A stretch of DNA of 64,000 bases from Anthostomella pinea (taxonomy: Eukaryota; Ascomycota; Sordariomycetes; Xylariales; Xylariaceae): contig CAUWAG010000012.1 in the NCBI GenBank assembly GCA_963556695.1, positions 744,001-808,000 on the forward strand, written 5' to 3'. The notes beneath the pieces were generated by a model. The model was not told the DNA's origin, did not search any database, and was given only the letters and a program-made list of their open reading frames with translations. Shown here in pieces: positions 1-64,000 of this stretch. Every line of letters begins with the position of its first letter. Position 1 is the stretch's first letter. The position numbers were made by a program, and so were the translations under genes.

Positions 1-2213
1 TGCTTAGCTGTTTTGTTCATTGTTCCGTGGCAAACTGGGGGATTGTCTGAGTTCTTTTTCCGTGAGAAGTGCATGATCTCGGTTTTGTCGGGATCAAATT
101 CAATAGCATTGTTATGTCCCCATTGGTTGAGCAAATGAAGGTTTTCAGAAGCCTCTGCAGCTGTTTCTTTAAGGTTCTTTCCAATACAGAGTGTTGCTAG
201 ATCATCTGCATATCCAAAGCGTCTTCTTTTCATGCCAAGTCGGGCACAGATTGGCTCTGTATACAGCATGTAGAGGATTGGAGAGACTGGTGAGCCTTGT
301 GGGAGCCCACAAGTGAGAGCTTTTATATCGGTCACAGTACCTTCAAACCGAACTCTTGCGGACCGCTCGGACATGAACGACTGGACCCATCTTATGAGAA
401 AGCCTGGCCAGCCCTGTTCTCTCATGCGAACCACCAGCCGTCCCATTAGGGCAGCATCAAAGGCCCCTTTCACATCTGATGTGACTACCGTTGCAACGAG
501 GCCTTGGTCAAGGGCCTGCTCAATATCGTGTATGAGTGCAGCTACCAGGTCAGTGGCAGAGCGCTTTGGTAGAGCTCCAAAATGTTGTGGGGCTAGAATT
601 CCAAGTTTGACAACAAACCAGGTAATTCTTTTCGCAATGAGTCGTTCTAGGCCCTTGCCAAGACATGACAGTAGCGATATTGGTCTGTAGGCCCTGGGAT
701 TGGAGTAGTCTTTCTTTCCTGGTTTTGGGATCATCACCACCTCAGCTACTTTGAATGGTTTAGGGTGGTGTCCAATCAGTAGGCAGGTCTGGAAAAGGGC
801 TCTGATATGTTCACCAATGACTGGCCAGCAAGCTTTCAGAATCCGTACTGTGAGGGTATCTACTCCCGGGGAGTTGCTCTTGGTTCCTAAAGTGCACCCT
901 TCAGCCTCTTCCAGTCCGACGTGGTATTCAAGGGGGATGTGTGGCTTGGGTTGTATGATCTGAGCGGACCAGGGGTCGATGATATCGTTGTCTGAGGTAC
1001 TTCGTTCAAGCGTGGCTGAGCGTAATGCATTTGCCTTGCTCTCTTGTGACTCGAATATTTGGTCTCCTATGATGATTGGAGGGGAACGCATTCCTGCTGA
1101 TAACTTGTGCCAAGAGACGATTCTGTATAGGTCCTTTGGCTCAGTTGCTGAATTGATTAGAGTCTGCCAGTACTCTCTCCTAGCTTTCCGAACCACGCCG
1201 CGAAATTCCCGTCGGGCTGAATTCCGTCCTTCTTGGCTTGTAGTCTGTTTGGAAAGGGCCCTGTATGTCTGAACAGCTGCTTTGCAGTCATCATTCCACC
1301 AAGCAGTGGGCCTAGATTGACGGGGCCTCTTGCCCACTGTCCTGATACAGCCTTGGATCATGTTGATCAGGCTTTGTGTAAAGGTGTCCACCTGGCCAGG
1401 GGATACACCCAGCCGGGGGAGTTCATGAATCCTGGTTTGGACATTATCTGCCAGCTCCTGTAGTTTATCGTCCGGTACTATCCAATGATTGGCCTTGGGT
1501 ACTCGGTCCAGATCTCCCTGGATTGGAATGACTATTCGTAATGTCTCATGATCTGAGGTGCACTGAAGTGCATCATTGACTGAGGCTTCAGCCATGGGGA
1601 CATCAGAGAACACCAGATCTAGTACATTTCCGTCATCATGTGTCGGGACATCTGGTTCAGAAATCAGATCCAGTCCGTGGTCTGCCATAGTTTGTGCAAG
1701 TATAGTACCACCATGATATCCTGGATTGCTTGAGTCCCAGGATGTGTCGCCAGCATTGAAATCTCCAGCTATAACGCAGCCAAAAGGTGGAGTCCATACT
1801 TCCAGAATGTCATCCACTTCCTGTGGGTTGTCACATGGCCGGTAGACACTGGCAAATGTAATGCCTTGTACCTTGACCCAGGTGATGTCTCGTGTAGCAT
1901 AGGGCCGAAGTTGATCCGCTTGAAGGTATTTTCTCACATAGATGAGAGATCTGGGCCGTGTACTGTCGCTGTCCCAGGAATCCACTGGGGAGTATATATC
2001 GTAATTGGGGTGTGTCTTTACTCCCATTCTCCTGCCTGGTGGTATGCCAACCCAGGGCTCTTGCATCAGAATGATGTCTGCTTGTTCTCCTTTATAGTCA
2101 GCCAGGTTGATGGCTAACTCTGTAGGGCCTGCACTCTTTTGTCCCCCTGCTGTATTCACAGAATGGATGACTAGATGCCCGTGTCGATGTGTTTCGTTTG
2201 ATGTACCTAACAT
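1..2213 (-). CDS. LINE ORF2: endonuclease-reverse transcriptase (Tad1-like), partial
   Basis: Reading the minus strand from the ATG at 2213, I find one open frame to the window edge (at least 737 residues) with no stop. The N-terminal third is an APE-type endonuclease with the motifs QEPW, GDFN and SDH. A linker follows, then reverse transcriptase with the first catalytic Asp in SDVKGAFDA, the GLPQGSP block and the FGYADDLA catalytic box. The start overlaps the ORF1 stop by 7 nt (ATGTTAG), a common LINE arrangement suggesting coupled translation. The C-terminal RNase H expected in Tad1 elements lies beyond position 1; related RNase H fragments occur at 14186 and 34782. No disabling change is visible, so this copy could encode an active enzyme. 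Identification is by motif, and the exact LINE clade is inferred. Confidence 0.93.
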   Translation of the reverse strand, partial: MLGTSNETHRHGHLVIHSVNTAGGQKSAGPTELAINLADYKGEQADIILMQEPWVGIPPGRRMGVKTHPNYDIYSPVDSWDSDSTRPRSLIYVRKYLQADQLRPYATRDITWVKVQGITFASVYRPCDNPQEVDDILEVWTPPFGCVIAGDFNAGDTSWDSSNPGYHGGTILAQTMADHGLDLISEPDVPTHDDGNVLDLVFSDVPMAEASVNDALQCTSDHETLRIVIPIQGDLDRVPKANHWIVPDDKLQELADNVQTRIHELPRLGVSPGQVDTFTQSLINMIQGCIRTVGKRPRQSRPTAWWNDDCKAAVQTYRALSKQTTSQEGRNSARREFRGVVRKARREYWQTLINSATEPKDLYRIVSWHKLSAGMRSPPIIIGDQIFESQESKANALRSATLERSTSDNDIIDPWSAQIIQPKPHIPLEYHVGLEEAEGCTLGTKSNSPGVDTLTVRILKACWPVIGEHIRALFQTCLLIGHHPKPFKVAEVVMIPKPGKKDYSNPRAYRPISLLSCLGKGLERLIAKRITWFVVKLGILAPQHFGALPKRSATDLVAALIHDIEQALDQGLVATVVTSDVKGAFDAALMGRLVVRMREQGWPGFLIRWVQSFMSERSARVRFEGTVTDIKALTCGLPQGSPVSPILYMLYTEPICARLGMKRRRFGYADDLATLCIGKNLKETAAEASENLHLLNQWGHNNAIEFDPDKTEIMHFSRKKNSDNPPVCHGTMNKTAK

Positions 2214-3357
2214 TGACTGACAACAATGGTATCGGCATCTCTGGGATGAGTTGTATCTGTTGTGTCGATTTGCATTGTGGTGTCTTTGTTATTATTGCTA
2301 GGTGTTGACCCAGCTTGGTTTCTGCCTGCTTCGTTGAAGGCCTTGGATCTGGCTCTTTCTCCGGCTAGCCTTATTTCCTGGATTTGCTCCCATGTGTGCT
2401 TATGGATGGTACCTTTCACAACCTTGGGGCGGGCAGGGCATTTGTCGAAGTTGGCAGCATGAGGTCCTTTGCAGTTGACACACTTTGGGATTGGTTTTTC
2501 GCACTCTCCCTGGTGTAGTGTGTTGGCGCAGTGTGCACATACTTGCTTTTCGCATCGGTAATTCCTACCATGGTATCTGAAGCAGCTTGCACACTGGTGA
2601 ACCTTGGGGGTGTGTTGAATATGCCTTGAGGTCATTGAGTGGGCAAAAAGCGTGAATGGTTTCCTTGCTGCACTGGGCAGAGAGATTATCCATGTAGTTT
2701 CTGGATCAGAATCAATCGTGTTCTTTGAGAGTATGCACCTCAGAGGTCTGTCGCCTGTTTGGGCTTCAACTTCATCGGCAACAACAGTGTCAGTAATATC
2801 GATTGTGAACCCTTCTGCACTGATGACCTTTCTTGGGCATCCATTGACCTTGTAATGATGCCAGACTGTGTGGGTCTCAATCTTTTGTGCCTTGAGAATG
2901 TCGGCAATTTCTTCTTGGAAAGCCAGAAGCTTAGCCTGAGTTGGCTTGTCCCTTGGGTGTAAGGTAAAACCAGAAGGACATCGTGTCACTTCTCTAAGCT
3001 CCTGAGGGTGGAGCTTAAGTCTTCTGTTCAGTGTAGACTTGATTCCATAAGGCTCTAGGTGGCTATTATCCATGCGGACAAAGACCCGGAGATCATCCTG
3101 CTTCTTCTTCAGTTGGTTGGCAGTGATGAGGGCGCCAGGCTGTGTTTTCTTCATGGTAATGTTGACTGTCCATGGATGCTGTCGTTGGCCAGAGGAGACA
3201 GCTTGGGCGAAGGTCATGGTGGGCTTCCCTATCCCTATCCCGCCAGGAGTGGTCTTTCTTTTGGGCAGATCTCGGGTTTCCAGCCACTCGTTCAGGCATT
3301 TGGAGAAGAAAGCGCTGAACTCCTTGGCATGAGAGTATAGTTCGGTTCCAGCTAAGC
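2207..3357 (-). CDS. LINE ORF1: gag-like protein with three zinc knuckles
   Basis: The first in-frame ATG is at 3217 and gives 336 residues. Three CCHC-like knuckles lie at about residues 209-260 (starts CASC, CAHC and CVNC), as in nucleic-acid-binding ORF1 proteins of Tad1-type LINEs. Upstream of that ATG the frame stays open and protein-like (containing GLAGTELYSHAKEFSAFF) to about 3357, where the sequence changes to the NACHT gene. The annotated Met is therefore probably internal, and this copy may be 5'-truncated inside ORF1 or start at a lost upstream codon. It overlaps ORF2 by 7 nt. It would bind element RNA in the retrotransposition particle. Confidence 0.9.
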
Positions 3358-5354
3358 CCTCGGACCACTGACGTCACTGACCTACGGGTGTCGAAACTGG
3401 AATCGCAGAAGAAACAGGAAAGGGTTTTCTGGTCTGAGTGGCGGAATTTCTCCCGGAGTATCTCGGCAAGGCAAATGGCCATAGTGGACTTCCCAGTCCC
3501 TGGGTTCCCATGCAGCCAGAGAACATTTGTCGATGCCACCGCGTGCTCAGGGCCGAGCCAGGAAGCGAGCTCTTCTGTCTGGAGTATCCATTCGCAAGTG
3601 CCTTTGGCGCGGTCACCCTTCTTGCGTTGCAGAGATTTCATTTCCTCGAAAGGATCTGTCTCGAAAAGATCGGAGTGACATTTTCCGGCTTGTGGACTTT
3701 CGGCCAGAACATCTTTTATATTAGTTAGCTAGGTCGTTTCATCTGAGCCAAAGGATCGACTTATCTTCTAGTTTGGTATCTACTGCGTGTGATTAGTATC
3801 AGCAAAAGAGCGAGGGGAGGTAAACAAGGCATTTCTCTGGGGATATACTATGACGTACTATCACGAAAGCTTCTCGTCACGCGAGGTACATCTTTGGTTA
3901 CGATCGTCTCGAGCCTTTGCCGCACAACGAGATACATGCCACGCATGTTTGAGTCATATTTTACAAGCCCTGGGTGATCAGCGTCCAGGCTGACATTGTC
4001 TTCATCAGCTTCCGTTGTTAAGCCTGTGCTTGTAGCGGACTTCTTTGTCACCAGCAGCATCTGCGGACCGGTTTTCGTGATGTGCCCATCAGCCTGCATC
4101 TGGATAACTTTGAGCATTTTACCAATAGGGGTAACTGTGTGGATCTTACCTGCACAGTCGGGGTGTACTTCGTCTCGAAAAAGGAGATGACTCGGTACTT
4201 TCCTTTGCATTGGTTGGAAAAATCACTAGAAATTCTCGCCAGATAATCGGAGGGCTCGGAGTCGCGATCAACGAGTAGTGCGTGAATTAGCTTCTCGTTA
4301 GGTTGGCCATAAACAAGACTCTGTAGCTGCTCATTTCGGAGCCCGAGATTTGGAACACCAAAAAAGAGTAATCCACAGCATGCGCGGGTCAGTTCGAGAT
4401 TAGCTTGTATGGACGATTTCTTCTGGGCGTATAGTAGTGCCTGGTCGCAATTAGCCGGGCGATTGGGTGTCCCGCAACGACCGGCAACGACCGGCTTACT
4501 TCTTTGACAAGGAGCCAGTCCAGGCTATGTCCGATGAAGATAATGGGATGGCGGGTACTCTACCTTGAGATGAGCACTGTACCGTAGATCTAGGCTCGGA
4601 CGCACATACCTCGCTACTGCTTCGGAATGCCAAGAGTTCATTGAGAAAATATGACCCCATGTCCTCGATCGACTTCCTGGAATCGCTCTTTAACAGCTTC
4701 GTGTCATAGCCGTAGATAAGTACTCGCGCATTGGGTATATCCGCGGGCAGGTAATCTCGCAGCCAGATGTCGTTGCTGCTAGGACACTTCCACGACCCGA
4801 ACGCGTGGCTTACAAGGCCGGGCACTGCAACGATGCTGGTGGCGAGACACAACAAGTTAGCAATTGATACGGCAGTCAAGTGGTGATTGTGGGTAGTCTC
4901 ACTCGACGTTGACTCGGGTTACGCCCGTGTAAAGCGGTGTGATGCCGTAGAAGTCGGAGTCGTACTTGTACTTCCGCTCTCCGCTGGCCTGTTGTAGGCG
5001 GCGCACCAACTCGATCTCTGGGATTGATGTGTGGAAAGTGGCAGTAGCGCAGGCCCAGCGGCTGTCCCTAGGGGCTAGAGCGATGCGGCTGACGCTGCGA
5101 ACAGTGTCCCGCAAGCCTGGGCCTTGTGTAATTATCGCCCTTAGTTCGCTGTCTAGGGCTGCATCGGATGTGTCAATCGGGATTTTATCGATGCATAGGG
5201 TCAGATATCGGAGAGGTCTTTCTGTAAGCAACATCTCCTTGAAAGACAACGTGTAGCGATAAAGGGCCGAAGTTAGGAGGATGGCGATAGCGGCCACTGC
5301 GAGCGGCCAGGCGCGCCCAGCCAGAACATCTAGTCGGTCAAGGACGCCAACCAT
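3358..5354 (-). pseudogene. Alpha/beta-hydrolase-NACHT (NLR-like STAND) gene cut by the LINE
   Basis: A six-exon model keeps frame: 5354-4903, 4835-4610, 4559-4500, 4440-4150, 4099-3859, 3712-3358 (last intron tentative). About 541 residues remain. In order they show an N-terminal hydrophobic segment (PLAVAAIAILLTSALYRY), a conserved region ending FYGITPLYTG, a SesB/DUF676-like hydrolase domain (VPGLVSHAFGSW, IIFIGHSLDW, FFGVPNLGLRNEQ), and the start of a NACHT domain with Walker A LHGNPGTGKST. Family members act in fungal allorecognition or cell-death signalling. The nucleophile elbow reads GHSLD where GHSLG is usual, so esterase activity is doubtful. The coding sequence ends abruptly in the NACHT domain after SVTSVVRG, where the LINE begins, so the rest of NACHT and any C-terminal repeats are missing. 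An alternative upstream Met exists at 5540. Confidence 0.82.
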
Positions 5355-5540
5355 GATGGCAATCTGTGCAGAACAACGTGTGGGGCGGGCGGTGACCGAA
5401 GCTGCCTCGGTCGGTAGGTTCGATGGTATAAAAACGCAACAAGCGATAGTGGAGAGAGAGAGATTTGCCGATGCTAAAGACAGAAAGGCTACGACAGGAA
5501 AGCCAGGAGGGGTAAGGGGTAGGTAGGCAAGCATAGGCAA

Positions 5541-6499
5541 GCATAGGTAAGTATATGCGCGCTCAGCCTTAGGGGCTGCGTCTTAATACGTCTATATAAG
5601 CGGCTGAGCAGGGCCAATATGTGACCTACTATTCCAGCATAGCCCCCGAGGCTTTCTCGCCCTTCGCACCGGCCTGCATAGTTATCGGATGGCAACTATT
5701 AGAGTATCAGTACGAGGTAAGCCAAGCCGTTTATCAACTCAAGAGGCAGATCCTAGAACCGGCTATGCATTATACATGCGCACCTGTTTCAACTAGTGTG
5801 AGATCGCAGATATCACGGTTCAGTGGTATATATTGTCGTCGCGCAAGAAAGATCGAAATATAATGAGGACGCGTGAACAGAGGACAGCGCCAAGGTATGT
5901 TCGGCGCAGGTACCCCCAATCGCTTTCACCGGGTTACCTTGAGTACCCTGACTCTTCCCCTTCTAGGCGCGTATCGAGAACAGTACAAGTCTGGCCCAGT
6001 CATATCATCTCGGACTAAGGGGATCTGGACCCTTCAGAGACTGAGAGGGTCGCGGCAAAGAGTTGTTCGATCTGCAGAAGCTTGGTGTCGATCGATCAAG
6101 GCAGAGTATGTTGCTGTGAGATCGGTGAGGGGTAAGGGCAAGGCAGAGAGGGCAAGGCAGAGAGGTAAGGCAGACAGGCGAAGACACATCGAGGTAGCAC
6201 CGCGGGTAAAAAAAGGAAACACTCCCAACCTTGTAAGCAGTCCCATCTTTATAAATCCTAAGCCTGTTTGAAACAGTGGCCTTGCGGTCTCGGTATAGTA
6301 AGTATTCAAAGACGAGGGTCACCCCAGAGTATATAAGCAAAGAGTTTCAAGCCTGAACCCGACCCGGCCTTACCCACCACCCCCAGGGTCTAGGTACTCC
6401 ATTCTGCAGCAATAATGTGCCTACCACCCGCTGCCGGGCCGCCCTTTGCATTAGAGCACCAGCTGAACTGGGACTGGACAACAACGGGCCTCTCACCCA
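5541..6499. other. No recognisable gene
   Basis: The space holds the 5' flank of the hydrolase-NACHT gene (minus) and of the DUF6601 relic (plus). Short ORFs on both strands have low-complexity composition and match no family I recognise. A GGCAAGGCAGAGAGG-type purine repeat lies at about 6130-6180. Confidence 0.5.
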
Positions 6500-7045
6500 A
6501 TGTTTGCCGGCTACCCTTATATCCTGTTCGAGGATCGACGCAAGCTGTGGGAGTTCCTCGACCAGGAATTTTGCTCGAAGGACCTAAACCAGATGGCGAA
6601 CAGGCTGTGGTGGATGTCAAAACAAGACAGCGCCAACATCTCCCCGCTCCACCGGCAACTGGTTAAACAGCGCGCCGTCATCGTCACCGAGGATCCCAAG
6701 CTGCATCTAATCTGGATCCACAACCGAATCTTCATCAAGCCGCTGCCCCGGTACATCGTCTCGTATGCATTCTGGCAGGACTACATGGGTGGCGATGGGA
6801 AAGATGCCCACGATATCCGCAGGACAGCCTTGGGCCATCTCCGTACATGGCTGTACCTGGTGAGGTACGAGTCCGACTTTCGCATCGCCCAAGACCCCAG
6901 CCTGCACCTCATCCCGCCCGACATCACATGGGACCAGTCTGCCGTTTCGCATCCGACCTGACTACGATTGTCAACCACGACGTCCCTACACGCTATACCT
7001 ATGGCGAGATTCGATTGACTAGGCTTAATTTCTACGCTCCATTCC
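6500..7045 (+). pseudogene. DUF6601 family gene, frameshifted and 3'-truncated
   Basis: Frame 1 (6500 to about 6940) reads YPYILFEDRRKLWEFLDQEF and then blocks typical of fungal DUF6601 proteins (VIVTEDPKLHLIW, RIFIKPLPRYI, ALGHLRTWLYLVRYESDFRI). After ITWDQ the homology moves to another frame (FASDL, YTYGEIRLTRLNFYAPF). Restoring one missing T at about 6940 would rejoin the frames, so this is most simply a 1-bp deletion. Homology stops near 7045, where a NACHT fragment begins, so the membrane-anchored C-terminus expected of the family is absent. Function of the family is unknown. Confidence 0.75.
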
Positions 7046-7448
7046 AGCTGCTCGAGTTGATTGTCGAGACCTCCCAAGCAACCTGCGCTAAGTGGCTCGT
7101 CTCAAGCCGCAACTGGCCGCAGATTGAAGAAGAGCTGTCCAACGTGGCGCACAGGCTATCCCTCGAAGTCAATGCGAAGTCGGTCGCAGCGGCTGTGGAC
7201 AGCTACATCTTGCACAAGGTGTCCCAACTTGTACAACGGAAGAGCTATCGAGACAACACCGCCGACGAAGTACGCCAGTACTTGTCGTCAAACGCTGACG
7301 GCACTTTTCTCTGGGTCGCCTTAGGAACTTGCGAAGACACGCCGAGGGAATGCTTTACAGAAAGTCAAGTCTTTCCCGTCGGGTCTCGATTCCCTCTATC
7401 GACAGATGATACAACAAGTTTGCGCATCGGAAGACGCCGAGCTTTGTA
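7046..7448 (+). pseudogene. NACHT/NLR C-terminal fragment
   Basis: The frame joined to the DUF6601 relic reads LLELIVETSQATCAKWLVSS, then RNWPQIEEELSNV and ADGTFLWVAL. These are blocks found downstream of Walker B in fungal NACHT proteins. At about 7325 homology shifts frame and continues as KVKSFPSGLDSLYRQMIQQ to a stop near 7448, so a few bases have been lost. It is the kind of region missing from the LINE-interrupted gene at 3358-5354, but the strand is opposite. It may derive from that gene or a paralog; this cannot be decided here. Confidence 0.72.
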
Positions 7449-8032
7449 CGTAGGTGCTTGCTCTCGTGGCAACGACCTATCGCCCACTCGACAGTCACAT
7501 CTTCTAGCCACTTGCGCGATGTCATTAGAAGTTCAGCCGCTCTCTGAGCATATACAATGCCAATCGGCGGTCTTCCGGAGTTGCTGAGATGGTCTCGATG
7601 AAGGAGGTCATAATCCTTTGAGACTTCGCGGTGAAGGGTTGGAAAGGTCGTCCGAATAGCAGCCAGGAAATTGGCAATGCGAATATTCGGAGGATATGTG
7701 ATATTCTGCCGCTGGACTTTATCCATTAGTCTGCGGTAGTTGCCTACGAACTTGTCTCCGTGATCAGGAAATCGAATGGCGGCCAGTTCATCTACAACGG
7801 ATGAGACTGCGTCGATTCTCGTGCCTGAATATGCCTGTCGCAAGGCTATCCAGATCTGATCAGGGTCAAATAAACCGGTGATACGAGCATCAGGGTTAGA
7901 CTTGATGTTCTGGGTGATAGCGAGGTAGGATAGAACTTGCGACACGACTTCCTTGCGTCCACTCACAGTTGGACAAGGCAGTCGACGACCATATCCTGTC
8001 TGTGTCATGGCCCTACTCGCCGGTCGCTGCAC
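7449..8032 (-). pseudogene. Copia-type gag fragment
   Basis: The minus-strand frame (MTQTGYGRRLPCP to about RCHESKHLRTK) has the helical gag pattern of Ty1/Copia elements in fungi, for example WIALRQAYSG, ELAAIRFPDHGDKFV and NYRRLMDKV. No protease, integrase or zinc knuckle follows; it abuts the NACHT fragment at about 7449. The open frame continues through the junction only by chance. A related Copia pol fragment lies at 35876-37430 on the same strand. Confidence 0.6.
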
Positions 8033-8235
8033 ACCGATAGGTGACGATTCCGTTTAAAGAAATCTTGGGGCTGAAATGGGGCAGACAGACAATGGCCGAA
8101 CCAATCAGCGCTGCCGCCACAGCCACAGCCAGGGCTTTGCTTTTGCTCTTTCTTACTGTGGAAAAAAGGACTCAGCTGGAACAACTCTCTTTTTGCATCT
8201 GCACCCTGCATCTGAAATGGTAACTCTATTTAACC

Positions 8236-9338
8236 ATGTCTCCGGAAACATGCCTAGCAACGCAGGTAGCAACCGAAAGGCCGACGGCACCCCCAAGTCG
8301 AGGGCCACCAAGAGAAACACAAAGGCAGACCTCTGCGAAGACATGCACGGAGGTGATGCCCCCGATGGACGGTGACACCGTGATAGCTGACCGATTGACT
8401 GGGAACATACAGACAAAGGCGCCCAATTCCACTCTGTCGCGACGCGCCATTTCGCGTATCTCTGAAGCACCGGGTCTCTCCGATAACGGCCGACCATCTC
8501 TAGGCAAGATTAGTATGCTCGGCAGCTGTGCTATTCGCTGCGATAGTCAACGGCTAACACCATGTGCAGAGCCTCGAAGCCAAGCGCCCTTGGTCAACGT
8601 CGTTCGAGAGACTCGCGATGATGCACCTTCCAACCTTGTACCGGTAGCGGACATGGGCAGATCAGGTATGTCGGTGTTGTCGCGCAAACATTACCTCTAT
8701 TCGAGATCATCTCGCTAATGCGTGTTTACTGTACAGATCTCCTTAGAAACAACAAAGTCGACGACGTGACTGCTCATAATGCCACTGCTCGACCCAATGC
8801 CCCCTCGGTCGATGAGTCTCTTGCGAAAAATACACGCAAGGGCAAAGGAAAAGTACCGCAGGGAGCCGAAGAAGATGACCGTGAAGAACACGAGATTGCT
8901 AGCCTCATTAAACACCGCATGGCTGCCGATGGAAATGGTGCTGTCGAACTATTAGTTGGTTGGGCCGGCGAAAAGGCCGAGGATGCCACGTGGGAGCTTG
9001 AGGGCGAGGTCCAGAGGAACGCAGAAGAGTCGCTGTATACGTACTGGAAAACACAGCAAGGCCGACAAAATGCGCTTTTCATCAAACCGAAGAACCCTCC
9101 TCCTGAGAGATATCACGTATTCAAGATCCTCAACCACCGGGAGAAATCAAGAGGAGGTTTTCAATTCGAGGTACAGTGGGTTGGTCATCCTGCCACGCGT
9201 GGTGAAACGTCAATGGAGGCAGAGACAAAGCTCAAGAACGTAGCGCCGGAGCTACTGGACGGATACTGGGAGAGTGTCGGCGGTCGTGCCAGCCGCATGG
9301 TGAGGCGTGGCCGTACCAAAAAGGCTAGAACCAAGTAG
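8236..9338 (+). CDS. Two-chromodomain protein
   Basis: Three exons join in frame: 8236-8512, 8570-8665 and 8737-9338, giving 324 residues. Introns have clean GTATGC/GTATGT donors, GCTAAC/GCTAAT branch sites and CAG acceptors. The N-terminal 170 residues are Ser/Pro/Lys-rich and probably disordered. Chromodomain 1 lies at about residues 176-231 (LIKHRMAADGNGAVELLVGW, DATWELEGE) and chromodomain 2 at about 250-306 (HVFKILNHREKSRGGFQFEV, YWESVGG). The tail is basic (RRGRTKKARTK). Such proteins bind methylated histone tails or nucleic acid; no integrase sequence is attached, so this is not simply a Ty3 integrase end. The start is uncertain because another ATG frame (8251) overlaps. It appears intact. 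Confidence 0.78.
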
Positions 9339-10279
9339 CCGCCCTTTCCGTTCCGTACACCAACTGCTTGTATCATGCGCGCTTCACACGCACATCGTCC
9401 CAACAGGGAAGCTAGCGTGATTATGAAGTTAGAACATGGGTTTTGCAGACTATAGCCGTCATTAAGAGAGATCCAACCTTGTGGCATCTAGCTGTCGCGA
9501 CATACAATCTAAGATGCGCTATCGTAGTGAAAATACTGTACAAAGACCCAAAGTGCAGTGGTACTGTGCAAGTAAATCGTATTTTCTAGTATTGCGATTT
9601 TAGAACCAATTTCGCTTGTCACATTTACAATATAGGGCTGAAACCAGCGCTCAAATAACGTAACGCGCCCTCTTCTGATTATCCTATTTCCAGCCCTTAG
9701 ATACCACTGTTATGACACAGAATCTTTCTGGCTCAACAATCAGAAAATAAGCCCGCCATAGCTAGCAGAAGGTCGCCACTGTCACACACTCTCCCACCAC
9801 CTCCTTATTCTCTTCCTAAGTCGTTAGACTACTTGGAGTTCCTCCGATGGCTGTTATAGGAAGGTGTCAGGGAGCCCTTTTCGTAGCCGCGGGCTTGGTA
9901 GTTGTGTACAACGGTTGTTCCCCTTTGTATCGTTTCCCTCGCCGGTGGTGCATGAGAAGGTGGAGGAGCTTCGCTCATCCTTCCCCCCTGAGGGGCAAAA
10001 ATGACTGGGGTTTCTCTTCGTTGATTTGACATGATATCCTTTTTGTTGGCCAATATACACAGATATGTGATTATAGTATGGCAGTGTAGCTCTGCGAAGC
10101 ACTTTAAGGGAGTAAGAAGACAGAGTTCGCAAGAGAAAGGCAAGGTACCGAGAGACATAACGTCTCCTTTTAAATCTTCCGCATATAAAGCACGGAGCTG
10201 CTGCTACGGTGGTGTGTTGGCCATGCACCTGGAGAATGGTACTTGTTATTACAAACGATAACGAGTCATTTTCATCCAT
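9339..10279. other. Non-coding, no clear feature
   Basis: This is the 3' flank of the chromodomain gene. Short overlapping ORFs at 9829-10279 on both strands show no recognisable domain. Confidence 0.5.
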
Positions 10280-10800
10280 TCCTCAAGTTGCCTTACGTTT
10301 TGCCTGGGATAACCGGCGCATGTAAGACAAACCGATGGAGAACGATTGGTAGTAAGACAGGCGCCAACCGCTTTACCGGGGACTGGCTGGTACATTGCAG
10401 CCAATATATTGACGCATCATATTGATCATCCATCGTCACGTCTTCATAGCCACAGTAAACCTACATGAGTCACAGAGCTTACAAAGACCTTGGACGTACA
10501 GGCTTGGATACCTGCTGAAATGATTGGTTACCACTGATAGTAAAACAGGCCCCAGCAGGAATTGGATCCAGACCAGGACGGAGAATGGGCTTAGCGTCCT
10601 AGCCTGGTGTTTCCTTGCTTCTGACATGTATGTAAATGAGTGGTCACGAGTGACTCGTAGATAGTCTCACTTAATCCCATGCATGTGTATCACACCACGT
10701 CACTGCCTCCGGCCCAATCCTTCATAGCCGCTCGACAGCATCGAGGACGCGCCATCCCACGAGGCAAATGTGCTTACTTCCGATAGACATTGCTCTCAGG
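10280..10800 (+). repeat. MITE-like dispersed repeat, composite copy
   Basis: Contains two GATTGGT-start blocks (about 10349 and 10519) and the module with ATGTAAATGAGTGGTCACG, CCATGCATGTGTATCACACC and the ending CCACGAGGCA. The same modules recur at 23615-23900, 28110-28330 and 41745-41900. The complete copy at 23615 has terminal inverted repeats, so this looks like a degraded or nested copy. Confidence 0.6.
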
Positions 10801-10904
10801 CATTCGCTATGACTCTCTTCGGAGGATTGATCCGCTGAAGGGCCAACAAGCAAGACACGGTCATCACCTCTACTACAGAAGCGTGAGGCTGCTTATTCCC
10901 CTCC

Positions 10905-11075
10905 ACTTCACGCCAAGATTACCAAGAGAGTCATTTTTAGCCACGGGTCTTGTTCAGGTAGACTTCCGTAGTAGATGACATGTGTCTATTCTAGATGCCT
11001 CTAAGCGCTAATCTTGGCCATGGCTAGGATTCGTTTTCAGAAAACTTCGGAAATGGTTGCCTAGTAAGCTGCCAC
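10905..11075 (+). repeat. Dispersed repeat shared with 26105-26265
   Basis: About 160 bp starting near AAGATTACC and ending TGCCTAGTA are alignable with 26105-26265 (shared words GCCACGGGTCTTG, GATTCGT and TTCAGAAA). No coding potential or terminal structure was identified. Confidence 0.6.
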
Positions 11076-11974
11076 CTCCCTGAACGCCACGGTGGCTGGT
11101 GCGCCATTCAACACAAAGCTACGCTGGGTGCCATGGTAATCCTGCAATACGAAACTATCGGACTTGGCAGAGAAGACGAGTAGCAAGGAGGTGGACAGTG
11201 GTTGCTGGATCAAGCTGACTGGGAGTTTTTGCCTCGTGGTTGTTAAAGAATCTCAATTCTTGGCCCTACCTTAACTTGAAGAAAAACAGAGCCGGGTAAA
11301 TAGACATAAAGTGGTCAAGCGGACGCGTTTGAAGACGCGTTTGCTCTGTGACAGCGCTGACGTCACACAGCCGCAAAAAGCCCTCCCGATGCCTGAACGG
11401 AACCTGACAAGAGCCTCACCCGCAGGCAAAAAGCCGTATTTTTAAAGTGAAAGATTATTAAAATGCTATTTTTTTCTGGCGAACTCTTGGGCCTTGCTGG
11501 CGAGGGAGGCTCGTGACACTGATAGGGCAGGAATTTATTCATGATCTAGTTTCTGCCCATAGTTTATGTTGGGAGGCACGACAATGGAAGATGGTAAAAC
11601 TGGTAATGTATTATTATTATACGTTCCAAGGCGGCAGCGCAGAAGGGCTGGATAGCTATGGCTACGTATCCAAGGCTGCCTGGCAGCCGGTGGCACCTGC
11701 CAACACATTCCTTTAGAATCGATGTGTTCTCACCATAGACAGGGGCCAAGGTTCAGTTGTCGGACAAACTTCTTGTGGAGTTCAGGCGTCAAAGGCTTGG
11801 TCAAGCCGTCAGCGGCCATATCATGTGCAGAAACATGTTTATATACAGCATCTATAAACCCTGGCTGCCTATCCTGCCAAGCAGGCAGACAAAGGTAACA
11901 GCAGGTGAAAGCCCTCGGGGTGACTCATAATCCAACACATGTGCCGCCGTGGCAGACCCCAGAAGGCCCCGCAA
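11076..11974. other. Non-coding, no clear feature
   Basis: AT-rich patches and short ORFs only. I see no gene, RNA or clear repeat. Confidence 0.45.
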
Positions 11975-12060
11975 GGCTTGAAAACCTACTATATAAAGCT
12001 GGATAGCCATCCTCAGATTTCGAGTACGTCTTGTGCCTTGCGTCTTTTATAAAATCCCAC
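11975..12060 (+). repeat. Copy of a promoter-like segment
   Basis: ACTATATAAAGC followed by GAGTACGTCTT and CTTTTATAAAATC matches 41950-42035, immediately upstream of the zinc-finger pseudogene. It is probably a duplicated 5' region without its gene; the ORF at 12033-12443 shows no zinc finger. Confidence 0.5.
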
Positions 12061-12489
12061 CAAGAACTCAGGACAGCACTCCGACATACCGGGCAATAAC
12101 CTCCAATCCCTCTCTACAGCAGCTGCCCTTGCTGGCGATTCATTCTCTGATCGGCACAATGAACGAATGTCCATACCCTATCTTGCCACGGTTGATGTTC
12201 TGCGTGGATCTCGGGCGAATCTCTCCAAATGAGACAAAACCGCCAGGAAGCGGCTCAATTGACTTATGCCACGGGTATCACTGTCCTAGACATAGTCAAC
12301 GTCCAGCCTGTCACGAATGGGATCCGGAAATAAACACCAGAAGATCTTCAGTGGGGCAGAGATGCACAGGGCATGTGACCCACCGAGAAGATAGATCATC
12401 AATCTATACACGCTCAAAGGGCGAAGTAAAAGAACAACAATAGAAAACACTGAACAACATAGATAATCTAAACTCGCTTACATCTAATA

Positions 12490-12770
12490 GATCCATGCGA
12501 TTTCAACCCTTAACCCATCTATACCGAGACCAACATGTATAACTAGATAAGAGATTAGATACTGTTGGATATCATACCAGGCTGAGGCTTTCGGGGCTGA
12601 ATGCTCTAATGGGCTTAGCTTCAGGGCATTCAGCTGGCGCCATTATCGTATGATTATCAGGTCACCCTGATGGCACACCTGTACATATATATGGGGGCTT
12701 CTCCCCCAGAGATCTTCTTCTCTTTCCTTTCAAGATAGAACACTTTGAAATCTCACAGATACCGGATTAT
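12490..12770 (+). repeat. Repeat interrupted by the solo LTR
   Basis: The segment starting TCCATGCGATTTCA matches 58395-58480 (TCCATGCGATTCCA and onward). At 58470 the sequence runs uninterrupted through AGATTAGATACCGGATT, whereas here a 195-bp LTR splits it after GATAC. Confidence 0.75.
12563..12757 (+). mobile_element. Solo LTR with 5-bp target-site duplication GATAC
   Basis: Begins TGTTGGATATCAT and ends AAATCTCACA (TG...CA), flanked by GATAC at 12558-12562 and 12758-12762. The empty site is present at 58466-58476, which fixes both boundaries. It contains a TATATATATGGGGG region and the motif CTTCTCCCCCAGAGATCTTC. A truncated relative lies at 15912-16007 and a related family member at 39463-39676. 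Confidence 0.9.
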
Positions 12771-13000
12771 GAGGTCACTTAGCCAGACCTTCGAGTCTAC
12801 CTAGATTTCCTGATCCATCCATCTATAACATCATGAGCTTAACCCCACACTCGAGTATTATGATTGATTGATCAAGCCTCTTCCAGCAATTTAAGTATTT
12901 TAGATCATAATACTCGAGTATAGGTCAAAGTTATGATGTTGCTGATGGGTTGATTGGGAGGTCTAGCTAGACCTGAAGGTCTGGCTAAGTGACCTCACAA
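12767..13000. mobile_element. Foldback MITE-like element
   Basis: The left arm (GAGGTCACTTAGCCAGACCT, through ACTCGAGTATTATGATT) is repeated as its reverse complement in the right arm (ATCATAATACTCGAGTATA through GGCTAAGTGACCTC). The arms are about 110 bp each around a short centre at about 12885-12905. Single-arm relatives occur at 31853-31965 and 58483-58600. No transposase is present, so it is probably non-autonomous. Confidence 0.8.
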
Positions 13001-13930
13001 CCTGTTGAATGGGAGCCGGAAACAGACACCGGAAGATCTCCAGTGGAGCAGAGACGCACAGGGCATCTAACCCACCAAGAAGACAGATGATCTGCATCTT
13101 CCCAAGCCTCGCCGCCACGTGTTAATTGTCGCATGGTAAGCTCGTGCCCTGCCAAAGGCAAGTGTATCAGAGCACTGCGATGGCAGACTTGGATGGCGAT
13201 GATGTTGGTGTGGGGGATGCCGTAGACGGTGTTGGAATACGTGGAGGTGTTCTAGACACCTAGCTTAACATAAGGAGACCACCCCCTTGGGCGCTCGGCA
13301 CCCCCGTTCTGGGCTTATGTATTAGGAGCCGAGGGCTTTACCTTAATCGCGCGGGCTTCTAGCCATCTTCCTATGCACAACGACCTACGAGAATTCGGGT
13401 CCGTCAGCAAGCCCCTGTCGAAGAGGAGGACGACAGGCTATAAGGGGCGTCTGTGTTTATCTAGATCTTGTCCTGTGCGAGTGTGCTACTATAGGTTTTA
13501 ACTGCACTAGCAATATGGTACTCCCGTCCATTGCTAGCGTTTACATTCATTGTTTCTTAGTCTGCTGGTGTGCCCTTTCTAAAACAGACCGACTCACAGA
13601 CGTTGACTAGGTATGTGTCTTCGTGCTTCCGAATGAAGGGCCCCCCACCGCTCTCGGTAGTGAGCTAGAAGCTCCCAGTGGGCCATCTGGCCAGGTAATT
13701 TGCAGATGCACTATAGTCGATAGAATGACTCATTCGCCAACAATTCTCGACAGGGCTTACCTGAGGGCGCGGGGCCGTTTCGCTGTTCTGCAGAATGCGG
13801 GGGGCTGGACAGGACCAGACGGAAGAGAACTTGTAAATGGGTATGTCATGGTTTTCGGCCATTGAGGGCCCCATTAGGCTGCCACCGACTGTCTTCCGTT
13901 TCTAGGATACGAGGAGTCAAAGTTGACTTG
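13001..13930. other. Non-coding, no clear feature
   Basis: Contains a second copy of the GATCTCCAGTGGAGCAGAGA-type block (about 13035-13110), also seen at 12335-12410. Otherwise there is nothing recognisable; the 80-residue ORF at 13623 has no domain. Confidence 0.45.
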
Positions 13931-13939
13931 TTATTCAAG

Positions 13940-14140
13940 ATGACGCGGACTATACGCATTGAAAACATCACACATCCCGGCAATCTTCCCACTCCTACTC
14001 TTCTAGCTCGGATGACTCATAGGCATACCGTAAGCCAAAGGGCCTGTCAGCCTACTAATGCAGACACCTTGGATCTAACCGTTTCATACAGGGGTTAGGT
14101 ACCGGCCTTACTGTCATTGATAACCAATCGTTTTCAGGAG
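13940..14140 (+). repeat. MITE-like 3' portion
   Basis: GGATGACTCATAGGCATACC, then CAGACACCTTGGATC, then the end CATTGATAACCAATCG matches the right half of the complete element at 23615-23900. Confidence 0.6.
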
Positions 14141-14185
14141 CATCTTGTTAAAAGTCGCTGTTGATCAGTCATAGTTAACCATTCC

Positions 14186-14585
14186 TTTGGGGTGACCGTC
14201 AAGTGGATCCCTGGACACAGAAATATCGATGGCAGCGAAGCTGCTGACGTACTAGCAAAAGAAGGTGCTATGCTAGAAACGGAAGCGACGAACCTTCCCA
14301 CAATCTCTTGGGTAAAAAGAGATCACAAGAGGAAGGGCAAGAGAGAATTCAATCAATGGTGGGAAGGTCAATCAGAACCTAGGTATCAAGAAGTATACTC
14401 GCATGCGGTAACTAAAAGGGACCTTATATCTTTTAAAAGGAGCACTTTACATAGACTTCTAGCGGCTAGATCTAGACATGGCGACTTCGCTAGATACCAC
14501 GAACGTTTCGGGCATACAGACTCGAATGACCACTGCAGCTGCGGTGAAAGGAAAACACCGCAGCATATTTTCTTTTGCGAATTCC
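14186..14585 (+). pseudogene. LINE RNase H / C-terminal fragment
   Basis: Begins abruptly at GGGGTGACCGTCAAGTGG and encodes the end of an RNase H domain (VKWIPGHRNIDGSEAADVLA) and the following C-terminal region with the cysteine-rich CSCGERKTPQHIFFC motif. It closely matches 35100-35510. After CE at about 14585 homology is lost, so both ends are truncated. Confidence 0.85.
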
Positions 14586-15911
14586 ACCCCCCTCTGGCAG
14601 AGCAGTCCGCGGTTATCAATCTCCAATTCGTAAGCATTATCCTCGATCCGCTAGCAAGGTATTAGATCCGCGACCGGCATAGTCAAGTCGTTCAGCTTAT
14701 AAAGATACTTGTAATTGACTATGGCGAATAGATAACCAAAGGCACCACCGCGAACTTCTTGGACAGTCCTATTCTTCACCCTCGACTCGATACGTCTTAT
14801 CCATAACCTTCGCTCCTTGCTCGGCTCAAGTCGAAGAAAGGAAGTTATGGTCGATCAGATCGTTCTGCCCAAGCGAACTATAGTTCTGTGCAAGGACGCG
14901 TTGGACACTCGCCGCTCGCTCCTCCCACCCAGCTTCCAGATGTTGAAACCTTGGAAGAGTCAGCCGCGCTCGAAGCATATGTCGGTCATTATCTACCCTT
15001 GTTTCATGCAATCCTTCCTGTTGTGGTTATTAGAATCATCAGTCATTAACCCCTGTTTCTGATAATGATTGGTTACCACTTTGTGATTCTCCAGCCTGAT
15101 TTGGCAATTAGGCAATCATGGGGGCAACGCTGTCAGTCCACCAAGTTGGCTAACCCGCAGCAAAAGGTGCTCTCACACGGCAACCAATTGTGCAGTGTTT
15201 GGCATTGTAGACCGAAAGTCGCGTCGCGTTACTCCTCGGCTCACCTCTTGTCTGTCTATCATTTTTATAAACGAGATACATGAGATAACCGAGGCTGGCT
15301 ATGAATCACTCATGACCACTCATTTACGTACGTGTCAGACACTAGGAGACCCCAAGCTGGGACGCTAAGCTCGTTTTACGTGCTGCTCACAATTCAGTTC
15401 CAACCCGTAGTTCAACTTCTGTTCACGATCCAGTCCCTGCTCATGATCATGTTTCATCTTCCTTAACTGTTATCCAACTAATCCCATGATCTCCATTGCC
15501 ACCTCACGTAGGTATGCAGTACAGCCACCCTCCGAATAAGAAGGCGCCTGCCGGGTTTGAATGGTCAGTCCTTGAGGAAGAGGCTCGACGGAGCATAGCT
15601 GAGCGACTCACTAGACGCGGGTAAAATCATACACCGATCATCGAGAAGGAGTAGACCTGCCTAATGCGACTCGTAAGGGACCCTGAAGCCGTTTCGCCAT
15701 TACTCCGATTTCACCATATCTTTTAGTTCGCCTTCCTGATCTCTCTGAATACCATACCAACAATACCAATTCCATGAGATTGGCAGCGGAAGGCGATTGT
15801 ACGCAACGACAAACAGACATCACGCACCAATAGTGTCTATACGGGTAGCCGACGTGTTGGTTAGAGAGCGCCTCGACCGGTATACCAATGTTTATATTAG
15901 CTTCTTTTTAT
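14586..15911. other. Non-coding, repeat debris
   Basis: Holds an ATGATTGGTTACCACT block at 15065 (MITE terminal-repeat word), a GTGACCACTCATTT-like inverted module near 15305-15335, and a degenerate run of CTCATGATC/CACGATCCAGT words at 15385-15455 resembling 18030-18110 and 24225-24330. No gene is visible. Confidence 0.45.
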
Positions 15912-16007
15912 CCTGATGGCACACCTGTACATACATATGGGGGCTTCTCCCCCAGAGATCTTGTTCTCTTCTCTTCCCTTTGAATATAGAACGCTTTGAA
16001 ATCTCAC
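15912..16007 (+). repeat. Truncated LTR, 3' part
   Basis: TCCTGATGGCACACCTGTAC through TTTGAAATCTCACA matches the last 95 bp of the solo LTR at 12563-12757. The 5' half is missing. Confidence 0.8.
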
Positions 16008-16043
16008 ACAAGGTACCTTGTATCCTGGTCCGTGACCCATCCG

Positions 16044-16927
16044 TCATTGTGGCTGGAAAATGTGTTGAGGAGGCACAGCTACGTCTCGTTGACTCCTTCC
16101 ACCAACTTCCCCAATCGTTTCGCGATCGTTCTCGCGAGTCTGAGCCCGTCTATGTTTCCATTTCGCATATTCAGAAAGCATAACAAGCGTCAAATCATAA
16201 GTCGTAAGGAAAGTACAGGTAGCCTGTAAGGTAAGCATTGGTTTGACACCAGGATGTGAGTACTGACCAGGAGTTCATCTGCCATAGTTGAGCAGCGCTG
16301 CACTAGTATGGTCAGAGATAAGGCTCCTACTTGGACGAGGTAGTGCACTGCAAGGATGGCTTTCTCTCTTTGGTGATCTTGGACGACTCTTGTCCACTCC
16401 CACACAACCCACAGCCAGAACGACGCAAGTGCAACTTGATACAAGGGGCGGCCCCATGCCGGGTACCATGATTCGATTTTTGTCCCAATGCCAAAGCACA
16501 GGCAGAAAGTGCCTAAGACACAGATTAGGGGAAGAGGAGAGAAAGGCCTCTGGCCGTGTCTCCAGGTCCCTACTGCTAGTAACGTCTTATGGCTGTCAGT
16601 CATATAGAGTATGCACTACAGGGCTCGACTTACTTCACGTATCATGCTCCAGAGAACTGCCGTTCCGAAGAACCAATCTGGCCAATATCCGCTCTTCAGA
16701 CATGAGAGGATTACAAAGGCAACCGTGAGCGACGTGCTCAGTGCCGCCGTTAAAGCTACAGCAACTGTGTATGGGCGCCTGTACAGGACCCTCACCGGAA
16801 ATGGCGGCTGGTGAGATACTTGACTTAGGAGCCTGAAGGTGGCAATCAAGCTTAGAATTGTAATCGAGCTCTCAATAGCAAGTGCCGTGTAGATGACCGA
16901 GATTTGAAGGATACTAGGACTTTCCAT
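16044..16927 (-). CDS. Multi-pass membrane protein, unknown function
   Basis: Exons 16927-16639, 16512-16268 and 16223-16044 join in frame to 237 residues. Hydrophobic segments include TALAIESSITILSLIATFRL, YTVAVALTAALSTSLTVAFV, WFFGTAVLWSMI, PLYQVALASFWLWVV and a LVQVGALSLTILVQ segment; the C-terminus is charged. The first intron uses a GTGAAG donor and CTTAG acceptor, chosen because it keeps both membrane segments in frame; the second is GTCAGT...TACAG (44 nt). The pattern RPLYQVALASFWLWVVWEW fits fungal integral membrane proteins of unknown role. A decayed paralog lies at 27455-27960. No motif suggests transport or enzyme activity. Confidence 0.62.
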
Positions 16928-18711
16928 GATGTGTCAACTTATAAAAAACTGGCGCCTTATTTCACAGTATAACAATGACATCAAGGAGGTTAGGGCCCCT
17001 TGATACGTACTTATAGCTAAGCACGAGAAAACTATAAACAGTACATCATTAGGAAGAATCGGGGTCGGGTCAATCGGTCTCCGATAAATAGCTAAAGCTT
17101 TTGATCACGGATGCAATGCAGTGTCACCGAGCGCTTCGCATGGTTGCCAACAAGATTCAGATAAAGCCAATCAAGCCTGCAACTCAAATTCATGCTGCAT
17201 TTAGAGCCATACATATAATATATTGCCGATTTCACCAGGGATTGGGATGGCACGCTCATTCGCTGGTGCACACGGACACAGATCTATGCATGCATCACAG
17301 CTATCTGTTTAGGCACCCATTCCTCCAAGAGGTTCACGCTATGATAGAATCGGATGCCTGAACCACAGTTCGAAAGCGGATGATCGATGGCTGCCGGCAA
17401 TAACCATCCAAACCCGGCGGGTGCCTTCTGGTTACCAGGGTGGCTGTACTGCATATCTGGCACTGGATCACGGGGATTAGTTGGACAACAGCCAGGGAGG
17501 ATGCAACCAAATCGCAACCTGGGGGTATTTCCGTCAACCAGTGGGCTATTGCCTACAACCCATATGGGTTTCCTAAATCTACGATGGACACTGGGGGCCT
17601 ATTGCGGTAACTTTCATCCGGTCCTTGGTGATCAATCACTTATAAGGGGTAATAGGATGGTCTAGGACATGATGCCGCAGCTTTGTGCTCCAGAACACTA
17701 TCTCTTTTCCTAGCTGTGCTTGAATTCCCAGATCCCCGATAACGTCCCTAGGATGCTGGAAGACTGTGTTATACGATAACATTAAATCGGTTTTGTAAAC
17801 ATGTAGCTACTAGGTCCTACGCTTAATAACTATAGGTTTTAATTACAAAGCTTGGTTGCTAGGTCGCACCTAAATTTAAGAAATCATAGGATATCAAGCA
17901 TTATCATGCAGCCTTCAGCTTGTTCCAGGCCGAAAAGGTGCGCTTAAAACGGTTGGCTCACAACCGCTGTAACTAGGACAGGGTCGGTAGCAAGCAGCTA
18001 TCATCTTTAACATCTGATCCCCTTAATGTTTAGATCTCTGCTCATGATCTAGTTCCCGCTCGCAATGGAGTTCCTACACATGGTCCAGTTCTTCCTCATG
18101 ATCTAACTCACAAGAGCAGGGTGAATGAATACCCATGCCATGATGGCCAGCCGGTGACTGAGATAATATTGGAACCATAAGTCATGAACCCACCCTGCGT
18201 GCCTGATGCACAATCATTCTCGAGACAGATTGGCCCATGGCTCGAAATACCAGTTGATGACGATATTGCAAAGGTATTACAAGAGCGGTCTCTTCCAGAG
18301 AGAAGCCATAATCAGGTGGTATTCTTGGAAAGGATTGGTTACCAACGGCAGTAAGGCTTCAGCGAGTCGACAGCCAACCTATGCCATGACCAACCGGTGG
18401 CTGGGATAATAGTGAGACCATGAGTCAGGAGCAAACCCAGTGTGGCTGGTACCCTATCATTCTCGAGACGACATAGCCCATGGCTCGAAGTACCTCTGCG
18501 ATTTGCGGATGCCTTGCTCGGTCTGAGAATCACCGCTATGACTCAGTTTTCAAACCAGACAGGCACGAAAACGTTTCCAGATAACTATGGGGAGACCCTA
18601 GTAAAACACGAACGTACCAGATAAGAACCACCTTGAAGCCAGTGATACCCCCATACTCGCGCCAACACGGCCCTGTGTAGTCCACGGTCCCTTAGGCCAT
18701 CTACCGTCATC
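16928..18711. other. Non-coding, repeat debris
   Basis: Holds degenerate CTCATGATCTAGTTCC words (18030-18110), a duplicated block described separately, and an ATTGGTTACCAACGGCAGTAA word (about 18335). Short ORFs have no recognisable domains. Confidence 0.45.
18117..18500 (+). repeat. Direct repeat of about 130 bp, two copies
   Basis: 18117-18250 and 18371-18500 share GCCATGA, CCGGTG, CTGAGATAATA/CTGGGATAATA, ACCATGAGTCA-like, CATTCTCGAGAC and CCCATGGCTCGAA blocks in the same order. They are separated by about 120 bp containing a MITE-type ATTGGTTACCA word. Confidence 0.65.
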
Positions 18712-19889
18712 GTGGATATCACCTCCCTCCTCAAGGCCTCCGTCTCAAATGAGTCCTCGGTGTCTCCGGACAAACACTGCCGACCTGCATCAGTACCGCC
18801 TCCCACGGAGACGGCGGCTACGACTACGGCGTACCTTGGGCCCCCGTTATATGATGCCCCTGGCCCCATCGGAGAAGTATTCGGACCACTGACTACTGGG
18901 GCAATAGCGACAGGACCGGGAACCACTGGAAAGCACAGCATGCCGCCTCACTCATTACGATCCCCGGTCAAGAAAAACAGCAAATGGTCCGCCGAGGAGG
19001 ATGCGATCCTCATCAGACTGCGGGAGGCTGGCACGAAGTGGAAGGACATCTCAGAGGAGCTGACCGGACGCAGCGGCATCAGTTGTCGACTCCGTTATCA
19101 GAACTACCTCGTGATGAAAATCGAGTGGGACGAAGAGCGCAAGGACAAGCTGGCGAGGCTGTACGAGAGGTAAGTCTGCTTCAAACCATGATTGAAAAGA
19201 CGTTGAGCGGACCCTGCCCTCTGCATCAGAAGACAGCGGCAGCTCATAGAGGAGCCCAGATAAAACCTGGTCCCGTTTCAGGGTCGACGATCACAGAAAC
19301 TAACAAACAGTCAAGATTCAAACACGATATGTGGGCCGAAATCGCGGAGGAGCTGGCGGTATCGTGGCGAGCGGCCGAGGCCATGCACTGGCAACTGGGC
19401 TACGAAGAGATGTGGCGCCGAGGACGAGTGGTGCACTTTGCGCCTTCGACCAAAAACTACGAAGTCCAGCCGGGCGGCGTCCGGGAATTGCCGCGCCACG
19501 CGCACTCATCCTCCCATGGAAGTCTCCCACGAGACATGGGCTATGGCCGCGGCGCCACGCTGCCCTCAGGACGACCACTCGCCTCGCGAAGAGACAGCCT
19601 GCTCGCTTACCACCACCATTGTCACGCCCCGGCAGAGACATTCGCCTACCCGCACCACGGCGAGCCGCTCGCCCCGATTCAGACGTGGCTGCAGCCACAG
19701 GGCCCGCCGCCTCCACCTCCTTCCCGCCAGGGCGGTAGCATGGTGCTCCCTGGCGTGGCCGAGATCACCACGGGCGTCAACCCATACAGCACTCCGGTAT
19801 ACTCGGCCAGCGCCCCCAGCGCCAGTCCCGCTCACAGCGCCAGGACCGCGGTCCCGGGTCCGTACATACAGACCCGGCAGCAACGGTAG
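18712..19889 (+). CDS. Single-Myb/SANT DNA-binding protein
   Basis: Two exons, 18712-19169 and 19316-19889, join as ...LARLYER-FKHDMWAEIAEEL to give 343 residues. The Myb/SANT repeat lies at about residues 91-133 (KWSAEEDAILIRLREAGTKW, then SCRLRYQNYL), followed by a conserved helical region (MWAEIAEELAVSWRAAEAMH) and a long Pro/Ser/His-rich tail with PPPPPP. This arrangement is common in ascomycete Myb-domain regulators and implies a nuclear transcription factor. The frame opens at a GTG (VDITSLL) where related proteins begin MDI-; no in-frame ATG precedes it before a stop. The start codon may therefore be mutated, or a non-AUG or upstream exon may be used. Confidence 0.75.
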
Positions 19890-19943
19890 CATGGTGGCCG
19901 CTACACGCAATGTCTTCGCCTTATCTAATCTGTGCCCCCGTGA

Positions 19944-21461
19944 ATGGTGATTGCTTCGGTCGAGCACAGGTATGCGAACGGCTGGCCCGTTTTAGAATGC
20001 ATCAGCGCCTTTGAGAGACTTGCACAGGTGGCTTTCAAGCTACTAGAACCGTGGATCCGGATTCCATTCCTTTCGGAGCTCTGCCAGTTCATCACTTCCG
20101 TCCTTTCTGACAGTCGGTATTCGGGCCAGGAGCTCGAGAAGATCCTCAAAGAAGTTCTAGGCACGCGAAGCATCGTGGAATGTTCACAGGCAAGCGAAAT
20201 GGGTGCCAAGATCGGGATCCCGGTGGCTACTGTCCAAGATAGCAGAGCTTGCGTCTTCACGAGCTATAATGGAGCAGGAGAGCGACCAGGAAGTTCAGGT
20301 GGTATGTTGACCAAGATCAATGAAATGGACTGGAATCAATATACTGATTAACATAGATTATCAGATTATACCTCCTAGTTGTGGCCTCCGGCACATCCCT
20401 CTGTGGGAGATGTAAGTGGTTCAAAGACGTCCCTATGTACACATTGCGGTGCTAACGTTGGGACGAACCCAGAGTCATGTGTGCTACGGCTGCGCCCTAG
20501 TAAGTTGTGTGGCCAGTCTACATTGCAAAGTTAACCAATCTCCAGCTACTTCCCTCCCAGACATATTGATAACCTAGGAACTTTCCAAGACGGCGGCGTT
20601 GTGTTCAACAACCCGGCTTCAATTGTCGTACGTGAAGTCTCCCAAGTGTTTCTCACGATTGCTGAACCGAGTCTTGTCGTATCATTTGGGACAGGCCAAG
20701 CAAAGCAAGATGGCTTGTTTGTAGCACGGCCAGACGGCTCTTGGCGCAACTCATTTCTTGTAAGGGCATTGAGAGCTATGCTGCAATCATGGAGCTCCAA
20801 GAGGGCGTGAGAGCAATTAATAAGTCATCACAAGGTAGGCAGTAACACCGAATTTTTCCGCTTTGATCTTGAGTTCGAAGGTCCCGGACCATCGCTAGAT
20901 AACCTATCACGAATGCAAGAGGTAGCGGAGCTAGCTCGATCAACCATGGTCCGGTCGCCGGAACTAAAGAAGGCCGCTCGCTGCATAAGGGCCCAACTGT
21001 TTATATACGAGCTGCATCCTCTCCACCCGTTCCGAATGCGGCACGGCGTTTTTGAATGTACTGGTTACATATCATGCCGCCTAAGGACCAACAGTCCGGA
21101 ATATATGGCGTTACGGTCGCTATTGCACGAAGCAAGCGCTTTCTTTGTCGTAGAGAACCGAACTTTTGCCGTAGACCTGGAGACCAGACCCGGCTCTGTA
21201 GTAGATAGAGACACCGGCCAACAAGTCTGTTTCGCAGTAGACAGTCGGCTAAGTCCCATCAAGATCGGACTACGAGAGGGAGCGGAGGATGCTTGTAACA
21301 TCAGCGGGTCCCCGTTTACGTTGCAGTGGCTCCTGCATGCGCAAGGCCTCGACACATGGTTCGGAGCTCCGAATCACAGAAAGAGACCGGCCGACGGCGA
21401 AGCTGGTGAAGATAAGGGCACCAAACGCAGAAGACGTAGCTTCCTGGATGCGTGTGTTTAG
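19944..21461 (+). pseudogene. Patatin-like phospholipase, 5'-truncated with a nonsense codon
   Basis: Segments 19944-20301, 20357-20411, 20473-20499 and 20546-21461 join in phase. Homology runs from NGWPVLECISAFERLAQVAF through PVATVQDSRACVFTSYNG and APYYFPPRHIDNLGTFQDGG to the C-terminal helical region. The patatin catalytic Asp motif (DGG) and the NNPA block are present. The N-terminal part with the glycine-rich loop and GxSxG nucleophile is absent; the sequence starts just after where it should be. A TGA at 20808-20810 interrupts the frame before EQLISHHKVGSNTEFFRFD, where a Trp is plausible. Without the catalytic Ser and with the stop, it cannot make a working lipase. Confidence 0.8.
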
Positions 21462-21612
21462 TGAGAGAATATGAACATGCTAGTAGGCGGAGACTGGGGA
21501 ACCTGCAACCGAAAGGATGGTGATGCCACCCATACCACCATGTACCTGACCACGACTGTTTCCAAAGGGAGGACCGCTAGGACCAAACACACTACAAACA
21601 TATTTAGGTTAG

Positions 21613-23075
21613 TCAAAGAGCCGATGGAGCTAAGGACAGGTAAATCGCATACATGGCTCCATTTTGGTCAGGTCGGAACCTGGGCTGGTTGTAGATGGTG
21701 GGAGACAGACCAACACGCGGGGTACCATAGGCGCGAACTTTATATCCCTTGGTTTTGAACTGTCGACAACCCGAAGTAGCACACTTAAGCTCTTTCTGCG
21801 CTTGAGTATCAGCATAGCGGATCTGCATAGGCAGACCCTCACAGCCGAGTTTGACTCCATTGAATCTTTCGATGATCTCGTTGCACAACTCACGAGACTC
21901 GAAGCTAGGAACATTGTCAGGATTACCAGGCTTGTTGACGGTATATGGGAATTGAACTTACCGGGCGAATCCAACACAGCGGCTGTTACCAATCGAGTCA
22001 CAGAGAATCTTACTAGACAAGATCGTGTAGCCTAGGAATACCGCACCAAGTTCCTGTAATTGTCAGTAGGCTTATGTTTAGATGGATAGTGATATAAACT
22101 CACGGCTTCGATCAATGACTTAGGGAGATTAGAGATGTAGAGGTTGGTAGAATAGTCATTTCCTTCAGCCTTCAGTCTAGAGTTAAAAGACTCCTGAGCC
22201 ATGCTAGCATGTGAAACAGTGCAATGATGAGTGCAGCAACAGTCTCCAGTAGTGCGCACTCGTGCAAAGTCAAATTTATAACAATCACCCGTGGCAGTAT
22301 CAATGATAGCCTTGGAAGTCTCGACGTTGCCAAAGCGCGGGGCATACTTCAAAAAAAACTTGTCATCGGGAATCGGGTAAGGACCACAAAAGTAGAGATT
22401 GCGATTGCCAGGGATGTGGTTGACCAGCCTCTGGTCCAGGGTCTTCTTCATGCTCTCCTGTGGAGTGAAGATGGCAGGGACAGCACCCGGGATGGCGCGC
22501 TCCCGTCGAAGCAGTGCATGATGGCCACGACCAAACGGCATCGAGATGTCGTAGAAACCCTTAGGCTGCTGAACAGCACCGCCAGAAATGATTTGCTGGG
22601 CCGAAGGAGCCATGTAGCTTGAGCGATCGAAGACAGAGACGCGTGCAGCCGGATCCCGAGTAGGACCGAAGAAGGGCATGGCAGGTGTGGGCTCGTTGGT
22701 CGGGTACAAGAATCGATGATTTTCCAAAGCCGGAACATCCTTAGCGCTATTATCAGAGCGTCCAGCCATTGTATCGGCATGACCATGAGTTTGGAAGAAG
22801 AGCGGGTAGGGCATGTAGGTAGAGTAGTTTCCATGGGCAAGGTAGGGAGCTGTAACAGCGGTGTTGGGATCGTGAGTTGGTCCTAAGACGAAGCCGGGGG
22901 CTCTAGAAGGAGCGCAACCGCTAGCGTCGACAACTTGACCATCCGGCATGGTCATGTGAGGATTGGCCATTCTGAAAATAGCACCATGGTGGCCAATGGC
23001 ATCACCGCGGGTCGACATCTGCACAGCCTGGTAGTGGGCAGGAATAGTTTCAGCCGCGTGGGAGGACGTCAACAA
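21613..23075 (-). CDS. RNA-binding protein with two RRM domains
   Basis: Exons 23075-22104, 22053-21962 and 21904-21613 join in frame (451 residues). Introns are GTGAGT...TACAG and GTAAGT...CCTAG. RRM1 is at about residues 226-300 (RNP2 LYFCGP) and RRM2 at about 311-388 (NLYISNLP, then VGFARFES). A low-complexity region rich in Pro/His/Met precedes them. The layout matches fungal cytoplasmic RRM proteins of the MSSP type, which regulate mRNA. The RNP1 of RRM1 (CYKFDFARV) and the stretch CCCTHHCTVSHASM look degenerate, which could mean decay or a diverged paralog. The extreme N-terminus is uncertain: the frame opens at a TTG, so a short upstream exon is likely. Confidence 0.78.
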
Positions 23076-23394
23076 GAAGCAAACCGTACATCAGGCAATG
23101 TATTGTCCAGGGAACGGTACTAACTAGTACCAGAGGCAGTAGTCGTGGGAAATGCATACAAGATCAAAAGATCGAGAGATGGAGGTGGTGGGGTACTTGG
23201 TAAGCTGACTATGATCAAGTTTGATCCCGAACAGAACAAGACCTGTGAAAAGAGGTGGTTAGCTTCTGAGGGAGACGACGGGTATGGAAGTAAAAATGAC
23301 CTGCTGATTTAAAAGGTAGTCAAGATAATATGTAGTTTTTGCAGCTATGTCAGCTGAAAGAATCATTCTTTTAAGCCTCTACATAGAATCCGAC

Positions 23395-23490
23395 GATTCG
23401 GATGACTCACAAACAGACCACAGGCCAAGGTAGGCTTTGGGCCTATAGATGCGGGTACCCATGATCTCACGGCTTCTATAGGCCTCCAAG
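23395..23490 (+). repeat. Repeat shared with 32943-33045
   Basis: GGATGACTCA, then GTAGGCTTTGGGCCTAT and GGCTTCTATAGGCCTCCAAG are matched at 32945-33040. It probably represents a MITE-like family member lacking its left end. Confidence 0.65.
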
Positions 23491-23614
23491 AGGGGGGAGG
23501 GGGTTAGTGCCTGTCTTGCTACTATTGTTAACGATTCAACCTTAGGGGCCATCGCCTTGTCTTACATGCTCTGGTTCTTACGGGCGAACCGTAAGGCAAC
23601 TCAAGTGATGACTG

Positions 23615-23900
23615 AGAATGATTGGCCATCAATGTTACGGGGCGTTTCCCATGCATGTGTGCGCCACGTCACTGCCTCTTGACCTATCCTTTATAGCCCC
23701 TCGAGAGCATCGAAGACATGCCATCGGACGAGGCATCTATGGCCGGTTTGGAAACCTGCGAGGGCGCTTTCAGGATGACTCATGGACATTCAAGAAGCCC
23801 GCAGAGACTGTTGACCTATGGATACAGACATCTTTTGGATCCCCCGGTTTCGTACAGGGGGTCGCTGTCGGCCTTACAGACATTGGTAACCAATCATTCT
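23615..23900 (+). mobile_element. MITE-like element, most complete copy
   Basis: 286 bp bounded by AGAATGATTGG and its exact inverse CCAATCATTCT. Internal modules (CCATGCATGTGTGC, GACGAGGCATCTATGG, GGATGACTCATGGACATTC, GATACAGACATC) recur singly at 10600, 13940, 28160, 31480, 37520 and 41750. No clear target-site duplication is seen. No coding capacity, so it is non-autonomous if mobile. Confidence 0.72.
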
Positions 23901-23904
23901 AACG

Positions 23905-24956
23905 AATATCTGCGACAAGTGATTCGGCAGCCGTTAAAAATCAGGGGTCAGGGCCCACTATATCTTACCGGCGCTTCTTGCGATGACCTCTGTGTTTGGG
24001 GCAAGCATACAAGACAACAAGTCCTTTCAAGAACGAAATGCAGGCTCAGGCCGTAAGTCGATCATCTTCCCGGGGGGGAGGGGGGGCCTATCTTGACCAA
24101 TGGTGCCTGAGGTCCAGTTTATTCTCGTGATCATTTCCTACTCATGGAACCAGTCTGTTTCATAAAGCTTCTTTAGAACATCTGAAGCTGGTTCCAAGGA
24201 AGACATATTTGAGATTCACGGCAGTTCCGGCTCATGATCCCGTTACCGCCCGCCGTCCACTTCCTCTCCACGGTCAAATTTCTGCACACGACCCAGTTTC
24301 GGCTCTTGATCCAGTTGCTCATGAGTTGACACAGCCGCCCTTGCCTAAGGGAATTTACACCCGACGCTAGCCGCATGAACAACTCAGTGACGGGGCATGC
24401 AGCATGGCCACATCCACAGGGAGTAATTCTCTCCTGAGTTGGGATTTCAAACGCTGGTTTTGGCAGCCAAATGACATAGAGACGGGTTCTTTTCCAATGC
24501 GTAGTAGCTCCGTAAATACCTTCTTGCCTTGCTTGTTCTTCAAGTGTCTGCTGCGGAATCAGCAATTATAGACCATTATAGCGGTCAAGTGAGTGGGACG
24601 CTGCAGATGGATGAGTGTGAGGACTTAACTCGGATAAGGGACCCTCCAGTAAAAGTCACGGCTTCCAAAGTACCCTCCCTCCATTATGCTGCCCTATATG
24701 CAGGTCTCATGCTGACGGTGCTTCGATCTTGATTAGCAGCATTACCTGGCGACTCTGAAAGCAATAAGAGTCTTGCGAGCCCGGTACGCTTGGTGTGCCT
24801 TTACGATATCGTCTGTATAATTTCACTTTTCACGGTTGAATACCTATGAACCACTTGGCAAGATGATGACCCCAACTCGCAAATACTTCGATACGGAGGG
24901 CCCTGCCCCGGACAACAAAACCAACATCAGAGGCGGCGAAACAGGCTGCGGTCTCT
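23905..24956. other. Non-coding, no clear feature
   Basis: Contains a short G-run at 24070-24086, degenerate CTCATGATCC/CACGACCCAGT words at 24225-24330 and short ORFs without domains. Confidence 0.4.
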
Positions 24957-25030
24957 GTGGCTGCCTTCGGGTTTGGTGGGGTAGAATTTTTAAATGATTA
25001 TTTCTCTCAAAAACAGGTATGCATAGCTCA

Positions 25031-25511
25031 TTTACACCTTATTGTCGCAGTTTCCGACACAATAAGAATTCGGCCCGAGGCCATCGCTTACGTCTACGAG
25101 CTCAACGTGCCAAGCAATATTCGGAAGCGTTTTTTCGTGGACCTGTTACGGAGAGCTGGCGACGAGGAAGGACCACTGCCATCACAAAAAGTGGACGATA
25201 CCCAACCACCACCGCTGCTTGACGGGCCAGACCCGCTGTGGTCTGTAGAGAGAGTGCTTCGTGCTGGAAAATTCGGAAATCAGAAAAAAGTATTGGTGAA
25301 GTGGACCGAATATATCGAGCCTACATGGGAACCAAGGGAGAATTTGGTGCTTACCGACGCGTTTAAGGCCTTCGTACACAAATACGGAGAAGGCAACGAT
25401 GTTGGCGAGAATTTAGGAGCTTATACAGGCGCTACAGGAAAGAAGAAAAAGAAGAGCGTTTCTTTTTCTCTCGCTGCCGACGGCATTCCGCCTCAGGAAG
25501 AGTGGGAGTGA
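25031..25511 (+). pseudogene. Ty3/Gypsy pol C-terminus with chromodomain
   Basis: After AYVYELNVPSNIRKRFFVDL (the conserved integrase C-terminal strand preceding LLR), a Pro-rich linker leads to a chromodomain: LWSVERVLRAGKFGNQKKVL, VKWTEYIEPTWEPREN. The frame ends at TGA 25509-25511 with a basic KKKKKS segment just before. Integrase core, RT and gag are absent upstream, so this is a 5'-truncated chromovirus. The chromodomain would target integration to marked chromatin. Confidence 0.82.
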
Positions 25512-25512
25512 T

Positions 25513-25680
25513 GTTATGGTACAAGTACATTGTACCTCCACATGTACCTATATATATAGGAGGCCCACCTCTCACCTGAAGCGGCCTGCCTTCTTCCTTC
25601 TTCCTTCTTCATAGATCGTTGAATCTAGCTTTATCTATCCATCAGTCCTGATCAGTTGTACTGCAGGCCTGATCGTCACA
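25513..25680 (+). repeat. Candidate 3' LTR start of the Ty3 element
   Basis: Directly after the pol stop the sequence begins TGTTATGGTACAAG and contains ATATATATAGG and a CTTCTTC run, as expected for an LTR. No second copy exists in the window to prove the boundary. Confidence 0.4.
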
Positions 25681-26104
25681 CCTGAGACCTGCAGCAGTGT
25701 GGAAGTCCAGACGGCACCACCGGCAACAATGACCTCTCGGCTAGCCGTGATGGTGCTGGCGCTCGCGGTCAGTGTGAGGGTGATGATGATGGAACCCTTG
25801 AGAATAGAGAGTCTGTCAAAAGAAAATGCCAGATCCAAAAGAGGAGCAGTCTTGTGGCTTTGAGTTGAGAACTGCTACGTCGCCCTTCGTAGTTTTCAAC
25901 CTCAGCCAGTAATGATGAATTCCTTGTCTGAATGATTTGCGAGAGTTTATGCATCACACCCCACCATCCTCCATGTTTGTATCCATCTTGCTGACATCAA
26001 TCTCGCTTTGCTACGTACACCTGCACCCTGGAAGGAACTGGATCATAAGCTGAAATCGAACAAGAACTTCTAGAAAATTGTGAGCTTGTTTATCCCCCTG
26101 TAAT
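25681..26104. other. Non-coding, no clear feature
   Basis: No domain-bearing ORF, RNA or repeat recognised. Confidence 0.4.
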
Positions 26105-26265
26105 TCAGGCAAAGATTACCGAGAGAGCCATTTTTGGCCACGGGTCTTGCTCAGGTCGAGTTCTGGAGTAGATGTCACCTGCGGTTCTGGATGCCTGAGA
26201 GCTGATTTTGGCCATGCCTGGGATTCGTCTTCAGAAAGCTTCATAAATGGCTGTCTAGTATGCTT
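26105..26265 (+). repeat. Dispersed repeat shared with 10905-11075
   Basis: GCAAAGATTACCGAGAGAG through GGCTGTCTAGTA aligns with the copy near 10910. Structure and origin are unknown. Confidence 0.6.
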
Positions 26266-26484
26266 CCAACCGATATCGACGTCGCCAGAGGGATGTGGAC
26301 ATTGATCCACCCTTATAATCACATGACCACGCAAAAAATGAAAAAGAAAGCCCCCGGACTTGTTCAATTGGGCTGGCTAGTACTCATATGTCCGGCAATG
26401 GGGGAAGTGACGGATGGATTTAAAACGTTAGGCGCGCCCAGTTTTAGAAGGCATGCGTAAGTTTTACTATATGTTACAGTTGGT

Positions 26485-26826
26485 TGTTACGAACCAACGA
26501 AACGTACAGGAGACAAGGCCCGGTGGCAGGCCCAACAAGAGAGACAGGAACGGAAGAAGCCAGGAGGACACACGGACCACAACCGAGAACACAGATCACG
26601 TGATCTAGGCATCACCTGACGGATATGTTGGACCGTACATATCCAACATATCCACCTCATCATTGACGGAGAGATTGGATATATAAGGATGGACATTTCC
26701 TAGCCAGACAGATAGACAGTCTCTACCTCAGTGATCAATCTAAGCATCTTAGCCAACCCTAAGGTGGGAGAAATCTCTTGACGACTCGACTATTCAGTGA
26801 ACCCCGGTTCAGGCCAAGACCCAACA
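26485..26826 (+). mobile_element. Candidate solo LTR
   Basis: TGTTACGAACC...GACCCAACA spans 342 bp with a TATATAAGG box near 26675 and an AGTCTCTACCTCAG region suggesting a transcription start, typical of fungal Ty3 LTRs. Flanking 5-mers (TTGGT and TCTGA) do not match, so ends or history are uncertain. Confidence 0.45.
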
Positions 26827-27454
26827 TCTGAGTGTATTCGTCTGTTTGCCTCGTAATGTGCATCTTGCACTTCTTGAGACCGGCCTAGCAACGGCAGCGG
26901 AGCTCTTTTCGGCGGTCTTGAGATAATGCCATTCAAAAAAGACGCCGATCTTCGCCTATACGCTTGTTGGAAACTAGGGCCGGTACGATGAAGACGATAT
27001 GAGTGGGTTGATGTGCTTACTCATAGCTTAGGTGTTCGGTCATTCTAACAATTATCTTCTGAGCCTCCATGCGTTAGACGTGTCAGTCGTTGTTACTGCC
27101 ACGATAATGGCCCTGGGCGGCCTTAAAAATAAATCGCAAGGGGTGGCATGATGTATACCACACACTTTTATAAGCAGACCTGACGAACCTGGCGTCGATG
27201 GTATCTTGCCCCACAGCAATTACATGGGGAATTTGGCGGCGCCCACGAGAACACCTATCACTTATAAGCATCAACTGCATATGGAATAATCCTGAATATC
27301 TCTATGTTATGGGTCACTCCTTATCCTTCCACAAGGATCTGACACGACAAGCAGGCAGAGACCATCTGCAAGTAATCATCAAGGGGTTACATCCTCCTTG
27401 TTACCATAACCGTACGATTCATCATGGCATCGGTTTCTTGCAAGTTACCACATC
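26827..27454. other. Non-coding, no clear feature
   Basis: Short ORFs only (for example 27198-27503) without recognisable domains. Confidence 0.4.
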
Positions 27455-27960
27455 ACGGAAATTCCTAGAATCTTTCAGATTTCAGTCGTCTGCACGGCAC
27501 TAGCTATTGAGAGCTCGATCACTGTTTTAAGCTTGATAACCACCTTTAGGCTACTCAGACATATATCCCAACAGTCCCCTTTGCCGGTGAGAAATCTGCA
27601 TAGGCGCCCGTGCGCAATTTTTGTTGCTTCAACCGCAACATTAAGCACGACACTTATGGTTTCGTTTGCAAGCCTATCGTGCCTGAAGAGCGGATATTGG
27701 TCAGTTTAGTTTTTCGGGACCGCAATTCACTGCAGCATTATACGTGAAGTAAGTAGAACCCTCGACTCTCAGTCATGCTCTAGAGGGGACTGACACCAGA
27801 AGACGCTACTGGCAGTAGGGAACTGGAGACACGGCCAGAGACCGTTCTCCCCTCTTCCCCTACTTTGACTTTTAGGCATTACATGCTCGTCCTTTAGCAT
27901 TGGGACAGGAGTCGAACCATGGCATCCGTCCGTATGGCATGTTCCGGGATATATGGTGGC
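27455..27960 (+). pseudogene. Decayed copy of the 16044-16927 membrane protein gene
   Basis: Frame fragments read QISVVCTALAIESS, VLSLITTFRLLRHIS and SFASLSCLKSGYW, matching the first exon of the gene at 16044-16927. The intron-exon joint IIREV-SR with GTAAGTAG is kept. An in-frame stop follows SGYWSV, and exon 2 is interrupted (stop after RPFSPLPLL) and diverges after IGTG. Orientation is opposite to the intact gene. Confidence 0.8.
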
Positions 27961-28109
27961 TTAAAAGCGCGACGAGGCTGGCTCGCCACTCGGCACCGGG
28001 AGAGCATGACTTTTGGCCTGTACATACGGTCATCTGGGCTCCGCGACAATTAGATATCCCTGGAGGCAGATGGCTATTGTGATATTTGATGGCCAATAAT
28101 TCCCAGTCG

Positions 28110-28330
28110 CCTCTGGAGTTGCCTTACGGTTTACCTGTAGTAGCCAGAGCATATAACAGAATGATTGGTTGACAATGGCAGTCAGACAGGCACCAAAACC
28201 CACCGGAGGACATGTACGTAAATGAGTGGTCACGGATAGCTCATAGCCAGCCTCACTTAATTCCATGCATGTGTATCACACCACATCACTATCTCTGGCA
28301 AAATTCTTCATAGCCTCTCGACAATGCCTC
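28110..28330 (+). repeat. MITE-like copy
   Basis: AGAATGATTGGTTGACAATG starts near 28157 and is followed by the modules ACGTAAATGAGTGGTCACG and CCATGCATGTGTATCACACC. The right terminal repeat is missing; it ends near 28335. Confidence 0.65.
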
Positions 28331-28359
28331 CCATGATTGAATGATTGATTGATTTTGTT

Positions 28360-28426
28360 CATCGTGGGTGCAGTCCCTCAACAGGGCAAACCACGCCTCC
28401 CAGAGCCATTGCATCGCAAGGTTGTA
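28360..28426 (-). repeat. LINE or SINE 3'-end fragment
   Basis: On the minus strand CTACAACCTTGCGATGCAAT, GGGAGGCGTGGTTTGCCC and then an AATCAATCAATC tail match the shared LINE/SINE 3' terminus (compare 35745-35845 and 57940-58036). Only about 65 bp are present. Confidence 0.75.
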
Positions 28427-28695
28427 GCTCATTCAACCAAAACGGACGTGGACCTAACAGGAGGAGAGCAACAAAGAGGAAGCTCACTGACGATCAAGAG
28501 CCTTCCGAAAGACAAAACCCGAAGAGGGTGAGGTTTGTTGGTCATCAAGAACCGTGGTCAGCCAGCACGAGGGCTCGATCAAAAGCCAGAACAGCGCTGC
28601 AGTCAGCCCCAGTACGGCAATGGATCGAGGAGCAACTAAAGGTTGCCGGCTGTACTTACCAAGCTGACGCCCAGGCAATGTTGCAGCCAGCTTGA
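28427..28695 (+). other. Basic ORF fragment of unknown origin
   Basis: Directly following the LINE end the frame reads SSFNQNGRGPNRRRATKRK, then EPSERQNPKRVRFVG, to a stop at 28695. The composition resembles a nuclear-localisation-rich segment of a fungal protein. The start lies inside the LINE fragment, so it is a truncated gene remnant or chance. Confidence 0.35.
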
Positions 28696-28781
28696 TTGTA
28701 GCTGGGTCATAGGGAAATTCTCCCAACTTTGTACAGAGTCTGGTCGGAGGGCGTGTTTGGGCTGCTTGATGGGCTGTTTGA

Positions 28782-29303
28782 TCAGCATTGCTGAGAGGCA
28801 AGGTCGATGTTCAAGCCGGGAGAGGTTGGGATCGGTGTTGGGGCATAGCAGTTTGGTGTTGGGGGGCTTACATGCTCGATGACCGCGGAGCTGGCATATG
28901 CGCGACTCTCTGCTCTGTTTGGTTGTTCAAGGGGCCGCGGAACTGCGTAATGTGTGTGAATGGAGACTGTCCCGTGATGCTCGAAATATGGCTCTAGACA
29001 GCGGCTGATGCATTCATCGGCCTTCACAGCCATCCCCAGAACGTTGGGAACCACGCAGCCAGTCAATGGCGCTCGATACCAAGCGGTCCCGGGCCTGAAG
29101 GGAGCTGCGAAGAAGGCGATGCGGACTAGAGTATTGTCTGTCGGATCTCCATTAGGCTTTCCCGGTGCTATGAGCGGTGGTTCGAGCTTCATGTGAAGCG
29201 GGAGTAGACAGCGCAAGAGTGCTGATATAGTGCTCGCGCTTCCGCCTGCGTTCTGCATCCGTAAGAGCGTCCATATACCCTGGCTGCTCAGTCGTCCCAT
29301 CAT
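28782..29303 (-). CDS. Hypothetical protein
   Basis: 173-residue frame with a plausible N-terminal helical motif (GIWTLLRMQNAGGSASTISA) that resembles a helix-turn-helix start. The rest is Pro/Ala-rich without recognisable domains. It lies downstream of the DUF7587-like ORF on the same strand; whether the two belong to one spliced gene could not be settled. Overlapping ORFs on the plus strand look like shadows. Confidence 0.4.
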   Translation of the reverse strand: MMGRLSSQGIWTLLRMQNAGGSASTISALLRCLLPLHMKLEPPLIAPGKPNGDPTDNTLVRIAFFAAPFRPGTAWYRAPLTGCVVPNVLGMAVKADECISRCLEPYFEHHGTVSIHTHYAVPRPLEQPNRAESRAYASSAVIEHVSPPTPNCYAPTPIPTSPGLNIDLASQQC

Positions 29304-29436
29304 GGATACACCAGATGTTGGTATGACTTAAGGGGTGGTGGACGTTCTGATATTCGATTGGTGCACGAGGAAGGAAAGAAATCAGGTCCTAACCTTCCGT
29401 GCGACAGGATCCTTCATAAGGGATCCTGGTGGCTGA

Positions 29437-30060
29437 CTAATCCCGACGTACGGCCAACATATTGACGTTCCAACACCAGGCCTCCTTTACCCTTTGTTCC
29501 AAGATCCCGTCGTAGACCCCAGTTCTGATATACGTCTCGTCAAGAAGCGACCAATCTGACAGCAGTATGTCTCGGGGCACTGTGGCCAAGTGGATGTTGC
29601 ATTTCTGGAAGCCAAGGGTTGCTGGAATGATGGCAACAATCGCCCTTTCATCAATGCCGCCATAATAGAGGGACTCTGCTTGGTAGACGTTCAAGTTTTG
29701 CAGTCCATAATGAAGTGCGAATGAGGCGGCATTGATTGAGGGAGAATGCATCTCCATGTCGACGACCACGATATAGATGCTCCTGGCGTTCCTGCTGTTC
29801 CGGTAATATTCTGCTCGGCGAATGGCTGCATCCCAGTCGACGTGAACAGATACCCAGGGTGAGTAGCACCTCCGCCATGTGAGATGACGAATGAGTGAAG
29901 CATCATCTGCCTGGCCATCAGGGTAGCGGGCGAGAAGTCCGGCGTAGTTCGGTTTGGATCCGTCTTCTGCTACGACTCTGAAGCCGATGCCGGTGCGTGT
30001 TGGGATGTACTCATGGCGTCGATTCCAACACTCCCGGCTTGGTAAGACAAACGTGTTCAT
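29437..30060 (-). CDS. DUF7587-like fungal protein
   Basis: 207 residues with a good ATG at 30060. The segments GIGFRVVAEDGSKPNYAGLL, LIRHLTWRRCYSPWVSVHV, YIVVVDMEM and ESLYYGGIDERAIVAIIPA follow the order seen in fungal DUF7587 proteins: a start strand, a row of helices ending W..PW.S, then strands. The function of this family is unknown, and the assignment rests on pattern resemblance only. The frame is clean, with composition unlike the surrounding repeats. Confidence 0.5.
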   Translation of the reverse strand: MNTFVLPSRECWNRRHEYIPTRTGIGFRVVAEDGSKPNYAGLLARYPDGQADDASLIRHLTWRRCYSPWVSVHVDWDAAIRRAEYYRNSRNARSIYIVVVDMEMHSPSINAASFALHYGLQNLNVYQAESLYYGGIDERAIVAIIPATLGFQKCNIHLATVPRDILLSDWSLLDETYIRTGVYDGILEQRVKEAWCWNVNMLAVRRD

Positions 30061-31654
30061 GTTGAAGGCTTAATCTGACTGCGTGAGCCAAGCATGTGTG
30101 CTGTCATAAAGTCCAGACTGTGTAGCGACGCCAGACAGGAGATCGGGATGAAGCTCAAGCTCGGGTGATAAATTATAATAACGCCTTGATAAGTGATAAC
30201 GTCTTGATAACGTTCTGAGCTGGTGCAGGTCATCCCGACACTAGACCTATCGTGGTTAGCTGTATATACAAGTCTTGGCATCTTAATCTTCATGCAACCC
30301 CACCAGCCTGCCACCCACCTGCATCATGCATGGAACTAGCGAAAATGACAGGGGCAGCCGGGCTCTGCTATTGGGCCAGATTGAGGCCGGAGCCTAGGAG
30401 CCTAGGAGCCCGAAGGTTTCGTCGTCATGGGCGCGGTCCGCGGGTCACTACGTGATAGGTGTGTTTCATCCGATGACCCATCGTGACAGGTGGCAATGAA
30501 GGATTGGTTAGGAAGCAGTAACGTGATGCATGGATGAAGTCAATCGCGATCACTCATTTATGCGCTTGCCAAAAGCGTGAAGATGCCAAGCCCAATCTCG
30601 TTGGGGCCAGCGGAAGTAGAGGCTTAGGTACCTGATTCTTCCGTTGAGAACTTAATGGCGGCGGGGTTACTCTGCTGACATGTAGGTTCGCCTCATGGCC
30701 TAACGTGAGTAGAGCCCATGTCCGGCCGGCGAGCGACCTCCCTATTGGTTCATAGAGAAGCAGTCTGTGTCATTGGTTCAACCTACTCGGTCTCTCCACC
30801 TCCTCTTCGTTCTGGTGGTCTGATTCGCTGTCGCTCATGTCCCCAGCACCTCCCTCCTTGCAGTCGTATGGTTGGTTGACACAGTGAGAATCTATCGTGT
30901 CACCAGTACTATCATTATCAGAAACAGGGGTTCAGGTGATTCGGCATCCATAAACGATAGTCCTGGGTGGGCTGAGCCTGGCGTGACGACGCAATTGACT
31001 CCATCATTTCCCAGCCCCTGACAAGAAGCGAGCCGGTCAATTCGCAGCAGCGACTCTCACGCCTCCCCTGTCGATCTTCCTCCCTGGTACATACGCAACC
31101 GAACTTTCAGCGGGGCTGATGGACGTGGGCATTCCGGCAACCTAGGCTACAAGGTATGCTACCAAGGCCCCAACCTCCATCATGGCAGGGTAGCGCATGT
31201 ACCAAACTGTTGATGGCGTTAGCCAATATCGCTGTCGTGCGCATTGCATATTGGCAAGTGATGCGACTTGGCCTCTTAGGCAGAGCGACTCGGGGGCTAG
31301 ACACCAGCCTGCCTGGTTATCTCAAGGGAGATGGACATTTGCTCGGCATGAATACTCCACCTGGGGATATGAAAGAAAGAGGTTGGTTACTGGTAGATGG
31401 ATGGGTGGTTAGGGTACGGCCATGGTGAGATCCGACCGGGACGGGATATCAACAGCACCCCCTGCATGAGCCAGAAAGGCCGTTGACCTATGAATGCAAA
31501 CATCTTGGATACCACAGTTTCAGTCCTGGAAAGTGATTTACGTTATAACGCAAAAGTAAGGCAAGTTCAAAGGCGGCTGAAGATAGTTGGTCATCACTGA
31601 TCGGTGGCATCACGGTAATCTAGGCGGGAGCGATGGCCCCAGCTAGAAAATAGC
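30061..31654. other. Non-coding, repeat debris
   Basis: Contains a MITE-type word ATTGGTTAGGAAGCAGTAACG (about 30503), a GAGCCTAGGAGCCTAGGAGCC triplet repeat (about 30392-30413), and at 31475-31615 the right half of a MITE-like element (TTGACCTATGAATGCAAACA to TTGGTCATCACTG). No convincing gene. Confidence 0.45.
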
Positions 31655-31852
31655 TTGCGTGTCCTATCTGAAAGAAAAATTCCCTTTTACTATCAATTGA
31701 ACTTGCTTGACAATCCTATATCCTCTCCAAGCTCTCTGCAGCCACTACTGTTAAGGTTCATGATGAATGAAGTGGTAGAGACCAACACTCGCCGTCTATC
31801 TTCCTTCGAGCTTCCTCCTGCCTCTTGCAAAGGGCCAAGGCTTCGTGCATTC

Positions 31853-31965
31853 CGCTTAGCCAGACCTTCAAGTCCAGCTAGACCTCCCAATCCAACCATC
31901 AGCAACATCATGACCTTGACCCCATACTCGAGTATTATGATTGATCGTTCAAGCCTGTTCCTACA
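31853..31965 (+). repeat. Single arm of the foldback element family
   Basis: TTAGCCAGACCTTCAAGTCC through ACTCGAGTATTATGATTGAT matches the left arm at 12772-12885 and the copy at 58488-58595. The second arm is absent. Confidence 0.8.
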
Positions 31966-32227
31966 GCTTGCGATTATCACAGCTCTCGGATATCTGTTCA
32001 TGAATTCTATCTGGGCAAGATTGACCATACCCATCGTATTGGGGTTGGCTTCATGTGCTTCTTACGCAATTCCCGTCATAGTTGTCCGGAAGTTGGTGTT
32101 GAACGCCGGAGACGTTGCAAACTGGATTCACTCCGTCCAGGGCGAAAGCATGGGGTATTTAATTGGCAGCCTATGCTCTGCCATTATTACGACTATCTTA
32201 TGCTTAATAGTCGTAGTCGCGCTATAA
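31966..32227 (+). pseudogene. Membrane protein fragment
   Basis: The frame running out of the repeat has hydrophobic segments (LAIITALGYLFMNSIWARLT, IPIVLGLASCASYAIPVIVV, SLCSAIITTILCLIVVVAL) and a stop at 32225. The family is not recognised. The N-terminal part of the open frame is repeat sequence, so only this portion is likely to come from a gene. Confidence 0.4.
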
Positions 32228-32895
32228 GCGTAATCTATGCCCCTTAGATATGGAGCAAGACCATAGGTATGCTGCGAGACACGCGACTTGTCTTTATTTA
32301 AGTCAATACTTGGACCAGATAGGGTAGGACTCAGGTCGTTTTGATCCTCAGTTGGGTTTTTATGTCCTGTTCTTTTCCAATTCCATTCCCTTTCATTACA
32401 TGAACCCAGGAACGGGGACGCGGATGTCGATGCCGACGGGGGAAGTGGAGGGGGAGTTGAGCCGTATAAAAGTGGACCTAGGTTCGATTCCTATCAGCGC
32501 TAGCTGGTGCTTTCGCTTTTGGCTCATCTGGGGGGGGGGGGGGGGCAGTGTTGACGATGACGGCGAGATGGGCGATTAAAGGGAGGATCCGCCGGACGAG
32601 AGGGGTCTGACTGGAAGTTGCTTCAGCTTTGCTAAGGCAATTATTAATTTGTGGACGTGGTATCCAAATCCAGCGCATTATCCGGGATAAGTGTCTTCGA
32701 TAGAGTACACTCAAAGGCTTTAACCCAATCGTATACGTTATTTTTGAGCAGATAAATACATACCTAGTATGACTTTCTAGGTCCTGGATTACTATTTCCA
32801 ATCCCAACACCTCACTTCCACTGGGCCGCGTACGGAAACTCCAGTACTGAGGCGCAAGATGCTATCTCTTCTCATATGCCTCCCCAGTCTCTGTT
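32228..32895. other. Non-coding, with G-run and RNA polymerase III-like B box
   Basis: An uninterrupted G homopolymer lies at about 32530-32546. At 32483-32496 AGGTTCGATTCCTA resembles a tRNA B box, but no cloverleaf could be drawn around it. Confidence 0.4.
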
Positions 32896-32928
32896 TGCGT
32901 GTTTACTGTACAGATCTCCTTGGAAACA
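32896..32928 (+). repeat. Fragment of the chromodomain gene
   Basis: TGCGTGTTTACTGTACAGAT and the next bases match 8719-8751 with a single change. The match spans the 3' end of intron 2 and the start of exon 3, so it is a genomic rather than cDNA-derived fragment. Confidence 0.7.
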
Positions 32929-32942
32929 TGCAATATTACCAT

Positions 32943-33045
32943 TAGGATGACTCAGAAACGGACCACCGGCCAGGGTAGGCTTTGGGTCTATGGACGCGGG
33001 TACCTATTATCTTATGGCTTCTATAGGCCTCTAAGAGGGGGTTGG
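32943..33045 (+). repeat. Repeat shared with 23395-23490
   Basis: GGATGACTCAGAAACGGACC and GGCTTCTATAGGCCTCTAAG align with the copy at 23395. It adjoins the chromodomain-gene fragment. Confidence 0.65.
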
Positions 33046-33145
33046 TGCCTGTATCTTGCTACCCTTGTGAGACAGCTATCAGCGCTTGGTAGCCGGGTAG
33101 TGGCTGCGTTATGCATACAAGGTATTGTATACCTTAGTGACATGA

Positions 33146-33346
33146 TGCGTATCTCTACGATCCAATGGCGAGACCGTCTCTCAGGAGGTCTTTAATGCAA
33201 CATGTTATGGGTTATCCCAACACTGGGGCTCGGCGGAAGCTGCCAGACAGAGTACACGCACCGAAATGTATGGATTAAGCGCAAAGGTCAGGGAGTTGTC
33301 CCGCGAACTCGAAGAACTCCAACAGCAGCAAAAGCTCAATATGTAA
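33146..33346 (+). other. Coiled-coil-like coding remnant
   Basis: One frame reads NGETVSQEVFNATCYGLSQH, then TRTEMYGLSAKVRELSRELE ELQQQQ, ending at TAA. The heptad-like Leu/Glu/Gln pattern suggests a C-terminal coiled coil of a protein whose upstream part is lost (TGA just before 33146). Family unknown. Confidence 0.35.
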
Positions 33347-34123
33347 GCCGGCTATATGAGAGTTCATCACATCCAGAGCTGGGACCAACTCAATCCACTC
33401 CACCATGGCCTTCCGTGACGTTGAATGGATCCAATTACACGAATGAAGCTCGTGATATTGATCAACCAGGGGTCCTCGTGGAATTGTGTGGATTTCGTGG
33501 ATTATATTGACAAGCTATCCAGCTACTCTCGATCGTGATTTGGGTGCCTGCTGTTGGTTTTGTGCCTCTCGTGTGTTAGCTGATAAGTTATTTAAACGAA
33601 GGCATTCATACATACTTATTGCTCATCACCAATAGAATCCATGGTGTTGAGCCATGCTCGTGCCCACCCTGCCAGCTCCTGATCGGTCATCCTCATGACT
33701 TTGTGCTCGTCGTCCTCTTCACCAACAGGGTAAAAAAGGGGGTCTAGGTCCCTAATAATACCAGCACGTAACCATGACCGTAGTACCTGTGCTCTTCAAA
33801 AGGGTCGGAATCTGCCATTTTGCTCCTGGGAAGGCTTCTCACGCCGCCGGAAGCGGTTGCTGGTTACGAATGCAAAGAATGATGTGGTGAAAGTGGCAGG
33901 TGAGGTGCATGTAAAGATTCAGCCCCTAGGATAGGGGCAGGGCAGCCACGTTAAAATGGGACTGTTGAATGGCACGTAGGCTACCGTGGCTAGGGCCCAT
34001 AGCAGACCATCACAACGCTGTTTGACAGCTACAGGCTCAGTACCATCCTTATTCAACGAAATTCACAAAAGCCAATCCACGACAGCTCGGAATTGAATTG
34101 ATTATTAATCCAACTCTAGCCCC
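33347..34123. other. Non-coding, with a segment shared with the zinc-finger locus
   Basis: 33973-34032 (CACGTAGGCTACCGTGGCTA, CCATCACAACGCT, TTTGACAGCTA) matches 43105-43195 at the 3' end of the zinc-finger pseudogene. Otherwise nothing was recognised. Confidence 0.5.
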
Positions 34124-34555
34124 GTGGAATTCCATTGGGTTGACGTTGATCAACGATATTGCTCAACGGGTGGATTAGGTGGAGTTGGTCCCAGCCCTGG
34201 AGTCCAGTCACCCATCTCAGGTCTCGCGGATCCCGAGATCGTCAGCGTCGTCAAGCGCATTACGTCAAGATGCTCATCGAAAACGACCAGGCTGTTGCAT
34301 GGCAGTACACCACCGCTGCCAAGGTGTTCAGCTGGCTACTTTTAACTGGATATATTGTTGTCCCCTCGACCTTTACATCGGTTAGCCAGTCCGATGTCGT
34401 TGTTATCGCTCTCCAAGACGAGAAATCTACCTCAGGAGCTTTTCGGAATCCTCCTTTATTGACTATTGCGTCGCTCCTGTTCATTTTATCAATTGCCGCC
34501 TTGACATACATCTGGTGGATGCGGAGACATAGCTACATCTGGGTTCTCAACCGTG
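34124..34555 (+). pseudogene. Two-pass membrane protein gene cut by a LINE
   Basis: One frame begins MEFHWVDVDQ and continues to DPEIVSVVKRIT. The homology then shifts frame to HYVKMLIENDQAVAWQYTTA, with membrane segments AKVFSWLLLTGYIVVPSTF and LLTIASLLFILSIAALTYIW, and ends IWVLNR. Fungal relatives continue with LFLPGLLNS-like sequence and more membrane segments, but here LINE coding sequence begins (RRHGLRLGRIDQ). The gene therefore has a small frameshift near 34265 and a 3' truncation. Confidence 0.7.
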
Positions 34556-35845
34556 ACGACGTCACGGCCTCCGGCTTGGAAGAATAGACCAGAGACACCC
34601 TCTCGTCGGCAGGCTCCGAGTACAAGCTCGCAAGGAACCGACAAGGCTACAAAGGAGCTACCAGCTAGTTCCCGACTTCCAGAGACCGACACTCACCAAG
34701 CCATCGTGGAAGAAGCCCCCAATCCGCAAGGACAAAGACGAAGAAACAGAGCTCTTCAAGTCATGGCTATGGGGGAGAAACGTGAACACTGACCTTGTCA
34801 TCTACTCGGACGGATCGCAGTTGGACGACCAAGACACAACCCGCACTGGATGGGGTTTTACCATCAGGAAAGGCGACACTACACAAGAGGTGTATCGGGG
34901 AAAGGGCAGACTTTTCCAAACAGAAATGGTAGACGCTGAAGTCCATGGCGCTCTCCAAGATCTCGCAGCAGCCAGGGCGATTGGGCGCGAAAAACGGCTG
35001 TACGTCTGCCTTGACAACACGTCGGTGGTAGATGGGCTCAATGGGACTCCACCTGAGACATCACAGACCATTTTTCTATGATTCCAAGAACTAGCCACAG
35101 CACACACTCCTGGGGTGACCGTCAAGTGGATCCCTGGACACAGAGATATCGATGGCAACGAAGCTGCTGACGTACTAGCAAAAGAGGGTGCCATGCTAGA
35201 AACGGAAGCGACGAACCTTCCCACAATCTCTTGGGTAAAAAGAGATCACAAGAGGAAGGGCAAGAGAGAATTCGATCAATGGTGGGAAGGTCAATCAGAA
35301 CCTAGGTATCGAGAAGTATACTCGCACACGGTAACCAAGAGGAACCTTATATCTTTCGAAAGGAGCACTTTGCACAGACTTCTAGCGGCCAGATCTGGAC
35401 ATGGCGACTTTGCTGGATACCACGAACGTTTCGGGCATACGGACTCGAATGACCACTGCAGCTGCGGTGAAAGGAAAACACCGCAGCATATTTTCTTTTG
35501 CGAAAGGCTTAGGAAAAACCGGCTGCTGCCCAGGTACTCGCCTAGGGCAGCTTGTTTACAATACTTGGGGGAGAGGAGCGCGGAATGGGCAAGATTCGTT
35601 GAGAAGAGCAAGTTCTTCTCATCAATCTGCCCCCGATAGATAGCTGTTCTTGAAGGACCAGATGGATGACCCTAAAGTCATGCCACTGCAACAGCGGGGA
35701 TGGGCTCGTGAGCGGGTCTGACTGTACTTATTATCTTGATACCTCCACAACCCTGCGATGCAGAGGCTCTGGGAGGCGTGGTTTGCACTACGGAGGAGCT
35801 ACCCCCCACGTTAAATACAAAACAAACAAACAACAACACACCCCC
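34556..35845 (+). mobile_element. 5'-truncated LINE: RNase H end plus 3' UTR and tail
   Basis: The frame runs from IDQRHPLVGRLRVQ through KPSWKKPPIRKDKDEETELF to an RNase H domain (NTDLVIYSDGS with the first Asp, TEMVDAEVHGAL with the Glu, VCLDNTS with the second Asp, GHRDIDGNEAADVLA with the last) and a cysteine-rich C-terminus (CSCGERKTPQHIFFC) to TAG at 35639. One internal TGA at 35079-35081 interrupts it. The 3' UTR (35640-35815) ends in an AAACAAACAAAC tail. This is the part of the element that lies outside the window for the copy at position 1. Confidence 0.88.
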
Positions 35846-35875
35846 TCAGCCAGGCAGGCAACGGCTCTGGCTGAA

Positions 35876-37430
35876 CTAGTCTATAGAGTAAATTACTTCA
35901 GGGTCTTGACTCAGAATCTCTTCTCTCTTCTTAATGGCTCCCTCCTGTGACCTCAAATCAAGCTGCCTCGCCCGAGTGTCTACCAATCCCAACTGATCCA
36001 GAAATCCTGCCCACCGTTGAGCCGGCAAGGCCTTGGTCAACCCATCCGCTTTCATCTGCGCTGAAGGCGTGTACTCGATGCTGACAGTTCCTCGTTCCAC
36101 TTCTTGTCGAAGCCAATGGTTGTGTATGTCCACATGCCGCAACTTGGTTTTTAAGAGGGCAATTTCAGCGGTCACTAACTTAATCGTCTGTGTATTGTCG
36201 CATTCCACTTTGATCTTCTCGCGTTCGAGTTGAACACCAAGTTCCGTAACCAGCCGGCTGATATACAGAGTCTCTTTGACTGCCTGAGCCAGTGCGAGTA
36301 GTTCCGCTTCTGTAGTCGATGTAGTAACCGTGTCTTGTTTGTTGGCCCTCCAGCCGATCAATCCTCCGAAGAGAGTCATGGCGAATGCCTGAGAGCTCTT
36401 TCTGTCAGAAGTATTGTCGGCAAAGGAAGCATCACTGGCCACCACTAAATCGTCTCCTCCTCCAAACTGGAGAGAGTAGTGTCTTGTTTTGTATAGGTAT
36501 CGGATGACTCGGTCGGCGGCATTCTGATGGATCTGACTTGGGTTCGTAAGGAATTTTGCGAGGCATGATGTTGCGAAGGCTATGTCTGGTCGTGTGGAAA
36601 CGGAGGCAAATAGGATGGAACCAATCTTTCGTTGGTATTTCTGGATCTCGTGAGGGGCGGCGTGATCTTGCCAGGGCAGTAGTTCTTCTGTACCCATTGG
36701 GACCTCAGGGAGTCTGTCGGTCAGGTTGATTAGCTTGGTTACTTTCTCAATGTAGGAGGTCTGGGATAGCCAAATCTTTCGCTGGGGCCGGTCCCGAATG
36801 ATTTCCATTCCAAGGAACCATTGAACGTGCTCGCCTCCAGTGATCTCGTATCTTCGTTGAAGCTGCTGAACCACGTCTTGGACATCTTCTTGTGCGTGTT
36901 TTTTATATGCGACGATCACGTCGTCCACGTAGAAGAATATCATGATTCCTTTTCTTGTATAACAGCACGGCTCATGTGGAACTGGGTTGAATCCCAAGCT
37001 GGCCAGAGTCTTTGAGAACTCCTTTTGCCATAGCAATGGAGAAACCTTTAGCCCATAGAGTGCCTTATTCAACTAAAGAATTGTACCTTTCTTGCAATAG
37101 CCGTGTGGCATTTGCATAAAGATCTTCTCATTGATAGGGGCGTGTATAAAGGCGTTGACAACGCCGTACTGGATCATCTCGAGGTCAAACTTGGCCGCCA
37201 GGGCTATCAAGGTTCTGAACGATCTTCCAACAAGAGTAGCTGCATACGTTTGCTCTGAATGCAGCCCCTTCTGTTGATCTCCTCTGACCACGAGACGTGC
37301 CTTGCACTTGATGAACCTCCCATACTTATCAAACTTATAGACATACACCCACATGCAGTCCAAGATTTGATGCCCTCGTATAGATGGGTCTTTCTTTCGG
37401 ATCTTCCAGGTTAGGTTGGGAGACAGCTAC
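35876..37430 (-). pseudogene. Copia pol fragment (reverse transcriptase-RNase H)
   Basis: Read from about 37430: GHQILDCMWVYVYKFDKYGR, KARLVVRGDQQ, an in-frame TAG at about 37073 (a Gln codon expected before LNKALYGLK), then the RT active site FFYVDDVIVAYK, FLGMEII, and Copia RNase H (SDASFADN, TTEAELLALAQA, LRHVDIHNHWLR). The frame ends at 35876. Integrase and gag are missing upstream and no LTR was identified. The LINE tail at 35845 abuts its 3' flank, so the Copia may have been the LINE target. Confidence 0.9.
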
Positions 37431-37519
37431 CCGTTTCCGCCAAATAAAGACGCCTACAAAGAATGATATGATAGAACATATAGGACCTACTCAACGGTGG
37501 CTGGATGCTGAAGTGAGTG
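37431..37519. other. Short non-coding spacer
   Basis: No recognisable feature between the Copia fragment and the MITE-like end. Confidence 0.4.
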
Positions 37520-37610
37520 CACCATCAGGATGACTGATAGGCAGGCCACACGGCAGAGGGAACTGACCCATGGATACAGACATCCTGGATCCCGTAGTAT
37601 CTAATTAGTA
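37520..37610 (+). repeat. MITE-like right part
   Basis: AGGATGACTGATAGGCAGGC, CATGGATACAGACATCCTGG and ATCCCGTAGT match the internal module of the 23615 element. Confidence 0.6.
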
Positions 37611-37936
37611 AAGTATTCCGCGATACAAAGCACAAGGAGACCCAGGGCGATGTCGATGACGACGGCAAGGGCGTGCAGCTCACGGACGGGGGCAACACCA
37701 CGAGTAGCTGTTTCTTCTACAAGAACTCATGCGAGTGTGTGCCCTATAAGTATATCATCATCGAGGCGGGCGACACCAAGTTCGTCTCGGTGCCGGACAA
37801 CTTCCAGGGCCACATCATGCGCGGCACGCCCGACAGTAACCTCGACGGCAACGCACCCCAGCTCGGCACCTGGCTCGAGTTCAGCATCGACACCGACGGC
37901 AACGGCTGGATCGACATCTCGCTTATACAGCATTGA
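37611..37936 (+). pseudogene. Fragment of a secreted Cys-rich fungal protein
   Basis: The frame CGC GAT ACA through TGA at 37936 encodes DGKGVQLTDGGNTTSSCFFY, a CECVP element, and FSIDTDGNGWIDISLIQ. This resembles fungal thaumatin-like or osmotin-like secreted proteins near the glycine-tryptophan-aspartate block, but no signal peptide remains and the C-terminal Cys segment is lost. Codon third positions are strongly GC in this frame, unlike the flanks, supporting a once-real gene. A larger ORF in an overlapping frame (37650-37943) is Ser/Arg/Thr-rich and is judged a shadow. Confidence 0.5.
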
Positions 37937-38659
37937 AGTGTAATTAGCGTGAGTCACGCGGCTAGGCGATGAAAACACTCCCTCAACCGTCCATGATACC
38001 CACGATCTTCAGGTTGTAGCCTAGGCGGTGGCGGACGGACCACCCTCTCTAAATCCATAAGTTGGCAGTCTCTGCTGGCTTCTGGAATATTTATGAGTCA
38101 TCCTCAAGGCGCGCTCCAGGCTTTGGCACTTGTCACGACTTTACCTCTCGAATTTCAGTCGTTTCCTCTTGACGGCCTTCTGCTGATGAATGATACTCAT
38201 GGGCTGCTTTTATCAACGCGTGAGAGGAGCTCGCTGGCCTCATAGGGGCTGAGCACTACCAGAATGCGTGAGGTGCACTAATCGTTGACGTGTGTTGAGC
38301 CAAGGCATTCTCAAGTTGCAGGAATTATTCGTGCCATGGGCCATGTCGTCTGGAGACCGATTGGATACCAGGCATGCTTGGTTGGTCGATGACTCATAGC
38401 AACCGGTTAGTCAGGACATGGGTTGTAAGGCAAGTCAAGAGGCGGGTAGGAATGGTTGGCTATGACTAGTCGATACTACCACAATTATCTAATAAAACAG
38501 TTCAAGTATTTAGGTCCGAGTAACTTTGTCTGGTATATATAAAGCTGATATAAATAAAGTAGTATTTCAAAGTGATGTCTGGGAATACCCGCTGCCTGCC
38601 TTCACCATATCGACGAGTTAGTAAAACATACGCTCGAGTCTGTTGCTCCAATTTACGCC
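37937..38659. other. Non-coding upstream of the bZIP gene
   Basis: Contains a weak MITE-type word (GGAATGGTTGGC, 38448) and a TATATATAAAGC box at about 38533-38545, roughly 120 bp before the bZIP ATG. Confidence 0.45.
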
Positions 38660-39508
38660 ATGTCTCAATATCAATGCACCTATGCTACCGCCCCGGCGCC
38701 GAGGCAATACTCGCACGGGACGAGCAGTGCCTTCTCCGGGTCTGCCAAGCCCGACGAGGATTGGACCACGATCTCAGATCCTGCTGAGCGTCGAAGAATA
38801 CAGAACAGGATTGCTCAGCGCAACTACCGTATGTCGCTACAGCTCTGCTTGCCGCAATTCTAGTCATGAGGCTGACAGTTCCTTATAGGCAAGAGGGTAA
38901 AGAGACGACTAGAAGACCTAGAGAGACAGGTGGACTCGTTAAATGAAACACTATCGCCTAAGAACACACCCGAGCATCAGACATCGTCCAGCAGCCGTGG
39001 CAACAATAAGACATCCCCCTACAAGGCGCCAAGATCGTCATTAGCGTCCCAGAAGCCCGCGCAGCCGCCGCAATACACACCGCCAATAAACCACTATGTT
39101 TCCTTCGACGACCGAAAGCAGCCACACACTCCCCCATTCATTACCTACTCGGCATATCCGCTGCCTGATGATATGCTCGTGCGGTCCTACCACTCGGCCC
39201 AGCCCAACCACCAGATTACCCCGGCCGTTTGCGATCCCAAGTACATTGCCGCGGCTAGTATTTGCGCCCTACCGTCCTTAACGCACTTTGGCAATACCAT
39301 CAAGAAAGGAACATGCCCGTTCGACATGCCCGTTCGACATGCCCGTTCGACATGCCCCGTACGTGTGCTATGGATTCATACCCAGCAGCGTGGAAGACCC
39401 CAAGAGATGCCTATCCGGCAGAGCAGGCAGCAGGATCCTGCCTGTGGTCATGAACGTGAATCTGTGAGATTTCAAAGTGTTCTATTGAAGGAGAGGAACC
39501 AGGAGTAG
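38660..39508 (+). CDS. bZIP transcription factor, 3' end replaced by an LTR
   Basis: Exons 38660-38828 and 38889-39508 join within a conserved Arg codon (C|GC) to give the classic basic region [21 protein letters not shown] and a short zipper [15 protein letters not shown] (about residues 43-80). The middle is Pro/Ser/Thr-rich. The open frame runs into the solo LTR at 39463, so the last 15 or so residues and the stop come from the LTR. A tandem CCGTTCGACATGC repeat (39318-39358) near the 3' end adds residues of unclear relevance. The protein might still be made and bind DNA as a dimer, but its native C-terminus is lost. Confidence 0.75.
39311..39360 (+). repeat. Short tandem repeat inside the bZIP exon
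   Basis: A 14-bp unit CCCGTTCGACATGC occurs three times in a row. A related CGACATGCCCG word lies at 44339. Confidence 0.8.
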
Positions 39509-39676
39509 TTCCTGAAGGGCAGAAGGCCCTTATATATAAGGAATACAGAAAGATGTATGTGGAAAGGGACAGTGTGTCCTTTTCTAGCAATCCTAGCACG
39601 AAGGACAGATATGGGGTTTTGGTAGGATTGGTGACGTTGAGACCTCAGGGTGAACCAGAACCCCTAGATTCCAACA
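39463..39676 (-). mobile_element. Solo LTR with 5-bp target-site duplication GAATC
   Basis: On the minus strand it begins TGTTGGAATCTAGGGG and ends TTTGAAATCTCACA. GAATC flanks it on both sides (39458-39462, 39677-39681). The terminal 25 bp match the 3' end of the LTR at 12563-12757, so the two families are related. Confidence 0.9.
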
Positions 39677-39957
39677 GAATCTAACCTAGCTACAGTCCCT
39701 CATTAAAATAAAGAAGGGGCATAGTGGCTTTTCAATTTAAGATTTGATGACAACTCATCAACCGTCTCTAGTTTCCTTCCCGCATCTGCACTTAGTGGAG
39801 TCTCCACGAAATGGCGTGAGGTGGGCGTGGATCGAGGCTAAAGTAGACCTAATACTCAGTTGGTGAATTGCAACATTTCATTACAGACGCAGTACATCTC
39901 GCGACAATTTCACTAAAATTCCTGTATGTTAAGGAAGCGAAGAGGAGAACAACAACA

Positions 39958-40534
39958 TTGTTTGTTTTGTTTGTTTTGTTTGTTTGTTTTGTATTTAACG
40001 TGGGGGGTAGCTCCTCAGTAGTGCAAACCACGCCTCCCAGAGCCATTGCATCGCAAGGTTGTAGAGGTGTCAAATTAGATACATTCAGATCCGCGCACGA
40101 GCCTATCCTCGCTGTAGCGGTACCAATCTGGAGTGTTCAGATGGTTTTAGTCAATACCCAAGCACGATTCCGTCAGAAAAACCTCCTATCTAGTGACAAA
40201 GCGACCCAGTGAACCTCAGTTCTCTGGTGTACATATCGTTCCAGTAGCCGTTCGATATATGTCGCATTGGTGGGTGGAGTAGGTGTTTGTTATCTGCTGG
40301 CGAGGGAAACCACAAGGGGGAAAACCTCGCAGGAGTGGGTATTGTGGAGACAAGCTGCTTGGCTATCGGGCTCTGCGATAAAATGGGGCCTCTCCACTGT
40401 CGTGTGCTGGTTATCGACTCGCACAAGCCGGGTCAGAAAGGGGGCCATAGCAGGATTCGAACCCACTTGTTCTCGTCGCCCACCGCACAAACGAGAACAC
40501 AACCAGGCGCATTTGACCATTGCGCCATACGGCC
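39958..40534 (-). mobile_element. tRNA-derived SINE, copy 2
   Basis: 577 bp on the minus strand flanked by a perfect 15-bp target-site duplication AGGAGAACAACAACA (39943-39957 and 40535-40549). The 5' end is a tRNA-like head (40443-40534) with acceptor halves GGCCGTA and TATGGCC, D-arm GCGC/GCGC and B box GGTTCGAATCC. The body is shared with 57474-58036. The last 130 bp (GGCTCGTGCGCGG to ACGTTAAATAC plus AAACA tail) match the LINE 3' end at 35700-35845. Confidence 0.92.
40443..40534 (-). ncRNA. tRNA-like promoter head of SINE copy 2
   Basis: Contains A-box-like TGGCGCAATGG and B box GGTTCGAATCC, so RNA polymerase III transcription is plausible. The region where the anticodon arm should be folds instead as a 9-bp stem TGTTCTCGT/ACGAGAACA with a 14-nt loop, so it is not a functional tRNA. 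Confidence 0.75.
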
Positions 40535-40655
40535 AGGAGAACAACAACAGAACCCTTTTGTCTCTGGGGCAAGGCCGACCAGATGCCTTGGGCCAAGAAG
40601 TCTGCCTGACTTCTTTCCTCATCCCATGAGTCCCTGGACCTGAAGTCGCGGTTGC

Positions 40656-40850
40656 GCACCACATGCCAGCCAAGGCGGAAGTTCACAACCTGATTTTGCG
40701 CCATTTCGAAGTACTTGCGTTCACCTTCGGAACCTGTTGGGACCAGATGGATGACCCTAAAGTCATGCCACCGCAACAGCGGGGATGGGCTCGTGAGCGG
40801 ATCTGACTGTACTTATCTTCTGATACCTCCACAACCCTGCGATTAAAGCA
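40656..40850 (+). repeat. LINE 3' end fragment
   Basis: GACCAGATGGATGACCCTAA through CTCCACAACCCTGCGAT matches 35657-35757. It is truncated before the tail. Confidence 0.7.
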
Positions 40851-41744
40851 ATACCAATTGTTTTATCTTGTCAAAAAGCTACCAGAACTGCTAAGAGTTT
40901 CTGCTATCCAATGAAGCGCTGAACTCCATAAGTGTGACCTCTTTAAAATACCTTCGTTCTCTGTGGTCTGACTCTTTAATATAGAAAGCCATTTATAATA
41001 GTTAATAAATTATGTATTCTGCTACCGTAGCTTCGTACTCCTCGCATACCACAGAGGACTGCATCATCACAGCCGCACATAACAAAAGAGTACCATTGCT
41101 TATTACAAGAATGGATGACCCAACAGTGAGCTCCCAAGTGCCGAGCCTGAAAAGCAGCCGCGGATGTCTCGTTAGTTTTGCGGAGGGCTTTCCGAATCAT
41201 CTACCACCCGAAGTCTCGCTGAGAGCGCATACCCTGCAGGGTCGACCACGTTGGCAAACCACCCCAGAAAACCCGTTTCGTCGTCTCGGATGAAATTTAT
41301 AGCCCTTCGAACTGGTTGGCCAGCGGCTATTACCGGAGACAGTGAGTCCGGACTCAACCTTGTACATGAGCTGCATTGTGATCCGCTTCATATCTTCGAT
41401 CGCGTCAGTTCTTAAGGTTGCACCTGACCTTGAATCTGCGTATGTGTGGCTCACTTCCTTGGTTGTTTAGTGACATCTAAAAATAGTGCAGTGAGGTAAG
41501 GGCGTGACATCGTACTTATCTTGACGTCGCCAGCTAAATTCAGTAGAACCTGGCTCCCGATGATCGTTTCAAATTTGACCTTCTTTCTGCTTCGCAGGGT
41601 GGCTGTACTGCATTTCTGAGTGAGGTAGCGGATCATGAGATTAATTGGATAACAGTCAGCTAAGATGAAACCGAATCATGAGCAGGGAATACATCGTGAG
41701 TGGGACAGAAATGAGCTTGGCGTATTAGCTTGAGGTTTCCTCGC
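40851..41744. other. Non-coding, no clear feature
   Basis: Several short ORFs on both strands (40976-41454) without recognisable domains. Confidence 0.4.
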
Positions 41745-41900
41745 TCCCGACATGCATGTAAATGAGTGGTCACAAGTGGCTCATAACCAGCCTCACTTTA
41801 TCCCATGCATGTGTATTACACCACGTTACTGCTTCTTAACTAATCATTCATAGACGCTCGGTAGCATCGAAATTGCGCCATCGGACGAGGCACCGCTAGT
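41745..41900 (+). repeat. MITE-like module
   Basis: CGACATGCATGTAAATGAGT, CCCATGCATGTGTATTACAC and CATCGGACGAGGCACC correspond to the left half of the MITE family; terminal repeats are missing. Confidence 0.65.
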
Positions 41901-42249
41901 TAATATACAGTCTGAAAGGGGAGTTGGTCGATTGTCCTTTGTCCTCATCAAATACCTATTATATAAAGCCGGACTCTTCCATACTTCAAGTACGTCTTAG
42001 TAGTTTATATCTTTTATTAGATCTTACAAACGACTCTCATCTCCCTGCCTCTCCCGCGAGAATATTCATATTCTACATACAACCTATCCCTCAATAGCAA
42101 CAATAGCATTTCTTTCACCACATCTATACCACACTACAACTCCAACATGCTTAGTAGCAATCTCAACGTCCTCTCAACAGTGGCTACTGCTCTTTCAAAT
42201 AATCCTGCTCACGATGTCGCCGCAATGAACGGAGTCTTTCGCCATTACC

Positions 42250-43153
42250 TTGATCTTTGCCCAGATAAGAAACCCGACTGGGGCGAGCCATCTCCCTCAT
42301 CCCCAGGGCCGTAATAAGAATAATCAGCAGAATATTTACAATCGAGGGAGTGACATGAGCAGCATGTCGAGGCACCCGCAAGATATGTATGTGTATGAGA
42401 TGGCTGATTCTTTTTTTATTGACAGTATGATCAGCAACAGATCTACTCATTTGTGCCTTCTGCCGGTGCGCAGCGACACTGGAGGCCTCGACGCCGCTAC
42501 CAAGAGATCGAGCGCTTGTATCAGTGCTGCTGGTATGACTGTGAGAAGGCTTATGGCACTCTGAACCATTTAAATACCCATGTCATGATGCAGAGACATG
42601 GGCAGAAGTGAACACCTTACGGTATGTCAATTGGCTCTTTATCTCAAAAGGGGATCTCATCCCAAATCTAAAAATACCTGACAGTAGCTTGCCAAATGGC
42701 CTGCCCGTGATCTGTACTAGAGGCTCGCGTGGTCGTCCTTGGTCAGGGACCAGACCAGCAATCAATCAAGCGTCGCTAGGTTGAGCTGTACTAGTGTCTG
42801 AAGGATATGCCATAGCATAGTGTTGAAACGGTCGTATTTGTAATTGCTAACCTAACCAATCGATAGAATTCAAGGAGATTCAGGAGGCATGGAAGGCACG
42901 CAAGAAGGAGGAAGATCAGCAGCAAGAAGCCGCAGAGGAAGCAGGCTGGCAGCGTCATGCCCAAGCCGTGGCGTCTGCCCGTACCCAGGTTCAGAACGGG
43001 GGACCTGACGGAGGCGACGCCGGGCAACCGCTGTCATCGTACCCGGCAAGCCGGCAAGTACAGGGGCTGCCTATTGGGTACCAGGCCGCTACGGACCTAT
43101 CAAACGTAGGCTACCGTGGGGCTAGGGAGGTGCGCTGTCGCAGGGGCCACTAG
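42250..43153 (+). pseudogene. C2H2 zinc-finger protein gene with one nonsense codon
   Basis: The finger is clear: RRRYQEIERLYQCCWYDCEK followed by AYGTLNHLNTHVMMQRHGQK (CX4C...HX5-6H type). TGA at 42609-42611 follows where an Arg (CGA) is expected, and the frame then continues TPY across an intron (42622-42866, GTATGT...GATAG) into EFKEIQEAWKARKKEEDQQQ and a Gln/Gly-rich tail to 43153. An upstream exon reads NKNNQQNIYNRGSDMSSM and needs a tentative very short intron (about 42391-42425). This is a conserved fungal family with unknown target genes. If the stop is real it removes the basic helix. Confidence 0.75.
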
Positions 43154-44015
43154 GGGATGCCACATGAACCATCACAACGCTATTTGACAGCTATGAAGCA
43201 ACTCATTTCTTGTATGTTATGCTCTAGCCAAATTTGCCGGAAGGAACTTATGCTTTGCTGCCTTTTGTTTGCCTAAGATTGGGTTGGTATACCATTTGCG
43301 ATTACTGTCTCTCTTGCTGACTTGAGTCTAATAATAAAGGAGATATAACTGTGAACAAAATGGCCAAGTAAGGATGCGATAATATTCAAAAATTGAGAGT
43401 AAAAGGATACGACTCTATGATTAAATTTTAATCATAAGAACATGATAAGCTAGAATCATAACAAAATATATATCATAGACCTCTTGTTTATTATAATTCA
43501 TATAGGTTAGAGCCTGTCACAACAACTTAGATTTGCAGAGTTCACACGGGAACAGCTGAGAAAGTCCACTAAGTAGGTCTGAACTTAGAACCGTACAACC
43601 GCTCCTCCTCTAGATCTGACATTTTCTTTCAATAATTTCTGTGGTGTACCTCTAGAAAGAATCCTTCACAGAAAACACCAGACCTAGAAACCTGCCCCTG
43701 GGCAGGAGTAGTAGGGTATACCTAGTAATAAGATCCAGCAATGGCTCGACTTTTGACGTGCTGGACCGGCGGCAAGCTTGTCAATGACAAACATCTAAAT
43801 CTGGATATGTGTCTATTTATGGATAATAATGGTGATATCAGGGCAGTTATTGGCTTCTTGACTCGCTCTGGTTAAGAACAGAGCAAATTACAGCTGATTC
43901 AAAGCTTTGTCTCACGCATAGGCAGGTATCTCTATTTATTGATTGTAGACGCTGAGACATACCAGAGTCGATGCGTTATCTGCCCCAACATCATCGAATC
44001 TAGCTCGCTCACGCC
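43154..44015. other. AT-rich non-coding region
   Basis: 43105-43195 shares sequence with 33973-34032. The remainder (43380-43900) is AT-rich with no gene seen. Confidence 0.5.
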
Positions 44016-44632
44016 ATGGCTAAGCGGCGAAACACACACAACAAGAAACAGAAAGACAAGGTCCGGAAACGAGGCACATCTTTGCAAAAAAAGACGGTGG
44101 AATTGGGCGAAACAGCAAACGTTCTCACAGCCCTTATCTACTGGAACCTGACCCATAACCACTTCAAAAAGGCGGTATACGTTCCCAAAGGGCAGTCATT
44201 GCCGGACGCTACTGAGGTAGGCCTGGGCTCGCGGTCTTGCCACAGCGCGAACCACGTGGCTATTAATCAAGGTAGCTTACTATGGAGTAGCTTTACAGGC
44301 ATCTTGCATCAGCATGGACCAATCCGATCTCTCCAGGTCGACATGCCCGCACGAAACGTCCGAGACTAGCCCGGAAGTGCAAGAATACTCGTGAGGGAAG
44401 CGAGACTGAGAGCATTACAAGCTTGGAAAATCCCAGCCTACCTGCCGAGGAGGACCTGTTCGTCGACCACCAGCAGTCTGATGGTTGTAATGACCCGGAA
44501 TGCTGTAATTCTCACGACTCAATCCACTACGACCCGGCTTTGAATACTACATGTGCCGCCGTAACAGACCCTATGCAGGGCCACGAAGACCCAATGCACA
44601 CACTCGCTCGGGTCTCTCTACCAGATAGGTGA
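44016..44632 (+). CDS. Small MADS-box-like protein
   Basis: Exons 44016-44216 and 44291-44632 (GTAGGC...GGAGTAG intron, 74 nt) join to 180 residues. The N-terminus (AKRRNTHNKKQKDKVRKRG, then TSLQKKTVELGETANVLTAL and YVPKGQSLPDA) follows the MADS pattern: a basic helix, a KK..EL helix and a strand. It is diverged, and the strand IYWNLTHNHFKKAVY is atypical. The second exon has a basic patch (RTKRPRLARKCKN) and an acidic Cys-containing tail. If correct it is a DNA-binding regulator. An alternative acceptor at 44302 would give a shorter protein. Confidence 0.5.
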
Positions 44633-45003
44633 AACAGCATAGTCTTGACAGGTTGGAGAACTGCTCACCATTGGTAGTCGGCGCTGGGATAGAGATAGGG
44701 CATGATTCGCAGCCGACACAGCTATTCGAATCGAGCAACGCGATGGGGGATGCCGGGTCATGGCACTGGGATCCCTCTTCGATGGACGCTCCAGGGGAAG
44801 AGATCGAAGCTAGCGTCCCATGGAACTATATTTATGAAGCCGAAACTCCTGTGCTAGGCACGAATGTTGGCAAAATACATAATTTTACACAGGATTCCTT
44901 GATCCGCCGAGCAGGCAAGGACAGGCCAGGGACGGGATTTTCTTGGCGACAGGTTCCTTTAGATATAATGGCACGGCAAATACTGGATTTGTTCCGTCCT
45001 TAA
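44633..45003 (+). CDS. Hypothetical acidic ORF, possibly the MADS-like C-terminus
   Basis: A clean frame (GAGIEIGHDSQPTQLFESSN, WHWDPSSMDAPGEEIEASVP, FSWRQVPLDIMARQILDLFR) ends at TAA 45003. It starts right at the stop of the MADS-like frame without a good ATG, so it may be a further exon of that gene joined by an intron I could not place, or a read-through relic. The Trp/Asp-rich composition resembles an activation domain. Confidence 0.4.
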
Positions 45004-46244
45004 GGCAGGAAGAGGTAATCGGTCGGTGGGAATTCTGAGAGTTTTTGGCTCATTAGCTTATCAACAATATCCAACATATATAAGCACCAACTCTATGTAA
45101 GATAGGACAAAGGGTTCACGGTATCTGCTTGATGCGATACAATATGGCTGCATTAGACTACCAGAAATTATCCTTGACCCTGTAATTTAATACCAGCTAA
45201 GGTTAGCCCAAGACTGTCTTTATCATTAATGCGAAAGTAAGCTGCTACATCGACACCAGAACTGTCCTGCTACGACAGGTCCTACTCTTGCGACTTGTAA
45301 GCAGCAATCATATACCCGTCAGACTAACTGCGGTCAGACCATATTCGGCTTATGCATGGGGCAACCGTTGGACCAATGTCTGGGCAAGTCCTGACCCGAT
45401 AGAGCGGAACGGTCTGAGATTCATCTCACACCTGCTATTTCAGGTTAAAGGATTACATTAAAAGAGTCATAGAATTTGGTCCATCCCAATTCCGGTTCAA
45501 GTCACATGCTTGGCGTCACCGAACCCCCGGCTGCTCTCTATCCCTACAAGGATTGCATTCCTTGCACCCTTGCATGCGTGAATGTCATGTCCCGTGACAA
45601 CACGATAGAGGCCAACCAAACTGACCCACCACGGCGCTTGTAAATCTTCTGGTTGCGCCACGGAATGAACAGCTTGCTTGTGATGTAAGTCTCGTATATG
45701 GTATCGTCTCTCCGGACATAATGATGGACTGATTGGAAAATAGACTCTAGGCTCACTGGTAGCTAACCTTGATCCTACATCAGAGCCTTTCAATTCTCAT
45801 TGGCAGTCTCTTGAACTCTATCCTGCCGCCTGCAAGACGCAGCCCATGCGGCCTGAAAGATCAGCATGTGATCAATCACACGTCGCAAGGCGAGTTCAGG
45901 GAGGCCCATACAATCGATCAACGGGTACATCTCGGCTTGCCGACCAAAGACAATGGAAGTCCTGACCCGACTATACGGAACGCCCGACACTAGTGGTCCT
46001 GCTCTCCACATCGGTCGGCCGGCAGTGGTCATTGTGAGGAGAGGCGGCGTCATCGTGATGGGACCCGGGATGGTCACCATAGCCATCGTTCTACCAGTGT
46101 CGGTAGGGAGCAGCGTAAGTCGTCTTTTTTTGGATTTTAGTAGACATGTAATGGAGTGACAGTATCATACTTGACTTGGTAATGGCATCGCTTTACCGAC
46201 TATAGTACTCAACAAGACTTCTCTTCTTATGATACAATTGACCA
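45004..46244. other. Mostly non-coding, unknown minus-strand ORFs
   Basis: Minus-strand frames at 45544-45756 (SIFQSVHHYVRRDDTIYETY) and 45790-46086 (EMYPLIDCMGLPELALRRVI) look partly protein-like but match no family I know. GCAAGTCCTGACCCGA (45383) and GAAGTCCTGACCCGAC (45957) are a repeated word. Confidence 0.35.
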
Positions 46245-46276
46245 ACAACACCACCTCCCATTGAATTGTGGAAAGA

Positions 46277-46310
46277 GGGGGGTATGGGGGGGCCCGCCCC
46301 GTGACGCGTG
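46277..46310 (-). repeat. GC cap of array unit M1
   Basis: GGGGGTATGGGGGG followed by GCCCGCCCCGTGACGCGTGA, the reverse complement of the plus-strand caps. It is preceded by CCCATTGAATTGTGG, the conserved outer flank. Confidence 0.85.
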
Positions 46311-46825
46311 AACGAAGTGAACCAATTCAAAGAATGTGCGAGATACTTAATGACAATAGAACTATGTAAACTAATAGAAGTAAACTGTGAGTGGAATGAA
46401 CTACACGGAGTGTGCTAGCGGAGCGGTCGACCGAAGGGAGATACACGGAGTGTAGAGGACTGGAAGGACTAAGGGAGCGACAGCGACATGGAACCAACAA
46501 GGGACCAAAGGGACCACCAATTGTACTAGACTAGACTAGACTTTACCTGTGCACTACCGAGTCACGTAACAAAACATTAAACCCAATAAGTGACGAGGTA
46601 GACAATAGAACCCATAACCAAGTGATCAACAACTGTAGACAGGGCGACCAGAGGGAGACACACTGACCAGAGGGAAGTATAGAAGAACGGAGTGAGGCAA
46701 GGGAGTGGAACGACTGTAGATGCAACGGAGTGAAATCAATGGACTGGAAGGAAATCAATTGGAGTGGGACGGAGATTAGACAACTGAACGCAAGTAAGGG
46801 CATCACCAACCGTGATTTAGAACTA

Positions 46826-46879
46826 GTCCAGCATAAACCCGAGATGTGCGAGGGACCTATAATTTACTTTATGCTGGAC
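46826..46879 (-). repeat. Array inverted repeat, copy M1
   Basis: Arms GTCCAGCATAAA and TTTATGCTGGAC are perfectly complementary over 12 bp. Compared with the plus-strand copies the outer pair is changed on both sides, keeping the pairing. Confidence 0.9.
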
Positions 46880-47355
46880 TTTGGACCAAAAGCCGTGTGC
46901 AACACCCGCGTACGGTCTTAAGGACCATTTAACTACTGAAACGCAGTGCAAGTCAGTTAGTAAGACAGTGTTGATAAAAATTGGAATGTTTGCCAGCACT
47001 GTTTTTGGACAAGTAAGGCCCGTGCGCGGGACTATCCAATACGAACCGAGGTCGCTTGCAGCCGGACGAGAAGACCCTTTACATAAGATTGGGGGGGACA
47101 GGCTGTCAGCCCGAACTGGACAGTGGAATGATAAGCAGAGGTGCGCCCACCCTCACAGAACCTGGATTGTTCTCTTCTGTTACCTCTTTTCTATTGTGTA
47201 GAAAAACAGACCTTTTCATGAGACTGGTTGATTGAGTAGGTGAGTACGCGCAAACGATCCGTTGGTTGTGTGGTAGACCGTGGCGGTGTGGACATTGTTG
47301 TCACTCTGATTTGATACTCTGTGGAACAGGACTGGTGTACGGTGGAATCGTGGTG

Positions 47356-47790
47356 ATGGACAGTGTCTCTATGTGTTCGTCATGGGCGGCGCGCTTGGCT
47401 TCACAGGCAGCCTTGGTCGTCTGTCTCTTCCCGGGGGTACGATGGGAACCAGAGGTGGGCGAGACGGTTATAGATCTGGAATCGATCTTGGTTTTGGCGC
47501 CGGAGCACGACATCCCTAATCCTTTGTTTTTTGGTAGGTATAAACGGGCCATCCTTGAGCATATGCGCGGGAAGAGGACACTGTTATTATCAATACATCC
47601 GGCTGTTCGGTCGTTCTTGGAAGAGCAAGGCATACGCTACGTGCTGGTCTATCCGGAGGCATCGCTCGAGGTGTGTTGGGTGGCCCATATGACAGCGACC
47701 GGTGCTAGTCTGGACAAGGTGGAGCTGGTGACCGAGGCCTGGGGACGCTTGCTTGCGAGCTGTGATGAGGCTCGTCCCACGAGAGGCTAG
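47356..47790 (+). CDS. P-loop kinase-like protein, Walker A lost
   Basis: An ATG at 47356 gives about 144 residues (an upstream in-frame start at 47266 exists). The order of strands matches the 54866 ORF: LVVCLFPGVRWEPE where Walker A should be, VIDLES, then YKRAILEHM, RTLLLSIHPAVRSFLEEQGI, RYVLVYPEASLEVCW and a helical end. The Lys and Ser/Thr of GKS are missing, so ATP binding is unlikely. The related pattern of a P-loop, DSDSS-like, VSSH..VR.AL and VYP occurs in small nucleotide kinase-like proteins of phages and large DNA viruses (from general knowledge). It lies antisense to its unit. Confidence 0.6.
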   Translation: MDSVSMCSSWAARLASQAALVVCLFPGVRWEPEVGETVIDLESILVLAPEHDIPNPLFFGRYKRAILEHMRGKRTLLLSIHPAVRSFLEEQGIRYVLVYPEASLEVCWVAHMTATGASLDKVELVTEAWGRLLASCDEARPTRG

Positions 47791-48206
47791 CAGTTATGGG
47801 CTGGTGTCAGGTTGGGGGAGCCCGGCTTGGGTGTTGTCGGACAACAGCAGGTACGGACTCTGTCAGGCACGGGAGTATGAACTATACTGAGGTTATGCTT
47901 ACCCTTTTCCTCTTATGGGAGGGATAAGAGACTAAGTAATAGATAGACAGTGTGGAAGACAGAGGATACAAATGCCACATAGGAATGTGGTGGTGAGACC
48001 AGTTGTAGTATGTTGAACTTGTAGTGCTCTCTTTGATAGGCAGAGTGGGAACTTGTGGTGATAAACCTGTTGGATGATGCGTGGCTGATGCACGGCTGAT
48101 GCACGGCTGATGCATTGAGACTAGACTTCAACTTGGTGATACTAGACACTGACCCTCGTAGATACGATTGACCAACTGAACCCCTTAGGATTGAATTGTG
48201 AACCAA

Positions 48207-48240
48207 GGGGGGTACGGGGGGCCCGCCCCGTGACGCGTGA
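48207..48240 (-). repeat. GC cap of array unit M2
   Basis: GGGGGGTACGGGGGGCCCGC plus CCCGTGACGCGTGA, flanked by GATTGAATTGTGAACC. It lies 1930 bp from the M1 cap. Confidence 0.85.
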
Positions 48241-48249
48241 ACGAAGTGA

Positions 48250-49095
48250 ACCAGTTCAAAACTCGGGCGAGATACTGTTTGACAATAGAACGATGTAGAT
48301 AGATAATTAAATAAATAGAAACAAATAAGTGAGTGGAACGAACCACACGGAGTGTGTAGCGGAGCGGTCGACCGGTAGGGAGATAGGGAACGGTAGTGAC
48401 TTAAGGAGCGACAGCGACATACACGAACAGAGTGAGGAGTAGAAGAGTGCAACGACGATAGAACATAAAGGGAACAGGAGTGACCGACTACTAGATAGAC
48501 TTAATCAAACTGTGATTCATCGCATTACTCAAAATTAAACTAAACCAGCTAAGTAACGAGATAACAAACTAAACCTAACTAAACGTGATCAAACAATTAT
48601 AGACGGGGCGACCGGAGGGAGACCAACACTGAGCAGAGCGAAGGAAGGGAGGGACAACCGTACCAGACGAAGTGGAACGTAGTCATTGACCGGAAGGAGA
48701 TCAAACGCAACGGAGTGAAGTCAGATGAATAGCGCAGCGAACCAGTTCAAAACATGTGCGACTAGACGATTAATTAATTGAACGATGTAGATAGATACAT
48801 AGACAATAGAAACAAACAATCAGTGAACGGAGTGAACCACACGGAGTGTGCTAGCAGAGCGGTCGAACGAAGTGAGTAGAGGAACGGCAGTGACTAGACG
48901 ACCGGTAGGGAGGCATGGGGAGGGGACCGACCACAGGAACGAAGTGACGGTAGACGAACAGAGTGAGGAGTAGAGGAGTGTAACGACGATGGAATCAAAG
49001 GGAGCACAGCGACCGTACAACTCAATAGATAATAATTAAACTGTAACCAACGAGTCACTCTTAACCAAACAAATCAAAAACAAAGTGACGAGGTA
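48250..49095 (-). repeat. Two successive CGGAGTGAAC-rich zones
   Basis: 48250-48700 and 48720-49095 each contain GAACCAGTTCAAAAC, ACACGGAGTGTG, AGCGGTCGAC/GAGCGGTCGAAC and ACGGTAGTGACT blocks. The second lacks a cap, so a cap and spacer have been deleted between them or the zone was duplicated. Confidence 0.7.
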
Positions 49096-49221
49096 AACAA
49101 TGAACCCAACAAGACATGATCAACAATATCCCCGTTGCACCTGCTTCTGCCTCCGCCGTGCCTCAACCCGAGCACTGCTTCGTCCCCGGACAACACCATC
49201 CCATGCCGCCAACAAGGCCTC

Positions 49222-49656
49222 CTAAGAACCAACAGACGGTCCAGCGACCTCCACTTCACACGCCCATCGCCTAATAAAGTCACCAGACGACTCCATAATA
49301 TTTGGCCACCGAATATCCACTACTGTGCCCTTTGCGCCCGCTCTTTTCCACTTCGCCGGGCTCCATAACGTCACCACCCTCATCCTTCGCGGTGACACCA
49401 CAAGGTAGTCCAATACCCGATTACCATCACGAACGCACTCCTTTGCCAGCACCTCCCGCGCAGCAGGGAAAAACAATGAGGTCGCCCTCAAATACTCCTT
49501 CAGCGTCTCTTCTTCTCCGAACCGGTAGGATAACCAGAATACGTTCCGGTACACATTCTTCAGCGAATCTAGTTCAGTCGCTATCGTTCCAAATAAAGCG
49601 AACAAAGGTAGACAAAAAGAACAGGACACTAGCCCCAAGGAAGCGGGGCAACCCAC
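49222..49656 (-). CDS. Array ORF of unknown family
   Basis: 144 residues: VFWLSYRFGEEETLKEYLRA, TSLFFPAAREVLAKECVRDG, VLDYLVVSPRRMRVVTLW, GAKGTVVDIRW. It occupies the spacer just before the P1 cassette, the same place and strand as the P-loop ORFs in other units, but shows no P-loop pattern. The first 40 residues include hydrophobic CFCLPLFALF. It is at the centre where unit orientation switches. Confidence 0.45.
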   Translation of the reverse strand: MGCPASLGLVSCSFCLPLFALFGTIATELDSLKNVYRNVFWLSYRFGEEETLKEYLRATSLFFPAAREVLAKECVRDGNRVLDYLVVSPRRMRVVTLWSPAKWKRAGAKGTVVDIRWPNIMESSGDFIRRWACEVEVAGPSVGS

Positions 49657-49952
49657 TCATTTTATGTTCCCCAGAACAGCCGATGTCCATGTACAGCCCC
49701 CCTCCGCGCTGTCTCCCGTCCTGACCAATCAGTCCATTCGGTGCCGACACTCTGCGTCACCCCCCCACATCACTCCGTACCGTCGTTCTATTGGATGGCC
49801 CGGTGCACGGGCCTTATGTGTCCAAATACAGTGCTGGCAAGCTTTTCCAAAGTTGTTCCCACTGTCACTCTACCTCACTTTCCTTACAGTCCAGTAGTTA
49901 TAGTAAGTCACCCTGTCCGTACGCGGGTGCTATCGCACGGCTTTTGGTCATG

Positions 49953-50010
49953 ATTCCAGCATAAAGTAAATTATAGGTCCCTCCGTGCAACTCCGGGTTT
50001 ATGCTGGAAT
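49953..50010 (+). repeat. Array inverted repeat, copy P1
   Basis: ATTCCAGCATAAA pairs with TTTATGCTGGAAT (13 bp). The centre contains GTAAATTATAGG and CTCC...GGG. Confidence 0.92.
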
Positions 50011-50590
50011 GCTCTTCGAGTTCACTTCGTGATGGCCTCACTTGGTTCGGTTGATTAATCTCCATTCCATTTCAATTAGATCGACTCCGTCTCCCCTACT
50101 TCACTCCGTTCCGTCTACAGTCGTTCCACTCCCTCTAACGGTCCTTCCAGTCCCTTGCCTCACTCCGTTCCTCTACTTCCCTCCGGTCAGTGTTGGTCTC
50201 CCTCCGGTCGCCCTGTCTACAGTTGTTGTTGATCACATGGTTGATTTCAGTTGGTTACTCGTCACTTTTGTTATTTGTTTTAGTTTGGTTTTGAGTGACT
50301 CGGTAGTGCACAGTGGTAGTTTGATGAAGTCTATGTACGGTCGCTACGCTCCCTTGTTGTTTCATCTCACGATGTTGGTTCCACGTCGCTGGCGCTCCCC
50401 TGGTCACTCTGTTCCCTCATCGTCACTCCGTTCCCCTACTCACTTCGTTCGACCGCTCCGCTCCACTCCTCCGTCGTAGTTCACTCCGTTCACAGTTTGG
50501 TTCAATTGTCTATGTATCTAATTATCTAGTTTTTTATAGTTCTATTGTCTAACAGTATCTCGCCCGAGTTTTGAACTGGTTCGCTGCGCT

Positions 50591-50625
50591 CACGCGTCAC
50601 GGGGCGGGCCCCCCGTACCCCCCTT
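50591..50625 (+). repeat. GC cap of array unit P1
   Basis: CACGCGTCACGGGGCGGGCC followed by CCCCGTACCCCCC. It is preceded by TTTGAACTGGTTCGCTGCGC, which the minus units carry inverted as AACCAGTTCAAA. Confidence 0.88.
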
Positions 50626-50989
50626 CTTCCACAATATAATGGGAGTGGTGTTGTTGGTACTCTAGTTACGAGGGGAAGAGGTCTATTAGGTCACTGAGTC
50701 TACTCACGCCCCGGCGATCCCAACGTTCTCCCATTCCTTCCTGTTGTCATGGTCATCCTACTCAGTCTTTTATGTACCCTAGTAAAGTCTCATAAGGTCT
50801 AGTCTATTCATGTCTAGTACCCTCTGTATCAGGCAGCCAAGCTCGTCTTCGCTATCTATCTATCTTATTATGTCACCTTGTAACAAAAGAAACCTGTCTA
50901 AGAGCAAGACTAAAAGACACACCACCTTGCTATGAAAGAAGATAGCACACATCTTATCATGTCCCCACCACTTCTATTCCTTCCCTGTC

Positions 50990-51505
50990 TCAGCTGTAAC
51001 CGTGTTCCGTTGCCTCATCGGCCGACAAGACAAAGTGTTGACAACCTTGTTGTGCCCGACAACCTCGGATCCAGTCCTCCCAGTTCTCCATCACCGTCGA
51101 CACCACACGGCCCTCATAGCCCTGCGCCTCCAAACGCAGCTTCCACACCTCCTTGTAGCCCTCCGCGGGGTAGAGCAAGAGGAACGGGATCCCTTCTGAC
51201 ACTAGAAAGTCCCGCACCTCCTGATGCGAAGGCAAGACAAGAATGTCCCACTCCTCCTTGAGCGACTCGACAATCGCCCGGCCATACCGCTCCATCCAGT
51301 TCTCCTGCTCCGCTCCATCGGCTGCCCACCGAAACAAGGGCGAATCCAGCTCCACCGCCTTGAAGTCTGTCTGGGTAAACAACGCCTCCGACTTCACCCC
51401 GGGAAAGGCAGAGACCACCAGTCCGCTACGGGCCGCATCCTTCCACGCGTCCACCACATCCACCCACTTCTCCAAAGGCAACAACTCACCACCCATGGTG
51501 TACAA
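50990..51505 (-). CDS. P-loop kinase-like protein, Walker A degenerate
   Basis: 171 residues from ATG at 51505. Key elements are LVVSAFPGVKSEAL (a Walker A with the Gly-Lys pair disrupted), VELDSPLFRWAADG, ENWMERYGRAIVESL, ILVLPSHQEVRDFLVSEGI, FLLLYPAEGYKEVWKLR, and a Trp-containing C-terminal helix ENWEDWIRGC. These elements occur in the same order in the 54866 and 47356 ORFs at low identity, so the three are old paralogs rather than recent duplicates, unlike the nearly identical flanking cassettes. The clean frame suggests constraint. Confidence 0.65.
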   Translation of the reverse strand: MYTMGGELLPLEKWVDVVDAWKDAARSGLVVSAFPGVKSEALFTQTDFKAVELDSPLFRWAADGAEQENWMERYGRAIVESLKEEWDILVLPSHQEVRDFLVSEGIPFLLLYPAEGYKEVWKLRLEAQGYEGRVVSTVMENWEDWIRGCRAQQGCQHFVLSADEATEHGYS

Positions 51506-51893
51506 GTATTACACAATCTCTCTTACAACATACCGTCGTTCGTTCAACGAAAAGAGGACGACAAGTCAAAGATGAACAACACTGTTCAAAAAGAAGGATG
51601 AGAGGAAGAGAACCCATTCTGTCTCCCAAATGCGCGCATCACTGCTAGTTGTATTCCATTGCAAGTTCGTGCCGACACCCTGTCTGCCCCCTTTGGGTAG
51701 TGATCCCTGCGGCCGCGAGCGACCTACGTTCTATTGGAGGGCCCTGAGCACGGGCCTTGTTGGACTAAAAACAGTGCATGCAAACATTCCATTTTTTGTT
51801 CGCACATGTCCACTAACGAACTTGCACTGCGTTCCAGTGGGTAAGTGGTAGAATCCACCGTTCGCGAGTATGTTCATACGGCTTTTGGTCAAG

Positions 51894-51951
51894 ATTCCAG
51901 CATAAAGTAAATTATAGGGCCTGGATGTCAACACCAGGTTTATGCTGGAAT
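51894..51951 (+). repeat. Array inverted repeat, copy P2
   Basis: ATTCCAGCATAAA/TTTATGCTGGAAT (13 bp) with an inner CCTGG/CCAGG pair. Confidence 0.92.
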
Positions 51952-52512
51952 ACTCTGCGAGTTCACTTCGTGATGGCCTCACTATGTTCGTGTCTAACTA
52001 TCTCCGTTCCACTCCAATGTATCTCATTCCATTCAATTGCCTTCGCTCCGCTACGTCTACAGTCACTCCGTTCCCTCTACAGTCGTTCCACTCCCTTACG
52101 TCACTCCGTTCCTTTCCTTCCCTCCGGTCAGTGTTGGTCTCCCTCCGGTCGCCCTGTCTACAGTTGTTGTTGATCACATGGTTGATTTCAGTCTATTACC
52201 TCGTCACTTAGTTGTTTTAGTTTGGTTAAGAGTGACTCGTTGTATCACAGTTGTCTAAGTCTATCTAGTTGGCGGTCACTACGTTCCCTATTGATTCTAT
52301 TGTCACTGTCGTTCCTTAACTCACCCGGTTCGTGTAGGTCGCTGTCGCTCCTGTCTACTCCGTAGTATCGCTCCGCTCGGTTCCTCCGTCACACTTCACT
52401 CCGTTCAATTAGTCGTTCACTCCGTTCACTGTTTAGTTCTATTGTCTATTCTACTATTTAGTTCTATTGTCTAAGCATATCTCTAACGTTCTTTGAACTG
52501 GTTCGCTGCGCT

Positions 52513-52547
52513 CACGCGTCACGGGGCGGGCCCCCCGTACCCCCCTC
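52513..52547 (+). repeat. GC cap of array unit P2
   Basis: Same cap sequence as P1 followed by CATTCCACAATATAATGGGA. The spacer after it (52580-53490) has no convincing P-loop ORF; it holds GCATCAGCCGCGCATCAGTC, also found inverted at 48080-48110. Confidence 0.88.
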
Positions 52548-53855
52548 ATTCCACAATATAATGGGAGTGGTGTTGTTGGGTAAGAGTATCTTCGAGGGTC
52601 ACTATCTAGTATCACTACGTTTAAGTCTACAAAGAAGGGCATCACAGGTTGCCAGTGCCTCCATTACTACAAGAGGTCTACGATTGTATCTGGTTTCATT
52701 CCAATACAAGGGGCACAGCGAGAGTCTACGTCCATCACCCCGTCTTATCAGTCACGTTCCACTGATTCCATCCTCCATTCCACCAAGTCCCCCGTGGTCC
52801 ATCTCACTGGGTTCTCATCACCCGGTTCGTAGGGGAAGGCCCATCATCACACCGTTCATCCCCAGGGAAAGCACGCTACCACGAGTCGACTAGCGGCCCG
52901 CAAAGTCTCCAACCTCATTGGAACCTGGGTCAAACCTTACTTACACCGTATTGAAACCCTGATGCACTGCTCAGAGTGTGTCTCTCCCGTTCCACGTGCC
53001 ACTAGGTGACAGTATCACCAGTCCTGGCGGTATAGAAGAGCCCCGCACCGACCAGACAGCGCAAAGAAAGGGTCCTTCCACCCATCCCTATGCTCACCAA
53101 GAGACGCCCCCCATCACAGTTGGGTATTGTGGCCTGACCAGTCCATCGCCCCGTCTCCTTCTCCATCCACGAGAAAGAACAACAACAATGTTCATCCAGG
53201 TGCGGTCCTACCTTTCGTTTGTCCGGTAGAGGAGCAGTCTACTCCCAGCGCATCAGCCGCGCATCAGTCACGCATCATCCATCCGTGCTTGTCCCCCCAA
53301 AGTGTCCGTAGTGAGGGCATCCTGTTCCTCAGTCAATCGATCATTCCATTCGTATGTTCACTCAACAAAACCCATTGTTTATGTTCTTTGTCAAACAAAG
53401 ATCTATACCATGATTAGAAAGACGACCTAGTCGATAGCAACCCAGTATCATCTAAAGAGTTCGGGCGTGCAACCCAGGTTGACTCAATAGTTCGGGCCAG
53501 CCCAGTACTACAGCACAAGCTTGTCTCTTGGCTCAAGAGAGAGGAGTCAGGAAGAACAATCCTTATTCAGTTCGAGCGGGCGCCCCCTCGCTTATCTACC
53601 CCGTTCGTTCAGTCGGTGCCGACAGGGTGTCTGCCCCCTTTCCGAGAGTCGGAGGGTTGTTGGTCCGGCCACAAGTGACCTCCCCTTCCATTGGATAGTC
53701 CCGCGCACGGGCCTTTTGTTGGACTAAATACAGTGTAGTCAAGCTTTTCCAAAGTTGTTCCCACTGTCACTCTACCTGCCCTTCACTATGTTCCGGGTGG
53801 TACTAGTAAGTCATCTAGTCCGTACGCGGGTGCTATCGCACGGCTTTTGGTCAAG

Positions 53856-53912
53856 ATTCCAGCATAAAGTAAATTATAGGGCCTGGATGTCAACACCAGG
53901 TTTATGCTGGAA
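53856..53912 (+). repeat. Array inverted repeat, copy P3
   Basis: TTCCAGCATAAA/TTTATGCTGGAA (12 bp) with an inner CCTGG/CCAGG pair. Confidence 0.92.
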
Positions 53913-54464
53913 ATGACTGCGTCTCGTTGTCACGATGGCCTCACTTGCGTTCAGTCTAATCATTGCACCCCGTTTCATTTGATCAACTCCGTTTCTCTTC
54001 CTCCGTTCCACTACGGTTGTCAGTCACTCCGTGCCTTCTACCAGTCGTTCCACTCCCTTTGACTACGCTCCGCTTCGTCTCATCGTCGCTCCGCTCCTCA
54101 TGTCTACAGTTGTTTGATCACGTCTGTTGAGTTCATTTGGTTACTCGTCACTTGGTTGGTTTAGTTTGGTTAAGAGTGACTCGTGGGTTCACAGTTTGAT
54201 TAGTTCTATCTGACGGTCGCTACGCTCCCTCTTGTTCCATGTCACTGTGTTCCTTACTCACCCTGTTCGTGTAGGTCGCTGTCGCTCCCCTAGTCACTGC
54301 CGTTCCTTAACTCCCTATCGGTCGACCGTTCCACTCTCCCACTCCGTGGTTGTTCCTCCGTCACAGTTCCTTCCAGTCACTTGTTGTTTCTATTTACTAT
54401 CTAGTTTACATAGTTCTATTGTCTAAGCATATCTCGCACATGTTTTGAACTGGTTCGCTGCGCT

Positions 54465-54499
54465 CACGCGTCACGGGGCGGGCCCCCCGTACCCCCCTT
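54465..54499 (+). repeat. GC cap of array unit P3
   Basis: Cap as in P1 and P2 followed by TTGGTTCACAATTCAATC, the form seen (inverted) beside the M2 cap. Confidence 0.88.
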
Positions 54500-54865
54500 G
54501 GTTCACAATTCAATCGGGGGTGGTGTTGTCGGTCTAGTTAGTTACGAGGGGGCAGTCTACTAAAAGAAGAGCAGTAAAGGGAAGGCATCACGGGGTCCAA
54601 GTCTATGATCACCAGATTCATCGGGAAGGGAGTGTACAAGAACAATGCATATCAAAGACCACATCTCCCAGTATCAAATCCTGTATAAAACGTTCCTATC
54701 CATTGAATCCATCACATTCTAATCCGTTCAAAACAATCCCTATTCCCAAGCCGTCCGTCCATGGCCTACACACTGTAGCACCGCATCACCGAAGCTCCCA
54801 AGCCCAACACACCCTCCGCCATCCGTCGCCTCACCGACTCACCTGTCCAGCGCCACCTACCCTTT

Positions 54866-55426
54866 TCAGGCTCCTGGTTTTGTCACCCGTCCCCTCCCAC
54901 GATTGGCCTGCAAAACGACACCAGAGATGACATCAGCTAGGTACTGCCCCGTCTGTAGAGACACATGATCGCAGCCAGTCTGCCCAGCACAATCCGACAG
55001 AAACAAATCCCAATTGTCTCGGAATAAAGGGATCATCCCGACCGTGCCCCGTGACTCCATTCGCCCAAGCCACTCCTCCTTCAGTGCAGGCTGTGGAACA
55101 ACCATGATAAACCAGAGCCCGAGGCTGTTGAGCCGTTTGCGTACATCGGCATGCGTGGATACCAGAATAATCGTCTTCTCGGTAACATGAGCCACAATTG
55201 CTTTCGTGTAGTCCTCCACAGAGTTGGGATTTCGGCTTCCGTCCGCCAAGAACGAATACGCCGACGAGTCAAGATCCAGCACCGAGTACCCCTCTACAGC
55301 AGAACTCCCTCCAAGCCACGACTTGCCTACACAAGCAAACCCGGATATAATAATGGCTCGTTGCCGTAGAACGGCCATTGACTGGGTATCTCCCATATCG
55401 TACTTCACAGTTTGTTCACAACACAC
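54866..55426 (-). CDS. P-loop kinase-like protein with intact Walker A
   Basis: 186 residues (or 176 from the second Met, MGDTQSMAVL). Walker A is GFACVGKS at about residues 29-36, followed by YSVLDLDSSAYSFL, NSVEDYTKAIVAHV, IILVSTHADVRKRLNSLGL, FIMV VPQPALKEEWLGRM and a final helix RDNWDLFLSDC. The layout fits a small P-loop nucleotide kinase-like fold; substrate unknown. It lies antisense in the spacer between cap P3 and cassette P4. It is the only array ORF that could bind nucleotide, and might be the ancestral or functional copy. Confidence 0.7.
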   Translation of the reverse strand: MCCEQTVKYDMGDTQSMAVLRQRAIIISGFACVGKSWLGGSSAVEGYSVLDLDSSAYSFLADGSRNPNSVEDYTKAIVAHVTEKTIILVSTHADVRKRLNSLGLWFIMVVPQPALKEEWLGRMESRGTVGMIPLFRDNWDLFLSDCAGQTGCDHVSLQTGQYLADVISGVVLQANRGRGRVTKPGA

Positions 55427-55801
55427 GTCCGTTGGTATACTGATCGTGTTGTCTCTGTTGTTGTCTCCGTCGAGCGGTGCATCGATGCCCTTTCCAAAAA
55501 GAAAGTAGACGAGAAGACGAGGAACTTCAGAAGTGGGCGTTCCACTCCTTTAGTATTCCATTCACGGTGTCCACCCCGTTTGTGTTGGGGCCGACAGGTG
55601 TCTGCCCGGATGAGGTCATCTGTTCCCGGTGGTCACGATGGACTGAGGGTCCCGTGCACGGGCCTTATGTGTCCAAATACAGTGCTGGCAAACATTCCAT
55701 TTTTTGTTCGCACATGTCCACTAACGAACTTGCACTGCGTTCCAGTGGGTAAGTGGTAGAATCCACCGTTCGCGAGTATGTTCATACGGCTTTTGGTCAT
55801 G

Positions 55802-55859
55802 ATTCCAGCATAAAGTAAATTATAAGGGCCCAGTGTCAACACCGGGTTTATGCTGGAAT
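55802..55859 (+). repeat. Array inverted repeat, copy P4
   Basis: ATTCCAGCATAAA/TTTATGCTGGAAT (13 bp); the inner bases are CCC...GGG instead of CCTGG...CCAGG. Confidence 0.92.
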
Positions 55860-56059
55860 GGACTGCGTCTCGTGGTCACGATGGCCTCACTTGCGTTCAG
55901 TTGTCTAATCATTGCACCCCGTTTCATTTGATTGACTCCGTCTCTCTTACTTCACTCCGTTCCGTCTAACGGTCCTTCCAGCCCTTTGATCGGTCGTCCC
56001 TCCCTCATCGTCACTCCGTTCCTCATGCCTCAAGCGACACTATAGAGCGTGGACGCTAA

Positions 56060-56240
56060 TTGCTTGGGCTGCGTTGCCGGCGTTGTTGTCCCGTTCGTCA
56101 ACGACTTATCGCGAAAAGAATCGCCTGGTTTATTATTAAACTCGGAATTCTAGCTCCACAACATTTTGGAGCTCTACCGAAAGCGCTCTGCCACCGACTT
56201 GGTAGCTGCACTCATACACGACATCGAGCAGGCCCGTATT
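56060..56240 (+). pseudogene. LINE reverse-transcriptase fragment A
   Basis: RLIAKRIAWFIIKLGILAPQ and HFGALPK match the ORF2 of the LINE at position 1; a 1-bp insertion at about 56180 then shifts the frame (SATDLVAALIHDIEQA in the next frame). Confidence 0.85.
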
Positions 56241-56394
56241 CAGCAGGAGGGGGGTCATTCTCGTCTTGAAGATCGGAACCAGGTGTGTTGGTATTAGATG
56301 CATTAGCGTTGTCTCCGCTTTCTTGTGCTTGAATAGCCATGTAACCTTCAACCATTTTCCACAGGTCAGAATTTGGATATAACAGTTTCGCCCT

Positions 56395-56735
56395 GTGAAG
56401 CGTGATCTTTTCCCAGACAGAAAGGTCAAGGCCCTATATAAGATCATCGCCTGGCACAAGCTAGGTCCACAGCTAAAATCCCCGCCAATTAAGATTGGTG
56501 ATCGAGTCATAGAATTCACAGAAGAAAAGGCAGAAATATTACGGGAAGAGATACTAGGCCGCTTTTCAAACGCAGATGACCTAGACCACGAACCGTTAAA
56601 GGGCTGGCAACAGTCGGAAGCAAAGCTCTACTGGGAGACCTCGGCTACGATAGAGGAAGTTGAGCAGTACACGATAGGGGTATCCAGCACGTCCCCCGGC
56701 GTGGACGGCATCACGGTACGCCTGCTCAGTCCGAA
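56395..56735 (+). pseudogene. LINE ORF2 linker fragment B
   Basis: ALYKIIAWHKLGPQLKSPPI through EEVEQYTIGVSSTSPGVDGI and TVRLL is the endonuclease-RT linker, upstream of fragment A in a normal element. Its order relative to A is therefore reversed. Confidence 0.85.
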
Positions 56736-56935
56736 TACCCTGGTAGTGACGTCCTCCAGTCTTATCCGAGCAGTTCTATCCGATAGGAAGGAATCTACCC
56801 ATTTTATTAAGGCTGGTGCCCAGCCCTGCTGGCGGAGCCTGAGGAGCAATCTCCGGCGAAGTACTGCATCAAACGCCCCTTGTACATCCAAGCCCGCCTG
56901 CCGTGTGCCACGGGCTGTTCTGGCGCTGGCGTCCA
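56735..56935 (-). pseudogene. LINE reverse-transcriptase fragment C (inverted)
   Basis: On the minus strand LDVQGAFDAVLRRRLLLRLR and KWVDSFLSDRTARIRLEDV are the RT palm just after fragment A. It is inverted against fragment B at 56735. Confidence 0.85.
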
Positions 56936-57457
56936 AAGAGGTTGGGAATATTTAGAAAAGGATGATTTCTTAGTACTTATATGTTTAACCAGAAACGAGG
57001 GCGATAAAACGCCCAAGCTAGACTTTATCGTAATGCGGTTAGGAACAATTCCTGTAAGTCTAAAATTCTGCCAGGTTCAGCCATGAAATAAGCCATCCTT
57101 AGCCTAGACCAGAAGAGGAGGATCTACCCGATCATGTTTCCCCACGATCACTTCTGCCTTCGGTCAGTGAGAACAACTGGACAGTAAGAGTAATACAAGC
57201 TCACCTGAGACGCCTGAAACATGGGTCACGGATTAAGCAAGGCCAGAAGGTATCCACGGAAGCTGCTGCGCATTGGACAAGAACCCGTTTCTATGTTAGT
57301 CATTTGGCTGCCAAGACCAATGTCTTACATACCAAGTTAGGAGAGCATTACTCTTAGCCTGTGGATGTGGTCATGCTGCATGCCACGTCAGTAGGTTTGC
57401 TGCATGGTATGGATTATGGCTACTAATAACCAATCATTCTTAGCCGCCTCTCAACTT
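56936..57457. other. Non-coding with a MITE end
   Basis: 57405-57440 carries CTACTAATAACCAATCATTCT, the right terminal repeat word of the MITE family. No gene is seen in the rest. Confidence 0.45.
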
Positions 57458-57473
57458 TTCTTACGTGACGCCA

Positions 57474-57565
57474 GGCCGTATGGCGCAATGGTCAAATGCG
57501 CCTGGTTGTGTTCTCGTTTGTGCGGTGGGCGACGAGAACAAGTGGGTTCGAATCCTGTTATGGCC
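57474..57565 (+). ncRNA. tRNA-like promoter head of SINE copy 1
   Basis: Seven-pair acceptor GGCCGTA/TATGGCC, D-arm GCGC/GCGC and B box at 57545-57555. The anticodon arm is replaced by a 9-bp stem with a 14-nt loop. Confidence 0.78.
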
Positions 57566-58036
57566 CCCTTCTGACCCGGCTTGTGCGAGTCGACAACCAG
57601 CACACGATAATGGAGAGGCCTCTTATTGCAGAGCCCGATAGCCAAACAGCTTGTCTCCATAACACCCACTCCTGCGAGGTTTTTCCCCTTGTGGTTTCCC
57701 TCGCCAGCAGATAACAAACACCTACTTCACCCACCAATGCGACATATATCGAACGGCTACTGGAACGATGTGTGCACCAGAGGACTGAGGTTCACTGGGT
57801 CGCTTAGTCACTGGACAGGAGGTTTTTCTGACGGAATCGTGTTTGGGTATTGACTAAAACCATCTGGTCACTCCAGGTTGGTACCGCTACAGCGAGGATA
57901 GGCTCGTGCGCGGATCTGAATGTATCTAGACTGACACCTCTACAACCTTGCAATGCAATGGCCCTGGGAGGCGTGGTTTGCCCTATGGAGGAACTGCACT
58001 CACGATAAATGCAATCAAATCAATCATCATCAAATC
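57474..58036 (+). mobile_element. tRNA-derived SINE, copy 1
   Basis: 563 bp flanked by a perfect 16-bp duplication TTCTTACGTGACGCCA (57458-57473, 58037-58052). It begins exactly at the tRNA-like acceptor GGCCGTA and ends in an ATCAATCATCATCAAATC tail. Body and 3' end are shared with copy 2 (39958-40534); the last 130 bp are the LINE 3' end. No protein is encoded. Confidence 0.93.
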
Positions 58037-58394
58037 TTCTTACGTGACGCCAGTATTCCTTTTCCGTAGGTGGTTAGTACCTTATGATAAAAGCAGCATC
58101 AGAATGACTCATAAATACGATAATAGTTTGCTCTTGCCCAGGCTAAGGACGGATTCCACTGCGATGAAGAGCCCTGTACGGATTGGCTTGCTCCCCGTTC
58201 TGATTCTTCTGCTGGCGTGGGCCCCCTGAAGCTACAGCGCCCTTCAGTGCACATAAACAGTTTAGTGGTCTTCAACGCTTAGGATTTCCAACGTTGAAAA
58301 GTTTTTAAACGCGTAATGACCGGAACAGTCTAATATGATGAACCGTCGCTCAGCGGTTTCTCAATTATACGACGCCGAAAATCTTTAACTGTGT

Positions 58395-58600
58395 TGGATC
58401 CATGCGATTCCAGCCTGCAAACCATCTATACCAGGACCCACATGTATGATTAGATAAGTGATTAGATACCGGATTGCGAGGTCACTTAGCCAGACCTTCA
58501 GGTCCAGCTAGACCTCCCAATCCAACCATCAGCAACATCATGACCTTGACCCCATACTCGAGTATTATGATTGATCGTTCAAGCCTGTTCCAACAAACTG
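58395..58600 (+). repeat. Foldback-family arm with empty LTR site
   Basis: TCCATGCGATTCCAG through AGATTAGATACCGGATT is the uninterrupted counterpart of 12490-12770. 58483-58595 is the single arm of the foldback family. Confidence 0.8.
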
Positions 58601-59102
58601 TTAATTAACCGTCAATTCATCGTTTACTAAACCCTTAGAACTCTAGAAGGGAGCCAGGAGCGGAGGAGCCAGCCAGGACCCGTCCTAGCCAGTCAGCCAG
58701 CCAGGTCAGCCTAGCCATACAGGGACTAGTATCGGAGCCGGGTTAAGGCCCCTCCCACCAATCAGATCGCAGGGTTTCAGCTGGACAAAATTCAATTGGA
58801 TATATACGTGAAGCTAGAGAGGGCGAACGCTCCTTCACTCGTTCCTCGTTCCGGAGCTTATCTTATATACGTACTGTCATCATTCGACGGAGAAAAAGAA
58901 TAGTACAGGATATACCATGATATAAAGCTAGAGCCATCGGGTGGTCTGAGCTTTGCTGAGATAAGATAGCCAACGTCTACCTGGCGTGCTACTATGAAGC
59001 CAGTCATGCATCCGTACCCCTTATTCCAAACAGTTTTAATTTAAACAGCTTTAAGTTTCCTCCACACTCGACGACGCGACGACTCGACGACTTGACGGCA
59101 AC
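58601..59102. other. Non-coding, no clear feature
   Basis: A CAGCCAGCCAGG-type short repeat lies at 58660-58710. Otherwise nothing was recognised. Confidence 0.4.
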
Positions 59103-59394
59103 ATGGCTTCGGAAGAAGTGGCAATAGCCAAAGTATCCGTGGGCGAGGTCTCCGCCATGAGTGATGCCGAGCTCGCCCAGTTCATGCAGCAACATCGCCT
59201 CCCCAACGGCGACTACGATCTCCCTGTTGGAGGTGCTGTCCAAGGACGAACGCGGCTGCCTGTCACGGCGAGCATACTGGGGAGCTGGGACATGGCCTGC
59301 AGCAAGCAGCTATTACTCTATTGACGAGAATATCAAGACTAGAGAGGAAAGGAAGAGAGAGAGAGATAGGTACAGTGAGAGGTTGCCCTTTTAA
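59103..59394 (+). pseudogene. Small ORF, possible frameshifted fragment
   Basis: MASEEVAIAKVSVGEVSAMS, then DAELAQFMQQHRLPNGDYDL is protein-like. After DLPV a shift to the next frame gives EVLSKDERGCLSRR, which reads as the natural continuation. It resembles N-termini of some fungal STAND or ankyrin proteins, but this is uncertain. Confidence 0.4.
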
Positions 59395-59735
59395 GGGGAT
59401 CCTCTGGTCAGATCCTTCCCCTATTGGGAAGTATCCGCTTGTCATGTGGGAAGGTCTGTGCAGGCCGTCACAACCTCCATATTTATGCTAAAGCAGGCAT
59501 TTGTCTTAGTAACCGACTATTTTTGCTTTGGCGGAATAAATTTTTTTTTTACAAGCTGGATAGTACCATGCCCCACCCACCACTCGGCCACCCCCACCAC
59601 TCGGCCACCCCCACCACTCGGACTGCAAAATCTACTGCCACACACCAAAATATCAACAACTTCACTTACAGCGAAATCAGTCAATTCATGGTATCTTCGG
59701 CTGCGAAAACGTGCAATCTACTCGTCTATGGCGGT
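59395..59735. other. Non-coding, tandem CCACCACTCGG repeat
   Basis: CCACCACTCGGCCACCC is repeated three times at 59574-59626. This may be the subterminal region of the transposon whose coding end starts at 59736. Confidence 0.5.
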
Positions 59736-60530
59736 TTAGTTATCGTATCTAGCCGGCCGGCGACTCTGTCGGCCCGAACGGGTCTCCCTAGCGGCCACAA
59801 TCTCCTCCTCTTCTTCTGAATCAGAGCTTTCATCCTTTTTCTCCTCATCAGTGGTATCTTCAATAACCACAGGCTGCGCGGCCCTGCGGCCTCTCTGAGG
59901 CTGTTCCTCACTAGCTGCCAGAATATCCGGGATATTTTTGAAGCGTTTATTCGGGTTGGGGATCTTTCTGCGCTTTTTAGGGCGCATGCGGTCTAGTTCG
60001 GCCTCCAGGCTCTCGATCTTCTGGTCCTTTAGCACCATCTCTCCTGATTGCTTCTCAAAGGCTTTCGCAACCTTGCGTAACTTCAGCCGAGTGGTTGGGG
60101 ACTTGTTTTTGCCCATATCCATGATTTGGCGGCTATTTTTAGGCGTCTGGAAGTCTTCAGGTTCTGAACTTTCGACCTGTTCAGGCTCAGGGGTTGCGGC
60201 CTTATCCTGTTGGATTTCTGGATGTGATAAAGCCTTTCTGCGGTTAATAGGCCAATTTCCAGTAGTTGTAAAGCCAACCTGACAATTTTTGACCGTCAAG
60301 CCGTCGTTCCTTGCCTTGGAGTAGTATCTGATGAAGTTGATCTTGTCCACAGGGGCAGCATCAGTTAGAGTAGCTAACTGAGCGATATGCTTGCGGTAAG
60401 CAGCTTTCACGGCGTTAAAGGGGCCGTTATCAAGTGGTTGAAGCCCGTGGGAGGTATGTGCTGGAAGAAAACAAAGCTGAACGTTATTCAAGAAGCACGT
60501 AGTTATGAATTCATCCTACCGCTAAATGGT
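59736..60530 (-). pseudogene. Fot1/pogo-like transposase, C-terminal part
   Basis: The exon begins after an acceptor (CTAACCATTTAGCGGTAG) with DEFITTCFLNNVQLCFLPAH and TSHGLQPLDNGPFNAVKAAY, the end of the DDE_1 catalytic domain, then a coiled coil (VLKDQKIESLEAELDRM) and a basic/acidic tail (RPKKRRKIPNPNKRFK, DSSDSEEEEEI). Everything upstream, including DNA-binding and most of the DDE core, is missing. The break at about 60535 lies at the intron and adjoins the kinase-like gene. Confidence 0.85.
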
Positions 60531-60593
60531 TAGCTATACATCTATGGATTTCAAGCGAAATAAAATAGAGAAAAATATCACCGACGGGAGAAC

Positions 60594-61322
60594 TTGCGTC
60601 AGCCTCTTGCGTCTGTCGCTTCATATTCGTCACGTCAAATTCAGCTCCTACCTGGTACAGCTCGTCAGCTCGATCCATACCTTCAGGGGCCCACTAAGGT
60701 TCTTGTTGGCGGCACCACCTGCTACTTCAAGGCGTGGAAGCCTGGGCGTGGGAAGAGAGGAGCAACGTATCATGAGATACTAGCGTATGAGAAGATAGCA
60801 AACGCTATATCGGAGGGCAAGATCTCGGGGGGCATCCACATCTGCCGTCTATATGGCGTGGTTATTGATCACGATGACGACCTCCCTGACCACTACCCGC
60901 CCCACGACCGCGATGCCGGTAAAGGTCAACACATTGACGGTCGTAATAAACGGCTAGTGGGCCTCCTACTTACATATATCGAGAACAAGGGTGTATTAAG
61001 ATATGTAGCGCCTTGGCCAAAACATGCTGAAGATCGACTTCGTTGGGCCGATGAGCTTAAGGTTATTATCCAATCCTTATATCGTGCCGGATTAGTTTGG
61101 GGCGATGCCAAGCCCGAAAACATTCTTGTTAATAATATGGATAATCTCTGGCTTGTCGATTTCGGTGGCAGTTACACTGAAGGCTGGGTTGACAAGGAGA
61201 AACGGGACACAAAGGAAGGGGACTTACAAGGGCTAGAAAGGATCAGGAAATGGCTAGTTAACGGCTGTAGGGCACCCGTGCCGGGGAGTGTCCATGCAGG
61301 TGGAGAATTAGAGCTCTTATAG
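60594..61322 (+). pseudogene. Protein-kinase-like gene, 5'-truncated
   Basis: 242 residues from a TTG. The C-lobe is clear: helix RWADELKVIIQSLYRAGLV, catalytic loop WGDAKPENIL (Asp at about 171, Asn at about 176), metal-binding VDFGG (about 188-192) and SYTEGWVD. The N-lobe is partial (TKVLVGGTTCYFKAWKPG) and its glycine-rich loop is not identified. This matches fungal small kinase-like proteins common in accessory regions. The gene begins right next to the transposase fragment, so its first exon was probably removed. The C-terminus after IRKWL looks natural. Confidence 0.7.
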
Positions 61323-61539
61323 CTGTTGTATGAGCGTTATGGGTGCTGTACACGTTAAATGCGCCATCAAGTCTAAGAACCTTTAGCCACTTCTACCTGA
61401 TAGGCCGCACGAGTCCAGCACACTATCAATTTCTGTCGTGCCCATACTACTATCCCCGGCCGGGGGACCGAACTGCTAGAACAGCACCATTACAAGGTCA
61501 AGGTAGAGAACCTGCCACGCTTCTCTGCCCTTGTACAGA

Positions 61540-62118
61540 CGGGAATGGCTTCTATGCCTAACAGGACGGACATCAAGTTCAAGCGGCAATTAAGCAACTA
61601 CGTGGACAAGCTCACGGAAGTGCTACGATCGGCCCTTATTACCGTCGGCACACTCGCCACAGGCAACGGTAACGGAGCCCCCTGGTGGACCAAGGACTGC
61701 AAGGAGGCCTACCGCACCTACAGAGCCTCGTAAGCTATCAGGCCTAGCGACCAGATGGAGTTCACAGAGGAGCATCGCACCTTCCTTTCTGTGGTCCGCA
61801 AAGCCAAACGAGAGTACTGGCAGAAGATCATCGACTCTGCGCACACTGACAAGGACCTATATAAGATCATCGGCTAGCACAAGCTAGGGGCCCGACTCAA
61901 ATCCCCACCGATCAAGGTGGGCGACAAGGTAGTCGAGTCCACCCAGGAGAAGGCTGAAGTGCTTGCGGAAGAGGTGCTAGCACGCTTCTTAGATGACGAC
62001 GACCTGGACTATGATCCACTGGAAGGGCGGGAGCCCTCTGAAGCCAGGCTCCACTGGGACACCACGGTATCTGTTGCACAGCAAGGAGGCCAGAAAGGAT
62101 GCAAATCTGCTGTGTTAG

Positions 62119-62156
<38 letters not shown>

Positions 62157-62161
62157 TTGTT

Positions 62162-62194
<33 letters not shown>

Positions 62195-62475
62195 GGAAGG
62201 TCTGGAGGTGGTGCGCAGCTGCAGTGGATGTGGGCAATATACCAACCCAAGTGGGTCACGTGACCACGCAACAGTATCTTTGGAAGAGGTCGAGCAGTAT
62301 ACCGTCGGGGTCACTAGCACCTCCCCCGGCGTAGACGGGATCACGGTGAGGCTGCTCAAGGCCTGCTGGGAACATATCAAGGACGCCGTGCGCGACGTTT
62401 TCGAGCTCTGCATGCAATTACGGCACTTCCCCGCAGCCTGACAGGATGCAGAGGTGTCAATGATCCCTAAGGCTC
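61540..62475 (+). pseudogene. LINE ORF2 fragment split by an insertion
   Basis: APWWTKDCKEAYRTYRAS, a TAA, RKAKREYWQKIIDSAHTDKD, a TAG where Trp is expected, KLGARLKSPPIKVGDKVVES, then WDTTVS, a 201-bp insertion, SLEEVEQYTVGVTSTSPGVD and AEVSMIPK. It corresponds to the endonuclease-RT linker of the LINE at position 1. Several stops show it is dead. Confidence 0.88.
62073..62273. mobile_element. 201-bp insertion with 6-bp duplication and CTG/TTG run
   Basis: GTATCT occurs at 62067-62072 and 62274-62279. The insert starts GTTGCACAGC and ends CACGCAACA; TGTTGC/GCAACA are short inverted ends. The centre (about 62120-62197) is CTGTTG/TTG trinucleotide repeat. Comparison with 56640 shows the host LINE without the insert. 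Confidence 0.65.
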
Positions 62476-63131
62476 TCCTACTAATGGTTGTATAAGACAT
62501 AGTACCTTACGCGGAACTCGGGACTGCGTAACAAGCTGACTTAAAGCTGAACATTTGTGCGTATCTCTCATGGGAATGAACGGCGGCAAGTGGCGTAGGG
62601 TGACTTTTATGTCAAGAATCGGATCCTATGAGCAGTCGGATGATTACCATCCGACCCCCCGAACCTTTCTAGATGGTCTAGACACTTGCGGTCCCCCCGG
62701 TACATGATTCTCTTCCTGGATATCCCTGTGTTGTGGGTCACTCCTTATCCTGTTATCACACGTGATATCCCTTGTCACCTACCGCCGTTCAACAGCAGAG
62801 GCTGCCAACCTACGGATCTAGAGAGGGTGGTCCGTCAGCCACCGCCTAGGCTACACTACCATCCGACCCCCCGAACCGGCACACCCCCCCAACCGGCACA
62901 GCCAAACCCCACAATCACCACCAAAAGTCCCCTTACTCACTTACACGGATTACAGCCCCTTTTGAGGGTATCTAGACTTTCTTTAGATGGTTAGATAGCC
63001 CTTTTCTTGGTGTTTAACGGAATATAGATTATTTAATTGCTGGGCCATCGGCATCGGCATTTAGCAGCCTCCGTGCCCCGCCCTTAAATGCAAATTTGCT
63101 GTAGAATTCTCTCTGTGAGCCCCTGTCCCTC
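62476..63131. other. Non-coding, candidate transposon 5' terminus
   Basis: ACCATCCGACCCCCCGAACC occurs at 62646-62665 and again at 62858-62877, followed by CCGGCACACCCCCC. The second copy precedes the pogo-like ORF by about 270 bp and could be in its terminal region. Confidence 0.5.
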
Positions 63132-64000
63132 ATGCACCACAGCATCCTGAAGCCAGCCACGATGCCTCCGCCCACGTATACAGAGGATGATGTGGTGGAT
63201 GCCTACCTAGACGTCACAGATAATGGCATGTCCGTGAGAAAATCCAGCCAAAAATACGGCGTCCCGGCCAGCACGCTGTCAGCACGCATAAGGGGGAGAG
63301 GGACTAAAACGGAGGCTCACACCACCGAGCAGAGAATTTCTCCCGAGCAAGAAAGCAAGGTAGCAGCCTGGATATTGCGCCAGGAGACTTTAGGGCTTGC
63401 CCCCTCTCACTCAGTCGTCAGGGAAATTATGGTAGAACTCCTAAAAAGAAAGGGGGATTTCGCACCACTTGGGAACCACTATATGGACAGCTTTAAACGA
63501 CGCAACCCTACCATTCAGACTAAAATCGGCAAGCGAATGGAATCCGCTCGGTTTAAGGGGTTTACCCCTAAGTCTGTGAACTGGTTCTTCAACATCTTGG
63601 AGGACTACGGCTGGGTGAAGCCAGAAAATACGTACAATGTCGATAAGGGCGGCATCATGTCGGGTTTTGGTAACTCTTTCGAGCCCCCTATCCTCACAGT
63701 CAACTAACTACCCTTATAGGCATCGATTCCCTAGTTCTGGGAAGTTCTGAGACGAGGAAAGCTTTCCTAAAGAGCCCCCAGGGCCGCTCGTGGACATCTT
63801 TCATCGAGACCATTTCAGCTACCGGTAGAGTACTCAAACCAGGCTTGATTTTCAAGGGAAAAGATCTTCAAGCGCAGTGGTTCCTCGAGGAATTCCAGAA
63901 GATAGCCGACTGGTACTATATAACGTCGGAAAACGGCTGGACCAGTAACGATATCGCCTGCCAGTGGCTTGAGCACGTTTTCATACCACAAGTAGATGAA
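63132..64000 (+). CDS. Fot1/pogo-like transposase, N-terminal part (continues beyond window)
   Basis: Exon 1 (63132-63658) and exon 2 (63710 onward) join across GTAACT...CTAAC...TATAG to give SGFG-IDSLVLGSS. A helix-turn-helix of the pipsqueak type lies near the N-terminus (YTEDDVVDAYLDVTDNGMSV, GVPASTLSARIRG), then a CENP-B/Tc5 HTH (ISPEQESKVAAWILRQE, SFKRRNPTIQTKIG) and the start of the DDE_1 domain with first Asp in NVDKGG. The frame stays open to the window edge (WLEHVFIPQVDE). An inner ATG at 63162 (MPPPTY) is an equally likely start. It appears intact as far as seen. Confidence 0.88.

Follow-up and report, generated by a model that had tools for sequence, protein, structure and literature searches.

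Tandem arrays of equal-sized units in the Anthostomella pinea genome: probable integrated concatemers of a multipartite small DNA replicon

Background

To our knowledge, few DNA viruses of fungi have been described. A 64,000-nucleotide stretch of the xylarialean ascomycete Anthostomella pinea (contig CAUWAG010000012.1, positions 744,001 to 808,000; hereafter the window) contains an array of repeated units, and it is asked here what kind of element left it behind. A first-pass annotation, made from the letters alone, had proposed an integrated linear plasmid or large-DNA-virus segment, or a new cargo-carrying repeat.

Results

Layout of the array in the window

The array comprises five caps (46278, 48208, 50601, 52523 and 54475) and five cassettes (46858, 49954, 51895, 53857 and 55803) at a spacing of about 1.95 kb, arranged in two opposed runs. 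Neighbours of like orientation are 1930, 1922 and 1952 bp apart from cap to cap, and 1941, 1962 and 1946 bp from cassette to cassette. The initial description of five caps and five cassettes, spaced at 1.92-1.96 kb in two orientations, is borne out by these positions and spacings. The runs point towards each other and meet near 49,126, where homology ends from either side. The features are as follows.

46278..46300, + strand: cap 1 (left run)
46301..46825, + strand: mini-hairpin zone, 66% purine on the + strand
46826..46879, + strand: cassette hairpin, outer stem 11 bp
47266..47790, + strand: ORF P3, PHROG 4182 paralogue, P-loop not intact, 144 aa from the first ATG
48208..48229, + strand: cap 2 (left run)
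48230..49126, + strand: longer mini-hairpin zone, reaching the inversion junction
49126..49127, no strand: junction between the head-opposed runs
49222..49656, - strand: ORF without family, 144 aa from GTG, 53 aa from the first ATG
49954..50009, - strand: cassette
50010..50600, - strand: mini-hairpin zone
50601..50622, - strand: cap 3
50990..51505, - strand: ORF P2, PHROG 4182 family, P-loop lost
51895..51950, - strand: cassette
51951..52522, - strand: mini-hairpin zone
52523..52544, - strand: cap 4
52580..53500, no strand: unique region of unit B, without a gene-strand open frame of 90 aa
53857..53912, - strand: cassette
53913..54474, - strand: mini-hairpin zone
54475..54496, - strand: cap 5
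54866..55426, - strand: ORF P1, PHROG 4182 family, P-loop present, nucleotide-kinase-like fold
55803..55858, - strand: cassette
55859..56024, - strand: truncated mini-hairpin zone, the right end of the array

Inside the longer zone (48230..49126), the stretch 48733-48895 resembles 48242-48401.

The array ORFs sit on the strand reading GAACGGAGTG; their earlier label "antisense" is right relative to the + strand only. A gene-strand ORF of at least 120 aa (start ATG, GTG or TTG) is present in four of the five units, and to these the claim of an ORF in every unit has to be restricted: the 52.5-53.6-kb unit (unit B) lacks any open frame of 90 aa on the gene strand, and its opposite strand holds only stop-to-stop frames, 135 and 143 aa long, and no 120-aa ORF. 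The common parts within the array are about 73-92% alike, so that the near-identity formerly ascribed to the flanking modules is confined to the cap and cassette cores.

Occurrence in the genome and unit length

A whole-genome scan of A. pinea with a 25-base pattern and at most three mismatches found 27 caps, distributed over five loci and four contigs; the same pattern read backwards, used as control, gave 0 matches. Cap 1 (46278) has an extra base and hence lies outside the 27 counted. Copies elsewhere in the genome had been predicted. The C14 locus has one cap only; LINE RT-like frames seen by eye near it are part of a separate repeat. Weak one-unit matches on C9 (540 kb), C4 (2477 kb) and C3 (3336 kb), 45 bases each, have no cap inside and were dropped. 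Misassembly is unlikely to lie behind the arrays, given an identical architecture at several loci and an assembly from nanopore Q20 reads at about 80x, although their N50 is 8.3 kb (PMC10763133).

Each unit contains one gene (or none) and a common region of about 0.9 kb, composed of cap, mini-hairpin zone, cassette and an upstream GC hairpin. An early likening of this hairpin, by eye, to group II intron domain V was dropped. The genes are mostly unrelated between units. Unit length is 1942.6±27.9 bp (15 intervals between detected caps only; one cassette interval of 2202 bp left out). Over six intervals on C16 the longest ORF of the gene strand varies between none and 951 nt, and the remaining sequence compensates. 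Near-constant length despite very different gene lengths suggests packaging.

Shared bodies and mosaic common regions

The bodies of the P2 unit and of unit B are 96-100% identical between two arrays in most 100-bp windows, whereas the common region adjoining them is mostly 50-80% identical between the same arrays. The P2 protein is 100% identical in amino acids to its copy on C16, and the unit B unique region is about 99% identical to its C16 copy. The P1 and 49222 genes have a DNA identity of only 88% and 80% to their copies in other arrays; the 49222-49656 ORF is 71.5% identical to a stop-bearing copy on C16. Among 195 unit-blocks, 40 have a best partner of at least 90% identity where the median is at most 75%, and at least two such high-identity partners occur in 10 of the 15 common regions. 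For these counts, and for those of the hairpins below, the common region on C16 near 1,256,530 was located through homology rather than through the cap motif. The common regions are thus recombination mosaics, with blocks shuffled between units. The earlier view of a homogenised frame with varying cargo is half right: it missed the mosaic blocks, and two bodies are about 99% alike while their frame differs.

Mini-hairpins and cassette

The zones between cap and cassette are rich in C(GNA)G motifs, with 241 copies in 24 zones (17.8/kb versus 3.2/kb in the control, a 5.5-fold enrichment), although the zones have common ancestry and the counts are therefore not independent. A further, covarying Watson-Crick pair encloses 181 of the 241 motifs (A-T 114, G-C 36, C-G 26, T-A 5) compared with 68 of 284 in the control, and GA...GA flanks were found 98 times versus once. 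Transition variants are also paired, C(ANA)G in 50 of 114 and T(GNA)A in 75 of 134 cases. GA-flanked C(GNNA)G loops have a pyrimidine at the third base in 27 of 37 cases among the matches listed, unlike RNA GNRA loops. A large long-range fold of the zones was rejected as weaker than shuffles: all 52 z-scores are positive (13 of the 24 zones folded), so only local hairpins can be intended. Of 26 cassettes, 22 form an outer stem 8-11 bp long, built from two different sequences.

C(GNA)G and C(GNNA)G hairpins are unusually stable in DNA. On this ground the mini-hairpins may function in the single-stranded state of the gene-sense strand, as a packaging structure, spacer or recognition elements.

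Genes carried by the units

P1, P2 and P3 are three paralogues of the phage-type kinase family PHROG 4182 (profile matches E=1.5e-37, 6e-25 and 7.9e-12, respectively), with alignments spanning roughly positions 8-156 of the 243 in the profile. P1 is 34-40% identical to phage records of this family (20 listed of 223), its fold is similar, and it keeps the P-loop that P2 and P3 have lost. Matches to P1 in the genome (E<=0.01) occur at five places, all within arrays; Durotheca rogersii has a P1 homologue (58%). One unit's protein contains a Rad52_Rad22 domain (PF04098, E=2.1e-36, 125.6 bits versus a curated cut-off of 20.3). C3 has a second Rad52-like locus, presumably a gene of the host itself, to which this protein is 45% identical.

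An arginine-rich orphan ORF of 317 aa has 14 R/K within its first 41 residues; the sole match in a protein search was its own record, and its single-sequence structure model (pLDDT 32) is unusable. Fragments of the 317-aa and of a 242-aa gene occur solitary elsewhere in the genome. The aligned pair of a 237-aa frame and its C9 relative has no homologues at E<=1. Two gene pairs compared across arrays have dN/dS values of 0.43 and 0.38.

Searches for known elements

The 23 array ORFs compared with Pfam (E<=1) contain no HUH, helicase, transposase, Helitron, RT, integrase or RdRp family. An LTR, LINE or DNA transposon was accordingly rejected, as was satellite DNA or an rDNA spacer, the units holding different genes and the whole window giving no Rfam match at gathering thresholds; the first-pass annotation, which saw no likeness to any such element in the array, is upheld by both scans. 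A permissive Rfam scan of one unit gave two matches, E=2 and 4.9. The Rep profiles Gemini_AL1, Viral_Rep and Gemini_AL1_M (PF00799, PF02407, PF08283) found nothing in the genome, control genomes being equally silent. The typical CRESS nonanucleotides tried occur in the genome sporadically and not once per unit; the origin may be of a non-canonical kind. Three pattern-based scans of IMG/VR found no relative: the cap gave no match, and patterns from P1 and the 317-aa ORF gave 12 and one, none confirmed. An exact search of IMG/VR with the cassette core gave three matches, possibly by chance. A search of phage and plasmid DNA found no match.

Discussion

The array is best read, with a probability of roughly 60%, as different components of a multipartite small DNA replicon, joined head to tail into a concatemer that was integrated and has partly decayed; the replicon was most likely a circular ssDNA virus of fungi. 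Of the origins suggested at the outset, the best fit is an integrated element of extrachromosomal or viral nature, or else a repeat that carries cargo; a linear plasmid or large-DNA-virus segment is not supported, since the unit is a small, equal-sized, one-gene module, an anatomy closest to segments of multipartite ssDNA viruses. The units follow that plan (equal-sized components, one gene each, a common region), unit B being without a convincing gene. Formerly, each component would have replicated on its own, as a circle or rolling-circle product, the constant size of the components reflecting packaging. Recombination within the common region could have fused circles in phase, which would yield heteromeric arrays with chimeric common regions, and the driver of this fusion may have been a component that encodes a Rad52-type annealing protein. 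The concatemers would then have entered chromosomes, where they now decay. The near-identity of unit B in two arrays, without a convincing ORF, could mean intragenomic copying rather than two integrations.

A non-viral multipartite plasmid, i.e. single-gene minicircles with a common core, as in dinoflagellate plastids, and no capsid, integrated as heteromeric concatemers, would have the same anatomy; no Rep was found, the capsid is unproven, and Rad52 and kinase-like genes are plausible cargo for a plasmid. It is nevertheless the less probable origin by a good measure, for the near-constant unit length despite the spread in gene length suggests packaging, the arginine-rich ORF matches a known mycoviral capsid in size, and TGA serves as stop codon in 4 of 11 ORFs, so that the fungal mitochondrial code does not fit. 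Improbable, too, is an origin from the host itself, as a tandem gene family or an array of cassettes with fast-evolving spacers, shaped by gene conversion and unequal crossing-over. The paralogy of P1-P3 agrees with it, and gene conversion is also compatible with the mosaic of the spacers and with blocks, unit B among them, that are nearly identical between arrays; but most units carry unrelated genes, the P1 family was found only in arrays, the mini-hairpins are strand-specific, and near-identical bodies beside a differing common region are unexpected from spacer-driven crossing-over alone.

Less credible still is a non-autonomous transposable repeat family (Helitron-like or other) that captured genes and was tandemly amplified. 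Gene capture (Rad52, and an F-box-like trace in the array ORFs at E=0.0025, under the cut-off) and dispersed loci, one with a single cap, speak for it, and the lack of a transposase, Helitron or RT family in the 23 ORFs, in a search that covered protein families, speaks against it. A multi-segmented RNA virus that had common non-coding sequences and was integrated as cDNA would explain structured non-coding regions and one ORF per segment; it is very improbable given tandem, in-phase concatemers, a Rad52-domain gene, loop types that suit DNA rather than RNA and no RdRp family among the ORFs scanned.

To return to the replicon, its nearest counterpart is Botrytis cinerea ssDNA virus 1 (BcssDV1), whose four segments, each about 1.7 kb long, carry a single ORF apiece and have common regions (PMC10731770). 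Shared with it are the fungal host, equal-sized one-ORF segments, common regions and, on its side, two orphan proteins (PMC10731770). The 317-aa ORF is a candidate capsid protein, judging from its basic N-terminus and a size near the 327 aa of the BcssDV1 capsid protein (PMC10731770). BcssDV1 differs in bearing a Rep on DNA-A, and its common regions, which include an origin stem-loop, measure 260 and 38 nt (PMC10731770). In A. pinea no Rep was found and the common region is about 0.9 kb with mini-hairpins; the units carry more gene types (Rad52, kinase-like) and are known here as chromosomal arrays. The likeness is one of plan only, and a placement within Genomoviridae or another CRESS family is not claimed, as no Rep or canonical origin was found and the capsid is a candidate. 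Fusarium graminearum gemytripvirus 1 is likewise a multipartite DNA mycovirus with common regions, but has three segments and a Rep; the largest multipartite fungal DNA virus described in the same source has four segments (PMC10731770).

Among more distant systems, components of Nanoviridae (e.g. faba bean necrotic yellows virus) are about 1 kb and packaged individually. Nanoviridae differ in their plant hosts, Rep component and conserved stem-loop. Bracoviruses (Polydnaviridae) form proviral clusters with many virus segments in host chromosomes, but have large dsDNA segments, wasp hosts and junction motifs of their own. Dinoflagellate plastid minicircles combine a single gene per circle with a common core, but carry organelle genes and are not fungal chromosomal arrays. 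The PHROG 4182 kinase-like proteins (e.g. of Pseudomonas phage PaBG) are phage proteins, whereas the A. pinea members belong to a fungal element. In the titles and abstract openings of the literature surveyed, neither such arrays nor mini-hairpin tracts in ssDNA viruses are described.

More tentatively, at somewhat under even odds, the arrays may represent a hitherto unknown ascomycete multipartite DNA lineage with about ten single-gene component types and no Rep or an unrecognised initiator, which captures genes (Rad52, phage-type kinases), bears a strand-specific DNA mini-hairpin tract of about 0.55 kb as structural signature, and leaves chromosomal heteromeric concatemers fused at recombining common regions. 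Relatives could be tested for from sequence alone by means of the mini-hairpin tract, which is also a concrete candidate for selection acting on the secondary structure of DNA and not of RNA. If this reading is true, an element of about ten gene types, preserved in chromosomes together with its component junctions, would reveal how multipartite genomes recombine and acquire new components, and such genomes would be able to take up cellular and phage-type genes.

Array structure and distribution

Self-comparison of the window resolves two opposed runs of units at 46.2-56.0 kb. The two orientations proposed in the first-pass annotation for about 46-56 kb are thus borne out, and its five caps (GC modules) and five cassettes (inverted-repeat modules, recognised by their core) each recur five times where it had placed them. 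The order on the gene strand, i.e. the strand carrying the array ORFs, is gene, spacer, cap, purine-rich zone, cassette, a further GC hairpin and the next gene. The purine-rich zone (~0.55 kb; 66-67% purines in the four window zones measured) is packed with GAACGGAGTGA-like motifs. Caps are spaced by 1942.6±27.9 bp (range 1892-1999; 15 intervals between detected caps) and cassettes by 1947±25 bp (16 intervals, leaving out one of 2202 bp). Among six intervals on contig C16, the longest gene-strand ORF measures up to 951 nt or is absent, with the remainder of the unit compensating; such constancy of length would be the behaviour of packaged or otherwise size-limited components.

With at most three mismatches the cap pattern is present 27 times in the whole assembly, and the pattern read backwards, as a control, has 0 matches. 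The assembly is described as based on nanopore reads at ~80x (PMC10763133). The A. pinea protein Uu.00g010910 is identical to an ORF of the C16 cluster.

Caps in the A. pinea assembly
Window: 4 (a fifth contains an extra base and so lies outside the 27)
C9, 921-929 kb: 5
C16, 1243-1272 kb: 14
C2, 5594-5597 kb: 3
C14, 1184 kb: 1

Hairpin-forming elements

As DNA, loops of the C(GNA)G and C(GNNA)G types have exceptional stability. On the gene strand of the 24 zones that run from cap to cassette (13,553 nt in all), C(GNA)G is present in 241 copies, or 17.8/kb; the control, both strands of a 44-kb part of the window, has 3.2/kb. Because the zones share descent, these counts are not independent events; dinucleotide-block shuffles yield 74 sites on average and 99 at most. 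A further complementary pair, with all four pair types represented, encloses 181/241 zone copies against 68/284 in the control, and GA...GA brackets occur 98 times against once. The gene strand has few copies of the complementary motif, which makes this a strand-specific feature. C(GNNA)G reaches merely 1.6-fold the control density, with equally frequent pairing (62/79); the third base is a pyrimidine in 27/37 GA-flanked loops, a subset of the zone copies, which argues against RNA GNRA loops. Five of eight other cores compared are little paired (<=25%), while some pairing is found in C(ANA)G (50/114), T(GNA)A (75/134) and C(GNG)G (17/31). A larger fold of the zones was rejected: for 13/24 zones, each strand of which was folded under RNA as well as DNA parameters, 52/52 z-scores are positive, i.e. 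less stable than shuffles. An extra partial zone copy (48733-48895, like 48242-48401) lies beside the inversion junction, hence the longest zone there.

The cassette possesses an outer stem of 8-11 bp in 22/26 copies (exact core, four fetched regions). At the stem, two clearly different sequences are found around one and the same core; the inner hairpin is variable too.

Genes of the arrays

Three window ORFs, the paralogues P1 (54866-55426), P2 and P3, match the phage family PHROG 4182 (E=1.5e-37, 6e-25 and 7.9e-12). At E<=0.01, relatives are present in 223 phage records, none of which reaches 60% identity. Predicted from a four-sequence alignment, with a mean pLDDT of 77, the structure of P1 is similar to Fap7/adenylate-kinase-type nucleotide kinases (best PDB match: E=2.7e-4, TM ~0.58) and, in structure comparison, also to phage proteins. 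Among four aligned proteins the P-loop is kept only by P1 and its Durotheca relative. All five P1 matches in the genome lie within arrays.

Arrays outside the window encode a Rad52-domain protein (PF04098, 125.6 bits), an arginine-rich orphan protein of 317 aa, and a disrupted gene whose F-box-like trace (E=0.0025) is under the cut-off. The Rad52-domain protein shares 45% identity with another Rad52-like locus on C3, presumably the host's own gene. Further open frames of these arrays, to which a Pfam scan assigned no family, are:

237 aa (212 aa from the first ATG)
135 aa (132 aa)
242 aa (242 aa)
268 aa (261 aa)
208 aa (206 aa)

Two gene pairs present in both cassette classes have dN/dS of 0.43 and 0.38, and two with one decayed partner 0.78 and 0.59; a single synonymous change separates P2 from its C16 copy. 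Lone fragments of the 317-aa protein (C4:3123907-3124206 and C5:3739081-3739275; main pieces 50-58% identical, surroundings similar) and of the 242-aa protein (C9, 60% identical) show neither cap nor cassette within the 10 kb around each, and are read as older, separate insertions.

Exchange between units

Across ~1 kb, almost every 100-bp window of the P2 and unit B (52.5-53.6 kb) bodies is 96-100% identical between the window and C16, with 92-94% at the P2 end next to the cap; identity drops to mostly 50-80% at the common region on both sides. Two other genes common to both arrays form older pairs (88% and 80% DNA identity). When 15 common regions were aligned and divided into 13 blocks each, 40/195 unit-blocks had a partner of >=90% where the median partner is <=75%, and 10/15 common regions have at least two different such partners. 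Both patterns therefore indicate modular exchange of unit bodies and common-region pieces. Unit B is ~99% alike in the two arrays and neither copy has a convincing ORF, so some exchange may be intragenomic.

Circles with a shared common region could fuse in phase by homologous recombination, leaving chimeric common regions, which would account for heteromeric head-to-tail arrays of constant period; one component with a gene for a Rad52-type annealing protein would favour such fusion. Integration, inversion and decay would follow. Stops in two gene copies, and a LINE-like repeat that separates two pieces of array on C14, fit this later stage.

Neighbouring repeats

A 553-bp element with a tRNA-His-like head flanks the array in inverted orientation (57474-58026 and 39977-40534). 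It has 40 near-full-length genome matches of 95-100% identity (40 of 828 candidates scored) and so resembles a SINE-type repeat that is young and derived from a tRNA. On C9, C2 and C14, LINE-like sequences related to each other (pieces 92-100% identical) are found next to or in between pieces of arrays, and the window has one at a distance of 43 kb from its array; RT-like frames were seen by eye in the C14 copy. Chance, shared heterochromatin or a role in insertion may each explain this proximity. Pfam matches indicate that the window contains remnants of several transposon kinds.

1-3351: LINE-like sequence, window
C9:916771-920739: LINE-like sequence
C2:5591034-5593001: LINE-like sequence
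C14:1184986-1190018: LINE-like sequence
35876-37072: RVT_2 match, window
59736-60491: DDE_1 match, window
63132-63707: HTH_psq/Tc5 match, window

Comparison with BcssDV1

As described in PMC10731770, Botrytis cinerea ssDNA virus 1 (BcssDV1) has two common regions and four segments of ~1.7 kb, each with a single ORF: Rep, a capsid protein of 327 aa or one of two orphans. The A. pinea units share this plan, but the copies seen lie in chromosomal arrays. Rep profile searches of the A. pinea genome found no match and were silent in the control genomes as well, and no canonical origin was recognised, the typical nonanucleotides tried turning up sporadically rather than in every unit. Membership of Genomoviridae or another CRESS family is not claimed; the 317-aa protein is a candidate capsid. 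A virus is the favoured, if less firmly held, source of the arrays, and we put at roughly 80% the broader reading that they are a multipartite small replicon, viral or not, integrated as concatemers.
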